From contig KE546983.1 in the NCBI GenBank assembly GCA_000442125.1, positions 625,581 to 689,580 on the forward strand: 64,000 bases of DNA. The letters are read 5' to 3'. This document shows, in pieces, positions 1-64,000 of this stretch (position 1 is the stretch's first letter; the number at the start of each line of letters is the position of its first letter). A model generated the notes under the pieces. It was not told the DNA's origin. It saw nothing but the letters and a program-made list of their open reading frames with translations, and did no database searches. The translations under genes and the position numbers were made by a program. The DNA is from Opeltia flavorubescens (lineage: Eukaryota; Ascomycota; Lecanoromycetes; Teloschistales; Teloschistaceae).

Positions 1-585
1 GGTCTAGATTTTTATTTACTGACCGTGCCACAAAGCTATACTTAAGGTGTATTTTTATTCCATTATCCAAAAAAAAAAGATTGACAAGTGGTAGGAAAAA
101 TACGGAAGATCTGGAAATAATATAAGGAAGCATAAATAGAGCTATGGTTGGATGGGAATGGAGGTAGGAACGAGCAGCGCAAATGTTCTGAGAGTCGAGT
201 TCACTCCTCAAGCGGTTGGAAGGTACGATGGGGTTGAAAGCGCTTAGAGCGAAAGACAGACCTCGGATAATCTCAATTGTCAATCTTGAAAATCAAAAAA
301 AAAAAGAGTCAAATATGGTTGTCTCTATCTAACCTTTACTTAAGCATTTGATGTAGGTGTAAATCTATCTTTGCAAGCTGTATATTACGACTATCTCGTG
401 AGTTGAACCAGCCACCTTTCCAGATCAGCTATCATGCGTTCTCCCAGCGTCGTATTGACGGCGCAGTCTGGCTGATTGGCACTGACACACTTCCCTTGGC
501 CAGCGACACTGACTGCGGCAAACTGAATGGCGGCAGCTGGGATCTCGGCGCTGAGGCCAAATTGCGCTCTTCTAATTGACCACCT
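1..585. other. no assignable gene
   Basis: Moderate-GC sequence with short A runs near 69-78 and 296-306. A 61-codon minus-strand frame (432-617) lies here and could be a tail of the next remnant, but it carries no recognisable motif. No telomeric repeat is visible at the window edge. Confidence 0.5.
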
Positions 586-1011
586 TTAACTCTCGTCGGA
601 CTTGATCTCGCCGTCATTTGACGGTCGAATTGTTGAGGTGTTGCCGTTCAGCACACCGATGTTGGTCACCAGCCACGAGAACTGGCGCGTCTTTTTGGCC
701 ATATTCCTCATCGTCTGCTGCCAAACCCTAGAGTGCTTTAATATCCCGACTAGGTCGTTTCGCAGCCCGGCTTCCAACTTGCGCACTATCTCCCTCCAAT
801 GTTGCGTCGATACGGTCCAGAGCTCGCGTTGAAGGTCGGCGGACAGATCCCTTCCCTCGCTGGCATTGGCCGGCAGCTTGGAATGAATTCGCGCTACCAG
901 CTCGGTGTCGAATTTGTGAAGCAATTGAATTACGTAGTTGCTTACTGCTCTATCAGACCGAGTCCATGGAGCGTCCGGCGGAGCTGGAGGCAGATTGCGG
1001 CGGTGATCCAT
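586..1011 (-). pseudogene. unassigned helix-rich ORF, possible gene remnant
   Basis: A 141-codon minus-strand frame with coding-like composition, rich in Arg, Lys, Leu and Asn and predicted mostly helical in its middle (for example ELWTVSTQHWREIVRKLEAG). I do not recognise the family. It lies just downstream of the methyltransferase remnant on the same strand but does not read like the C-terminal half of a class I methyltransferase. It is probably the remains of another gene. The overlapping plus-strand frames look like shadows. Confidence 0.3.
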
Positions 1012-1052
1012 GATGGTCGAGCCTTGAAAGGCCGGAGCGACCGTGCACCAGG

Positions 1053-1585
1053 CTACTTGGGATCCGCGAGATCAAGTACTCGTACGGTATCAGTGCCGGC
1101 TTTCGCAGAGGAGGTAGAGAAGGGGTACTGTATAACGTCGGTGGTACTCAATGCTGATGGTGTTAATAATGACGAGGACTCCAATCTCGCCACCTCCGCC
1201 GCCGTCAGCTCGCGTGTAATCTCCACTTGGCGTCGAGTGTTGGTGATAGCCGTCACCCTGCAACCTCGTTTTCTGGCAAGGTATCTGGCGGTCCCGCCAA
1301 TGCCGCAACCAATGTCTAGCACTCTGCAGCGAGCAGCCAGCGGAGACTCTTGATGACTCAGCGAGTCAGACGACTTAATTGAGCTGGAACTAATCGTTAG
1401 TATCAGTTGGCGACTTGAAATAGCCATAATTGATATACTTGCCCCTTATAGTCTTCGTTAGCCAATGTACTGGATAATCAAATGTTAGGTTGGTGGGGGG
1501 TATCATACCATACTTGGAGAAATTGGTCCAAGGTCACGTCGTAGTGCTTTTGAATCCTCTTCTTAAGACGTTCTGTATCGGCCAT
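1053..1585 (-). pseudogene. class I SAM-dependent methyltransferase remnant (gamma-tocopherol MT/UbiE-like)
   Basis: The minus strand opens at 1585 with MADTERLKKRIQKHYDVT, which matches the N-terminal helix and HYD motif of gamma-tocopherol-methyltransferase-like fungal enzymes. After a stop, YINYGYF (about 1420-1440) matches the HIHHGYW-type substrate-side motif. The 1427-1053 frame then has RVLDIGCGIGGTARYLAR, the glycine-rich SAM-binding motif I, followed by VTAITNT, the usual motif I-II spacing. Family members run about 280-320 aa; here only the N-terminal half remains, in at least two frames with in-frame stops. The catalytic class is clear; the substrate cannot be told. The start lies only about 30 bp from the divergent esterase remnant. 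Confidence 0.7.
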
Positions 1586-1615
1586 GGCCTCCTTAAAGCA
1601 GTTTCAGCAACAGTA

Positions 1616-2460
1616 ATGAAGAGCGACATCCTCACTCTCGTAGCCACGCTGGTCGGCTTAGAACAAACCACTACTCTTGTTTCGACCTACAACTCAAACT
1701 CAACATCTGTTGTGCGTTCCGCCGGTACTGTTATAGGTTCCATAGACCATGGCTTCGAATAGTATCGTGGCATCCCCCATACCCACCTGCCGACGGGTTC
1801 TCTGAGACTGAAGATCCCGGTGCGCCTTGGGGGTTTCGACTCCTTCCACCACATGCAACCGGTGTAAGTCCCGCATGTCCCCAAATGACAGCAGTGGAAG
1901 TCATGTTACTCTTGCTCGATGTGTTCGTCCTGCCGGATATCGAGCAGACTTTGTTATTCGGGACGGCATTAGGTGACGAAACTGAGGATTGCCTTACCAT
2001 CTCGGTCATGCGGCCGCAAGGCACCGCAGTCGATGCCAAGCTGCCTGTTCTCTTTCGGATATGTGGCTGAGGCTTCGAAACGGGCAGTCCACAGATGTGC
2101 AATGGATCTGTGCTAGCCTCCCAGTCGGTAGCTCAGGGGAAGCCAATCATCCTTGTGGGCGTCAACTATCGTCTCGGAGCCTTTGGGTTCCTTAGAGGTC
2201 GTGAGTTGTTCGCAGATGAGGCAGCGAGCCTGGGTCTGCTTGACCAGCGTATGGGTCTGGAATGGATAGTAGACAGTATTGCAGCGTATGAAGGTGATCC
2301 TGATGCGGTTACGATATGGGGAGAGACTGTTGGCGCCATAAGTGTTTTTGATCAGCTTGCCAAGTTGGCCTCGAAGCCCGAGCCTAGGAGGAGCCCCGCC
2401 GCGGTATCGTGGAAGGCGACAATCTCGGACTCGGCTTGCTCTAAGTACGTGTAGTTGCCG
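1616..2460 (+). pseudogene. secreted type-B carboxylesterase, broken and truncated
   Basis: The frame from the ATG at 1616 begins with a hydrophobic signal-peptide-like stretch (MKSDILTLVATLVGL), then GTVIGSIDHGFE and, in a shifted frame, RGIPHTHLPTGSLRLK, the family's RGIPYAxPPxG segment. From 1885 one frame reads ETEDCLTISVMRP, an ICG-stop-GFETGS version of the GGGF oxyanion loop, VGVNYRLGAFGFL, then SLGLLDQRMGLEWI and DPDAVTIWGETVGAISV. The nucleophile elbow is normally GESAG; here it reads GETVG, so the catalytic Ser is gone. Full-length relatives are about 500-560 aa; the match ends near 2454 at about half length. This is a fungal alpha/beta-hydrolase pseudogene with at least two stops and one frame change. 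Confidence 0.8.
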
Positions 2461-3131
2461 TCCTAAAGATTCGAGCTGGTAGTCCGACGGCGAAGTGGAT
2501 ATGTCTCTCGAGCTCGGCAAGGAACTTCTTGCGGTGCTTCGAGCTCCCGCCCATCGATATGAAATCTCCGGAGCAAAAGTCCACGGAGCAGGCATCTGCA
2601 TCGCTGGTAGGTAATGTTGCGTAAAAGCTGTCCGAAGCGCGCCGAGAGCCTCCTCGAGATTGCGGTAAAAGGTCGGTAGTGATTTGGTGTGCTCCGGTTG
2701 GATTCTATAGCTTCTGGTTAGAGAAGTTAGTGTCCCCTTTGGAGATACAAAAGGGCTCTCGAGCGTCCGTGGGTCATGTATTGTGCAAGGAGATGAAACG
2801 AGGTCGCTTTGCTGAGATAAGACCGAGCTCTGAAGGAGTGATAAAGCCTGAGATGTCTATCATTCTCAGCTCAAAGTCAATCCAACCTCTCTAGTGCTAG
2901 TACGAGTACTCATACCTGTCTAAAAGCCGCCAACAAAGCAGTTCATCTAGGTTTGATTGCCGTCGCGGAAACACTACAGCTAGCGAGATAGCTGTCTAAG
3001 TGTGTAACTTTGATTGGAATGGAATTACTAGGGGGTAGAGGTTGGAAGAAGGTCTAGATTGTAAGAACATTTGAACGCGACGTTAGCTGGGCACGGCCAA
3101 GTTACTTAATCTCAATACATCAGGGCCGAAG
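2461..3131. other. degenerate stretch without assignable gene
   Basis: On the minus strand at 2690-2460, two adjacent frames read coherently (YRNLEEALGALRTAFTQHYL, then FISMGGSSKHRKKFLAELER), suggesting a decayed gene of unknown family. No motif allows a name. From 2900 to 3130 I see nothing. Confidence 0.3.
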
Positions 3132-3789
3132 TCAAGGGTCCGGCTGGCAGAGCCAAAGTCCGACATATAGTTTGCCAAGACCGGTGCCCAGCCGGACCCT
3201 AGTCAATTTTAGCGCATTTGCAAAAATGGAACGTGCACAGTGGCTCATTACCTGCATGAAGCGAAAGATGCACTTCGCAGGATGTATATACCTAAGCAGC
3301 GATATGCAGAAGTGGGCTAATGGTTCTGGTAGGCTCCTGTTGATGAATGGTGTACCAAGCTTCAGGCGACCCTTATTCGCCGTATCTAATCTCCTTTTGA
3401 AAGAATCAACATTAAAACAAACAACTTTATCATTATCATCAGAACCAACGTACATGTATCCACCAAAACATGGGACGATAGAAGGAGCCTCAACGGTTCG
3501 CTTGTTTATTTTACTGACTCTCCACAGAGAGAAGAGCTTACTGTACCTTTCCGTCGCAGTCAGCCGACAGAGCGGTGACTTACTCATGTCCCCAGTGAGG
3601 TATACTGGTCTAGGAAGAAGGTTCGATCGACAGGTCAGTCCCTGGCGCCTCCCTATTATTACCGCTACTGATAGCTTTCAAGAAGACCCCATCAACGAAA
3701 CATATAGTACGGTCTATTACCAGGCTCTCGCATTAGGTTGTTCGCAACCCAAGCCTGTCGTTAAACGACTTCCTCTGCTAGATAGCTGA
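3132..3789. other. overlapping opposite-strand ORFs, strand undecided
   Basis: A plus-strand frame (3172-3789, 205 codons) and a minus-strand frame (3587-3132, 151 codons) overlap almost fully. The minus frame contains VPCFGGYMYVGSDDNDKVV, which recalls a beta-propeller strand; the plus frame has no recognisable motif. The minus strand is slightly more protein-like. Neither can be assigned, and only one at most is real. Confidence 0.25.
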
Positions 3790-3790
3790 C

Positions 3791-4422
3791 AAAGCGAGAG
3801 TAGAGAAAGCTCGACTCCCTCCAGTGGGCTTGATAACAGTGAGGGTAAGTCCCTGTCCCTCTCGTATCTCTGAGCTGCTCTCTAGCCTCTCCCTCTGATG
3901 AAATTACAGACGACGTAGTCATGCTGGAGATTGAAAGTACTATCGCCAACAAATACAGCGCTTTCGCCATGGCCACCCATGTGGGGCTACAGATTGGACC
4001 CACGCCTACCCTCGGCCCCCTCACGAACGAAGAGCGAGAGATCCTCGATTGCCTTCTAACCCTCACTGCTTCCAATCCTTTCACCAAAGCTGTCATCCTG
4101 CCGGCCGCTCTCGATGCTAAGGCTTTAGTACGAACTCCGCGTTGACGGGTCGTTGGCGAAGACGAGGAGGGAGTAGCAATGGTCGTAAACCCTCTCAGCA
4201 CCGACTCTCCACCGCCTTCAAGGCAGTCTGAGGCTTCACCGTGCGTACTTGAAGAAGAGGGAGGAGAGATTGCAACGATTGTTACCAAAATTAGTAGAAA
4301 AGGGCTTTGAGTACATAGCGTATAAGAGGAGTTCGTGGTTACACAAAAGCAAGCTATGGAACGCCTGGCGACTGGTGCAGGAGTTCGAGGCACAATTTGA
4401 GCAATGGGCCTCCGAGTGTTGA
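3791..4422 (+). pseudogene. unassigned intron-containing gene remnant
   Basis: A plausible 65-bp intron (GTAAGT at 3845 to TTACAG at 3909) precedes a frame with DDVVMLEIESTIANKYSAFA and LGPLTNEEREILDCLLTLT. This frame stops at 4145. Another frame resumes after a shift and ends at 4422 with a basic and aromatic helix (YLKKREERLQRLLPKLVEKG, then SSWLHKSKLWNAWRLVQEFE). The splice sites and continuous protein-like composition suggest a real but broken gene. I do not recognise the family; the remnant covers roughly 190 codons. Confidence 0.35.
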
Positions 4423-6936
4423 AAAGCGACATTTCTGGGCATGGATGTAGTATATGCGTCACTGTGTGATATATAGTCTTAGAAGTATAAGGCGTGCTAT
4501 AAACAGCAAAGGAAAACAGTACATCCTGAGCTTGCTATTATTTCAGATGCTCCATGTATTTCGGAGGATTGAGTGAGCGTTTCAAAAGGCTAGACCTAAA
4601 CGCAGACGCTCCCCTTATAAAAGCCGGTTATCTGGCGGTAAAGTGATTCTCTCTCTCTCCTGTCTCCTATTGGCTCCTATTGCCTGTGGTGTCGCATTCC
4701 CAGGGAGTTTTAACCTTGTTAACAACGATAAGATAATACTACGCTGTACGGACCACGGCCACCGATACGTATACTGGCCACTACCAACCATCACCACAAT
4801 ACTGGACCCAGTGTGGCTGTTTCTCGCTCCGAGTATACTTCGGAAAAATCCGGTGTAATGAGATGACGCTTATATTCATTGGCCTTTCCTTCGGCACGCG
4901 CATGCTCTCGTCAGTTGACTGTCTGCGCCCGGGTAATGCTCGTGCCATGCTATCAAATTAAATTAGGAAGGATGTCTGTCAGCTTCCCCCCGAGATGGCT
5001 TGGGCTATCTTCACGAGCTCGCAGTGAATATCGGTGTGACTGCTGAGAAGGTCCGTCAGCTCAGCCTCTCACATCTACCCACACTTTTCAGGATAACATC
5101 GTGAATATCGTGATCGAACGGAAGCCGAAGCAGGAACAAGATAGAAGAGGGATTGGAGTCAAAAGTTCAGCGACAATGAGAAACATCTGGTGGAGCATTC
5201 ATGCTTGTTAGTGAGGGTTATACCCAGGGAAATCTAATAAGAACAGCCGTGCTGGCGCATAGATTGCCCTAGGCCAATGAACTTCTAATAATACGCCTAA
5301 AAGATGCAAGAGAGAATTTTCGTGGCTGTATTGCAATTTCGAGGCATTCAACTTGGAAGTCTCGGTTACTCATTATATCGTGCGGTATCTGATGGATGAA
5401 GAGGACCAAGTGTAAGATTTTATCCGAGACTCAATTAGTATTTCGAGTGATAGAACTAGATACCTACTTGTACTCTAATTAATTCTGTGTGATACCGTAT
5501 GGGCGGTATTATTTCTGTAAACGGATATGAGTCCACCCGTAAACTGTAAATGGCACGTATTAAGGAAGGTCGCTACCGGCGATGAAAGCGGTCAGAAAAA
5601 GTATTCGCAAAGACACTATCAAAGGCTAACGAAGCTCTTGGAGCTATATGATTAGCTTTTATTAAAACTCCTTTATATATAAGATTAAAGGGTACTCGCG
5701 TTTGATAGTATATTTCGCATGGACTACTCACCTCTATACTGTAGACGTCCTATCTTTATCTTCTCGTCCCGTCCTTAAAAGGGTGTACCCCGATAAACGG
5801 ATGCCCAAGGTCCGCTCTAGGAAACGAGTGGGAAGTTTGATGAGATAGGACCTGAAGACGGTGTGCGTATATAAGAGATGACAGGTATAATGCCTATAGA
5901 GAATATTCTGGTGGTTGCATTATATTACGGCTCCACCTCCCCAGACTAAACTTAATAATATTAATGTTATTCTTTTAATAACGAATTTGAGCCTATCCTC
6001 ACCATATGGAAATGCACGCATCTGAGCGCGTAGTTCGCTGACCAGCCAGTGGATTTTAGGAGATTTCTCAGGGATCCAGATAGGTGCAACGTGCAACTCT
6101 TTCAGCGTAGCCAATTCAAAGCAGTCTCTCAAACTCTGGCTGTTGAATCGATGAGCTCTCCAATATCTTAGAAAGCAGTATAATCTTTGGTTTTAAAGCA
6201 GACTTCGGGACCACTTAGTGGTAATAAAGTTCCATAGGCAGCAAGGTCCTTGAAAAGGACAAATCGGAGTCATCTTTACCCTCAGGATAATCAAAAAACT
6301 GGAGCAAAGGTCTCGAAGAGCTTCGATACAAGATATGGTCGCTACACTAAAGCAGCTCTCGTCAGACTTCGTAACTGGAGGACGTCCCATGCCATCTGTT
6401 CGACATCACTCCATAAAGTCGTCATTTCATTTCCTATTTATCCTGGCACCATATTCTATTCGAGACAATGATTCAGCACTCCAGACTTTGACCCGAAGCA
6501 CAGCTGGAAAGACAAGGGTCGACGTTAACAACTGTGGCGGTATGAGAATCGCTGTAATAGATTCTTGAAGCGTGCTCTGTTTTCGAAGTGGAAAGCGATG
6601 AGGGTATTGATGTCGAAGATGATAGCGATAGCAAGGCTTAGGAAGATCAGGAGGAGGTGTAGGACAATGTAGCAATTCGCCTTGTCTAGGTAGGAACCAC
6701 AAATGTGCTCGATATAACAGATGGGTTGAACGAGAGAAGCTGGAGTCGGAAGGGTGGAGATCCTTAAAGGTATATACCGGAGTTGGAACTTAGGAATTGG
6801 ATTGGGAAAAACGAAGAGAACGCGATTTAACGATACTCGATCTTTATTATGCAGGGCTTTAGCCGCGTGTCTTAACACTCCCGAGCTCTCAATGCTAACC
6901 ATCTATCTGGTATTAGTTACGAGCCTCGCTGAAATA
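4423..6936. other. degenerate intergenic sequence
   Basis: Mostly short shadow ORFs (under 130 codons) on both strands. The piece 5400-5950 is more AT-rich, which fits mild RIP-like decay. A 125-codon minus frame (6902-6525) is hydrophobic near its C-terminal part, but the overlapping plus frame is equally long. No gene can be supported. Confidence 0.4.
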
Positions 6937-8050
6937 CTAAGCAGAAGGAGTTCCCACAGATTCCTTGCTATCCTTCTTCTGAGCCCACAAGATATGATTT
7001 CTCAGCATTTGGGTGTCTGGGCAACGCTGGGTAAATGTCTCGAGGTGACTATCCCTATCAGTCCCAACATCAGCTTCACCGTGTTGCTGCACCCAGTTCT
7101 CCCAGAACGTATGCTTCAGTAGTCGGGATAGATATCTTTCAGGACCCTGTCCATCCTGTTCTTCCGGGTCAGAACCCCCCAAGTCAGAATGTTGCTGACG
7201 TCCTTCCGGATCTCAAGTAGGTTTTCCCTCGGTGTACTCCTCTTGACAAACAGATAGGCATTGACGATCGTGGTGTGGTAGACTCCAAGCTGCCCTGGTC
7301 GATCTTTATACCAATGTAGCAGAAGTTCGGCCATCTTCGGGGTCCAGGCAATGGTGAAAGCAATAGTTCCCAAGTCGGCTTTGGATGCGGAGCCGGAGTG
7401 AGGTACGGTTGAAGCGTTCTTTGCGGCAGCGACTTTATCGATTCCGCGACCAACCACGACGAAAGCCGTCCCAGTGCCTATATACTGGTTCTCTGCTTCT
7501 TCAATCGACTTCGCTGCACCCTTGTGCTGGGTTGCTAGGACAGGATATTAAAGGCTAGGGCAAACTTTAATCATCTCCTCGACATTGGCATCTACTACCG
7601 ACAAACCCTTCCCGGCCTCTTGCTTATTCGGCACCTTTATACCCTATATCAGATTAGGCTTTGGGTCAGAAATGATTTTGGGAGTCTTTTGGTTGGGGAT
7701 GAAGCCTGTGCGGAATTGTACTTTGCTTACTCGATGCAAGCCTTCGGCAGCTAGGTCTACCCTCTTTGCCGCTTGGTTAAACACGGCTTCAACGGACTTA
7801 GTGATGATCTTGTCGGGGTCTGATTGATTGATCGGCTTATAACCGATCGTTTGGACGACCAGGTTAACCAACGGCTCTATTAACGTCTCTTCGTTATCCG
7901 TTGCGTGCTTATGTAGTATCGTCTTGATAGCCTCCACAGACTCGGTTCTGATATCCACCTCGGATCCTCCTCCTAGAATCTTCTCCACCTCAGCTTTGAG
8001 ATCTGGATATTTATCGTAGTCATCTTCTTTATTGAACTATATGTTCTGGG
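6937..8050 (-). pseudogene. DUF7924-like fungal protein, broken
   Basis: Reading minus from about 8050: EDDYDKYPDLKAEVEKIL, then SVEAIKTIL, a middle part with PKPNLI, then TQHKGAAKSIEEAENQYIG (the family's ExK-type ENKGxxGSIExAENQ motif, here with His for Glu). Next comes DLGTIAFTIAWTPKMAELLL, VYHTTIVNAYLF and DVSNILTWGVLTRK, matching the family's AFTxxWTPxxAxLxVHW ... YHM ... HNILDWG C-terminus. These proteins are abundant, variable fungal proteins with a restriction-endonuclease-like core; the role is unknown. Pieces lie in at least three frames. A further coherent frame (7182-6937, LLKHTFWENWVQQHGEADVG) may be its tail. The match order supports one decayed gene on the minus strand. Confidence 0.5.
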
Positions 8051-8073
8051 TATTGAGATGAGCACGATCGTTA

Positions 8074-8700
8074 TTAACGTTTTTGGTAAGTGATGACCCC
8101 GATTTGGTGCCCGACTTCGAGCCTAGTATCTGAGGGATTGTAAGTATAATTGCTCCACTTAGCCGCGTACGGATTACTTACCTCTGGAGAAGCTATAGAA
8201 ATAGGCTCTAAGCCTTTAATATGCCGATGATATTCGCTGCTAGAAGAGGAGATTTCTGAGTCTACAAAGGACGGCTGATCGATAGCGTTGGAGGAAGATA
8301 TAAGTCTTAATACTATATATAAACAACGAATCTTTGTAGGCAGGGTAGATAGCAAATTCCAGAATTGAAGTAGTAATACATTTTCGTCGAGTAAATGAAT
8401 AGAGGAAAAATCCTGGATTTCGGTAAGTTATTTACGTATATAAGGATCAATATTTACTTCTATAATCGAGCTGAAATATTTGCTTTAGTTCTACGAGTTG
8501 AAATTGTAAATATTAGACTCTGGTACTGTTCTCAGCACCATCGATGCTTCCGAAGTTCCTAATGATAGGAGCGAATAGGTGATATCGTCGCATCGGCGAA
8601 GATCCGGAACCTCGGCTCCGACTTTCTCGTCGCTCGCGAGGAAATGTAGCCTTGCAGTGACAATCGGTGTTAGTAAGTCGATATCTGAATGCAAGTCTTG
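8074..8700 (-). pseudogene. probable N-terminal remnants of the DUF7924-like gene
   Basis: Two minus-strand frames upstream of the DUF7924-like core read as protein: LHSDIDLLTPIVTARLHFLA (about 8700-8491) and a Ser-rich stretch followed by PISIASPEVSNPYAAKWSNY (8355-8074). Their strand, order and spacing fit a degenerate N-terminal half of the neighbouring gene. This is inference from position; neither has a diagnostic motif. Confidence 0.3.
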
Positions 8701-8875
8701 ATCTTCAGAGTATTTTAGCCGGGCGTTGGTGCTGAAAACGTGTGTCTGGTCAATCTACTGAGTGAGCTGTCCTCTCTACGTCCAAAACTCCTTTCACCTT
8801 CAACAACTAATACCACCCTCCTCTCCCCGCCAAAGCAGCACTCACCACCAACCCCCACGCTCCACTCCTCCACCC

Positions 8876-9321
8876 ATGCTCGCACTTGCCATGATCTTCA
8901 TCCTCCTTATCCACCTGTTCCCACTCACGACCGCACAATTCTAATTCTTCAGCGGCGAACCCCAGCAGCAAAGACCGCAAAAAGTGGTTTTAAATTCGGC
9001 TTGGTATCGGGAGACCTATGAATCTGGTACTTCCTTCGTTCTTTTCTCTATCTTCCCCTTCCTCCTCCTATATCTTCTATATCTCCCAATTATTAATGCT
9101 AACCTTACCCAAAAATAGCACACTGTACAGGCTACCTCTGCCCTTCTACCCTCTTATACGTGGACTTTCTACACTACTGCCCTTGCGCCTGACCCGCTAT
9201 CGAAGACAGGATAGAGCTAGGGGAAGACAATATGGTGTGCGTTAGCGAGGGTGGTTAGGCTGCGGGAGAAGCGGGAGAAGCGGGGAGGAAGATTGAATTG
9301 GCGAGAAAAGGGCTGTTATAA
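8876..9321 (+). pseudogene. LCL2: LCL2 (long chronological lifespan protein 2) homologue, inactivated
   Basis: The ATG at 8876 starts a signal peptide (MLALAMIFILLIHLFPLTTA) followed by QF-stop-FFSGEPQQQ and SAWYRETYES. An intron follows with clean signals: GTAC at 9027, GCTAAC branch site at 9098, ATAG at 9118. Exon 2 reads AHCTGYLCPSTLLYVDFLHY, CPCA, a stop, then PAIEDRIELGEDNMVCVSEG and, after another stop, GRKIELARKGLL with the natural stop at 9319. This is the full length and Cys pattern of fungal LCL2, a small secreted/ER protein linked in yeast to ER protein degradation and lifespan. Three internal stops inactivate it; one is TGG to TGA, a RIP-type G-to-A change. It is probably an extra or lost copy. 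Confidence 0.85.
9027..9118 (+). other. spliceosomal intron in the LCL2 remnant
   Basis: 92 bp, GT-AG, pyrimidine-rich, with GCTAAC about 15 bases before the acceptor. Removing it restores the family's AHC...YLCP reading across the junction, so the remnant is of genomic rather than retrotransposed origin. Confidence 0.75.
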
Positions 9322-11491
9322 GGATTGAAGTATCGGACGGGATCGGTTCATCTAAAGAGAGCCAGAGAAGGAAGGGGCTGGAAGGAGTAGGAGGCGTTTG
9401 GTGTTGTAATTGTTACGATAGGGAAGCGGTGGTTTCATCCATGGTAGGGCGAACGCTTGCGAGATCCTAGAGAGCGTCGATACCCGTCTTGCCGACTATA
9501 ACGACGCACGTCAAAAACACCTAATACATCATTTGACGAAAACGTTTACTCTTCCTTTTACCGCATCTACACTGCAAGCTGTTGAAGCGCTGATCGAATC
9601 CATACTCCATCGCAAACGTCGCTAACAAATCGCTCGCCATAGGTAGTTGAGTAGTGGAAGACTTATCGATATATTCGTTGAAATTCTGTCCAGCACGGAG
9701 CATCAAGTTCCCCATGTTCCTACTAACGATCATTGATAGTCTCCATATAGGAATGATCAATAGTAACGCAATGATCACACGCACATAATATTGGTGAAGT
9801 CTTTGCCAGTAATCCAACTCCAATTTTGGATGACAAACCCAGTGCGATCATGGGCCAAACAATAAGATCGGAGAAGGGTATGTTAATTTGCCTAAGTATA
9901 TCTAGAAGCTAAAGACCTCGTTCGCATTTCATACACGTGCAAGAGGCTTGCAAGGTAGATCTGGATGTCAGATTTATGAGAACCGCCAAGATCATCTGAA
10001 TACCAACGGGAGTTCGATTAGTTTGGTGGGTGTGATGGGTGTAATAGAGGGATGGAGGGATGGAGGGATAGATAGCTGAAGGGGTAGGAAAGGTAGAAGG
10101 CGGATGAAAATTTAGTCACACATACTATCCACCAAGTATAACAGATCTTGACAGGCCACGCAATGTTTCGTCTCTTCGTATCGTCTCATATGGTCAGACA
10201 TGTCACCACAATCTCCGAACCTTGCAGAAAACAGACACGAGCGGATGCGACCAACAGTGACCGCGTGCCCGGGCAGACCGCATCGTGAATCGCAGCAAAG
10301 ACTACTGCTCTTACTTGTTTTAACAGGGAGCTGGATATATTGAGAGAATCTCTTGTTATAAAGTCTGAAAATTCGATTCTAAGCACGAGAGGTTATATAA
10401 GGGATCGAATATAAATGGTCATGCATGAGATAACTCTTATAGTCACTTATATATAGAATTTAATGTCGAACTGTACATTCCTAGTATCTTTAGAAAAAGC
10501 CTTTGCCTTTGTTAACGATACCTGTTCTCCAAGTGTCTATCCGGCACTATCCTAGTCCTTCCCCTCCGTCGGCTGCTTAGGCGGCGGAGTTGCCACTCGC
10601 CAATGGAGGATTCTGTTCGATGTGATTATTATGATCCGATTTTACTCTTTTAGTGTAGTAATATAGTCTCTAAGTACTTTTTCGTCCGAGAGGAGGAAAT
10701 TCCATGTCTGAGGTATACGATAGCGCATCTTCAGATGGAAGTACGCCTAGTTAAAGGGCTTTATTGCCTTTAAAAGAGTATTAACCTTAACCAGAAGGTT
10801 TGGATCCAAATAGGTTGATCACTTTATTCATTCGTTTAAGGCTATATTTTATACGGTATCGCTGTACTTTTAGACTCAAGCCCGTTACTTCGTCAGAAGT
10901 CTCGACTTTATAGATAATCAACCCGGATATTTTTGAGCACCTTTTATACGAGATTTAAACGACAAATAATGCGCCATTGCTTTATATCCATATTTGAAAA
11001 ATACGCGGAGGGACCATAGGCGCTTCCACCTTACTCTAGGCTCTTCCTCGAGCTAGCGATAGACGCTGGATTATACGACTTGGAGGTACTGTAAACAGAT
11101 ATAATAAAAGTATTATAATTGATTGGGCTGTTTTAAGACAGAGTAGCTGCTTTCCGATTGAAGAAATAGGCAGGGTGGATGCCTGAGGCTCGCAGCTATT
11201 GCTGAAAGTAGAGGTCTTGTAAACGTCAGTCCAATCGTCCCAAGGATTTCGAAGAATTGTACCGTTTTGTTCGTGTTGACGTTGGGATAGCAATATAGCA
11301 AGTTATGCAGAAAAGCTGCTTTCGCATTGACATACAGACCCGGGAGATTGTCCAGCAAAGATTGGTCTCACTGTCAGAATTACGACCTTTCCGCGCACAG
11401 TCCCAGAGCTATGCTTGGCGAATTCTGTTACCAGCATTGCTAGTGGTGGTCGAGGACCTTACGCTGCTGACAGCTCTCAGACTGGCAGGCC
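9322..11491. other. degenerate stretch, no supported gene
   Basis: Contains a 100-codon minus frame (9823-9521) with a hydrophobic run (VRVIIALLLIIPIWRLSMIV) and a 66-codon minus frame (10386-10186), neither recognised. The part 10400-11000 is AT-enriched. Short GGAGGGAT-type tandem motifs lie at about 10051-10070. Confidence 0.35.
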
Positions 11492-11929
11492 TCATTGTCT
11501 TTGGCAAGAGTGGTTCCGAAAGAACTCAAGAAGTACGTCCAACAGCTCCGAGAAAGCGCGATCCTTCAATGAAGGCAATGAAACCAAGATTCCACGGCGA
11601 AGTAGGCAAGGAAGCTGCAAGCGGGCTGTGATAATGTCGGGAGCACGATGCCATATGGCCAGAACAACTTTTTCACCAACTTGATACGATCGAACACCTT
11701 GGAAGTCCACTGGAGGAGCCCTTATTCCTGCGCACGGATGGCTTTTTGTATCACGTCGTGGCGAGATAAACATACTTTCCCCCCGACGCTGACGTCGTAA
11801 ATTTAAACCCGCATCAAGGGGAACATCATATCGGATAGTGCGTATGGTCGCTAGCGGCATCAAACCATCTCCAGTCCTTGATGGAGCCCAGCTGAAGCTG
11901 AATGTGGTGAAATTCGGCGACTTTGGCAT
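11492..11929 (-). pseudogene. probable cytochrome P450 C-terminal remnant
   Basis: The minus frame reads LMPLATIRTIRYDVPLDAGL, RRGESMFISPR and then VDFQGVRSYQ. This resembles the fungal P450 stretch PLATxRxVxxDxPLxDG ... KGexVxxxP ... PxxFDGFRxY after the ExxR helix. In a neighbouring frame just downstream, SGHMASCSRHYHSPLAA resembles a decayed FGHGxHxCPGRFxA heme loop. The expected order and spacing support a P450 (about 500 aa when whole) of which only the C-terminal third is traceable, in two frames. I-helix and K-helix motifs were not found. The identification is tentative. Confidence 0.4.
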
Positions 11930-12672
11930 TCGCTTGGTCGATTGCCATCAATTATCGGTAGATAAAGAATTAAAACCCCCAAAGCATCGTAGGTCAAGAA
12001 GCTAAAATAGCGGATAAATTTCCGAAGGATACTATAATGCGTACAGCAACAACAGCGAGGTGATCCGCGGAAAGGACCGAGGCCGCTAGGTTGAGTTTTG
12101 ACAAGCGTGCGCGCTGTTTCTTCCTACTGTTCGGGGTTACTTTCTCTCCTTTTGAGGGTAGGAGCGGCCCTGTTTTACAGATAGGAATATCTTTATTTGA
12201 CACCATCCCAAATAAGATATCCTCAAAATCACCCAGTAGATGTAGTATCTATATATACTCCGTATCAGCTAACTCGTATAAAGATGAATATTCCGCCCCA
12301 GCCGCGGACCTGTATAGCGAACGTCGAAGATATCAGGCTACTGAAACGGTTGGACCGAGGAATTTTCAGGTATAAAGCTACCCACCAGCTTTAAATAAGG
12401 GTCGGGCCTCAATTAACAGAACCACGACCTATTGGTAACACAAAATACTTCGGGTCCAGCTGTTATCCAATAACTCTCTTGATCAAGCTTTATACGCTAA
12501 TATTGACGTCGACTACGGCGACTTTTCTGCTGACTTGCCCTTGGACGCAAATCCATCACCCGAACTCCCAGCGACTTTCTCCTCGGTGCAACGATGGTCG
12601 CGTGAAGAAGGGAGACTTGGCAGACGACCACTTGAAGTCCGGGAGGACGAAGCTCAAAGATGCAGCCAATGA

Positions 12673-12903
12673 GTGAAGAAGGGTAGTAAGATGCACAGCG
12701 ATCTCTTTTGGCAAAGATCTTCGTTATCCGTTGTCTGGCCAAACAAGATTCGATGGAATTCCGTGAGCCGCTACTCTCTAGTAAGGGGTCGCAATTTGAT
12801 AACCATCTCTCCGCTCCGACGTTCTTTGTGCTGGAACAAGCTGACACGGATAGCGATAGACGAAGTCCACTGTATCTCTGTGCGGAGCTTTGACCATATA
12901 TAA
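12673..12903 (+). pseudogene. possible RecQ-type helicase fragment (motif II)
   Basis: The frame ends with CWNKLTRIAIDEVHCISVRS. Helicase motif II of RecQ-family enzymes reads (L/I)AxxVIDEAHCxSxWGHDF, and the NKLxRIAIDEVHCIS run is a close match; the conserved Trp is Arg here. Upstream, NLITISPL could be a decayed VVxSPLxSL motif Ib, but it lies too close to motif II, so sequence is missing. No other helicase motif was seen in the flanks. Subtelomeric RecQ-like helicases are common in fungi, so a relic is plausible, but the evidence is one short motif. Confidence 0.35.
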
Positions 12904-14124
12904 AGGTGGGAGGGTTGGTTTGCAGATAGTATAGGCAGTGAGTTTGGATAGTCGACTGAAGAAGGAAGGATGGTATAAGAAACCGTAAGTATTCGTCCAC
13001 TAACAGTCTTCGAAAACCCTTTACCCTAATAGATCGCAAAGCTTCTTAGTCCACAGTCTTATCCAAATCTTGACCGTGTAAGTCGAGTCCGACGACTCCG
13101 ATGACCGTCGTGGAGTGCCCTGGCCTTACTTCCCCTATTCCCATGGTCTTGATTGTATCGGAAGTTGAGGCAGCGATGTATTAATAACAGAATGTTGTCG
13201 AGATGATGCCACGTATGTAGGCGGCAACGCGTTCTAATCTTCTTGCCTCCGTCTGCTTCTAGCAGTATTACCTCCAACAAAACTTCCGTGTAAAACTTCC
13301 TCGATATAGTACCGGCTTTCCTCTCTTCAATGATCCAGCATTACTATCTGATGTAGGAACTGTCACATCGCAATCTTCGAGCTAAATTGGTTTAGTAAAG
13401 GTGGGCTGTTCGGTCTAGCGGAGAAGAGAGCGACTGCAAGTGGAGGGCGGATAGGGTTTTGGTTAATAATGGAGCGATAACGGCTTGTAAGGACTTTGGA
13501 TCGTAAAGGGTTTAGTCGGTGAAGTTGGGCGGTAAGTCTCTTGGTGCAGTCGAGGAAGCTTTAGTCCTTGGTTAATAAGTTAGTACTCGGTGACAAAATC
13601 AGACAATTACTTACCATGTGATATATCATATTACAATAACTTCTTATGGCCGTCAAGGTTCTGCGCTGGAGAGGCGTTCTAAGGCGGCGTTTTCTGTGAG
13701 GGTCCTTTAGAAAGTGCTGGTTTCGAACTCCTTCTCTACCTTGCATTTAAGGGATCCTTGGTCGAGTACAGCGACTTTTGCCCTTGTATGATAAACTCTT
13801 CGTAGGGACAGTGGTCGATCTTCGAATACAGGAGATTTGCTAGTGACAGTCAAAGGCTGTAGCACTGCACAAGCAAAAAGTGCCTTGATTGGTACTTTCT
13901 TCTGTGCTAAAATCTATCTGGCTAAAAAGGGGAAGGTACAGCGCGATCATGACGAGCCTTATAACGGGCGATTGTTGTGCGTTAACGGATGAAGCACCCA
14001 TCCTAATAAGTCTCACTATCTCTCCCCCGCGACATCGACCCCCGAAAAGATTATAATACTATAAAAACTACGATTAACGCTTAAGCGAAGTATAGCTTCA
14101 GCTGGAACAGCTTTTTCACATACA
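12904..14124. other. no assignable gene
   Basis: Only short overlapping frames (under 75 codons) on both strands and no family motif. Composition is moderate GC, getting more AT-rich towards 14000. Confidence 0.4.
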
Positions 14125-14541
14125 GCGAACTCCGTCGAAATACTCGAAGCTCTCTTGCAGAACAACGAAGTCTAACGTTATAAGTCCAAGGTCAAGTATG
14201 ATCGGCAGACCGAAGACGCTGCACTGTTATCTAACGCGCTTAAGCTATACTTATCGATGCAGTTATTGGGCAATAAAAAGACCGCTGACCGATTACAGCA
14301 AGAGCAAGTCGCTGCTCGTAAGGAGTGTGAGAGGATAAGGAATCGGATGGAACAGCTTGGAGAGCATCAAAGATGTTTAAATGCCGCCCTCTCGACTGCC
14401 CGCTCTACATACAAACAACGTGAGGATCTATATACGGGGCTTGCAAAAACACCGCGGGGGATGGATAGCACCTTGCGTGGAATGAGGGATGACTATTTAC
14501 GATATGCAAGGGAGCTTAAGGCACGCATTAATGGAGAATGA
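14125..14541 (+). pseudogene. coiled-coil C-terminal gene remnant
   Basis: A frame open from 14125, apart from one TAA near 14172, reads ANSVEILEALLQNNEV and then a long charged helix (RLQQEQVAARKECERIRNRM, YLRYARELKARINGE) with heptad-like spacing, ending in a stop at 14539. About 94 codons follow the internal ATG at 14257. It resembles in style, but not clearly in sequence, the coiled-coil tail of the Ulp1-type gene at 27.6-30.7 kb, so it may be the end of a decayed paralogue. It abuts the AT-rich block, which probably replaced or eroded what lay downstream. Confidence 0.4.
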
Positions 14542-14622
14542 ATAACGGCGCCGAAGGCTATCGCGAATGGATAGGTCTGGGGACGATATTATAGCAAAAC
14601 TAGATGATAGTGAGATCAATTT

Positions 14623-14672
14623 ATAGCTAGCCGTAGGGGACAAGTTCATAGCTAGCTGTAGGGGACAAGCAC
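14623..14672. repeat. 25-bp tandem duplication
   Basis: Two adjacent copies (14623-14647 and 14648-14672) of a unit starting ATAGCTAGC and containing GTAGGGGACAAG. They differ at about three positions. They lie between the coiled-coil remnant and the AT-rich block. Confidence 0.85.
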
Positions 14673-14808
14673 GATAGATCATTCGTGGTCAGTCGCTCTA
14701 GCGTTTTTAAGTATACTCCAAATAATAACCTTGAGTTTTCGATTTAGCATCTCCAGAGCCTAAGATATCGAGATAATCTTAGAGAATAAAAAGTTATAAA
14801 ATAGAAAT

Positions 14809-15016
14809 ATAGGATAAAAATATAGGATAAAAATATAGAATAAAAATATAGAATAAGAATATAGAATAAAAATATATAATAAAAATATAGAAGGAAAATA
14901 TAAAAGAAAAATATAGAAGAGAAATATAGAAGAAAATTATAGAATAAAAATATAGAATAAATTATAGAAGGAAAATATAGAAAAAAAATATAGAATAAAA
15001 ATATAGAATTAAAATT
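14809..15016. repeat. 13-bp AT-rich minisatellite
   Basis: About 16 consecutive units of a 13-mer close to ATAGAATAAAAAT, with variants such as ATAGAAGGAAAAT. It marks the left edge of AT-rich block 1. Confidence 0.85.
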
Positions 15017-15702
15017 ATTAATAATCTTAATTTTTTCTATCGAATAAATCTAAAGTATAGTAAGGTAATAAACGTATTATCGTTATAAAGTTTGCTTATA
15101 GAATTTTCTCGGGTGGAAAAATTTTCAGATTAAGCTAAACGGCTGGTCTAATCGAATCTCTTTTATAGAATATTATATCCAGATCGCGGTATATTTATAT
15201 TAAGGTCGATGTTATATTATAGTACTATAGCCAGGAATAATTTAAACGTATTTAGAAGAAATTAAATTCTAAAAAATAGTTTAATATCCGATTATTATCC
15301 AATTAGGTTCGTTAATAGGCTTTACTTCGGGTAAATTATTCCACGCTTTGGGCTTATAAAAGTATAAACGATTTTTATTCCTATTTTAATAATCTATTTT
15401 AAAAAAATTTTTCTCTGCGAAAAGCGCAATACAATTTCTTCGAAATAAATTGTAATTCGATTGGACGGCGTTGAATAATAGAAAGAAAAGTATAAAATAA
15501 AATAGATTTTCTTAACTTTTTTTTTTAATATTTTTTTTTACTATCTAATTTTAATAATTCTATTATCTATTATATTTCTCGAAGAAATATTCCGAATAAC
15601 GGTAATATAAATACAATAAATAGATTTCGAAAAAAATTATTAAGTTCTTTAATTAAAAAAAAAAAGTTTCGAGAAAAAATTTTATAAAGAGATATTACGG
15701 GA

Positions 15703-15765
15703 TCAAAAAAATTAATTTAAAAAATATATAAATTTAAACTATTAAAATAAATAATATATAAAATA

Positions 15766-15802
<37 letters not shown>

Positions 15803-15934
15803 GCTATTAAATAGATACGTAAATTATATTTATAGATTTTTTATATAAAGCTAATTATTAAATAAATATTATAAAAAATTATTATTTTAAATTTATATAT
15901 TATTCTTTAAATTATATATACTAATACTATAATA
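15703..15934. repeat. left LTR of the fossil element
   Basis: Direct copy of 21501-21727 with scattered differences, mostly transitions. Includes an A-tract of about 30 bases, longer than that of the right copy. Confidence 0.7.
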
Positions 15935-18900
15935 ATAGCTTTTTTTTTAATATTTCGAGCTTTATAAAAATAATTTATTTAAATAACGGTAAAGATCGCT
16001 AGCGGTTAATAAAAAAAAAATTAAAAGCGAAATAATATTTAAAAGCTACTAGAAGGCCTTTTAAAAAAATCTAAAAAAATATTCTAGTAATTAAAATATT
16101 ATTTATATATTTTTATATATAAATTTAAAATAAAATTTTATTATAAATTTAAATTCGCGATTTTTAGATAAAAATATATTTTTAAAATATATAGAATAGT
16201 ATTATTCAAAATTTATAATAATTATATATTATAATAGTTATTTATTTTAATTATAATATTATAATAAATTAAATTTAATATAAAATATAATATTTAAATT
16301 ATTATTTAATAGTAGATTTAAATATAAAATTTTAAAAATTTATAAAAGTATTAAATATAAAAAATAACTAATAAATATTTAGTATTAGTAAGATTTTTAA
16401 TAGAAATTAGCTATAATATATTATAGTCTTTTTATTTAATTTAAAAATATAACTAGTTATATTAATATAAAAAGTCTAGAATATATTCTAATTTATATTT
16501 TTTTTTACTATCGATTTCTATAGACGGTAATAGCGGAATTATTTATTCTAGATAAAAATTATTAATAATAGGCTTTAATAGAATTATATTAAAAATAAAA
16601 GAAATATATAACTTTAAAAATAGTTTTAAATAGTAAATATAAAAGCGAATAATTTTAAATATAAAATAAAATCTTTTATATTTATAATCTAACTTTTTTA
16701 AAAATTTATATATTTTAATATTATAAATATTAAACTAAATTAAATTATTAATATTAAATTTTAATATTAACGCGCGGTAATTATTAGTATATTTAATATA
16801 TTTAATTTATATTAATATTATTTTAGAATAAAAATATTTAACGATTTCTTTTATAATATTAATAAATTTATTTATTATACCGGTTTTTTAATAGAAAATA
16901 TTTAGTTTAAAAATATTAAAAAACTTTAAACCTATTTAAAAATAAAATCTATAATTAATAAGAAAAAAATTTATTATAATAATTTTAAAAATATAATTAT
17001 TAGTATTAAATTTAGCGATTAATAATTATTTAGCCTAATTATTTTATAAATAAATAATATAATTCCAGAAATAATATTTTATAATAATATTGAAATATTT
17101 AATTTAATTATTAATTTTAGAGTAAAAAATATTAAAAATATTTTTAAATATTCGAATTCTTTTATAAATAGCTTTCTAGAATCGGTTTATAAATAGAATA
17201 TTTTATTTAAAAATAATATTTTTAAATAAATTATAAACCTTTTAAATATAATTTTTAAATAATTTAATAAACTTTTTAATATTAATAATTTTATAGTAAA
17301 ATATATAATAATATATTTTTAATAAATAATCTATTATTATTATTATTATAATTATATTATTATTTTTATTTTTAAATAATCTAATAATAAATTCTACTAA
17401 AATATTATATTAACGCTAGATAAATATAAATAAAAACTTTAATACGCTAGTTTTAAATTTATATTTAGATTTATTTCTAGTATAAAAATAATAGTTTCGA
17501 ATATAATATATTATATATTTAAAATCTTTAAATTAACTATAGTTTCGATATAATAATTTATAGGTTTTAGTTTTTTTAAAATAACTAATAGTAGGATAAT
17601 TATAATATAGTTTATAGAAACGATTTTTTAAAAATTTAAAATTAGAAATAAATAAACGGTTTTAATAATATAAAAATTTATTTTATTTCTTATATTTTAT
17701 TAAAAAGATATATTTAAAGTATATAGCCCCGTTATAAAAAAATTTAAGCGTTTTTTATATAAAAGAATCGTTTTAGAAGGTTTTAATAATAAAATTCTTT
17801 AAAAAATATAAATAATTATTATTTTTATTATTAAAAGTTTTAAAAATATTAAAAATATTTTTAAATTTTAAATTTAAATCGTCGGTAGCTTTTATAAAAA
17901 TAATATCGATTATTAATTCGGGTTTAATAAAAATTTACTTTTAATATTTTAAATATAAATCTTTTTTTTTAAATAGGTTATTAAAATATTAAATTAGGGT
18001 ATTAAATTTAATTTTATAATAATTTAGGCGGTATTTAATTTTAAAGTTAAAGCGGGAAAAAAATTAAATCTACTAGATTTACTAATAGCTAAAAGTTTTA
18101 ATAAATATAAAATATTTAAAATTTTTATAATTAATAAAGATAGTAAAAATATTTAGTATTTTTTCTAGCTCGGACCTTTATTACTTTAGATACTAGATAA
18201 TCGCTAAAAGTTTTTTATTATAAATTTTATAATTAATTTACTATAGAGTTATTTTATAAAAAAAATAGATAATAAATTTAAAAAATCTATTATTATTATA
18301 CTAGAAAAGTATTTTTTTAGTAGTAATATTAGAAATATTAATTTCTATAATACTTTTCTTATTAGAATTATAATAAACTAGAATTATATTTAAAATAAAA
18401 ATTTTTTTTAAAATATTAATAGTTTATTAATAAATAATAATCGATTAAAAAAATATATTTTTATATATAAATTTATAAAAGAATTTAATAATAAAAATAA
18501 ATTTTTTAATAAAATATTAGTAAAAATTAGTAAATTTAATAAAAAATAATATTTTTTTAGTATTTTAAAAATTATTCTAGTTTTAAATAGTTGTAATTTT
18601 TATAAAATTTATTTTAAAATCTTTAATAGTAATAATAAAACTAAAATATTAAATTTAAATAATATAAAATTTATATTTTTTAATATCTATTTATAAATTA
18701 ATATTTTTAAATATTATTAATATTTTTTCAAGTATATTATTTATATTTTTTTAGATTATTATTATAGATAAAAATATTATTAATATAAATAGTATAAAAA
18801 ATATCGAGATATTTATAAAAGGAATCGTTAATATATTTTAAAAAAAAATTCAGGCTATTAAATAATTTAAATAATAATACTAGCTATTTAAATAAATTAT

Positions 18901-21500
18901 AATAAATTTATATTACCGTTTTCTATTTATAACTTTTAAGAATATAAAATTTATTAAAAATAGTAATAATATTTAGTTTAATAAAAACTTTAGTTTTATA
19001 TAAATAATTTAGAATTTTTTATAATAAAAGGATAAAATAATAATTTTTTTAAAAATTTTATTAAATTTATAATAGTTAATATAAAATTAAAGATTTTTTT
19101 AAATTTTTTAATAAATAATATAGAAGATAAAATATTTAAAAAGCTATTATAGATAAATTTTTTATTAAAATTTTTTTTAAAGATTTTCTAGAATATAACT
19201 AGTTTATTATAATTTATACTATAGAAAAAATCTTTAAATAAAAATATATTTTTTATTAATTTAATTTTAAAATTATAAAAATATTTTTTAAAAAATATAT
19301 TAGCTATTTATTTTAAAAAGATTTTTAAAAGATTATAATAATCGGTAAAATAAAAAAACTAGAAATTTATTTTAAATTTATTAATAAAAATTTTTATAAT
19401 ATTAAATAAAGATACTACTATTAATATATAATCGGCGAGTTTATAATCTATACGGTTATAGCTATTTTTTAGGGCTTTAATATAAATTATTAGGCTAGAT
19501 AAAATCTAAAACTTTCGAGTAAATATAAATAATAAAGGTTTAAATTCTTTTAGATATTTATCGATATTTATTATTAAAAAAATAAAAAATTTATTATTTA
19601 AATTATATATAAAAAATATAAAAAGTATCGAACCTATTTATTTAATATTTAAAAACTTTAAAAATAATTTTAAAATATTAAATAATTAAATAAATAATTT
19701 TTTATAAACGAATTTAAATATATTTTAATATTTTTTTTCGATTTAATTAATAGAACTTTTTAAATAGTTTTAATAATAATAGTCGCTTTTAAATATAAAA
19801 AAATCTTTTTTTTAGTTAATTATAAAATTATATTTATTAAATTAAATATATTTAAAAATAATTAAATAATTTAATTTAAATATTATAAAAAAAAAATTAG
19901 TTTAATATAGTTCTTTAAATAAATAAAAGTAATATAATAGTATTTAATATAAAAAATAAATTTATTATTAATAAAATAAAGGGTTTTATTATATTTTAAA
20001 TAATAAAAATAAAAATAATTATTATATATATAAATTTAATTAATAAAACTAATAGTAAAATTTTTATAATTAATTATTATATAAATAAAAAGTATAGAAT
20101 AATTTATACGGAAATCTATTATAATTAATAAAAATTTATTAATTTTAAGTTTTATAAATTTATTATTAGTTATATAGATAATTTATAAAAATAAATCTTT
20201 TAAAAATTTTTAAAAGCGATTTAATTTAAAAATTAAATATTTTTTAATTTTATTATAAATTTTATATTTAAAAAAAAAATTAGTTATATTATATTTAATA
20301 ATTATTATAAGCGGTTAATTAAATATAAAAGTTATTAATAAAATATTATTTATAATATATATAAAATTTAAAAATAAAATATTATTATTTTTTCAACTTT
20401 AAACTTTTTATTAATAGTAAATATAAATATATTTATAGTATTTTTTTTATAATTAATAGTAATAGCGGTTTTAATAACGGCTCTAATAATAGCGATAATA
20501 GTAATAATAAAAATAAAAACTAATTATTAATTATTACTACTAGGGCGCTGGTTATTAGGAGTTTTATTATATTATAGGTTCTAGAGTTAATAACTAGTAT
20601 AGCGGTTTATAATTTTGAGGATATATTTTTATATAGCTTAATAGTTAGTAAAAGGAAATAAAATAATTAAATAATTATTAAACTCGCGGTTTAAGCTATA
20701 AATTAAGCGATAATATTTAAAATTTTTATTAATTTTAGTAATAGATATAAATTCTATAAAAAAAATTAAATATTTTAAAAAAAATTTATTTTTTTATTAT
20801 AAATATTCTAATTTAATTTAAATATTAATTTTATAGTTTAAATTATTAAAAACTAGTTTTAATTATTTTTTAATATTTTTAATATTATTAAATTCGGGAT
20901 TTTAAATATAAAATAAAATAATCGAATTAATAATACCGGCGGTATATAAATAAATTTATTATACCCGATTATATTCGGTTTTATAATAATTATAATTATC
21001 TAAAAATTTAGTATTTATCTATTAATATTAGCTATAAAATTTAGCGCGGTCCCTTTTAAAGATTTCGGGGTTAAATTATTTAGATATTCTTTATATAATA
21101 ATAGCGGTAATAATTATAGACGTTTATTTATTAAATAATTCGTTTTATATAATTATTAATTATATAATAATTTAATAGTATTTAATATATAAATATTAAA
21201 AATTAGTTTAAATAACGATTAAAAATTTAATATATTTCTATTTAATATAAATAAATTTAAAAATTTTATTTATAATTTATTTATAAAAATTAATAAATTA
21301 TTATAAATAATAAAAAGTAATTATATTATTATAATTACTAAAAATAGAATTTTAAAATAATTAAATTTTATTAAAAACCTTTTTAAATTCGTTATAAATA
21401 TTTAAAAAATAAATAAAAATTTTTTTAAAAGAATTATAATTTATTATTTTTATAAAATAAATATTAATTAAATAAAAAAGTAAAATATAATATTATAAAG

Positions 21501-21727
21501 TTAAAAAAATTAATTTAAGAAATTTATAAATTTAAACTATTAAAATAAATAATATATAAAATATTATATAAAAAAAAAAAAAAAAAAGGAATTCGTTATT
21601 AAATAGATATATAAATTATTTTTATAAATTTTTTATATAAAATTAATTATTAAACGAATATTATAAAAAAATTATTATTATAAATCTATATATTATTCTT
21701 TGAACTATATACGCTGGTACTATAATA
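21501..21727. repeat. right LTR of the fossil element
   Basis: Direct copy of 15703-15934. The sequence just outside (from 21728) abruptly regains GC, which fixes the element's right border well. Confidence 0.7.
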
Positions 21728-24588
21728 GGAGGTAAAAAAAAATCGCGGGAGAAAAATAGAAGATAGTAAAAATAGGGATATAGTATATTATATATCGTAT
21801 TAATACCAGCCGGACCTCGATTTAAATAAAGCTTTTTTTTTTCGTTTTACTCTTTTCTATCCTCTAATTTAAGATTCTGAACCTTTAAGACTATCCGATA
21901 AAGCGGGATTTTAGGACCTCCTTATATTTAAAATAGAGACGAGGTTATTTTTCGGATAGAATTACGCTTTCCGCGACTTGTATTTTTTTAGTAAAAAAAG
22001 AATTTATAATTTAAATAAATTTAATTATAGTAATTATAAACGTTAAATAGCTAATTATTTAAAATTATCTGTTTTTTTTTTAGTTGAAATTCTCTCGCAG
22101 GTAATATATTTATATTATCGTTGTATTTTTTTAACCCGTTATTTTTTATCTATAAAACTTTAATAAAAAGGAATTTAATATATTATTATCGATTTTTATT
22201 TTTATAACTAAATATTATTTAATAAAATTTAGAATTATAGTAAAAAAAAAATTTTTTATAAAAATTATAAAAATAAAAAATTTTGCTAATATAAATATTA
22301 AAATAAAAAAGTTTAATATATAATAATTTTAGTATTATTATAAAAGGAATAAAAATATTTTTTTTAATAATATTATAAAATTAATTATACGGAATAAAAA
22401 AGTTTTAACAATTCAAAATTTCTATTATCTATAAAATAATATATAAATAAAAGTTTCAAAAAATAAAAAAAAAATTTAAAAAAAATAATAGCGGGTAAAA
22501 AATAAAAATTAAAAAAAAAACTATTTAAATATAATAAATTATATAAATATACTATTTATTAATATACTAGTCGAATTATTAATTTTTAATATAAATTATC
22601 GAATTTTTTTATTAATATATAGCGAAATAAAATATATAAAAAAAAAATATATAATATAAACTATAATAATAATTAATTTCTTTAAAGTTAATAAATATAA
22701 TTTAATTATTAAATTTATTTTATACCTATTTTTTAATATAATTCGAAGGTATTTTAAATTTTTATATTATCGTTATCGCTCGAAATAAATTTTTAATATA
22801 TAAAATTTTATTATTTAAATTTATAGTAGATTATTAACTATATATTTTGATAATTAATATTATTTTATATATTTTATTATTATTTTCGATTTTTTTAAAT
22901 AGATTTTTTATATTTTTTATTTTTTTTTCGCTGGTTATATTATATTAAATAATAATTAGAAATAGTATTCTAATTTATTTTTTAATTCTATTAGACTCTA
23001 TTTTAAAATATTAATAATATATTTATATTAACTAGTTATATTTTATTTTTTATATAACTGTAGTTTTGAATATTATATATATAATAGTAAATTCTAATAG
23101 CTATATAACCTTTTATAAAATATATAAATAGATATATAAAACTAGAATAAAATATAAATATAAATATAATTGTAAATTTATTAATATACGGTTTAAAAAT
23201 AAAACTAGATATAATAAATTAAAGAAATTTAAAAGTTTTTTTTTAATTTTTTAAAAATTTAGGCTAGAATACTTTTAAAATAAACGAGGAATTGATAAAA
23301 ATAGAAAACTATTAATAATTCCGTATATATATATTATATTTATATTTTATCAATTAAATATAAAACTTTTTTAATATTATTTAAAAAATATAAAAAATAT
23401 TTATTTTTAATTAAAGTAAATTCGAAAGTTTAAAAAATATTCTAGAAAATATTTAATAAATTATCGACTTTATATATATAAAAAATCTCGGGGTATAATA
23501 TTATTATATTCGGTATCTTTTTTTATTTATTCCGATTATTATTTAATTTCGAAATAGTTTTTATATTAAATTTAATCTATTATATTTTAATTAAATTATT
23601 TTTCGTTTATATCGATTTAACCTATTTTTTATATATTTAATCCGGCTATTTATAATTTTTTCTATTCGTTATTTTTTTTAAATTTTAATAAAAAGAATTA
23701 TTTTCTCCTTTAATTTATTTTTCTAATTGTATTTATTATATTTTTATATTTATTCTCAATTATAAAACTTTTTCGCGATTAATATATAATTTTTTTTATA
23801 TAATTAATCATTTACTAGCCGATAATTATTTTATAAAAATTATTATAATAAATATAATTCTAGTTTAAATTAATTAAAACAATTACGGGATCGATTAAAA
23901 AAAAGATTTAGAAAATATAATTTCTATTTTCGAGTTTAAAGAATTCTAAGAATAATTAAACGATATAATTAATTATTAGATAATCTATTTAAAATTAGCG
24001 TATATAAATAGAATTCAAAATATCGGCTAAAAGTTTAGATTAAAGGGAGAATAGAATAAAAAAAACTTTAGTAACTCGCTCGCGATAAATTAAATTAGGA
24101 GCTATAATAATAATTATTTAAATTTAATTAATAGTATTAAATTTAAATTAAAAAATAATTTAAAACGATAAAAAATAAAAATAAATTCAAATTAGTTTTT
24201 TAAAAGAAATAAAGCTTTAATATAATTATAAAAGCTTTATCGTTTAATTAAAATAATTAAAATTATAAATAATAATTTATCGATTATTTATTTTAAATTA
24301 AAATAACTAAAAAATAAAAGGAAAATAATTAAAGGTTAATAAGTTTAGGAATTTTATTTTGAGCCCCGCTTTAGCCCTAAAAGAAACCCCGCGTTAAATA
24401 GGTGAATCTAATAAGATACTGAAATTTAATAAAGATACAAAAAGGATAATTTTCTTATCAATCCTATTATTTAATTATAAGCTACAGTATAATTCTAGAT
24501 TAATCTAGTATCGAGACCTGGATATAATCAGTCGCGTTGGCTCATTAAGCTAGTCGCAAGCAGAGACTATCCCGCCTTTACTATTAAC

Positions 24589-25672
24589 CCTTTCACCTAA
24601 CTTCTTCCAGCCTACAACCTCTCGCCGCCTCCAAACCTAAACCCCTTACTCCCCGTCGGTATCCACAGGTGTCTTACCAACTACTATATACTGATTCCGC
24701 GGCCACTAAAAACCCTCCAAAATATAAGAGACCGATAGGACCTGCTCGCAACAGCAAGCGACTGAAGCGAGCGACTTCTACGGCTCAGAAGCAAGGTGAG
24801 TTATCGTCCTTCATCAAACTCCATCCACGGACTTGATAACAGCTTCTACAATACCTGACCCTCCTACGTCCCTCCTTGCTCCCCTTCCCGAAGCCCCATC
24901 CCGAGAGCCTACACAGGCACCCTCACCCTCAAATCCTGCAGAGGCCCCGTTCCGCAAGCCTACAAAGCCCACGCCCTCACCCTCACCCTCAAAACCTCCA
25001 GCGTACCCAACTCGAGTCACACGATCAAAGGCCGCACAGCAGAAACAGACATAAGTGAAACGAAAGATGGATCCAACTAAGCGCGCTCTCGCCGAGCGTT
25101 CGAATACTCGCGGACTCTTGAAGAAGGCAGCTGCACAGCTAGACTTGAACAACCCCCCACGCCTCACCAATCCAACTAGTCCATGCAGTCCAGAGAATGG
25201 GAATGGGAATGGGAATGGCATTGGCAATGGCAACCATGTGCCAGGACAAATGGGCAGTCCGAGTCGTGGAGGGGAGGCAAATCGTGGTCGCGCTCGAAGT
25301 CAAGGACAACAATTTCAGACACGTGGTGAGGAAAGGGAGGGATGTGGAAATCAAATGGCTACACACAGTGCGAAGGATAATGCGGAAGAAAGTCCCTCTA
25401 CCCCTAGTTGGCGTCCTGCTTTAGGCGCAGGTCCCAGTCCTTGCCCTGCCTCGGGGTTGTCTGCCAGCCGTGAGATGTTCGCGCGTCCAAGGGATTATTT
25501 TGAAGGCGTGAAATCTCTGTTATTTCGCTTGCAGTTGGAATTACCGTCGGAATCATTGGGGAGCAGTGCAAGGACCATAATGTTGGAGAAGTCGCGGTCT
25601 CAATTCCTATCCGAGTCTCGCAGTATACTGACTAACAAATCAAGAGGGTCGCGATCCTATTCCCCGATCTAG
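24589..25672 (+). pseudogene. Pro/Ser/Lys-rich hypothetical gene with one intron, interrupted
   Basis: A plus frame open from 24589 reads SLQPLAASKPKPLTPRRYPQ and KRPIGPARNSKRLKRATSTA. It crosses a 47-bp GT-AG intron (24796-24842) into Pro-rich repeats (EAPSREPTQAPSPSNP) and RVTRSKAAQQKQT. A single in-frame TAA at 25052 follows, then the same frame continues as KRKMDPTKRALAERSNTRGL, a Gly-Asn run and a Ser-rich tail to 25672. A basic, disordered, probably nuclear protein is implied; no domain is recognised and no convincing start ATG is visible. The TAA could be a CAA-to-TAA change, so it is called interrupted. Confidence 0.45.
25198..25236. repeat. GGGAAT hexamer repeat
   Basis: About four GGGAAT units followed by GGCATTGGCAATGG variants, encoding Gly-Asn dipeptides in the plus frame. 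The upstream 24910-25000 stretch also has repeated CCCTCA motifs. Confidence 0.8.
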
Positions 25673-27178
25673 TCGCTTACAAAACCGTTGACCAACGCTC
25701 AACTGACTGTGGAGTCTCTTAAGCCTTGCTGGTCTGGAATTATCAGACTTTCTACTAAGTACACTTCCCTAGCTATATACTGTCCATCAATTCCACCTAC
25801 CTAGCCCTTGAATCTCGTAATGTCATCCCTAATTTGCAGGCATACTGATCCCATCTCGCAGACCCTCCACGGCGACCCATCCATCACCTCTGTTATGTAA
25901 GATCTCATCGGCTACTGCCCCCATGCAAGGTCCATCTGCCAGATCCGTACCCATGAGATCCCGCATGAGCAATGGCTTCACGAGCTCTTCGACGATGAGC
26001 CCGATTTCTAGCCTACTTTCCAAACCAAAGTCAATCGTGAGTCTCCATTCCTACAATGCAGACGAAAGCTCACACCAAGATCTAGTAGACTCTCCAGCCC
26101 TATTCCATCCCCGCTCTCTCTGCTGCAAAGCTTCACCACTAGCGCTTGGCAGCAACATGAAACCTCCCCGAATGTCTCTTACCCTTTTTGGCAGCAATTC
26201 GAGGAATCCTGGAAGCGTCCCCGAAACCTTCTGGCAGCTCCATGATGATCTCCCCCATCCTCTGTCATCGATATAACCCTCCTGGATGATCTTCTGCGAC
26301 GACGCCTCCTCATCCCTGGCCTCTCTAGCAATTACCAGTGCTTATCGCGCGGCTACGTTGTACCCGGAAGGTATCGCGGGTTATCGTTTCGATCTTTATT
26401 AATCTACTTTTAGACTATGTCTACTGTTTATGCATGNTGCTCTTCGATATCCCGGATTTCCTTTAGGCTACCGACGATACAGTTTCTAGCAAAATTTAGA
26501 GGTTCGACTGAGTTATTGGCCCTGATTTGTAGTTCTTAGGGGAGGCAGAGAAGAAGCACCCGAGTAGCTCCTTCCTCACCCCTTCTTCGGAAGCAATCTG
26601 GTCAACATGTGAAGATGATCGTCGATTGGAGAAAACCTGAAGACTTAATAAATTGCTGGCGATGCGATTTAATATTACTAGAGGGCTTATCGCTACATCT
26701 ATTAAAGGACGCAGCAAAGGTTCAACGGTTTTTAAAGGTGTTGCTGGTAATCCAGCAATGGGAGTGCAGTACTAAGGTTTGACAGGTGGAGTGAGTGCAT
26801 CTTCACTATCTACTCCTTGACTAGGGTGATTAAGAAGCCGACGACCGGACTATCGTTAAAAGCTACGCTCATCTCTCGTGGTACCTGGCTTCGGAATCTG
26901 ATGGGTAGAATATGATGCCTGAACCAGCCTGGAAAAATTACGTAGAGGTAAAAACTTTGCGTGGCATGTGATTGTTACGTTGGCACACTCGCAAACTGGG
27001 TGACATTAGGACAACTAGCCAAATTCCGAGCACTGAAAGCTTCAATGCAGGTGGTGCGTCAATGTCCCGACTGCGCTCCTTAATTGTCGCAATCGCTATA
27101 GCCTGGTTGGGATTAGTGCGACCCAGTAACCGGAGCTTGGTGCAATGCGCGCATACGATTGGCCCATACAACGTGAGA
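25673..27178. other. no supported gene
   Basis: Several competing frames. The plus frame at 25923-26276 is Ser/Pro-rich (117 codons), and another frame over the same DNA reads HEIPHEQWLHELFDDEPDF, suggesting a decayed gene of unknown family. There is one undetermined base at 26437. From 26300 to 27180 I see no motif. Confidence 0.35.
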
Positions 27179-27389
27179 GTATATCATCTACAAGTATATG
27201 AATTGAAGCTTGATTTGCGAATTATCAGGATGTCGATGCTGGTTCACTGCAAGAGAGTTCGATTATGTCGGATTATTTCACAATGAATCGTCTGTAAGTG
27301 CGTGAGTTGAAGCTTCATCTATAAATGATGTGAATCCTGAATCAAAAGGAATGAGAATGAATCACCTGTGAGTATATTCCTTGAAGCTT
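27179..27389 (+). repeat. three spaced imperfect repeats upstream of the Ulp1-type gene
   Basis: Three roughly 33-bp copies at 27179-27211, 27282-27315 and 27356-27389, each ending in TTGAAGCTT. The last two also share AATGAATC at their start and CTGT(A/G)AGT in the middle. They are spaced about 75-105 bp apart and end about 220 bp before the ATG at 27609. They could be promoter elements or a decayed tandem array. Confidence 0.55.
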
Positions 27390-27608
27390 TACAAGCATGT
27401 CGGCATTGCTATTGCATATTGCTACCAGTGCCCTGCGTGAAACATCCTTTGCATCTCTACCATGAGTCGTTCCTGCATCTCAAGTACCCATCAACAATTT
27501 CATCGACGTCCATAGAGCATCAAACGAAGCAAGTTAACACTGTCGACTTCGATGATACAGCTGAAGTAATCATTCTCTTATAATCAAATAAGTTCACACT
27601 GCTCGAGC

Positions 27609-30600
27609 ATGGCTTCCAAGAAAAGTTTATCATCAAGGCATCCCAAATTTAACAAGCCCCAGCAGACAATCTCGCCGCAATCCCAGTCCAGTTCCCCCTC
27701 GCACTCAAATTACCTGTCTTCTTTCCAGTCGCAATTTCACGTCGTTGACCAACAGGAGTCGGCTATTCCATCAGATTTAGATATCATCAAGTCTCTAAAG
27801 TCATTCGACGAGCTTCTTACGTATAGTAAAAAAGCGATCGTATCTAGAAATAACCAGGCCCAAGCAATTGAAGCTCAATTTCGTGAAGAATGCGAATGGA
27901 TTTGCAATAATGCTGGTGAGAAAGCTAGCACCAGCATATCCCGAGTACTGCAGTTTAAAAAATGGATCGAAAACATTGACGAGGACCTCGGGCAAGGGAG
28001 ATGGAATAAACTGATCCACACGTCTAAGGATACATTGGTGAAAATGGCGGCCTATAGGAGCCGTATCCGTGAAAACTGGGGAATTGGCCCTGAGCAAGTG
28101 TTTGAGTCTTCAATGTACCCGTCGAAACCACTAGCTAGAACCTGGTTGAAACACATGTCCGACATCGCTGAGCGAGTCTCGCTTGATGAAGGTCGACTAC
28201 TCATCACGCAGCAAATTGGGGTTCGAGTCGCAGAAGAAGGCAGGAAACCGAAGTCTCGCGGTGGTGCTCGCCCTGCTGGCAATCAGATTACTACTGGTGA
28301 TCTGGAATCTGTCCGTAAAGCCATTCTGCAAAAGCCTAAGATAACGGCAGAAAAGAAACGAAAGGGGAGTGATGATGAGAATGGATCTGCAGTAGAGACG
28401 AAGCGCAGCAAGCATGGCAAGTCTGCAACGCCGGGGCCGATTGATACCCAGAGCTATCCCGACGCAAAGTCCTCGCCTTTCCGTGAGTCATTCCCAGTCA
28501 TGCAATCATCACCCGTCACAAAATCTTCTCCTCTCAAGAATGCTGCCAAAGGAAGAAAGCCTAAGGAAGACCATCGAAGCCCGAGCAATGATCAAAAGGC
28601 TTCCGTCGTCAATTCCCAGGATGTCGAAGCTACCGACACGAGCGACAGAGTACCTATTGATGATAACGCCAACGGCAGCGGCAACAATAAAATACCAGAT
28701 GGAGCTGCAACGGATCTGGATGACGAGAAGCATAAGGATATGGTACAGCAGACGAAAATCGTGCTTAAGGGTAAGAGTATCAATAACGCAACGCCTGACA
28801 GCAGAGAGAAACAGCCGTATGTGCCCCAGACTCCTCCCAATGTACACCAAAGTACCTTGGGGCGACGCACAGGAATTGGACGAATGCAAGATGACGACTC
28901 TAGCGAGAATGATGAATCTTTCATCAACGATACCACTGTAAGGCCTTCCATTCCTACCAGTCAAGCATCCTTACTGACTTGCTTCTTGTTCACGGATATG
29001 TCAACTAAGAAAGCGAAGAGGGTTCAGGATACCTCCGACGACCAAGCTAGCAAGCTTGACATGCCACAGGATTTGACGCTTCTACTCCTTACTCCGACTC
29101 CTAGTACTTCTCCCTTCACACGCTTCGAGCCCTCGTCAGCAGTCTCGTCAAAGGGTAAAACATGGTCCCTGCCTTTCTCCTACTATTTGAATGATAACTG
29201 TTTTGAAGCAACACTGTTAAACCATGACTCTATGGCAGCCCTCGACAGTATACCTTACAGTGACGCCGCAGGTGCTCAGGCGTCACTTTCCCCGGGTAGG
29301 TGTTTATCAAGTACCGCCATGGAGTTGATTCTCGATTTGTTTGCCGCCGACACGGTTTATTGCTTCGATCCCTCCTATTTCAAAATGACAAATCCTCGGG
29401 AAATCAGCCTTTTCAAACGTGATGCGGATGACCACGCTATTATCGTCTTACCGTTAAACCACAATCAGCATTGGACTGTCGCTATCTTTGATCGAAAAGA
29501 GCATAGTATTATCCACTACGACCCATTAAAAGGCGGAGCTGGATCAGCTGCGGATATAGCTCTTCTTCAAGAATATAACAAAATCGACGAAACTCTGGAA
29601 TGGAAAGTTAAATCCATTACGAGCGCTAAGCAAACAAACGCTTATGACTGTGGGGTCTACGTTCTTGTCACCGTTATTTGCATCCTGAATCAGCACGCTT
29701 TTCCCGATCGCATTGACCGCATCGACGGTGACCTTTGGCGACGGGTGTTCTACGATATGCTAGGAGGCTCCTCCAACCATGAAGATATCCATGCATCGAT
29801 GTCCGCACGAAATCAACCAGGTGAATTTTCATTCGTTCCCCCTTCCCACGCCCTCTAGGAACCTCTCTGAGAGCCCTGCTAAGACAAGATATTACGGATA
29901 TAGATCCGCCAGCATCAGCGCCAATCTCTACATCCTGCGATTACACTATCATATCCGATTTCGTCTCTGCGGCCCTTCGCTCCGTCCATCATTCCCAGCA
30001 GCAGCTTTCAGCATCCAGGGCTTACCACACCCAAAGTACCTCAGTCGTTAACATGATTACTCATGCTCATCAACGCGCTGCTAACAAAGCCACCTCAATA
30101 CGCCAAGATAATGCCACACGCCTTGCTAAAAATGAAAGGCTCGCAGCTTTCATTGGCGAGCCCAAAACCTTTAGTCATATGGGATCGGAAGAAGACTTGA
30201 ATGGATTACAGTCGATATCGGCCAAGGCTAAGCGAGAAATCAACACGCAGAAGGCCAGAGTAGAGAAATGGGTCGAGCGAGAGCGGAAGTTGGCGGTTGG
30301 CATTGAAACGGCAAGGTTGGTTTATTTTCCCTCGTCCCCCGTTCCTCGACTCAAACCTATAATATATCCTTCGAGTCAAGCAATTTACTCCCTTTTCACG
30401 GTCTTCGTTAGCCCTCGGTTCTCCTTTTCCCATTCCTCCACCTTTTTCCTCATATCCTTCTCTTTCTGCTTACTCCGGTATCTTACCCACGTTTCATACA
30501 TCGCTAATCCCTCCCGTTTCTCGCGCAGGAGCATACGACTTGAATACGAACGCTTGATCTCAGACTGGGAAGTGCGCTCCGAAGACGCATTGAAGCAGTC

Positions 30601-30673
30601 TAGGAACCTTAGTACTCTCTTGAAGCAGGGGCAGGCGAGGCTTGATGAAGTGAACTCCACGAAACTTGATTAG
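27609..30673 (+). CDS. Ulp1/SENP-type (C48) cysteine protease with C-terminal coiled coil
   Basis: From the ATG at 27609 the first exon (to 29820) encodes a Ser-rich N-terminus, a helical region (about residues 55-210) and a long basic disordered linker with repeated SSP motifs (about 210-480). A protease domain follows at about 510-720. The catalytic set is intact: His621 in QHWTVAIFD, Asp638 in IIHYDPL, Gln675 and Cys681 in KQTNAYDCGVYVL. C48 enzymes remove SUMO-like modifiers; here the substrate is unknown. The uninterrupted frame stops at 29858, but an intron starting GTGAAT at 29821 would remove that stop. The same frame then runs on to 30315, crosses a 213-bp intron (30316-30528) and ends at 30673 with a coiled-coil tail, giving 937 aa. 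Similar proteases also occur in some DNA transposons, but no terminal repeats or transposase were seen. Confidence 0.85.
29821..29858 (+). other. predicted short intron bridging protease and coiled-coil exons
   Basis: GTGAATTT...CTCTAG, 38 bp, which is short for a fungal intron. Alternative acceptors in the same phase (for example 29873, 29888 or 29903) give 53-83 bp and also keep the downstream frame open. Whichever is used, the stop at 29856 is removed and translation continues in the frame of the 30053 ATG. Confidence 0.55.
30316..30528 (+). other. intron, 213 bp, in the coiled-coil region
   Basis: Starts GTTGGT, has GCTAAT at 30503 and ends GCGCAG. It is pyrimidine-rich, and its translation is Ser/Phe-rich, unlike the charged coiled coil on both sides. 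It is an exact multiple of three without stops, so retention would add 71 residues; splicing joins AG-G to give ETARSIRLEYERL. Confidence 0.7.
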
Positions 30674-31920
30674 ACAATCTAGTATCCTTGAGCAAATTGT
30701 TTGCTGTCTGCTTGAGCTTTGCTCTCTCAAATAGTCTCTACGCCGGCTTAGCCGGAAGAGTCAGCTTTGGAGAACGGGAGAAGAGTGACTTCCACACCTG
30801 ATAAAAGCGGGGAGGATTCGTGTAATGCTAGAAGTTATTATAGGGATTGATAGAAGGCCGCAAAGGTCATTTACCCAGGAGCGTCCGCCAAGGTACTATC
30901 GAAACCAAGAAACGCTGTATAGCGGATTGTATTGAATAATTGTAAAGGTTTAATTCAAAATAATATAAGTAGACAAAATCTCGTATATTGTAAAAGTAGA
31001 GAGTTATAAAAACTATACGATATCCTAGGACTTTTCGACGGTTTGAAAGATAAATAGGTAAAAAAATAAGAAATTTCCAGATCTTGGATACTTAGATCGC
31101 AAGTCCGTTGTTTATAGCACCCTCCTTAGCAAATGGTTCTAAATTCTTTCGAAGTTTCCGGAAGAAATAATATAGGGAAGCAGAGATTAGAAATGCGCAC
31201 TAACCGCTTTCAGCTCCGGCACGTGCCGGAGCAAAGATTTTAGAACATTGGCAGATATCGTCCCTTGCAATCTATGATATAGATACTGTATAGAAAAGAC
31301 AAGGTTATAGATAAAACTTATTTGATAAGTAGCAAATTTCAAATACCGACTCATTCCTGGTATTATATAGTTCAAGTATAGCCTCGGGTCCCAGTCCTAT
31401 ATCGATATTCGACCATATTATATTAACCCCTTTTCGCTCTACACGTTAATAAATCGATTAAAAAATCAATTACCTAAAACATAACCATATCGTCAATAGC
31501 GTGAACAAGAATGAAACTTATTATAGGTAAGGTACACACTATATATAAAATTGCAATTTTATTCTACGCAGGTTCTCTATAAAAGCTGGTAACTAAACCG
31601 ATTCATCCGTTCCTAATCCCATTATATGCCCTATAATAGGTTCTTCTGACAATATAGACCAGGTAATTATTAGCCAGAAGATTTTTTGCAAAAGCTTGAT
31701 CCAGATTCAACTTCTGTTATTATAAGCCATTATCTATAAGATAAAGGCCACTCTTTACTTTTAGAAACACTTCGAAGAGAGAGAGAGAGAAAGAGATTCC
31801 GAATAGTGGGAAGGAGAGGGTATACTATCTGTTACGATGCTCCTCCGGAGACGAAGAACAATGAACAGGAGCGTTACAATAGCGCTGCGAGCCACATCCT
31901 ATTACGTCCATTCTTAAACG
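30674..31920. other. intergenic, no gene seen
   Basis: Moderately AT-rich, with a short GA microsatellite near 31777-31795. No coding motif is visible on either strand. Confidence 0.5.
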
Positions 31921-32194
31921 GCGTTCTTAGAGGTGTATTACTTGAGATCTGAATCGACTATCTTATTTCCCGAAAAGCGAGGATTAATGCGGTAGAGAGC
32001 ATTATATAAGAGTCCAAGGAAAGTCTATTCGCCGGTCACTTATACATATCCCTAAAGATGGATAGTCGGCAAGTTGTTCTTCGGATGGAAGAATACGAGA
32101 ATTTATTCACCTTCTCAGGCGTAATGTCCTTGACAGTGATATCATCGTGCACTTTCCACTTGTCGACCACCTTGCCGTACTCCAGATCCATCCA
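31921..32194 (-). pseudogene. VID27: VID27 (vacuolar import and degradation) C-terminal fragment
   Basis: The minus strand reads WMDLEYGKVVDKWKVHDDIT, then DITPEK, a likely intron or insertion starting GTGAAT at 32110, then VTGE-stop-TFLGLLYNALYR, INPRFSGNKIVDSDLK, a stop, and YTSKN. This matches VID27's MDLExGKVVxEWKVHDDIPV ... MTGEQTFLGxSxNALYRIDPRLxGNKLVDSxLKQYTSKN. VID27 is a conserved cytosolic protein with a WD/beta-propeller-like C-terminus; in yeast it is tied to fructose-1,6-bisphosphatase turnover. Only about 80 residues remain of the usual 750 or more. Both stops replace Gln codons by TAG/TAA, the change expected from C-to-T mutation. Confidence 0.75.
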
Positions 32195-32235
32195 GGGAGT
32201 TCCCCGATGCCGCCGAGAACGAGAACGAATAACCA

Positions 32236-33540
32236 CTAGCGGCGTGAGAGAATGGTTTGCGTGAGGTGGGTAGTTGGTATAATACCAAAGAGGACAATAA
32301 AGACAACAGAGCGGTAGCTGCGAAGTAACACTCCCGTATTTAGTCTCTGAGTCTCGATGCTGTAAGTTTGGGCCGCAGCTAAGGGGTCTCTGCTAATATA
32401 CTGCTGTGAAAGGGCAGGCATAGGTAGCGAGACAAAGATACCTTGGAAGATTTCGAGACGGTGCACCAGACGCGCGGAAGCAATCTGACTTGCCAGGAAC
32501 GTGGAATCGAGGCTGGAGGTAAGCGAAAAGGTGGCGGCGACGGCGGTTGGGGTGGTGTCAGGCACGGAAGAAGCAGGGTATAGAGACCAAAAGTGAACCG
32601 GGGTACAAAACCAGAGTCTCTCGTGTAATGCCTGTAGATGAAACTTCGAGCAGGGCGTCCCTAAGTGCCTCTCTTCACTTTGTAGCCCATTGTCCAGCAA
32701 TGTTCTCGAGAACGGAAGCGATAGTGGTTCGTGCGAAGCCTGCTGTACGGTGCTTGACTGGGCCAAGAAGACGGGGTGGTGGCTCGCCTTAGGGATGATA
32801 TATGGGGATAGGTGAGGTGACTTTGGCGGGCAGGCGTCCGAAGAGTAAGGCCGTAAGGTTACACCGGGGCCTGTTGCCTTTTACAGGGGTGAGTTGTAGA
32901 TCTACTACTATCGATCGCTTGTCTCGCATCCCTCCCAGATCCTTATAATTTGTTAGAATTGATGGCAGCTTTCTTTGCCCGGCGGCTTGTGTAAAATGAG
33001 TGTTGATATCTGCTATGAGCGTCTGTCCTGCCGCGGTGAGAGGCATTGGGGGATAATTCTGGGGCGATAGTGGGGATATCGAGGGGAGAAGCTGGAGTTC
33101 GAGGCTTGGCAAGAAAGAGTGGTGCCAGCTATGTAGAGCACTGTGCATAGATAGATAAGCAAATGCCCATAATCTTGCTGTACTTTTTTCCATATAGAGG
33201 CCTCTCACAGTTTCCTTCGCCGAACACAAGCACAGTCTTCGAGAAGGTCTTGCCGAGAGTCTGGACAGACTCGATCTGGGGACGACAAGTTTGATTTCCC
33301 GTTCAAACCTCCGCCGCACGCGGAGAAGGAGGCTGTTGATCATTTCCTGCCTACTTTCTCGCTAAATAAGTGAGCAAAACCGTTGGAGACCCTGCATGCT
33401 GCTTCTGCCACATTGGTCGCGAGTCGTAAGTCGGTTTGACCGACAGGGAGAAGTTGGTTATCGGCTTCCGGGCGCAGTGCCAAGTTCTGATGCATGCATC
33501 TAATTACGCAAGCAAGTTTCCCAGTGCAAGCGAGCAAGGC
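32236..33540 (-). pseudogene. unassigned minus-strand gene remnants
   Basis: Several minus frames look protein-like but change frame repeatedly: MPLTAAGQTLIADINTHFTQ (about 33050), VLENIAGQWATK (about 32700) and RLVHRLEIFQGIFVSLPMPA followed by TGVLLRSYRSVVFIVLFGII (about 32470-32270). The first recalls the N-terminus of serine beta-lactamase-like fungal hydrolases, but the match is short. At least one decayed gene is likely; I cannot name it. Confidence 0.3.
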
Positions 33541-35160
33541 GAGGACGAATAAGTGAGAGGATTCGACGATGACTTATTCCGCTGCTCTATCCTGCGAATG
33601 CGAAACTTTTACAGAGGAAAAATCCGAGGAATCTTTAGCGCAAGTAATATTTGATTGGGAAGAGGCACTTATAAGAAAATATAACGCCGCCATGACGGTG
33701 TAAAGCATCCTCGAAGTGGGATGAGGCAGAGTGATACTTGGAGAGTGAGACGAGTTGGGAAGGAGCGTGGATTGGTCTTGCCAGAAACCGGACGAGCAGA
33801 GGCCTGACTTGGAACTTCTGGAAGGCGGACTATTACCTTCGAATTCCACAAACATCTTTCACTCCTCTCTCGTCAAATATGACACTTTATTTCTGCGCGA
33901 TTCTGCTGCGATGTCCAAAGCCTGGTGGGACAAGATCTTCGAAATCATATGGCACTCAAGCTTCAGCAAACCACTCATCAATCATCATCCAGCTGCAAAC
34001 ATCGCAAAAGCCCCAATTAAGCGGATATTTGAACATAAAGCAGAAGAGCCTATGCATCAAGCTCAGGTACCAGGAGGTCAACCATACCAAGCAATTGATG
34101 AGAGGGGGGCGAACAAACGAAACACCCGAGGAACCTCACGTCCGTCAACCAATGGTTCTGCCAAAGAGACAATCCAACCTTCTCAAGGTTGATCATTCGG
34201 CCTTGCACTCTTAACCCCATCGCTAACATGACTCCAGTCTGGTCCTTGCCTGACAAGAAACCCCTCCTTAGTAGGAAATGGATATCCGCTCGGCAAAGCC
34301 CCTATGGCCAACCATACACACGCAAACGCAATACCAACATCAAGCGCAGGCTCCCAAAGCACGACATACCCGTCAATGTGGGCTCTCCGCCGCACCGGTA
34401 CCTTGCGCGCAATTGTTGGATTCTCCAGCATTCCTCTGAATCGCCATGAAGACCCAGCTGGGCCGGGAGCGGATTCGTCTGGCAGTGAGAGACGCGGAAT
34501 CGGCCTCCTCCACGCGTCGCCAATGGCTGCGGCGTGCAGCTTTGCATTCGTCGAGCTTGGAAATGCTAGTCATTTACCAGTAGCTGACCGCCAACACAAC
34601 AACAGTCAGACGCTCGAATTTTGAAGCATGGACCCATGATAGAAGACGAAGGACCAAGGCCTGACCGGCCCCGTCGGATGATTGACCGCGGGGCAAAGGC
34701 AAATCGAGTCCAAGCATTCGGTGAACTCGCCGGACTGGTCTACGGAAGTCACCTCTATAAACGTTGGTGTGCTGCTTTATAGGAAAGGTGTGAGGTGCTT
34801 CGTGCAGAAGGTGGTGTGGTTCTTTGTGGGGGAGTTGCAGGCGGAGGGACATCTGGGACTCGGTAGCTGGTGCTTCGGTAGCTTAGGAGAAGCTCTTTCG
34901 ATTTGTGCAAAGACGCCAGCGTCTTCCTTGTCATCGACGACAGCCATAGCGTTCGGCGCAGGGTTTCATGCTCCAAATATTGTCGGAGCCATTAGAAGAA
35001 CTTCCCAGTAAGCTTTTTCTTGTTTTGTCTTTGGTAGCTGCCTTAGGGCCACACCGAATAATATGTCGGACCCTCGAGATTGTTTCTATTGAAGACCGAA
35101 GAATTGTTCATCAAGGTGAATATCGCTGTACTTTCAGGGATTGAGGACCACCACGAGACT
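33541..35160. other. competing ORFs, possibly decayed membrane protein on minus strand
   Basis: The minus frame 34431-34183 contains YVVLWEPALDVGIAFACVWL, which resembles the last transmembrane segment of oligopeptide (OPT) transporters (YNYxLSAALDxGxA), but the flanking family motifs were not found. Plus frames at 33738-34214 and 34682-35011 have no recognisable motif. The region is called undecided. Confidence 0.25.
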
Positions 35161-38100
35161 CTACTTCGCTCCCGATATCGGTACGTTGCTCAACCGTTTA
35201 TTGCTTAGTATGAAAGTATCTTGTATCAAGCGGTCGATTACCTTCAGATATAGACAACGATGTAATAAAGCCGTCTTTTCTTCGACTCCGCAATCACTAT
35301 AAGCTGAAAATCTCATTATACTCAGCAGCAGCCTTGGCTTTACGGAATACACGTGACAAGATTTCCCTCTCCTTGGGTGGGGCGTATCACACCTAGTCCG
35401 GTTTAGCGCCTTATACTCCGGCTTGGCATTTTCCCGCATTTTATATATAATTCCACAAAGACTCAGCAAATAATGCACTTGCTAATCGCTTTTCACACGG
35501 CTCAGCGAAACCAACGACGTCAAGCTTCCACTTGAGTGTAAGATCTCGCTACCCGCTCAATCGTATACGAGGTACAAGATGAAGCATTTTCCAACGAGGG
35601 ATTAGCGGCCGCCGTGACTAGACTCTTGGCCTGAACGGGTGATGAGTCGGGACTGGTAGGCCTGTCACTTCTTGCCGTTCCCTTCCCACATCCCTGAAGC
35701 TAACTGACGTACCGCATTCAGACGGACCAAAATCAAGCCAGCCGTGCCGAATCCTTCCCTATACTACGGCTCCTGCCTTCCTATAGAAGTCGATACTGGC
35801 TTCTTCAGCGCTTGATGAAATTCCTGCTAATCAGAAACGTGGACTCCTAGTCCCGCATTCGGCGATTCGTACAGGGGATACAATCCCGGGAGGAGAACAA
35901 GAGCTACGATCATGGATGGGCTATGCTTCAAGATTGGGAGAACCACCGATAAAGTATGTGGGCTGGACTAACGGCGCGCCGTTCTGAGTCTGGCCTCCTT
36001 CGGATCTTCCAATGAGTAGAGTCAAGTTTAATGTTAATACTGAATATGCATACCTATACAATTTTAAGATGTTACAAAGTGGGTAATCATTTGCACGCGA
36101 AGGGACTAAAAGGTTGACTTCACTTCCAGACTGTTTCGCAAAAAACTAAATGCAACGCCTCGTTCCGGTCGAATCACTCAAAATATGCAAGACGCAACCA
36201 ACCAGGACTTTTGCACAATAGACCCAGCGCTTTTGGGACCAATATTACCCTAGTGGCGAAGTCGCCCGACGAAAGAGTACTACCGCTCCAGCGGCAACTG
36301 GACTAGCATCTACAACATTGACTCGTATATCAGGCGCAGGGGCTGCAAGGAGAGGAACTCACCCGACGACTACACCGGCGTATCGCGCTAGAGGTATAGG
36401 GGTCGGAGGCGGAGTATCTACAGCGGTAATACCGAGATAGCGGAACGTGAAAGAGACCGCAGACGAGAGTCACGCTTCTCGATAATTCGGGAGAAGGCTT
36501 TGCCCTCAACTGCAGGTCGAAGACACACGACAGTCATGTGTTGATCTAGAGGACAAGAAAGTCAATAGGTATTCATTGCCGGGTGTCGGGGCGCACTACT
36601 CGTTTCAAAAATTATCTTGTAGCCTTTTACATTGTCTCTAATTAATTCGCCTTGGTTCTCCTGGCCTATCCCTGAGCTCTATCTGCAGCACGTCGAGTAT
36701 CACCCCTGCCAAATTTCCGCGATTGGGCGAGTGCAGTCAGCGTTTGGTGGTCTCGTATCTCCATCTCCTGCCCAGGTTGCTTCCCAAAAAAAGAATTGTT
36801 CACCATTGACTGCTTCGAACAGCCTCATTCGACTACGCTTCTTGAAGCGACTGGTGTAGTACGGAGTATCCTGGCATTAGCCTGGGATGAGCGCGGTGTA
36901 ATTCGGAACGTTGAGTGTCTTCTCTCCAGCTTCCAAGCTCGTAACCAATGTGGCTACCTAACCATTGACTGCGTCAAACAGCTTTATTCTTGCGAAACTG
37001 CTGGTAAGACGGACGGAGCTTTCCGGAAACGGTCATGAATGAATGCGAGGTGTAATCGGAATACCGAGTTTCTATCCTGCGTCGTTAATATCTTGTAATG
37101 ATGGCTGAATCCGGAGGAGTATCGTAATAGATAGTGTACCCTCGAGCTCCTCGGGACTTTTGAAACGCCGTAGATCTGGTTATTCCTACAATATGTGGAC
37201 CGAAGCGTTCACCAAGCATACCGGTCTCTGGCCAATAGCTCTCAAAACCGTGGGTCTATAATTATCACTAGTACCTTTAGTAATTTTCTTCCAAGGACTT
37301 GTTGGCATGAGATATATATCATTTAATCAATCGTCTCGCCGATGTTAACAGGAAATTGAATTGCAAGCATACTTAAATATGAAAAGGATGCTGCGGAAGG
37401 AAAAGACTGGGTTAAGTGTAGAAGCATTGTGATATTGAGAGGCCATATTGCGATTCTGAAAAGGATTTGCTAGACGCCTTGGTCTGCAGAATTGTTGGTG
37501 TTCCGAGGAATCAAATGGTCGCGTCGGAGGACTCTGCCGGCTTGCGCGAAGAAATACCCGTAGCTGTGTCATTGCAACGTTGCTGTTCATTGTAGTTGGC
37601 TTCGGGGGGAGCGAAAACTTATTCCTTCCTATCCTTCGGGGCTATTCCCTTTCCTAGAAGCATTTCTGAGGGTAAAAGCGGCCCTTTTGTATATTCTCTA
37701 TAGTGATGGCTGCCTGATCTTTACTATTAGAAGAACCTATCGTAATACGCGTAATACGTAGGAGTAGATAAATTGTTTTAGTCGCCAGCTTTATAGAACG
37801 ATAGTATATATTGAAAATACAATAGTATACGTGGTATATACTCTTTCCGTATAATATAGTACCAGGAAATAATAATTTTGAAGGATAATAAGGCTCGGAC
37901 TTGGATACTACCTGAGTTCGCGGTATAACCACTCGAATTAGTACTAGTAGGATACTATTGGTATAGTTGGGTATAATATAATCGAGGACTCGGATTGAGT
38001 AAGCTTCACCTTCGTCAACGCCTTGATAAGGAATTTGTCCTCGAGCTCTTTAGGGCGGTCTGACCCCGAAAGCCCAGTACTACCTTCGGTATCAATTCAA

Positions 38101-38619
38101 ATATCGTTACTCGCAATACCCTTCTTAAAAGCAGTTTTCACCGAGCTTATAATAGCCAGGATTTGATATTTAATCCAATTGCAGTATTCTAGACCGATTT
38201 TTCAGTATTAAAAAGAAGCTATTTATTATTTTAAACAAGTAGTAGCTTTATTATAGAATTATTATATACTAAAATATTTTGGAATGGACGCCGCCGAAAA
38301 AGATGGCCGATATAATTGTATCTATATTGATAGCAAGGTACGGCTACTAGAAACTCAATGCTGTATATCTCCCTACTGCTTTCAAGCTGTAGGGAAGGTC
38401 GTGGAACCGGGCGAACCTTTTAGTATAGAATAAGACAGTGAAACGAACGTCGCAAAGAACGAATCTCTGGGAAATATTATAGGAGGGACTATTGCGCTGT
38501 ATATAACCGCTAACGTATTGATTTCCAGGGGTTATCGAGGGAAGGATTACCTGTTTTCTCCGCAAAGCTACCGGGCGATCTGAACGCTTTCTATAGATCG
38601 TTCCTAATAGAAAAGGATT
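35161..38619. other. degenerate stretch, no supported gene
   Basis: A plus frame at about 35810-35990 reads ALDEIPANQKRGLLVPHSAI and YVGWTNGAPF, coherent but unrecognised. Two related segments at about 36806-36870 and 36962-37020 both begin ACCATTGACTGC, suggesting a decayed repeat. From 37650 onwards AT content rises into block 2. Confidence 0.35.
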
Positions 38620-39639
38620 TAATAAATATTGAATACAGTCTAATAGCTGGTAGTATACTATTATTAATATAAGTTACAATTTTAATATTGGCTGTTTACT
38701 GGTAATTTCGACGGAATTTGAAAATTATTAGTATATACCAACTTGAATTCTTGACTTTTGGCCGGGGAGGAAAAGATACTAATTATTTTTAGCTTCGATA
38801 TATACCGATTCGCTTTTAATTACCGTATTAAAAAACTATTATAAAGTTAAATTAAATTTAGCGCTTGTAAAATTTTAGAAACTATTTAATATCGAAAATA
38901 ATAATATTAATATACTTATTTTAATAATAAAATAATTTATTTTTTTAATTATTATAGTTAACTATTTTATTAAACTATTTATTATTTATTATAATAATTA
39001 TAAAATTTTATTAATAAATATTTTAATTATTTTTAATAGTTAAATTTTTTTTTATTATATTTATTATTTATATTATTCCTATTTTTTTTATATACCGCTT
39101 TTTATATTTTATTATATTATTATTAATACTTTTCGATATTTTAAAATTAAAGATTTTTTATATATTTATTAGCGATTTATTATTACCGCTAGTTATTTAA
39201 AAATAAATAAATCTATTATATATAAATATAAATATAATTTGTAAATATATAAAATTTTTTTATTATTATAATTTAAAAAAAATAACTATTTTCAAAAACT
39301 ATATATTATATTTAAAAAAAATCTAATTAAATTTCGCTAGCGTTATTTATAAATATATCGAAATAAAATTAGTATTTTTATTAAATAAAAGTAAAATATT
39401 AGCTATAATATATTTATAGTTTTTTATATTTTAAAAATTCAAAGTTTAAATAAATATAAAAGCTAATATATTAGTTTCTTTAGCCTATTATTATATATAA
39501 AATAGTAGTATTTTATACTCGATATTATAATTAATTAATTAGTTGTTATTAATAATTTAATTTTTGAATAATAAAATAATTAATATTATATAATTTATAA
39601 TTTTATTAAATATAAATTAAAACTATATATAAAATATTT

Positions 39640-41360
39640 TATTTATTTATACTATTAATAAAAAAGCTCGAAAATTTTTTAAAAAAATTTATAAAAAGTT
39701 TATATTTATTTTTAATAATAAATTTATTAAAAATTTAAAAAATTAAAAATTTAAAAATTATAAAATTCGAAATAATTAATTTATTTAGTATTTTAATTAA
39801 ATTAAAAACTTTTTATAATTTAATAATTTCTATTAAATAATAAAAAAAATTAATTAATAATTAAAAAATTAAATAATTTAATTATTCTTTTTTAAATAAT
39901 TTTTTTTAAAATTTTTTAATTTTTTAAAAAATAAATTTTTTTTTAATTTTATTAAATTTTTTAGCTTTATTAAATTTTTTAACTTTATAAAGCTTTTTAA
40001 TTTTATTAGCTATTTTATTTTTATAAATTCTTTTAATAAGTATATAATAAAAATCGCTAGTATAAATCTTTTATAGCTAATAATATTATTAGTTTTTTTT
40101 TAAATTTTATAATTTTAATAATATTAGAATATATTTATTTAAAATTTTAAAATAAATTATTCTATATATTATTATATACGAAATTAACTTAGTTATTATA
40201 ATTATAAAATCTAGTTAAAATTTAATTTTTTTTATTTATTAAACGCAGTTTATTACTAATAAATAAATAAATAAAAATTAATTTTTTATATAAATTAGAT
40301 TTTTTATTTTTAAATTTTATTATAGAAAAAATAAATATTTTAATTTTATTATATTAAATTTTATAATATTTAAATATATTTTTTTTATTTATTTTATTTT
40401 ATTTTATATTTTATAGAATAATAATTTATTTTTTATTTATATATTTATAAAATTTATTAATTATTTTATATATTTACTATTATAATATAATATTTATTTT
40501 TATATATATATTAGTTTTTAATTATTATAATCGCGTTTATTAATTTTAAATTACTATTTTTTAAATTATTATAATTATTTTTTATTATAATATTTTAAAA
40601 AAAATAATAAAATAAAAAAAAATTAATATTATTATAATTAATATTAAATTTTATTCGAATTTTTTTAAAAAATATCTATTTTTTCTATAATAGAATTCAA
40701 AAATAAAAAGTCCAGTTTATATAAAAAATTGATTTTTACCCGTTTATCTATTAATAATAAAGTATTTTCGATAAATAAAAAAAATTAAATTTTAATTAAA
40801 TTTTATAATTATAATAATTTAGTTAATTTTAGATATAATAATATATAAAATAGTTTATTTTAAAATATTAAACGAGCGTATTCTAATATTATAAAAATTT
40901 TAAAATTTAAATAAAAATTAGTAGTATTATCGACTATAAAAAATTTATACTAGCGATTTTTATTATATACTCGCTAAAAAAGTTAATAAAATTAAAATAG
41001 TTAATAGAATTAAAAAATTTTATAAAGCTAAAAGATCTAATAGAGCTAAAAAACCTAATAAAGCTAAAAAAAAAAAATATTTTTTTAAAAAATAAAAAAA
41101 TTTTAAAAAAATTATTTAAAAAAATAAAAAAATTTTAAAAAAATTATTTAAAAAAAAATAATTAAATTATTTAATTTTTTAATTATTAATTATTTATTTA
41201 TATTATTTAATAGAAATTATTAAATTATATAAAAATTTTAATTTAATTAAAATACTAAATAAATTATTTATTTCGAATTTTATAATTTTAAAATTTTTAA
41301 TAAATTTTTTAAAAAAAATTTCGAGCTTTTTTATTTAATATAATAATATTAATAAAAAAT
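39640..41360. repeat. large inverted repeat, ~700-bp arms
   Basis: Left arm 39640-40343 and right arm about 40667-41360 are reverse complements over nearly their whole length, separated by about 320 bp. Landmarks shared in inverted order: AAAAAAGCTCGAAA at the outer end, ATTATAAAATTCGAAATAA, TATATAATAAAAATCGCTAG, AATATTAGAATA, and ATTATAGAAAAAATA at the inner end. The arms differ at scattered positions, as independent RIP of both arms would give. It may be a foldback-like or long-TIR element or an inverted duplication; no coding content is visible. Confidence 0.75.
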
Positions 41361-41448
41361 CGAATATAAAATATAAATATTAATATATATTTATTTTATT
41401 ATTTAATTATAAAAATTATTATATTATTTTAATTATTATTATTATATA

Positions 41449-41815
41449 CAAGCACCGGGCCATCGTCCCAATGGGATTTTGCTGCTGGCAGCTGGCAGCT
41501 GGCAGGTAGTAGGGCTGGCAACTGGTAGGGCTGCCAGCCAGCGCAGTACGGCTAAAACTTCTACGCGCTGTAGCGCCACCAATTTTAGTCCGATTTCAAT
41601 TATTTTTGTACTATTAGAATGCGCTCGTTAAGCGCTTCAAACTGAGCCACTTTGTACCTTACTATGCACGAAACTGGTTAAGTTATCCAACTGCAAAAAA
41701 ACAGCTGTTTTGGTGGTTTAGGGCGCTAGGCCTGAAAAATATCTGCCTTTATTCGATACCAACCGATAAAGTTTATATTTATTTCGGGTCGGGAAACCGA
41801 TAAAGAACGTTTTCT
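41449..41815. mobile_element. GC-normal island 1, possible short DNA element
   Basis: A 367-bp stretch of ordinary composition with sharp edges inside AT-rich DNA. It starts with GCTGGCAG-type short repeats (41492-41545), contains CCAATTTTAGTCCGATTTCA and AAGTTATCCAACTGCAAAAA, and ends with two copies of AACCGATAAAG (about 35 bp apart). No ORF. It shares a linear series of motifs with island 2. It may be a short non-autonomous transposon, or the terminus of a longer one, that escaped or post-dates RIP. Confidence 0.5.
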
Positions 41816-44697
41816 AATATATATATAATTTATTATTTAAAATAAATTTATATATTTAATAATATAGCTATTATTAAAAATATAATTTAATTTAAATTTT
41901 TTATAAAATATAATTAATAATAGTAATATAAATAAAAATAATAAATTTAATTTTAATTTATATTTATATATTATATTTTAGTTAATATTAAATTATTAAT
42001 ATAATTATATAATTTTAGTATTTAATTTTTCGAATAGTATTTAATATAATAACGAATAAATTTTATTAAATATATTTATTTTAATAATATATTATTTATT
42101 ATTTTTAATAAATCTATTTTAATAAAACGAAATTTAAATATATTATAATATATATTAATAAATATTTAAATTTTTTAATTTTTTTTTTACCGATCGAATT
42201 TTTGTATAAATATAAAATAGCTTTATAAATATAAATATTATTATTTAAATTAAAATTATAATAGAATTTTAATAATAATATTATTATAAATTAATTTAAA
42301 TTTAATATAATATAAATTCAAATTATTTTTATATATTATATTATAATTAATATATTTTTTATAATAATTATATAATTTAAACTTTTAAATAATATTTAAT
42401 ATATAAAACTTTTTATTAATTTTTTTTTAGAAAAAATAGAACGTTATTATTAAAAAAATTAATAATAAATAATTTTTTCTTAATTAAATTTTTAATCGGC
42501 GATTTAATCGAAAAAAAAATATATAAATAAAAATTTAATATTTTTAAATAATATTTTACCGATCGAGTTTCTTTTATATATATAGTACGGATTTATAATT
42601 AAAATTTGTATAAAATTTTAGAATTTAACTCTAATAATTATAATAAATTTCAATTAAATTCAAAAATTTTTTTTATAATAATATTTATTAATTCGCTTTT
42701 AAAAATTATTAATAAAATATAATAAATTAATTGTTTTCAATTATAAAAAATATTATTAACGATTCGATTTTTAATAATATTATAATTAAAATATATTATT
42801 ATTAAATAAGTTTAATTTATTATACTATTTTTAAAATAAATATTATAAATTAATATTATTAAAGTATTAATTTTTAAATCTAGTTTTAAAAGCGCTAGAT
42901 TTTTATATTTAAAAGTATTTAGCTAATTTAATAATCTTTTTTCGATTTTAAATCGGTATTTATTTTAATTATAAAAGTTTAAATTAAGATATATTTTTTT
43001 AAAATTTTATATAAATTCTATAGTAGCTTTTAATTTAAAAAATCGATTATTTTATTATATATTATTAAAAATATACGGTTTTAAAAAAAATTCAGATTAT
43101 ATTATAAATTATTAAAATTTTTAAACTAGAAAAATAAATTTTTAAAGATTTTAGAAATTTATTATTTAATTAATTTTATTTAAAAGTCGAATTATATTAT
43201 ATAAACTTCGATTATAAAATATTTTTTTTAATTTTTATATAAATTAAATATTAATAATATTATATTAAATTTATATATTTTAAATTAAATATAACTATTT
43301 AAAATATTATTAAATAGAATATTATTAAATATTTACTTTAATAATAATATTTTCAAAATTTATAAAAATAATTAGAAAAATTTATATAAAATTATCATTA
43401 AAAATTATTATTAAAAATTTTTTATTTTTTTTTAATAAAATATTTTTATTATATATATCGTATAATATATTATCGATAATAATAAAATAATATTTATATT
43501 ATATAAAAACTTTATTTTAAATAATTATTATTATTTTTTAAAATAAATTATTAAATTTTAAACTTCGGTTAATAAAATATAAAAAATTATTTAAAATATT
43601 AATAAAAATTTTAGAAAAAAAATATAATATTTAATTACTAGAAAATAATAATATAATACTATTAAAAAATTTAATATAATAATTTTATTATAAACTCGAA
43701 AATATTAATATAAAATTTAATATAAAAAAATTTTATTTATATCAATCGGTTTTTAAAAAAAAATCGATTTTTATTTATAAATTTTGAAATAATATAATTA
43801 TATATCGTTTATTATTTATTATTTAATTTCGGTCGATTTTTTTAAATAAATAATATTATTTATAAATATTATAATTTAATTTTATTATAATTAAAAAATA
43901 TTTAATAATTCGACTCTAATTATATTTATAAAATTATAGCCGAAATTATTTTAAAATTTTATATTAATTTATAAAAAGATATTAGACTTAATATAATCTA
44001 TAATTTTATTTAAAATACTTTAAATTTTTTAAAATTTCTAGGCGTTTTATATTAAATCGAAATTTTAAATTATTAAAAATTAATTTTTAAAACAATTTTT
44101 AAATTTATTATAAATAGTTTAACAAATTATAAATATATATAATAATAAAAATATTCTATAATTATTTTTTTTTTATAAAAATAAACAATTTTTTAAAATA
44201 ATATTTCTATTTAAAATTATTAAATATTAGACCGCGGGTAAAATATACTATTTTAAAAATATTATATATAATTCTTTTATATATTTAAAAATAAATAAAT
44301 AATTTTATATTAGAAATTTCTAATAATAAACGCGAAAAATAATATTATTTTTTTATAATAAAATTATAATAATATATATAATTGATTAAAATTTTTTTTT
44401 TATAAAATTTCTAATAATTTTTTTTTTAAATATAATATTTCGGAAAATTTTAATATAAAATATTATAGCTATTTTTATTTTTAAAATTATATTTAAATTA
44501 TTTTATTAAAATTAAAATTATATTTTTTATTTAAAAAATAAACGTATTAGTAGAAATTATATCCGGAAATATAATTTAATATATTTCTTTTAAATAAAAA
44601 TAAAATTTTTAAATTAATAATTATTTTTAATAATTTTAATATTTAAATAATTTCTAGTATATTTATAATTAATAACTAATTTTATTATTTAAATATT

Positions 44698-44745
44698 GTA
44701 TTATTTTATTATTTTTATTATTTTTATTATTTTTATTATTTATTA
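44698..44745. repeat. 8-bp microsatellite (TTTTATTA)n
   Basis: About five to six units of TTTTATTA or a close variant inside block 2. Confidence 0.7.
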
Positions 44746-44843
44746 AAATAATTTTATAATTAGAATTTCTATAAATATATTTATAAATATATTAAATATT
44801 TTTAAAATTAGAATAAATTTTAATATTAATATCTACTAATAAT

Positions 44844-45135
44844 TACAACAATTCCGTACAATTCCGCGAAAATCGCTCGATTCGAACGCTAAAAAGTTAC
44901 CCCATGCTGCAGATCACCCCATCGAAAACGCCCGAACACACAAACTTTACACGTAGATAACTCAGCCAGTTTTAATCGTATCTAGATAAAAAGTACATGC
45001 ACGGAAAGCGCATGAAAAGCACTTTAAAATAAGCTACTAAGCATAAATTTTAGATAAAAGCTAGATGTATTATTCAACTGCAAAGATTAGGCGGATGGGC
45101 GATCTCCGGTAGCCAAAAACCAGCTTTGCGTAAAA
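44844..45135. mobile_element. GC-normal island 2, diverged relative of island 1
   Basis: About 290 bp of ordinary composition, beginning with a doubled ACAATTCCG. It then reads AACTTTACACG, ATAACTCAGCCAGTTTTAAT, a GCGC...AAGC part and TTATTCAACTGCAAAG. These parallel, in order and spacing, AACTTCTACGCG, GCGCCACCAATTTTAG and TTATCCAACTGCAAA of island 1. No ORF. It has the same orientation as island 1, about 3.4 kb apart. Confidence 0.5.
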
Positions 45136-45138
45136 TTA

Positions 45139-45723
45139 AAAAAAAAAAAAAAATTTTATTTAATAATTAATCTAATAAATAATCTATTAAATAATTTAAT
45201 AATTAATCTATTAAATAATCTATTAAATAATTTAATAATTAATCTATTAAATAATCTATTAAATAATTTATTAAATATTTAATTAAATATTTTATTAAAT
45301 ATTCTATTAAATAATTTATTAAATAATTTAATAAAGAATCTATTAAATAATCTATTAAATAGTTTATTTAATATTTAATTAAATATTTTATTAATTATTC
45401 TAATAAATAATTCATTAAATAATCTATTAAATAATTTTTTAAATAATTTATTAAATAATCTATTAAATAATTTGATTAATAATCTATTAAATAATTTGAT
45501 TAATAATCTATTAAATAATCTATTAAATAATCTATTAAATAATCTATTAAATAATCTATTAAATAATCTATTAAATAATCTATTAAATAATCTATTAAAT
45601 AATTAATTAAATATTTTATTAAATATTCTATTAAATAATTTATTAAATAATCTATTAAATAATTTAATTAATAATCCATTAAGTAATTAATTAAATATTT
45701 TATTAAATATTTTATTAAATATT
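45139..45723. repeat. 12-bp AT satellite, left of the gap
   Basis: Tandem units close to AATCTATTAAAT, most regular at about 45480-45600, with longer composite units before. It runs directly into the run of Ns. Confidence 0.85.
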
Positions 45724-46163
45724 NNNNNNNNNNNNNNNNNNNNNNNNNNNNNNNNNNNNNNNNNNNNNNNNNNNNNNNNNNNNNNNNNNNNNNNNNNNNN
45801 NNNNNNNNNNNNNNNNNNNNNNNNNNNNNNNNNNNNNNNNNNNNNNNNNNNNNNNNNNNNNNNNNNNNNNNNNNNNNNNNNNNNNNNNNNNNNNNNNNNN
45901 NNNNNNNNNNNNNNNNNNNNNNNNNNNNNNNNNNNNNNNNNNNNNNNNNNNNNNNNNNNNNNNNNNNNNNNNNNNNNNNNNNNNNNNNNNNNNNNNNNNN
46001 NNNNNNNNNNNNNNNNNNNNNNNNNNNNNNNNNNNNNNNNNNNNNNNNNNNNNNNNNNNNNNNNNNNNNNNNNNNNNNNNNNNNNNNNNNNNNNNNNNNN
46101 NNNNNNNNNNNNNNNNNNNNNNNNNNNNNNNNNNNNNNNNNNNNNNNNNNNNNNNNNNNNNNN
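45724..46163. other. assembly gap (440 Ns)
   Basis: Undetermined bases flanked on both sides by 12-bp tandem repeats, so the gap most likely hides more satellite. The stated length may be an estimate. Confidence 0.95.
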
Positions 46164-46230
46164 AATAATAAATAAAATAATAAATAAAATAATAAATAAA
46201 ATAATAAATAGAATAATAAATATATAGATT
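46164..46230. repeat. 12-bp AT satellite, right of the gap
   Basis: Units close to AATAATAAATAA, the same period as on the left side but a different unit sequence. Confidence 0.8.
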
Positions 46231-46908
46231 TAATTATAAATTATTATAAAAAATATACTATTTTTAAATAGATATATTAAAAAATATACAAATAGATAAT
46301 AATTTTTAAATAAATATATTAATAAATATAAAAATAGATAATAGTTTTTAATAAAATTAATATAAAAAATATAAATAATAAATTAAAATAAAATAAAAAA
46401 AATATATATTAAAAAAAAATAAAAAAAAATTTTAAATAATAATTAATAGAATAAATAAAAACGTTATTAATATAAATAAAAAGAAATAATAAATAGAAAA
46501 AATAATATATTTATTATTAAATAATAGAAAATAATAATAAATATAAAAAAAATTAATTATTTAAAAAAAATAAAAAATAATAATAATATTAAATTTTTAA
46601 ATTAAAAGTAAATATAATAAATAAAATTAAAAATTAATTTATAAAAAATAAAAAATAAATTTAAATAATACTATTTTAATTATATATAATAAATATTATT
46701 AAAATATATTTTAAATAAATTTTTATTAAATACTAATAAAATTAAAATTTATAATTAAAATTTTAAATAAAAAAATTAATAAAAGATTAATAAATTAAAA
46801 AAATTAAAAAATTAATTAATTAATTAAAATAAATAAATTTATAAATTAATTTTATTATAGAATTATTAATAATTTATATAAAATTATTTATAGAAAGTAC
46901 TTATATTA

Positions 46909-46938
46909 ACTCGCCGCCGAAAGCGGCGAGTGTACTAG
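46909..46938 (+). mobile_element. GC-rich hairpin followed by CTAG: candidate Helitron 3' end
   Basis: ACTCGCCGC-CGAAA-GCGGCGAGT forms a perfect 9-bp stem with a 5-base loop, standing alone in AT-only DNA. It is followed by GTA and then CTAG, with T next. Helitrons end in a short GC hairpin just before CTRR and insert between A and T, so the layout fits, although the hairpin-to-end distance is shorter than usual. No Rep/helicase coding sequence is readable upstream. Confidence 0.4.
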
Positions 46939-47756
46939 TAATAATTATTATAATTATTAAAATATAAATTATAAAATATATTTTACTAATTATTAAAAAT
47001 AAAATAATTATTTTTTTATATTTAAATACAATCGTTATTAAATCGCTAATAATTAATATAATTATTATTAAAAAAAATTAGTTTTTTTTTAAAATAATTT
47101 AGAAAGTTTTTTTAAATAATCTTTTAAACTATTATAAAAGCATTTAATTATATAGAAAAAATCGGAATTTATATTACTATAAAATTTATAGTTTATAAAT
47201 TTTTATATAATTCTAGTTAAAAAATATATTTAAATTCGATTTAAATAGTAGTAATTTAATAATAATTATCGAATCGATTTTATTTATATTCCGGAATATT
47301 TTTTAATAATCGATAAAAATTAATAAATATATATTAAAAAGCGTTTTTTTTTTTAATATTTAATCGTTTATATTTATTTTAAAATTTTTTAAAAATATTA
47401 GCTTTAATTTTTTTTAATAATATTTTTTTTAAAAAATTAAAAATCTTTATAATAATATTTAAACGATTAGTAATTTATTAATTTAATTTTAAAATTTTAA
47501 TAATTTTAAATTATTTTAAATTAATTATAATTATTAAAAATAGAAAAAATCAATTATAATATTAAATAATAGTATATAAATTTATTATCGCTATATATAA
47601 AAACAATTATTATATATATATATATATAAAAATAAAATAATTTTATATTTAAAATCTAAACGATTATTTATAAAATTTAAATTATTTATTATTAAATACT
47701 TTTAAATTTTTTAATATAATTTAGTTTAAATTCTTTTTTTTTATCGAAATAGATTG

Positions 47757-47870
47757 AATTAGGCCGGATTTTAACCTGGTTGACTCTAATCTATACGGGT
47801 TAGGTTTTTTATAGGTTGGGATAGGATTTTTATAGATTAAATTAAAGTTTTTATAGGTTAACCCGAAATT
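47757..47870. repeat. less-mutated patch with ~21-bp subrepeats
   Basis: Three consecutive units starting TTTTTATAG(G/A)TT, preceded by CTAATCTATACGGGTTAGG. A similar motif set occurs in roughly inverted form at about 56290-56420, so the two patches may be ends of one 8.7-kb element. Confidence 0.4.
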
Positions 47871-47998
47871 TTATTATATTAATTTATTTATAATACTTCT
47901 ATAATATATATTGTAATAATTCTATTATAAAATTTATTAATAATAGATATTATAATAATTATTTATTTAATTACTAGTTTTTAATTTTTTTATTTTTT

Positions 47999-48105
47999 AT
48001 TATAATTTTATTACTATTTTATTTTTTATTTTCTATTATAATTTTATTACTATTTTATCTTTTATTTTCTACTATAATTTAATTACTATTTTCTTTATTT
48101 TTTGT
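47999..48105. repeat. 36-bp tandem repeat, three units
   Basis: Units start ATTATAATTTTATTACTATT and end TTTTCT; the third is diverged and shorter. Confidence 0.75.
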
Positions 48106-51100
48106 TATATTTTTATTATTATTATTATTCAAATTTTTTATTTCCTTTTAATTTTTATTATTTATTATTTTATAATTAATAAATTTAATTATTTTAATAG
48201 TAATAATATTCCGGGCCTATAATTTTTATTTTTTTTATTTTTATATTTCTTTCTATTACTATTTAGATACTTTATATTATTCCCGTTTTTATATTTTATA
48301 TTAATTCTATATATATAATACCGCTTTTAGTTTAAATAGAAAAAAAAAAATTATTTTTATATTAATAAAAAATAGGGATAATATTATCTAGAAAAATTAA
48401 TATAATAATAATAATTTAATTATATTTATCTATATTTAAATATTATAAAGTATATAATTAATTATATATCTTTTTAAAAAATAGTAATATATTTAATATA
48501 GATAATAGCTATATTTAATATTATAAAAATTATTATAAAAATAATCGAATAAAAATAGGAATAATTTATTTTTAAACTATAATACTAGTATAATAAAAAT
48601 TATTTTTAATAGAATATATAAAACGTTTTTTTTAAAATAAAAATTTTCTAAAATTTAAAATTAACTAATTTTAGTTTTAATAATAGTTTTAAAAATTATA
48701 TTTTAAATAATTTTACGAATTAAATAGAAAAATAATATAAAAGGGATTAAAAATTTAATAATTTTTTAATATTTTCTAATTTTTTAAAGTTTTTTAACTA
48801 GATTAATATTAGATCGAAATTTAATTATTAAAATAATTATTATAATTTATAATTAGGTTTATATTTATAAATATATTTTTATAAAAGCTTTAAATATTTA
48901 GCGGATAATTTATATAGTATTTTATTTATTATTTTTTTAATAGTTATTTTAATTAAAAGTTTTTTTTTAAAAATATCTATAATATAAATATTAGTATTAA
49001 AATATAAACTAAAAATTAAAATTTTATTTTAAAAAAAAAATATAAGATAAAAACCTAGCTAATTTTCGAAAATAACTAATTTTATATATTAAAATACGTT
49101 AACTTTTACTACTATAATAATTACTATAGAAAATAGTTAACTATATAGTAATTAAAAGTTCTAATAATAAAAAACTAAAAAATTAAATAGATAAAAGGTA
49201 TTTATTAAAGAAAAAAAAAATTTTAATAAAAAATTCCTTTTTTAAATTTAGAAAAATAATAAAAATTTATTAATATATTACTATTAATTTAATTACTTTA
49301 TTATAATTTCTATAATTTCTATTAAATTAATTAAATTTTTTTTTTATATTAATTAAAATATTATAGTAATTATTATAATAGTTTATTTTACGGAAATATT
49401 TAAATAATAAAAAAAATTAAAATTTAATATTAGCGGGTATATCCGGCGTTAATAGATTATAAGGTTTTATATATTTTATATTATTTTATATTTTCTATAA
49501 TTACTAACTTTTTTTTTTTTATATATATATTAATTTTTTAAGCTTTAATTTTACTAGTTTTTATAATTAATTAATTATAAAAATTAATATAACAATAATA
49601 TAAGTTAAAAAAAAGCTTATAATATAAATATTTTTATCGCTAAAAAATTTAAAAGATAAAAAATAAAAAAATAAAAAAAATATTAATATATTACTATATA
49701 ACTAAATTTTTATAATTTTAACTAAATTTAATAATATTAATATAGATTTTTATAAAAGCTCTATAATTATAAAAAAATAAAAAACTATATTTTAATTTAA
49801 TAAATATTAATATAAAACTTTTAATATAAAATATATAAAATTAAATATTTTTTATTTTTATTTTTTTTTTTTTTTTAGTATATTATAGTAAATAGATTAT
49901 TATAATAATTACTTTAATATATAATTAATATAAAGCTTTTAATATTAAATATAAATAATCGATTGTTTTTTTTTTTTTATTTTTATATTAGTAGCGCTAT
50001 ATATCGAAAACTACTATAATAATTATTTTAATTTATAGCTATTATAAATATTTTATTATAAAGTATATAAAATTTATTTATTTTTATTTTTTTTTTATTT
50101 CTATCTATTTTAGATTATAGATAATTATAATAATTATTTTAACTTATACTTTATTATTATTAGATTTTATAGTTTCTAATTATAGTAAATTAAAAAAATT
50201 AATAAAACTTTAATTAGAATATAAATTAGAGAAAAAATTAAATTAAAATCCGTATAGAAAAAAAATAAAAGAATATTTAAAAGATTTTATCCTAAAAAAA
50301 ATAAAGCTAGAAAAAAAAATTAAATCGATAGATAATCTCTAGAGTTAAAAATATTATAAAAAAAATTAAAAAATACTAAAATATATTTTTTAAAAATTAA
50401 AAGACGATAATAATAATAGCGATATATTTAAAAATCGAATAATAATATATTATAATAATTTTTATAATAATATAAATATTAAAATAATAATTTTAGAATT
50501 ATTTAAAATAGATATATAATAATATATATAACTTAAGTTAAAGTTAATTATAATTTTAAAGATATATATATAAAAAATAATAAAAATTTATATTTTTAAA
50601 ATATTTTAAATAATAAAAATAATAATANTAAATTTTAAATATAAATATAATAATTTTTATATTAATTTAAATTTCTAAATTTTATAGTTATAATATTAAA
50701 ATTTTTTATTAATTATAAAAATAAAAGTAAATATATATTTAAAAAAATTAATAAAAAATTATAAAAAAAAGTTTAATATATAAAAAATACTTTTATTTTA
50801 TTCCTTTTTAATTTTAATTTATAAAAATTATATTTTATTTAAAATAAATATATTAAAATATATATTTATAAATTAATATATTTTAAAAACTATTATTTTA
50901 ATTTTTATTATTATTTAAAAAAAGTTTTAAAAATATTAATAATTTTTAAAATATAATTATAGTAATTATTATAATAGATATTTTATTAATAATTCTAAAA
51001 TAGATATATTAATATAAATTTTTCTCTATTTTATAAATATTTTTTATTTATTAAAAAAATTATTTTTCGGAATATAATAATATACTATAAAATATTTTAA

Positions 51101-54100
51101 AAAAAAAGCTATAAAAAAAGTTAATATAAATTATTAAATTTTATTTAGTAATAAAAAGATAAAAAAAAATATTTTTATAATAGCTAATTAAATATAAATT
51201 TAATAGTTAATAATATAAAAAATATTTATTATATTATAAATACAATCTAGTTTATTAAAAATTTTTTTTTAATAGTTAAATATTTAATAAATAAAAATAA
51301 CCGCTAATTTTTATTTAATAAAAAAACGTATAAATATATAAAATAAATTATATTAATTTAAAAATATTATAAAGATTATAATAAAATTAAAGCTTAATTA
51401 TTTTAATTAAATTTTTTTAGTTTTTAAAATATTATTATATTAAATTTAAAATATTTAATACTATAAAATAAAATATTTATAAAAAATATATATATTATAA
51501 ATTTAATATTATAAATATAAAAATATTTATTAAAAAAATTAAATAAAATTTTTTTTAAAATTTTATTTATTTTTTATATTTATTATTTTTATTATTTATA
51601 TTTTTTATATTATTATATTTTATATTTAATTTTTATTTAAATTAATAATATATATTTTATTTATATTAATTAAAAACTCTTATAAAAGAATCTTTTTTTA
51701 TTATTATTTAATATAATTACTATTTTTATTATTTTATTTTACCCTTTTAAAATTCTATAATTTCTAAAAAATAAAAGTTTAAAAGAATAAAAAAATATTA
51801 AAGTAATAGAATCGGGTTTAATAAAAAAAAATTTTTTTATCGAATTTATTTTAACCGGATAGTATTCTTTATTTAAAAATATTATAATATTTATAAATAA
51901 ATCTAGAAACTAGAATTAGTTTTTATTAATTTAAACTAATTTTTATTAAAAAAAATTTATTTTTTATAAATTCAAGTAAAAGATTAAAATTTTTAGTTTT
52001 AATATTTATTTTTTTTAAATTTATTATAAAATTTAAAATTTAATTATTAAAATAATTATTATAATTTACTTTTATATTTATATAAAATTTTATAATATAA
52101 AAAAATTTTTTATATACTCGCGGTTTTTTTTTATTTTTTTAAATATCGAAATTAATTAAAAGTAGTACTATTATTTAAAATAGATTTTTATATAAAAAAT
52201 AATTGTTTTTTTAAAAATATAATAAAGCTCTAAATATATTTAATTAAAGTAAAAAAAATTTTAATTAATTATTTTTATTTAATAAATTATAAAAAATTTA
52301 TTTTTATTTTTATTATTTATATAATCTACCGATTTTTTTATTAATATTATATTTTAGTTAGATTTTTTATTTTAAATTTTTTTTTTATTTAAAAGTTTAT
52401 TTATAGCGAGATTTTATAATATAATATATTTATTATTAATATTTTTTTAAAAATAATATTAATAAATAATTATTTTTAAATAAATCGTTAATAGATAATA
52501 TAATTTATAATTATTATATATTCGGCTAGCGATTAAAAATAAAGTTTTATTTATAATAGTAGCTAATACTATATTAAATCTATTTTATATTATTTATATT
52601 AAAATAGGAAACCGAAATTCTAATTCTATTTATTATTATAGAATAAGTTTATTAAATTTATTCGAATTTTTATTAAATAAAAAAGAATTTATAAAATTAT
52701 ATTAATAAAAAAACTATTTATTATAATAACTACTATAATATTTATATATATTATTTATAATATTTATTAAATTTATTTATTATTTTAATTATAATAATAC
52801 TTTAATTAATATTATTAAATAAATTATTTAATATTATTATATTTAAATATATTATAATCTATTTATTTAATTATCTAATTATACTAGATCTTTTATATTA
52901 CTAACTAATATATTAATAATATATATTTTTTAAAACTTACTAATAGACTTTAATTTAAAAGGTACTTATTTTATTATTATTCTAACTTATAAATTATATA
53001 ATAGCTAAAAATAAATAAAATAAAGTTACTTTTTTATATAATAGCCCGAAATCGGTTAGAATTTAATTATAATAAGCCTGAAACTTTTTATAAGCTATAT
53101 TAATTATATTTATTATAATTTTTTTTAAACTATTTTTTTTAACCGATTTTTAATAGTATTAAAATAATTAAAAAAATAATTATATATTTAAAAGGAGAAG
53201 TAGATTATAAAAGCTTAAATTATATTTAATATTTTTATAAAAATATAAAAAGGTTTTAATATCTAGATAAAATATTAAATTTAATTTTATTTATTATTAT
53301 TTAAACGAAAATATTCTATTTTTTTTAATTAATTAAAAAATAAATCTAGTTTTATTTATAAGTTATATATATAAATAAATATATAAATTATTAAATCCTA
53401 TTAATTTATAATATTTTAAAAAAGTTTTAATAGATATCGGGTTTAAAAATATTTTTATTTTTTATTTAATAGTTTTTTAATAAAAAAATTATTTTATTTA
53501 AATTAAATATTTTAAAATTAAATATTATAAAAAATATTTTTATAATTCCCGTTTATATTAATATAAACGTTTAATTTATATATTTTAAATATATTATTAT
53601 TATTAATAAATATTATTTATTAAAAAATCGGATTATTATAATAATTATTATATTATTTAATAAAAATTTTATATATTTTTACTAATATAATTAGTAATTT
53701 TTTTTAAATTTACTAAACTATATTTTTATTTTTTTTATTTAATTAATTTCTTTATAACTTATTATTTATAAAGTTTATATAAATATTATTTAATAATATA
53801 CCTAAAACTAGTTATAATATATATATTAAATATAATATATATATTAGTTTCGAGTTAAAATTATTATTATTTTTTAAAAAATTATAATCTTTTTTAAAAA
53901 TATTAATATATTATATAATATTTTAAAAATTTACTAAAATATTTTTAAATATTATTTTATTATTACTAGCGTTATTTATAATAATAGCTAATATTTTTTT
54001 TTAAAATTTAAATTTTTAAAAAATTCCTTTAACTATTTTTATAAAATATAAACTAATATATTATTTTAAAATATATTTAAAACTAATAAAAATTTTATAT

Positions 54101-57100
54101 TAATTCTAGATTTTATTAATAAAAAATATAATAATTAATATATATAACTAATAATTTTTTACCGATTAATAATTAAATATAATTAAAACTTTTATATATT
54201 AAAATAAAATATTAAATAATTATTTTTTAATATTATTTAAAAATTTAAATAGATAATTTTAAAAAAATAATAAATTAGATAATTTAATTATTTAATTAAA
54301 ATATTAAAATATATAAAAAACTTTAATATTTTTTATTATAATAAAATTTTAATCTATTATAATAATTTAATATAAGAACTAAATATTAAAATTTTTATAT
54401 TTTATATTTTTTAAAAAAATCTTCTATTTAATAAACTAAAAGTTAAAAAAAATAAATATATTTATATATAATATAGTAATTATTATAATAATATTTAAAT
54501 TAAATATATTTTATTTTTTTATAAATTTTAAAGAATTAAATAAAAAAAGTCTATAATTTTTTACTTTTTTTTTATATTTAAATATAATAATATATATTTT
54601 AATTATATTTATTTTTTACCCGTTTACTAGATATATAAAAACTAATTTATATTATTTATATATTATATTAAGCTTTTTATTAAATATTATAGTATATTTT
54701 TAATAATAATTCTATATTATTATTTTTTTATAACTATTCTAGTAAATATATTTAGGTTTTTTTTTTAAAATAAGAAATAATTTAATAAGTACGGTTTTAT
54801 TATACTAGAAAAACCTTACGTTTTTCTTTTATATAAAGATAATTATAATTTAATTTATAAATAAAAAATAAATTTATATTAAATTATAATCTATTTAACT
54901 GCAAAAAAAAATTTAAAAGCTATTTAGTAAATTAAAAATTTAAAAAATCTTTTTATAATTATATAAAAAAGATATTAAAGTAAATAATTATAAAAAAAAA
55001 ATAAAAAACTATTAAAAAAAATAAAATTAATATATTTTTATTAATATATTATAAATTATTATTATAATAATAAAATATTACGCTAGTTATTTACCGTTTT
55101 TTTTCTAATATTTTTTTTTTTAAATTTATTTAAGGTTTTAAATTATTTCGCTAAATTTTAATATTTATATTTAATTATTATTTACTAGTAAAAAAATAAA
55201 CTATAATAATTAATATAATAATTTTTAAAAAATTATAAATTAAATATTATAATTAATATTATAAATATTTTAATATTAAAATATTAGATTAATTATTTAA
55301 TATATAAAAACTCGAATATTAAAATAAAAATAATCGAGTAATATTAAATAATTTATATAAAAATTTAAAAGAAAAATAAATATTTTTATTATTTTTAAAT
55401 TTTTTTTTATTATTTTTATTATTAATATTTCTATTATATTTATTTTTAATTTATATATTAAAAGAATTTTTAATCTATTAGCTTTAAAAATTTATATTAA
55501 AGTTTTTCCAAGTATTTTTATCCTTTATATTTAAATAAATTTAAAATATTATATAGAAAAAAACTAGAATAATATAATCTAACTTTAAAAACTATAGAAT
55601 CTATTAGAGATAATAAATCGGAATAGCCGATTTATAGATCTTTTCTTAATTATTAAAAAATAACTATTTAAAAAATAAAAAAAAAACTATTTAAATTAAT
55701 TAAATAGAAAATTTTATTAATATTCCGCTAATTAATTAAATAGAAAATTAAAGGTAAAATTTAAATAATTATTAAATACTAGATCTTTTATTATATAATT
55801 TTAAAAGGGAAAAAAAAAAAAAAAGATAATATTATTTCTAAATATTTATAGTAATTTTTATATTTATTTTTTAATTAGTTTCTATATTTTATAAAATATA
55901 CTATTTATAAATATTAATTAAATTAATATTTTTTAAATAANTATTTTANNNANTTATTNNNNAAATTTTTATTAAATTATAAAAAAAAAATATATATATT
56001 TAATTAAAAGCTTTTAAAATTTTTTAAAAAATTATAAAAATATATTTAATATATTAATTTAAATATAAAATAACTTTTTAAAATAATATACTATATATTA
56101 ATTACTTTAATATCTAATTTTTATATAATTTACGCGAAAAGAATAACTTTTTTTTAAAAAAATATAGTTTTAATAAAAAAAATATAAAATATATAAAAAT
56201 TAAAAATTATATAATAAATTTAAAATATATAAATATTTTATTATTATAATAATTACTATAATATTCTATTATAAAAATTAGACTAGAGTTTTAGATTAAA
56301 TTCGATCTAATTTATTAAAATTCTAATCTATATAAATTTTAGAAATTCGTTGAAAATTTAATCTAAATTTAATCTATACCGGATTAGATATAAATTTAGT
56401 ATAGATTTCTTTAATTTATTCCGATAAATAAATAAATTATTTTATTATTAAAATAGGTATATTAATATTATTATTCTCGATATTTAATAATTTCTAAAAT
56501 TTTGCAAGCTTTAAAGTAGATTATTATTTTTTCGTGTTTTAAAAAAACGGGATTGCGCTAATAAAATATTATTCCGTAATTTTTAGTATAATTTAAAAAA
56601 TTAAATATTTCAGTTCGTATTAAATTTCACGGATAGTATTTTATTATAGAAGTTATTAATAAAAGTTTTTTATAAATACTAAAAATATTAAATTATTAAA
56701 GTTTAAATTCTAGTTAAAAATTTTTATTAATTATTAAATATTTTATACTACTAATTATTTTTTATCTATTTATATAATCTATTTTTATTATATATAATAT
56801 TTTTTTTTAACGAATTATATAACTATAAATTAATATCTAATATATTTTTATATTTTTTATAATAATTATTCCTATTTTTTAAACGGATAATTTTTTAAAT
56901 ATATTTTAATATATATTTAATCTATTTTTAAATATATTTTTAAATTAATTATTTATTTTAATAATATAATTAAATTTATTTAATTTATTTTTTAATTTTT
57001 AAAATATTTTTTTAAATTATTATTTACTTTATTTACAGTTAATATAATTTAAATATAATAAAATCTAGCGAATTTCTATATTAAATTATATATAATATAT

Positions 57101-58215
57101 TATTATTTATTTAAACCCAGTTTTAATATTTTAAAATATATATTAACGTTTTTCTTTTTTAAATAATTATTTTAAAATAATTTTTTTAATATTTTTTTAT
57201 AAATAGTATAAATTTAAAAATTAGTATTATTTTTTAATAATACTATTAGTTAATACCGTTTTTTTTTAATTTTTTTATTATTTTTTTATTTATTTTATTT
57301 TAGCGCTATATAAATTTTTTATTATCTATATTTTTTAGTTTTATACAATATATAATAGTAAATAATTTTTATTTTTTTTTAATATTTATTTTAAAAGATT
57401 TATTAATTTTTAATAAATATTTCTCGGTTTTTTTTTATTTAATTTAGATTTTTAGTTTTTAAATATAATATAGCTTTTTAATATTATAACTAAAATATTT
57501 TTAAAATATAAATTCTATAATTTTTATCTATTAACGGCGAATATATAACGGTTTTATAAATTTATTTACTTGCTATTATATACGAATTTTACTATTATAT
57601 ATATTTAAAATAACGCTATTTTTATTTAATTAAATAATATTTTTTTAATTTTTTTAAATAAATTTCTATTATAATTTTTATAAAAATAGGCTTTATTATT
57701 TATTTATATAAATAAAAGCTATTTTAAACTAGAATTTTATATATAATCTAATTAAATATTTTTTAAATATATATTATTATTATAATTAAAATTTTATATT
57801 TATTTCTAATAACGTTCTTTAAATTTTTAATTATTTTAATCTTTTATTTATCTTTTAAAACTTTAAACCGCTTAAAATACGGTAAATTTACTACCTATTT
57901 AAGTTTTTAAATAGGCTTTTTAACTAGATTCTACTCCCTAGTTAATATTTTCTTTTTTAGTTTACTAATCGAGCTTTATAATAAATTAATAATAGTAATT
58001 ATTTTATATTAAAACTAATTAAATTATAGATATATAAATATTTAAATTTATTTTCTAGTAAAGTTAATTTAGTAATTAGAGGTAGTTTTTAACGCTATTC
58101 CGTTTTAAAAAAATATATATAGCTTTAAATCTAACGAATCTAAAATAATTTAGATATAAATAAATAATTTAAATATAAATAAATAATTTCTAGTAAATAG
58201 ATAGTAAGAAAAATT

Positions 58216-58695
58216 TTTATTTACTAGTAAATTTACTAGTGGGGGCTAAATGTTCTCCGGCGCTAAGAACTAGTGCATATTGGAAACTTTTGTTGTTATC
58301 TTCCGTAGCGCAATCCCGCTTTTTCAGGGCACGAAGGGATAAGCCTTTTATCAAATTTCCGAGGCGCGATCGTGGCAACAATGGAAACCCTGACCGCGTC
58401 CTCTTAATTGCCGGTGAGGATATTCATGCACTTTGCAATCACGGGCGCTTGCAGATGGGTTGAGATCATCAATGGGGGCCTTGAAAGAAGGCTCTCGGCA
58501 AATGAGGCTTCGTGGCGTGCCATGGTGCTGTTGAGGTGTGGCCCATAGTCGCCAGCCTTGCAGGACCTGATACGACTAACTCCCTTCAGCCTGATGAGAT
58601 CCTTGTAAACCCAACACTCCCCTCATCTTCTAGCTCTCGTAACCTGAACATCTTCTTTCCAAGATGTTTGCTCTGCTTCCCATTGCAATTGTGAT
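58216..58695. other. edge of AT-rich block and upstream region of the HET gene
   Basis: Begins with a doubled TTTACTAGT motif at the AT border (about 58211-58232), then normal GC. Two short plus frames (58239-58463 and 58512-58694) have no motif and probably represent promoter and leader sequence. Confidence 0.45.
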
Positions 58696-61636
58696 GTGTA
58701 CAAAATTAACAATATGGATCACTTGGTAAGACCCAGCAACCGCATCGCAATTGATGCAGTCCCAGTCTTCAAAGCTTCTCTGGATCTTTACGACGGCCTG
58801 GGCTTCGAAAACTTTCCCAGTCGCGTCGAGTATACATTGCAAGAGCCGGTAGCACGACAAGCACGTGCTACCTTCATGCAGGGATGGCTTTACTTTGGTC
58901 TTTTGCGCGAGATCCTCGGAGACGATCTACACGTAGAAGATTTTGTCTCCCTTGCACCTCCGGATCATCAACAATACATGCCAGACCAGTGGTATCTTAC
59001 GACCGTGAAGCTGCCTATATATCTCCAAAATTGCTCGGGTTTCAAAGCCCGCAGTGTCCTGGGCTTCTACCTTCCGACGAAACTACCGGTCCGTCTGCAA
59101 TCTGGTCTGCTCGCTTTTGTGATAGATGAGTGCAATCGATACGAGCAACTCTATGGTCAGTCGTCTGAGACTGATCAAGGAGCCTTACCATTGGTACTAC
59201 TATCCATCCGAATCTTGATTCAGACACTAGACAGGTTCAGCGACCACTACTGTTTGATCCCACTCAAAAGCCATATTCCGGACCCTGTGTACGGAGAGAG
59301 CTTGTTATCTATCCAACCAATCCAGCAGCATATGCTCCGACAGTCGTCAGTGTGGTGCCCGCACCAAGTACAGTATCTTGTCAAGACATTCTCCTACCAT
59401 ACCCTAGTCTACTTGGCCGAACTGAAGCGAGACGTGGCTGATTGGGTCGACCACAGTCGTTGCTCCAAGGAGAGTCGTTGCGTTGCCTACAACATCGATG
59501 ATACGACCTTTGAAGGTAGACACGTCGGTAAATGCTCCGGCTGCACACGGATTGATGCTCCTCTGGAAGAAATGATGTCAATACTCGAAGCCGGCGATAT
59601 CCCTCTCCTTGCTTGTCACCATGATGGCAGAGATCTACAATTATCGTATATTAAACTAAGCTCTTCCACCCAATACACGGCCGTCTCGCATCTCTGGTCG
59701 GATGGCCTTGGGACCCCCTCTACAAACTCGTTGCCAAAGTGTCAGCTGCAACGCCTCGTTGAGCGGGTCCAGGTAGCAGAGTCATATGGACGCAAGAAAA
59801 GCTGGTTCGGTAAAAAGGGGAGATATATAAAATTAGCAACAGATCCGACGCTCATGTGGCTCGATGTCTACTGCGTACCTGCTTCCACAGCCTCCAATGA
59901 TCTCGCTCGAATAAAATCTCTGAAAGCTGCTGCTATCAACCGCATGGTACCCACCTACGCGTTGGCCCGACAGACACTGGTCTTGGATTATGAGCTGCAG
60001 CACTACACTCCAATCACCACAGATGCAGTACAAGCCGCTGCCGAAGAGGAGTTCCTTGCACGGATGGTGATCAGCGGCTGGCGCTCGAGGTGCTGGACAC
60101 ATCAGGAGTCTCAGGTCTCTCGGCGAATACTGATACAATGTCGTGGGTCAACGGTCGCTTTCGACCACAGCCTCTATCGTCCACCACGACCCCAATCGAG
60201 GGTCGGTAAGGAACTCGATATCACAGCGGATGAGATGCTAGCCTGGCGTGGGCAGGACTATTCTGAAGCAGGCTGGCGCGCCTTACTCTACGTTAATAAC
60301 CCGCTGGTGATTCCCAGATTGAAATACGTATGGGGCAGCTTTCATGGCAAGACCACCAGCCAGCCTCGCGATGCACTCGGCATCTTCGCCAACCTAATGA
60401 GACTGAGCGCTGCGCAGATCAGCGCAATGCCGGTTGAAGAGCAGATGCGAGCCATTCTACGCGCGGCCATCAATCTGGAGGGCAAGATACCGACCGGTAT
60501 CTTCTTCTCCCCTAGCCCTCGTCTACCGTCCTCTGTCAGACTGTACGACTTCGATCGATGGATTCCTCGCTTTCCAGGCGAAGGCGGAGATCTGGACTAC
60601 GGAGCTGGTTCCGCTAAAGTTACCCCAACGGGGTTTTACCTACCCATTGATCGATACTATAAGCGGGGCAAAGGTTGTTTTGCTATCAAGATACCAAGGC
60701 CAGATCTAACCACCTTCCACGTCGCATTCGAATCGAGGGTTCTGGAGGTTTCATTGTGCATTCATGGGCAGTTGCCGCAGTTACCGGAGGATGTAACACA
60801 TCTGTTCTTGGTTCTTGCCATGCCGCAGAGCGAGACTGCTTTTGAAGGGGTCGGAGCATGTTTGATCCCGCTTAATAACAATCCTGTGTGTCTCGTCCCC
60901 ATCATCGGTAAAAGGTGGTTCTTTGACGCTGTCTGGTACTGCTCGTTGCGCTTCCGCCAGGAGGTCAAAGACATGACCGCTAGCAGCGAGCAGCAGGACC
61001 CCACCAGTAACGAAACAGCGATGCTGAAACCGGAAGCCGAATCACGCGACGTCGTTATTCGCAGCTGTAAGTGGAATCCAATGAAGTACTAAAATCTTCG
61101 CAATGCATTGCTGACCGTAGCACAACCCAATAGCATGGTACTTCTGGGAAACCCCCAAATCCCTTCTTGGCCGGCGGAGTCCTAGCATGACCTTCTGGGC
61201 CTGGTTCAGCTTCTGGGGCCTCCCCGCCATCGTCATCGGTGTAGCCCCCTTGGTTACCTTATACCAAGACGGCGGTACGACGGGGATCATCTTTATTGCC
61301 TGGTTCATCTTTGCAGCTTCATGCTTCCACCGCACCGCAGGCTTGGTAGAACGAGCGAGGTGGATCCTGGTGATTCAAAGCTACAGCCCTGAATTCGATC
61401 ACAAGGAACAATGGTGGAAGAGGTTGATACGGCAGCTCGGGAAGTTACCAGGGCAGGGGCGGTTTGATATTTTTATATTGATGGTATATGCCTATTGGCC
61501 CTGGCTTGTAATTAGGCCCTGGGAATACGCTTGGGAATGGATCAAGAGGGCTTTTTTGGTGGGGCGGGAGTGGATGAAAGGGAGGCGAGTGGGACGGATA
61601 AGGATTGGGGATGAGGTACCGCTATCTGTGCAGTAG
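58696..61636 (+). CDS. HET-domain protein with C-terminal membrane region
   Basis: Exon 1 (58696-61066) and exon 2 (61134-61636) encode 957 aa. A Cys/His-containing lead-in (CSKESRCVAYNIDD, GKCSGC) precedes the HET domain at about residues 325-480: YTAVSHLWSDG (Trp334), LMWLDVYCV (Asp390) and GWRSRCWTHQE (Trp467), the three family blocks in order. HET proteins act in fungal non-self recognition and trigger incompatibility cell death when activated; many family members are unstudied. Exon 2 adds hydrophobic segments at about 811-834, 838-856 and 901-919, so it is probably membrane-anchored. The start could also be the second Met (58714). The frame is fully open although it lies only about 480 bp from the AT-rich block. 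Confidence 0.85.
61067..61133 (+). other. intron joining the HET exon to the membrane exon
   Basis: 67 bp, GTAAGT...AATAG with TGCTGAC 21 bases before the end. Exon 1 leaves one base and exon 2 supplies two (TCA), keeping the downstream frame. Without splicing the protein would stop at 798 aa and the 150-codon membrane frame would be orphaned. Confidence 0.75.
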
Positions 61637-61934
61637 ATTTGCAGGGTTGGAGAGGGGGAGGTTGGGGCGCATGCCCGGTGTAACCTGAGATATGTCGACG
61701 AACGCTTCGGTGCGGGAGGAAGAGGAGGTCTTTGGTGAGGAGTTGATGGAGGTAGGCTTGCGGGAAGGATCAACAACAGCGGTATATTCGGCCGCATCGA
61801 GATCAGGGAGGGGAAGAAGTAGATCGAGGTGGGAGACGTGCCGGAGAAGCTGATATAGCGTTCGAGCGACAATCGTATCTTTGGTGATTGAGGGGACATG
61901 CAGTTACCGTATCAGAAACAGCAAAGCCATCAAA
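61637..61934. terminator. convergent intergenic region between HET and PD-(D/E)XK-like genes
   Basis: About 300 bp between the two stop codons, probably holding both 3' ends. No canonical AATAAA is obvious. The long minus frame over 61492-61899 is a Pro/Ser-rich shadow of the HET exon. Confidence 0.4.
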
Positions 61935-63823
61935 TCAGAAAATACTCTTCTTGATCTTTGCTAAAACATCCCTTCTAAACGCAGGCAGATAGACTTCCAA
62001 CCCCCATCGAGCGATCGCTTGAAGGACGTGCAGGATCTTGAAAGCTCCCATTACATGCATCGTATTCCCAATCTCCCATGGACCAGCGAACTGGACCTGA
62101 AAAGGTCTTGCACCTTGCGTTGCCGCTTTAGTCTTCACCGTATATGCAATCCACAAGACCCAATAATCTCCGTGAATTACAATAGCAGGGACCGGTAAAT
62201 CCATCCGCCATCCTTCCAGCCAGCGCTTAGTGAACTCGGCAGTGATCCAGACCGCTAGCTGGATTAGAGGATCCCTAATATCCGTCTTCACTTCGGTGCA
62301 GCTGAACATTGGCTTCATACATGTGAAATCTGTTTGGGTTTGATTGATGCTGGCGGGCCCACCGACCTGGTAACGGCCGGCACAGAGGACTTGTCGCTCG
62401 GCGTTGGATAGCTCGAGAGCCAGTGTATAGTCAATCTTTTTATCAGGATCAGAGAAAACGTCGGTAGGAGAAGTAGGCAGGAGCTGGGCTGGGGCGATGG
62501 AGACCGTGGAGCTGCACGAAATCAGTATTAGGATTACTCGCTGCGGATGCGGAAGGACGAACACATTCAGATCTTCCATCATCTGTTCATCTCCCGCCAG
62601 AAACGCTGCCAGCTTGACCAGTCGATTCAGCAAAGGTTCAACGACTTGACTGGACCATTGCGGTTCATGGGTTTGGCCACGATACTTTTCCGCTTGGGTA
62701 AGGACTCCTTTGACTGTCTCAAGGACTTTGTCCAGATCGGCCGGATAGTAAAGACCTTCTGCGTAGGCGCCTCCGTGAATCTGTGTTTTGGTTTTCATTG
62801 GAGTGTTGTATCTGTTTTCCAGAGGTCCCTGCGAAGGTTAGCAACGATGATGGTACAATCGAAAAGCTCTCAACTCACCGATCGTTCCTGAGGTATAACT
62901 CCTGTTGCGCTGATTGCGGATGCCATGTACTGGGACCAGAATTGGACGACCGGCTTTGGCACCATAGGGTCCTTGAGGATTGCGGGGGAATGGAAAAAGA
63001 TGGCTGGTGCCATTTGTGCTAGCTGGTTCCTGGACTTAAATCGCCGTAGTCGAGGTACTCCCGCTCTCGCTCACATCTGATTTCTTCGGGGATATAGACT
63101 TCTTGCGTCCTGTCTTGGATGGCGATGCAGACTTGGAGGCATTGCCAGATCTGCGCGAGGGCGTTTGGGGACTGAAATAGGGGATTGGGCCGCCATCCAA
63201 TAGAGGTGGCCGATCGTTTGATACCGCCAGCAGTCCATGTCTCGCCCGCCTTCTCCCTCTTGTAATTATACCATGTTCATCAGCCTCCTCTTCAACCAAA
63301 GCCTCTTCCATGCCGGAAGCTGCGTAAACATGATTGCCTCGACCTTGAGCAGTATTTCGCTTACTCATCTGGAAGCGATCAGCGACCGGTGACGGGAATC
63401 GGTAGCGTTGACTGAACCTACTCTGTGGATGGTCGATGCAATTCTGGCCGAACGGCGAGGTTGAGGGTGGAGGACTAAAGCAGTNGAAGGTTGAGTGACT
63501 GGTTTTGCTGAAATGCGACGTTTCTTTCGACAAGGATCAGAAGGGGATTCGGCCTTGCGCTTCGGCCGACCGGCTGGTGATGGCGGATGGGGTGAAGAGG
63601 CTGTGGGAAGACGTTGAGGGTTTGAGGAGACTGGTGCAAGAGGTTTCGCAGATGGTCGTGGTCGACGTGACTTGGGCGAAGGCGCGAGATTGTATGAGTC
63701 TGGCAGCTGGTCAATCCATGCGGTGATGTTGGAGGAAGTTGTAGGAGTCGAAGTGGTATTCTGAAGGTGGGCGAGGATAGCGGGCTTCTGCCGTGAATGA
63801 GTCGTTTTCTGGGAAGGACTCAT
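61935..63823 (-). CDS. fungal PD-(D/E)XK nuclease-like protein, one frame break
   Basis: Three exons on the minus strand: 63823-63422 (134 codons, basic, Ser/Pro-rich, KRKAE and KKRR signals), 63368-62879 and 62828-61935. Introns are 53 bp (GTAGGT...TTCCAG) and 50 bp (GTGAGT...GCTAAC...CGCAG), both in phase. Domain landmarks follow the fungal PD-(D/E)XK_12-type family: GGPIPYFSPQTPSRRSG, QLAQMAPAIFFHSPAIL, KIDYTLALEL, ASINQTQ, then CTEVKTDIRDPLIQLAVW with the ExK dyad and a Gln. The catalytic core looks intact; a nuclease role is inferred from the fold only. Exon 2 is not a multiple of three: the frame ending STSTTAI must shift to continue as KSRNQLAQ near 63040. That is either a base error (an N occurs at 63485) or a real inactivating indel. 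Confidence 0.7.
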
Positions 63824-64000
63824 CGAGTTGTGAGTCGAAGTTAGATCTATATGGTCATGTCATGGGGTTCCGCATAGTACTTGGATCGCAATCGTATGAA
63901 AGGAAAAAAGAAGTGGAAAGTTAGGGCGGGGTAACGTTCGGCAGAAACGCGTGAGGCTGAAAACCTAGCTGGTCCAGATTCGTATTCGCGTTGACCCGGC
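63824..64000 (-). promoter_or_regulatory. upstream region of the PD-(D/E)XK-like gene
   Basis: The first 177 bases before its start codon. No clear TATA box or other site can be named. Confidence 0.3.

What the first reader, a model, noticed from the sequence alone, without database searches (positions are those of the whole stretch)
27609..30673. Ulp1-type protease fused through a hidden intron to a coiled-coil tail
Read without splicing, this is a 749-aa protease followed by a separate 206-aa ORF. The two frames are in register across a GT-AG intron that removes the stop, and a second intron cleans up the coiled coil. The resulting 937-aa protein, with intact His-Asp-Gln-Cys and a dedicated coiled-coil module, is the only strongly preserved gene in the central 44 kb between decayed sequences. 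That suggests it is under selection or recently arrived. Its family function appears unstudied.
Basis: partly seen in the sequence, partly recalled or inferred. Interest (0 to 1): 0.7.

Follow-up and report, generated by a model that had tools for sequence, protein, structure and literature searches.

The report
Accessory-contig SUMO-protease-like gene with tail
A fungus carries an intact, spliced gene for a SUMO-protease-like enzyme with an extra helical tail, one of a decaying gene family that sits mostly on small, core-gene-poor contigs that look like accessory chromosomes, where enzymes of this kind are also reported in other fungi.

Summary
The fusion is real, with a corrected boundary. 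A diverged paralogue on contig C18 (protease 49% identical, tail 32%) has both introns at matching places and phases. Intron 1 is therefore most likely 68 nt (29821-29888), not 38, and the product about 927 aa, not 937. Three other copies hold protease and a helical tail in one uninterrupted frame. Catalytic His-Asp-Gln-Cys is intact; the Trp-Leu-Asn-Asp motif of true Ulp1 is Cys-Leu-Ser-Ser.

The larger result lies around it. Of 14 non-canonical C48 loci found, 12 sit on C18, C19 and C21: 6.8% of the genome, chosen after seeing this, holding 0 of 115 loci of two core families. All extra copies found of VID27 (8), EB1 (6) and INCENP (1) lie there too. Accessory minichromosomes of Parastagonospora and Colletotrichum carry Ulp1 genes, and one carries VID27.

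Best reading: an active, probably nuclear, SUMO-type protease of a fast-turnover accessory-compartment family, aimed by its N-domain and tail. A role in keeping such chromosomes is bold and untested.

The parts
27609..29820 (+). exon 1: N-terminal domain, low-complexity linker, C48 catalytic domain
   Evidence: open frame, PF02902; donor GTGAAT at phase 1, as in the C18 paralogue
27765..28350 (+). N-terminal domain shared by 5 loci; no Pfam or PDB relative found
   Evidence: alignment A2; leave-one-out profiles find all 5 of 5 (E 1.6e-8 to 1.3e-12 among 1000); Pfam; PDB profile search best E=1.1
29274..29766 (+). C48 (Ulp1-type) catalytic domain
   Evidence: PF02902 best stretch aa 603-699; family alignment A1; PDB Ulp1 and SENP matches; outer limits set by eye
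29469..29471 (+). catalytic His621
   Evidence: HW motif aligned to Ulp1
29520..29522 (+). catalytic Asp638
29631..29633 (+). oxyanion Gln675
   Evidence: Q-x5-C motif
29649..29651 (+). nucleophile Cys681
   Evidence: DCG motif
   Evidence: matches position and phase of the 69-nt intron of the C18 paralogue, whose stop is TGA; the two alignment columns differ by 3, within a gap
29889..30315 (+). exon 2: linker and most of the helical tail
   Evidence: tail 32% identical to the C18 tail; BLASTP E=6.5e-27
30316..30528 (+). intron 2 (213 nt, phase 2), in frame and stop-free
   Evidence: same alignment column and phase as the 252-nt intron of the C18 paralogue
30529..30673 (+). exon 3: end of tail and stop codon

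Best explanation
A three-exon gene makes a protein of about 927 aa: an N-terminal domain without known relatives, a low-complexity linker, an Ulp1-family (C48) cysteine protease domain with its catalytic residues intact, and a helical, probably coiled-coil tail of about 190 aa. SHOWN here by sequence comparison: the gene structure (from a paralogue), the order of the parts, the intact active site, and membership of a family concentrated on three core-gene-poor contigs. INFERRED: it is an active isopeptidase of the SUMO or another ubiquitin-like pathway, probably nuclear; the altered motif (CLSS for WLND) means an altered grip on SUMO or a different ubiquitin-like partner; the N-domain and tail aim it at particular partners, as a C-terminal region aims yeast Ulp2. 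The family turns over by birth and death in an accessory-like compartment where RIP-like mutation acts on repeats, and the copy in the window is one of the few catalytically complete survivors.
For: PF02902 E=2.6e-11. Single-sequence PDB matches to an Ulp1-like SUMO protease (6dg4, E=1.8e-8) and yeast Ulp1 (1euv, E=2.2e-5). Both introns matched in position and phase by the C18:396k paralogue. N-domain related across 5 of 5 loci tested. Protease and helical tail in one frame at C18:541k, C15:1387k and C21:358k; at the broken copy C21:524k the end of the protease and the tail share a frame. Catalytic tetrad intact in 4 of 8 aligned non-canonical copies, Asp to Asn in 2, degenerate in 2. Codon-position pattern of purifying selection in the protease. 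12 of 14 non-canonical loci on C18/C19/C21, against 0 of 115 loci of two core families. The frame of the canonical ULP1 gene on C4 ends 11 residues after the catalytic domain (a hidden intron was not looked for there). Yeast Ulp2 is recruited to the kinetochore by a C-terminal motif (PMC6892545, passages).
Against: No transcript, protein or activity data. The tail is weakly constrained, its coiled-coil signal in the window copy does not beat shuffles (P=0.12), and leave-one-out profiles relate only 4 of 8 tails. The WLND motif is altered. The tree of the catalytic domains does not make the non-canonical copies one clade. A basic cluster that could be a nuclear signal passed my threshold in 4 of 7 copies but not in the window's. 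Linker disorder was not computed.
Confidence: 0.62

Rival explanations
1. Accessory-chromosome maintenance factor: the protease strips SUMO from kinetochore, centromere or cohesion proteins and so changes the loss or transmission of the chromosomes that carry it.
For: Non-canonical C48 loci and the extra EB1, INCENP and VID27 copies lie mostly or wholly on C18/C19/C21. Ulp1 genes on accessory chromosomes of P. nodorum, C. graminicola and C. lentis. Mutating the Ulp2 targeting motif and SIM raises chromosome loss in yeast. Drive of fungal accessory chromosomes is reported and its mechanism is said to be poorly understood.
Against: Purely by location and analogy. The EB1, INCENP and VID27 pieces in the window are decayed, so they cannot act as such. 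Deletion of a C. graminicola minichromosome Ulp1 gene gave no growth, conidiation or virulence defect; chromosome loss was not mentioned in the passages read. No significant clustering of the four families within contigs (12 tests, lowest P=0.026).
Confidence: 0.15
2. Toxin-like or antidote-like protein of a selfish element, comparable to Spok genes or to the Ulp1-type and PD-(D/E)XK toxins of Wolbachia (the latter recalled).
For: PDDEXK_12 nuclease-like genes share the compartment, 7 of 9 loci, one of them 31 kb from the gene in the same window. Spok homologues are abundant on Fusarium accessory chromosomes (abstract).
Against: No kinase or nuclease family reached E=1 in the protein apart from C48 relatives and weak unrelated matches. 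No linkage with the three other families tested; neighbours in general were not compared. No toxicity data.
Confidence: 0.08
3. Transposon passenger or domesticated transposon protease; C48 proteases occur inside some DNA transposons (plant CACTA elements, abstract start in the listing; otherwise recalled).
For: The gene lies between RIP-like AT-rich blocks; degenerate inverted repeats occur just downstream at 31.6-37.7 kb.
Against: No transposase family in the seven window ORFs scanned (the AT-rich blocks were not scanned). No near copies in the genome, only two short DNA matches of 72% and 79%. The downstream inverted repeats coincide in part with pieces of a C10 gene. The only pair of 20 nt or more that flanks the gene is 23 nt at 78% and AT-rich.
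Confidence: 0.1
4. Relic gene: the protein is no longer functional and the open frame merely survives.
For: Many family copies are decayed; the tail is weakly constrained.
Against: No stops in the exons, catalytic tetrad intact, splice sites intact and codon-position bias in the protease domain; chance of 749 open codons about 7e-15.
Confidence: 0.12

Closest known systems
Canonical fungal ULP1 (within C4:597143-599227 in this genome; yeast Ulp1, PDB 1euv)
   Same: C48 family, catalytic His-Asp-Gln-Cys in order, Q-x5-C motif
   Different: Canonical ULP1 has WLND where the window has CLSS, and its frame ends 11 residues after the domain; the window's N-domain and tail were not matched to it
Ulp1 genes on P. 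nodorum accessory chromosome AC23 (SNOG_16274, SNOG_16214)
   Same: Ulp1-annotated genes on a small accessory chromosome (PMC8146201, passages)
   Different: Sequences not held here; whether they have the tail was not tested
Ulp1 and sentrin/SUMO protease genes of Colletotrichum minichromosomes (GME6619/CGRA01v4_15035, CGRA01v4_15056, C. lentis Chr12)
   Same: SUMO-protease-annotated genes on minichromosomes; one such chromosome also carries VID27 (PMC10779208, passages)
   Different: Sequences not held here; architecture not compared
Spok toxin-antidote genes of accessory chromosomes (PMC12693581, abstract and passages)
   Same: Expanded, fast-diverging family enriched on accessory chromosomes
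   Different: Spok has nuclease and kinase domains; none was found in this protein
Yeast Ulp2
   Same: SUMO protease with a C-terminal targeting region (PMC6892545, passages)
   Different: The locus here that I read as Ulp2-like is a separate one, C17:444971; its C-terminal part was not compared with the tail

Membership tests
Peptidase C48 / Ulp1 family (PF02902) | domain score above the curated cut-off | tested here: met
   44.2 bits against 20.7
Peptidase C48 / Ulp1 family (PF02902) | His, Asp, Gln, Cys in order, with Q-x5-C | tested here: met
   H621, D638, Q675, C681; motif as given for A. niger C48 in PMC7804941 (passage)
SUMO-specific Ulp1/SENP subgroup | WLND-type motif at the substrate tunnel (role recalled, not from a call) | tested here: not met
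   CLSS in the window, MLST in C18:396k; WLND kept in the own canonical ULP1
SUMO-specific Ulp1/SENP subgroup | cleaves SUMO precursor or conjugates | not testable with these tools
   needs an enzyme assay
Canonical ULP1 orthologue | catalytic domain at the extreme C-terminus | tested here: not met
   about 190-aa tail; the canonical gene is at C4 with 11 residues after the domain
Spok-type toxin-antidote | nuclease and kinase domains | tested here: not met
   Pfam scan of both frames
Transposon-borne C48 gene | transposase in the same element, terminal repeats, multiple similar copies | tested here: inconclusive
   no transposase family in the seven ORFs scanned, no near copies; terminal repeats inconclusive; AT-rich blocks not scanned
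Accessory chromosome (C19, C18, C21) | 0.2-3.5 Mb and poor in core genes | tested here: met
   0.68-0.87 Mb; 0 of 115 core-family loci, P=3e-4; size range and low gene density from PMC9508043 (passage)
Accessory chromosome (C19, C18, C21) | rich in repeats | tested here: inconclusive
   AT-rich, RIP-like blocks seen in the 64-kb window of C19 only
Accessory chromosome (C19, C18, C21) | presence/absence among strains | not testable with these tools
   one unnamed assembly, no relatives held
Coiled-coil protein (tail) | heptad periodicity | tested here: inconclusive
   6 of 8 tails P<=0.03, window tail P=0.12

The most novel reading that the evidence does not exclude
Fungal accessory minichromosomes of different classes share a recurrent set in which tail-bearing Ulp1-type proteases are the active members, alongside copied VID27 and, in this fungus, copied EB1 and INCENP genes of the spindle and inner centromere. 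The proteases reset SUMO marks on segregation proteins in favour of the chromosome that carries them, as a B-chromosome-like maintenance or drive system. The copied core genes are the scars, or the lost partners, of that system.
Probability: 0.12. Interest if true: 0.88.

Novelty: new variant of a known kind. Interest (0 to 1): 0.57.

Why it matters
How fungal accessory chromosomes are kept and driven is open (PMC9508043, passages), with Spok genes as one proposed answer in Fusarium (PMC12693581, abstract). A protease family of the kind that erases a mark used at kinetochores, found mostly on such contigs here and named on accessory chromosomes of two other genera, gives a concrete and testable second candidate. 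It also shows that gene calls that miss the first intron would hide the tail.

Tried and rejected
A transposon origin was tested by DNA searches of the gene and both flanks, inverted repeats and Pfam scans, and not supported, though not excluded. At first I took 31.6-37.7 kb for a gene-capturing element with terminal repeats. Part of those repeats proved to be pieces of one C10 gene in opposite orientations, so I do not claim it. Linkage of C48, VID27, EB1 and PDDEXK_12 loci within contigs was tested and is not significant (12 tests, lowest P=0.026); an earlier test of VID27 within 5 kb of C48 found 2 of 8 (P=0.065). A tree of the catalytic domains resolved well only two pairs. A PDB profile search with the N-domain gave nothing (best E=1.1). 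Leave-one-out profiles did not relate 4 of 8 tails (C18:541k, C21:358k, C18:713k, C19:583k) to the rest. The profile search with A1 includes the own canonical ULP1 as one of nine rows, so its strong Ulp1 hit (E=5.7e-27) is partly circular; the single-sequence result is the one to use. Literature: ten searches listed no paper that I recognised as describing this architecture or linking EB1 copies with accessory chromosomes; one search returned nothing, only the top of the long lists was shown, and most subscription journals are not held. PMC10076810 was searched for SUMO, sentrin, Ulp, C48, protease and VID27 without a hit.

Dropped before counts: four C48 loci that I read as canonical types (C4:598k, C17:444k, C7:1826k, C3:11.6k) are not in the 14; with them the count would be 12 of 18. 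The protease-less locus C19:581-584k and the C17:78k and C3:188k fragments are not in the 14 either. Of the 14, a tail or tail-like stretch was seen at 9 and not established at C18:733k, C18:472k, C18:456k, C19:559k and C10:1495k. The three contigs were chosen after seeing where the C48 hits lay, so the P of 8e-13 is post hoc; the PDDEXK_12, VID27, EB1 and core-family counts came after. Helicase_C and Mito_carr hits (83 and 108) were merged into 78 and 37 loci at 4 kb; carriers alone give P=0.07. C16 also holds only 1 of the 115 core-family loci, and C22 and C23 none, so core-gene poverty is not unique to C18, C19 and C21. VID27, EB1 and INCENP were searched because pieces of them had been seen in the window. 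One of the eight extra VID27 loci (C19:640223) is below the family's cut-off and rests on a DNA match as well. The INCENP row runs across the joint of the joined query; the DNA match is its support. All genome counts are lower bounds, as the tool says.
Full report
WHAT IS THERE. The window is bases 625581-689580 of contig C19 (789,623 bases) of an unnamed assembly of 34.4 Mb in 23 contigs. I take it for a filamentous ascomycete (inference) from its introns, a PDDEXK_12 gene and a weak HET match, and AT-rich blocks of 9-11% G+C with depleted CpA and TpG (ratios 0.12 and 0.26 against 0.87-1.26 in the other stretches measured), as expected of RIP. The gene lies in the island of normal composition between two such blocks. 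Among ATG-started frames of 150 aa or more, the longest other one between 14.5 and 58.7 kb and outside the gene is 201 aa.

GENE STRUCTURE. Exon 1 (27609-29820) ends before GTGAAT at phase 1; the stop 29856-29858 lies inside the intron. Six in-frame acceptors lie within 130 nt. The nearest paralogue found, C18:394709-399166, has the same arrangement: a protease frame, a stop, then a tail frame. Its donor is at the matching place and phase, and its shortest in-frame acceptor gives 69 nt. The matching acceptor of the window is 29888, a 68-nt intron. Intron 2 (30316-30528, 213 nt; 252 nt in the paralogue) falls in the same alignment column and phase; the columns of intron 1 differ by 3 within a gap. 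Intron 1 of the two genes is 56% identical, within the shuffled range (mean 43%, maximum 59%), and intron 2 is 53% (mean 46%, maximum 54%), whereas the protease is 49% identical in protein (88 of 178), the tail 32% (61 of 188) and the N-terminal part 26% (104 of 405). This is the pattern expected of real exons and introns. The product is 927 aa.

ARCHITECTURE. In three other copies (C18:541k, C15:1387k, C21:358k) protease and a helical tail of 190-240 aa lie in one uninterrupted frame. At the broken copy C21:524k the end of the protease and the tail share a frame; at C18:713k a tail frame follows after one in-frame TGA; at C21:183k and C19:575k tail-like stretches lie in another frame. At C19:581-584k an N-domain frame and a tail-like frame lie side by side and no protease was found (L037). 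The N-domain is related across all five loci tested: leave-one-out profiles give E of 1.6e-8 to 1.3e-12 among 1000 sequences. It has no Pfam or PDB relative. The tails are less uniform. The window's tail matches that of C18:396k (BLASTP E=6.5e-27), and C15:1387k matches C21:524k (3.6e-16), with a marginal link between the pairs (0.02). Leave-one-out profiles find these four but not the other four of eight tails. Heptad periodicity beats shuffles at P<=0.03 in 6 of 8 tails, not in the window's own (P=0.12).

ENZYME. PF02902 scores 44.2 bits. The best solved relatives are an Ulp1-like SUMO protease (6dg4, E=1.8e-8) and yeast Ulp1 (1euv, E=2.2e-5). Of eight non-canonical copies aligned, four have the full His-Asp-Gln-Cys (window, C18:396k, C18:541k, C18:733k), two have Asn for Asp (C15:1387k, C21:358k) and two are degenerate (C18:713k, C18:472k). 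The WLND motif, kept in the fungus's own ULP1 on C4, is CLSS in the window; that it lines the SUMO tunnel is recalled, not from a call. In the protease the differences from the paralogue by codon position are 0.41, 0.24 and 0.57, a sign of purifying selection; in the tail 0.48, 0.39 and 0.47, which is weak.

WHERE THE FAMILY LIVES. From, after setting aside four C48 loci that I read as canonical types (C4 ULP1, C17 Ulp2-like, C7 SENP8-like, C3:11.6k), 14 non-canonical loci remain, 12 of them on C18, C19 and C21, which make up 6.8% of the assembly (binomial P=8e-13; post hoc, since the contigs were picked from this list). A. niger has 3 C48 peptidases (PMC7804941, passages). Two core families, Helicase_C (78 loci) and mitochondrial carriers (37 loci), have 0 of 115 loci there (P=3e-4). 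PDDEXK_12 has 7 of 9 loci there. These contigs look like accessory chromosomes, but presence or absence among strains could not be tested, and C16, C22 and C23 are poor in the same core families.

COPIES OF CORE GENES. The flanks hold decayed pieces of core genes: ULP1 itself (window 26584-26973, minus strand, 70% DNA identity to C4), VID27 (31916-32193 and 14575-14740), INCENP (33913-34352) and EB1 (36002-36432), besides pieces of a C5 and a C11 gene and of an unnamed C10 gene. In the whole assembly VID27 has one core gene on C5 and eight further loci, all on C18, C19 and C21, one of them below the cut-off. EB1 has one core gene on C10 and six further loci, all on those contigs, some matched only over short or Ala/Pro-rich stretches; INCENP has one core gene on C9 and one further locus, the one in the window. 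One EB1 copy (C21:296026-296388) is 82% identical with an open frame. The two large core families had none there, so such copies are not spread evenly over core genes; but VID27, EB1 and INCENP were picked because the window held pieces of them, and no random sample of single-copy genes was run.

COMPARISON WITH PRINT. Ulp1 genes are named on accessory chromosome 23 of P. nodorum, whose authors noted a possible link to minichromosome stability (PMC8146201, passages). On minichromosome 11 of two C. graminicola strains a Ulp1 gene is the one of 25 shared genes with a named function, and its deletion gave no growth, conidiation or virulence defect. Chromosome 12 of strain M1.001 carries a sentrin/SUMO protease and VID27, and C. 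lentis chromosome 12 a Ulp1 gene (PMC10779208, passages). ULP1 is also among the most enriched domains in genes unique to F. zanthoxyli (PMC11110190, passages). None of these sequences is held here, so shared architecture is untested.

HOW IT MOST LIKELY WORKS. A cysteine isopeptidase of the SUMO or a related pathway, probably nuclear, carried to chosen partners by its N-domain and tail (confidence 0.62 for the whole statement; my own estimates are near 0.9 for the gene model and near 0.75 for proteolytic activity). That it serves the chromosome it sits on is the boldest reading the evidence leaves open (0.12). It rests on location, on the recurrence in other fungi and on the role of Ulp2 recruitment in chromosome stability in yeast (PMC6892545, passages). 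Against it stand the decay of the copied core genes in the window, the lack of clustering, the missing phenotype of the one deletion in print and the absence of functional data here.

Noticed in passing
window 26584-26973 (minus strand): Decayed piece of the fungus's own canonical ULP1 gene (C4:597970-598332, 70% DNA identity; 43% aa over 147) lies about 0.6 kb upstream of the Ulp1-type protease gene, on the other strand.
   Followed up: partly
window 31916-32193, 14575-14740; also C18:796k, C18:808k, C19:104k, C19:572k, C19:614k, C21:253k: Eight extra, partial VID27 loci, all on C18, C19 and C21, many with internal stops; one core gene on C5.
   Followed up: yes
window 36002-36432; also C21:296k, C21:322k, C19:564k, C19:736k, C18:322k: Six extra EB1-like loci, all on C18, C19 and C21; the C21:296026-296388 copy is 82% identical and open.
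   Followed up: partly
window 33913-34352: Decayed piece of the INCENP gene of C9 (79% DNA identity; core frame has PF03941, E=2e-16).
   Followed up: partly
L037 (C19:580800-584700): Family locus with N-domain and tail-like frames side by side and no protease domain found; its N-domain is related to the others (E=1.6e-8), its tail not detectably.
   Followed up: partly
window 61935-62798 (minus strand): PDDEXK_12 nuclease-like gene (PF20516, E=8.9e-26); 7 of 9 loci of this family lie on C18, C19 and C21.
   Followed up: partly
window 58714-61092: 792-aa open frame with a weak HET-domain match (E=0.032, below cut-off).
   Followed up: no
window 10363-12186, 31584-31842, 36749-37143: Pieces of one unnamed C10 gene (C10:1219.9-1221.3k) recur at several places in the window in both orientations, and short matches to the same stretches lie on C18, C19 and C21.
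   Followed up: partly
window 15.5-24 kb and 39-57.5 kb: AT-rich blocks of 9-11% G+C with CpA/TpG depletion, which seem unusually extreme for RIP.
   Followed up: no
window 25238-25393 (inside the 201-aa ORF 25067-25672): 78% DNA match to C17:78221-78377, about 0.5 kb from a tail fragment of the protease family (C17:78862-79016).
   Followed up: no
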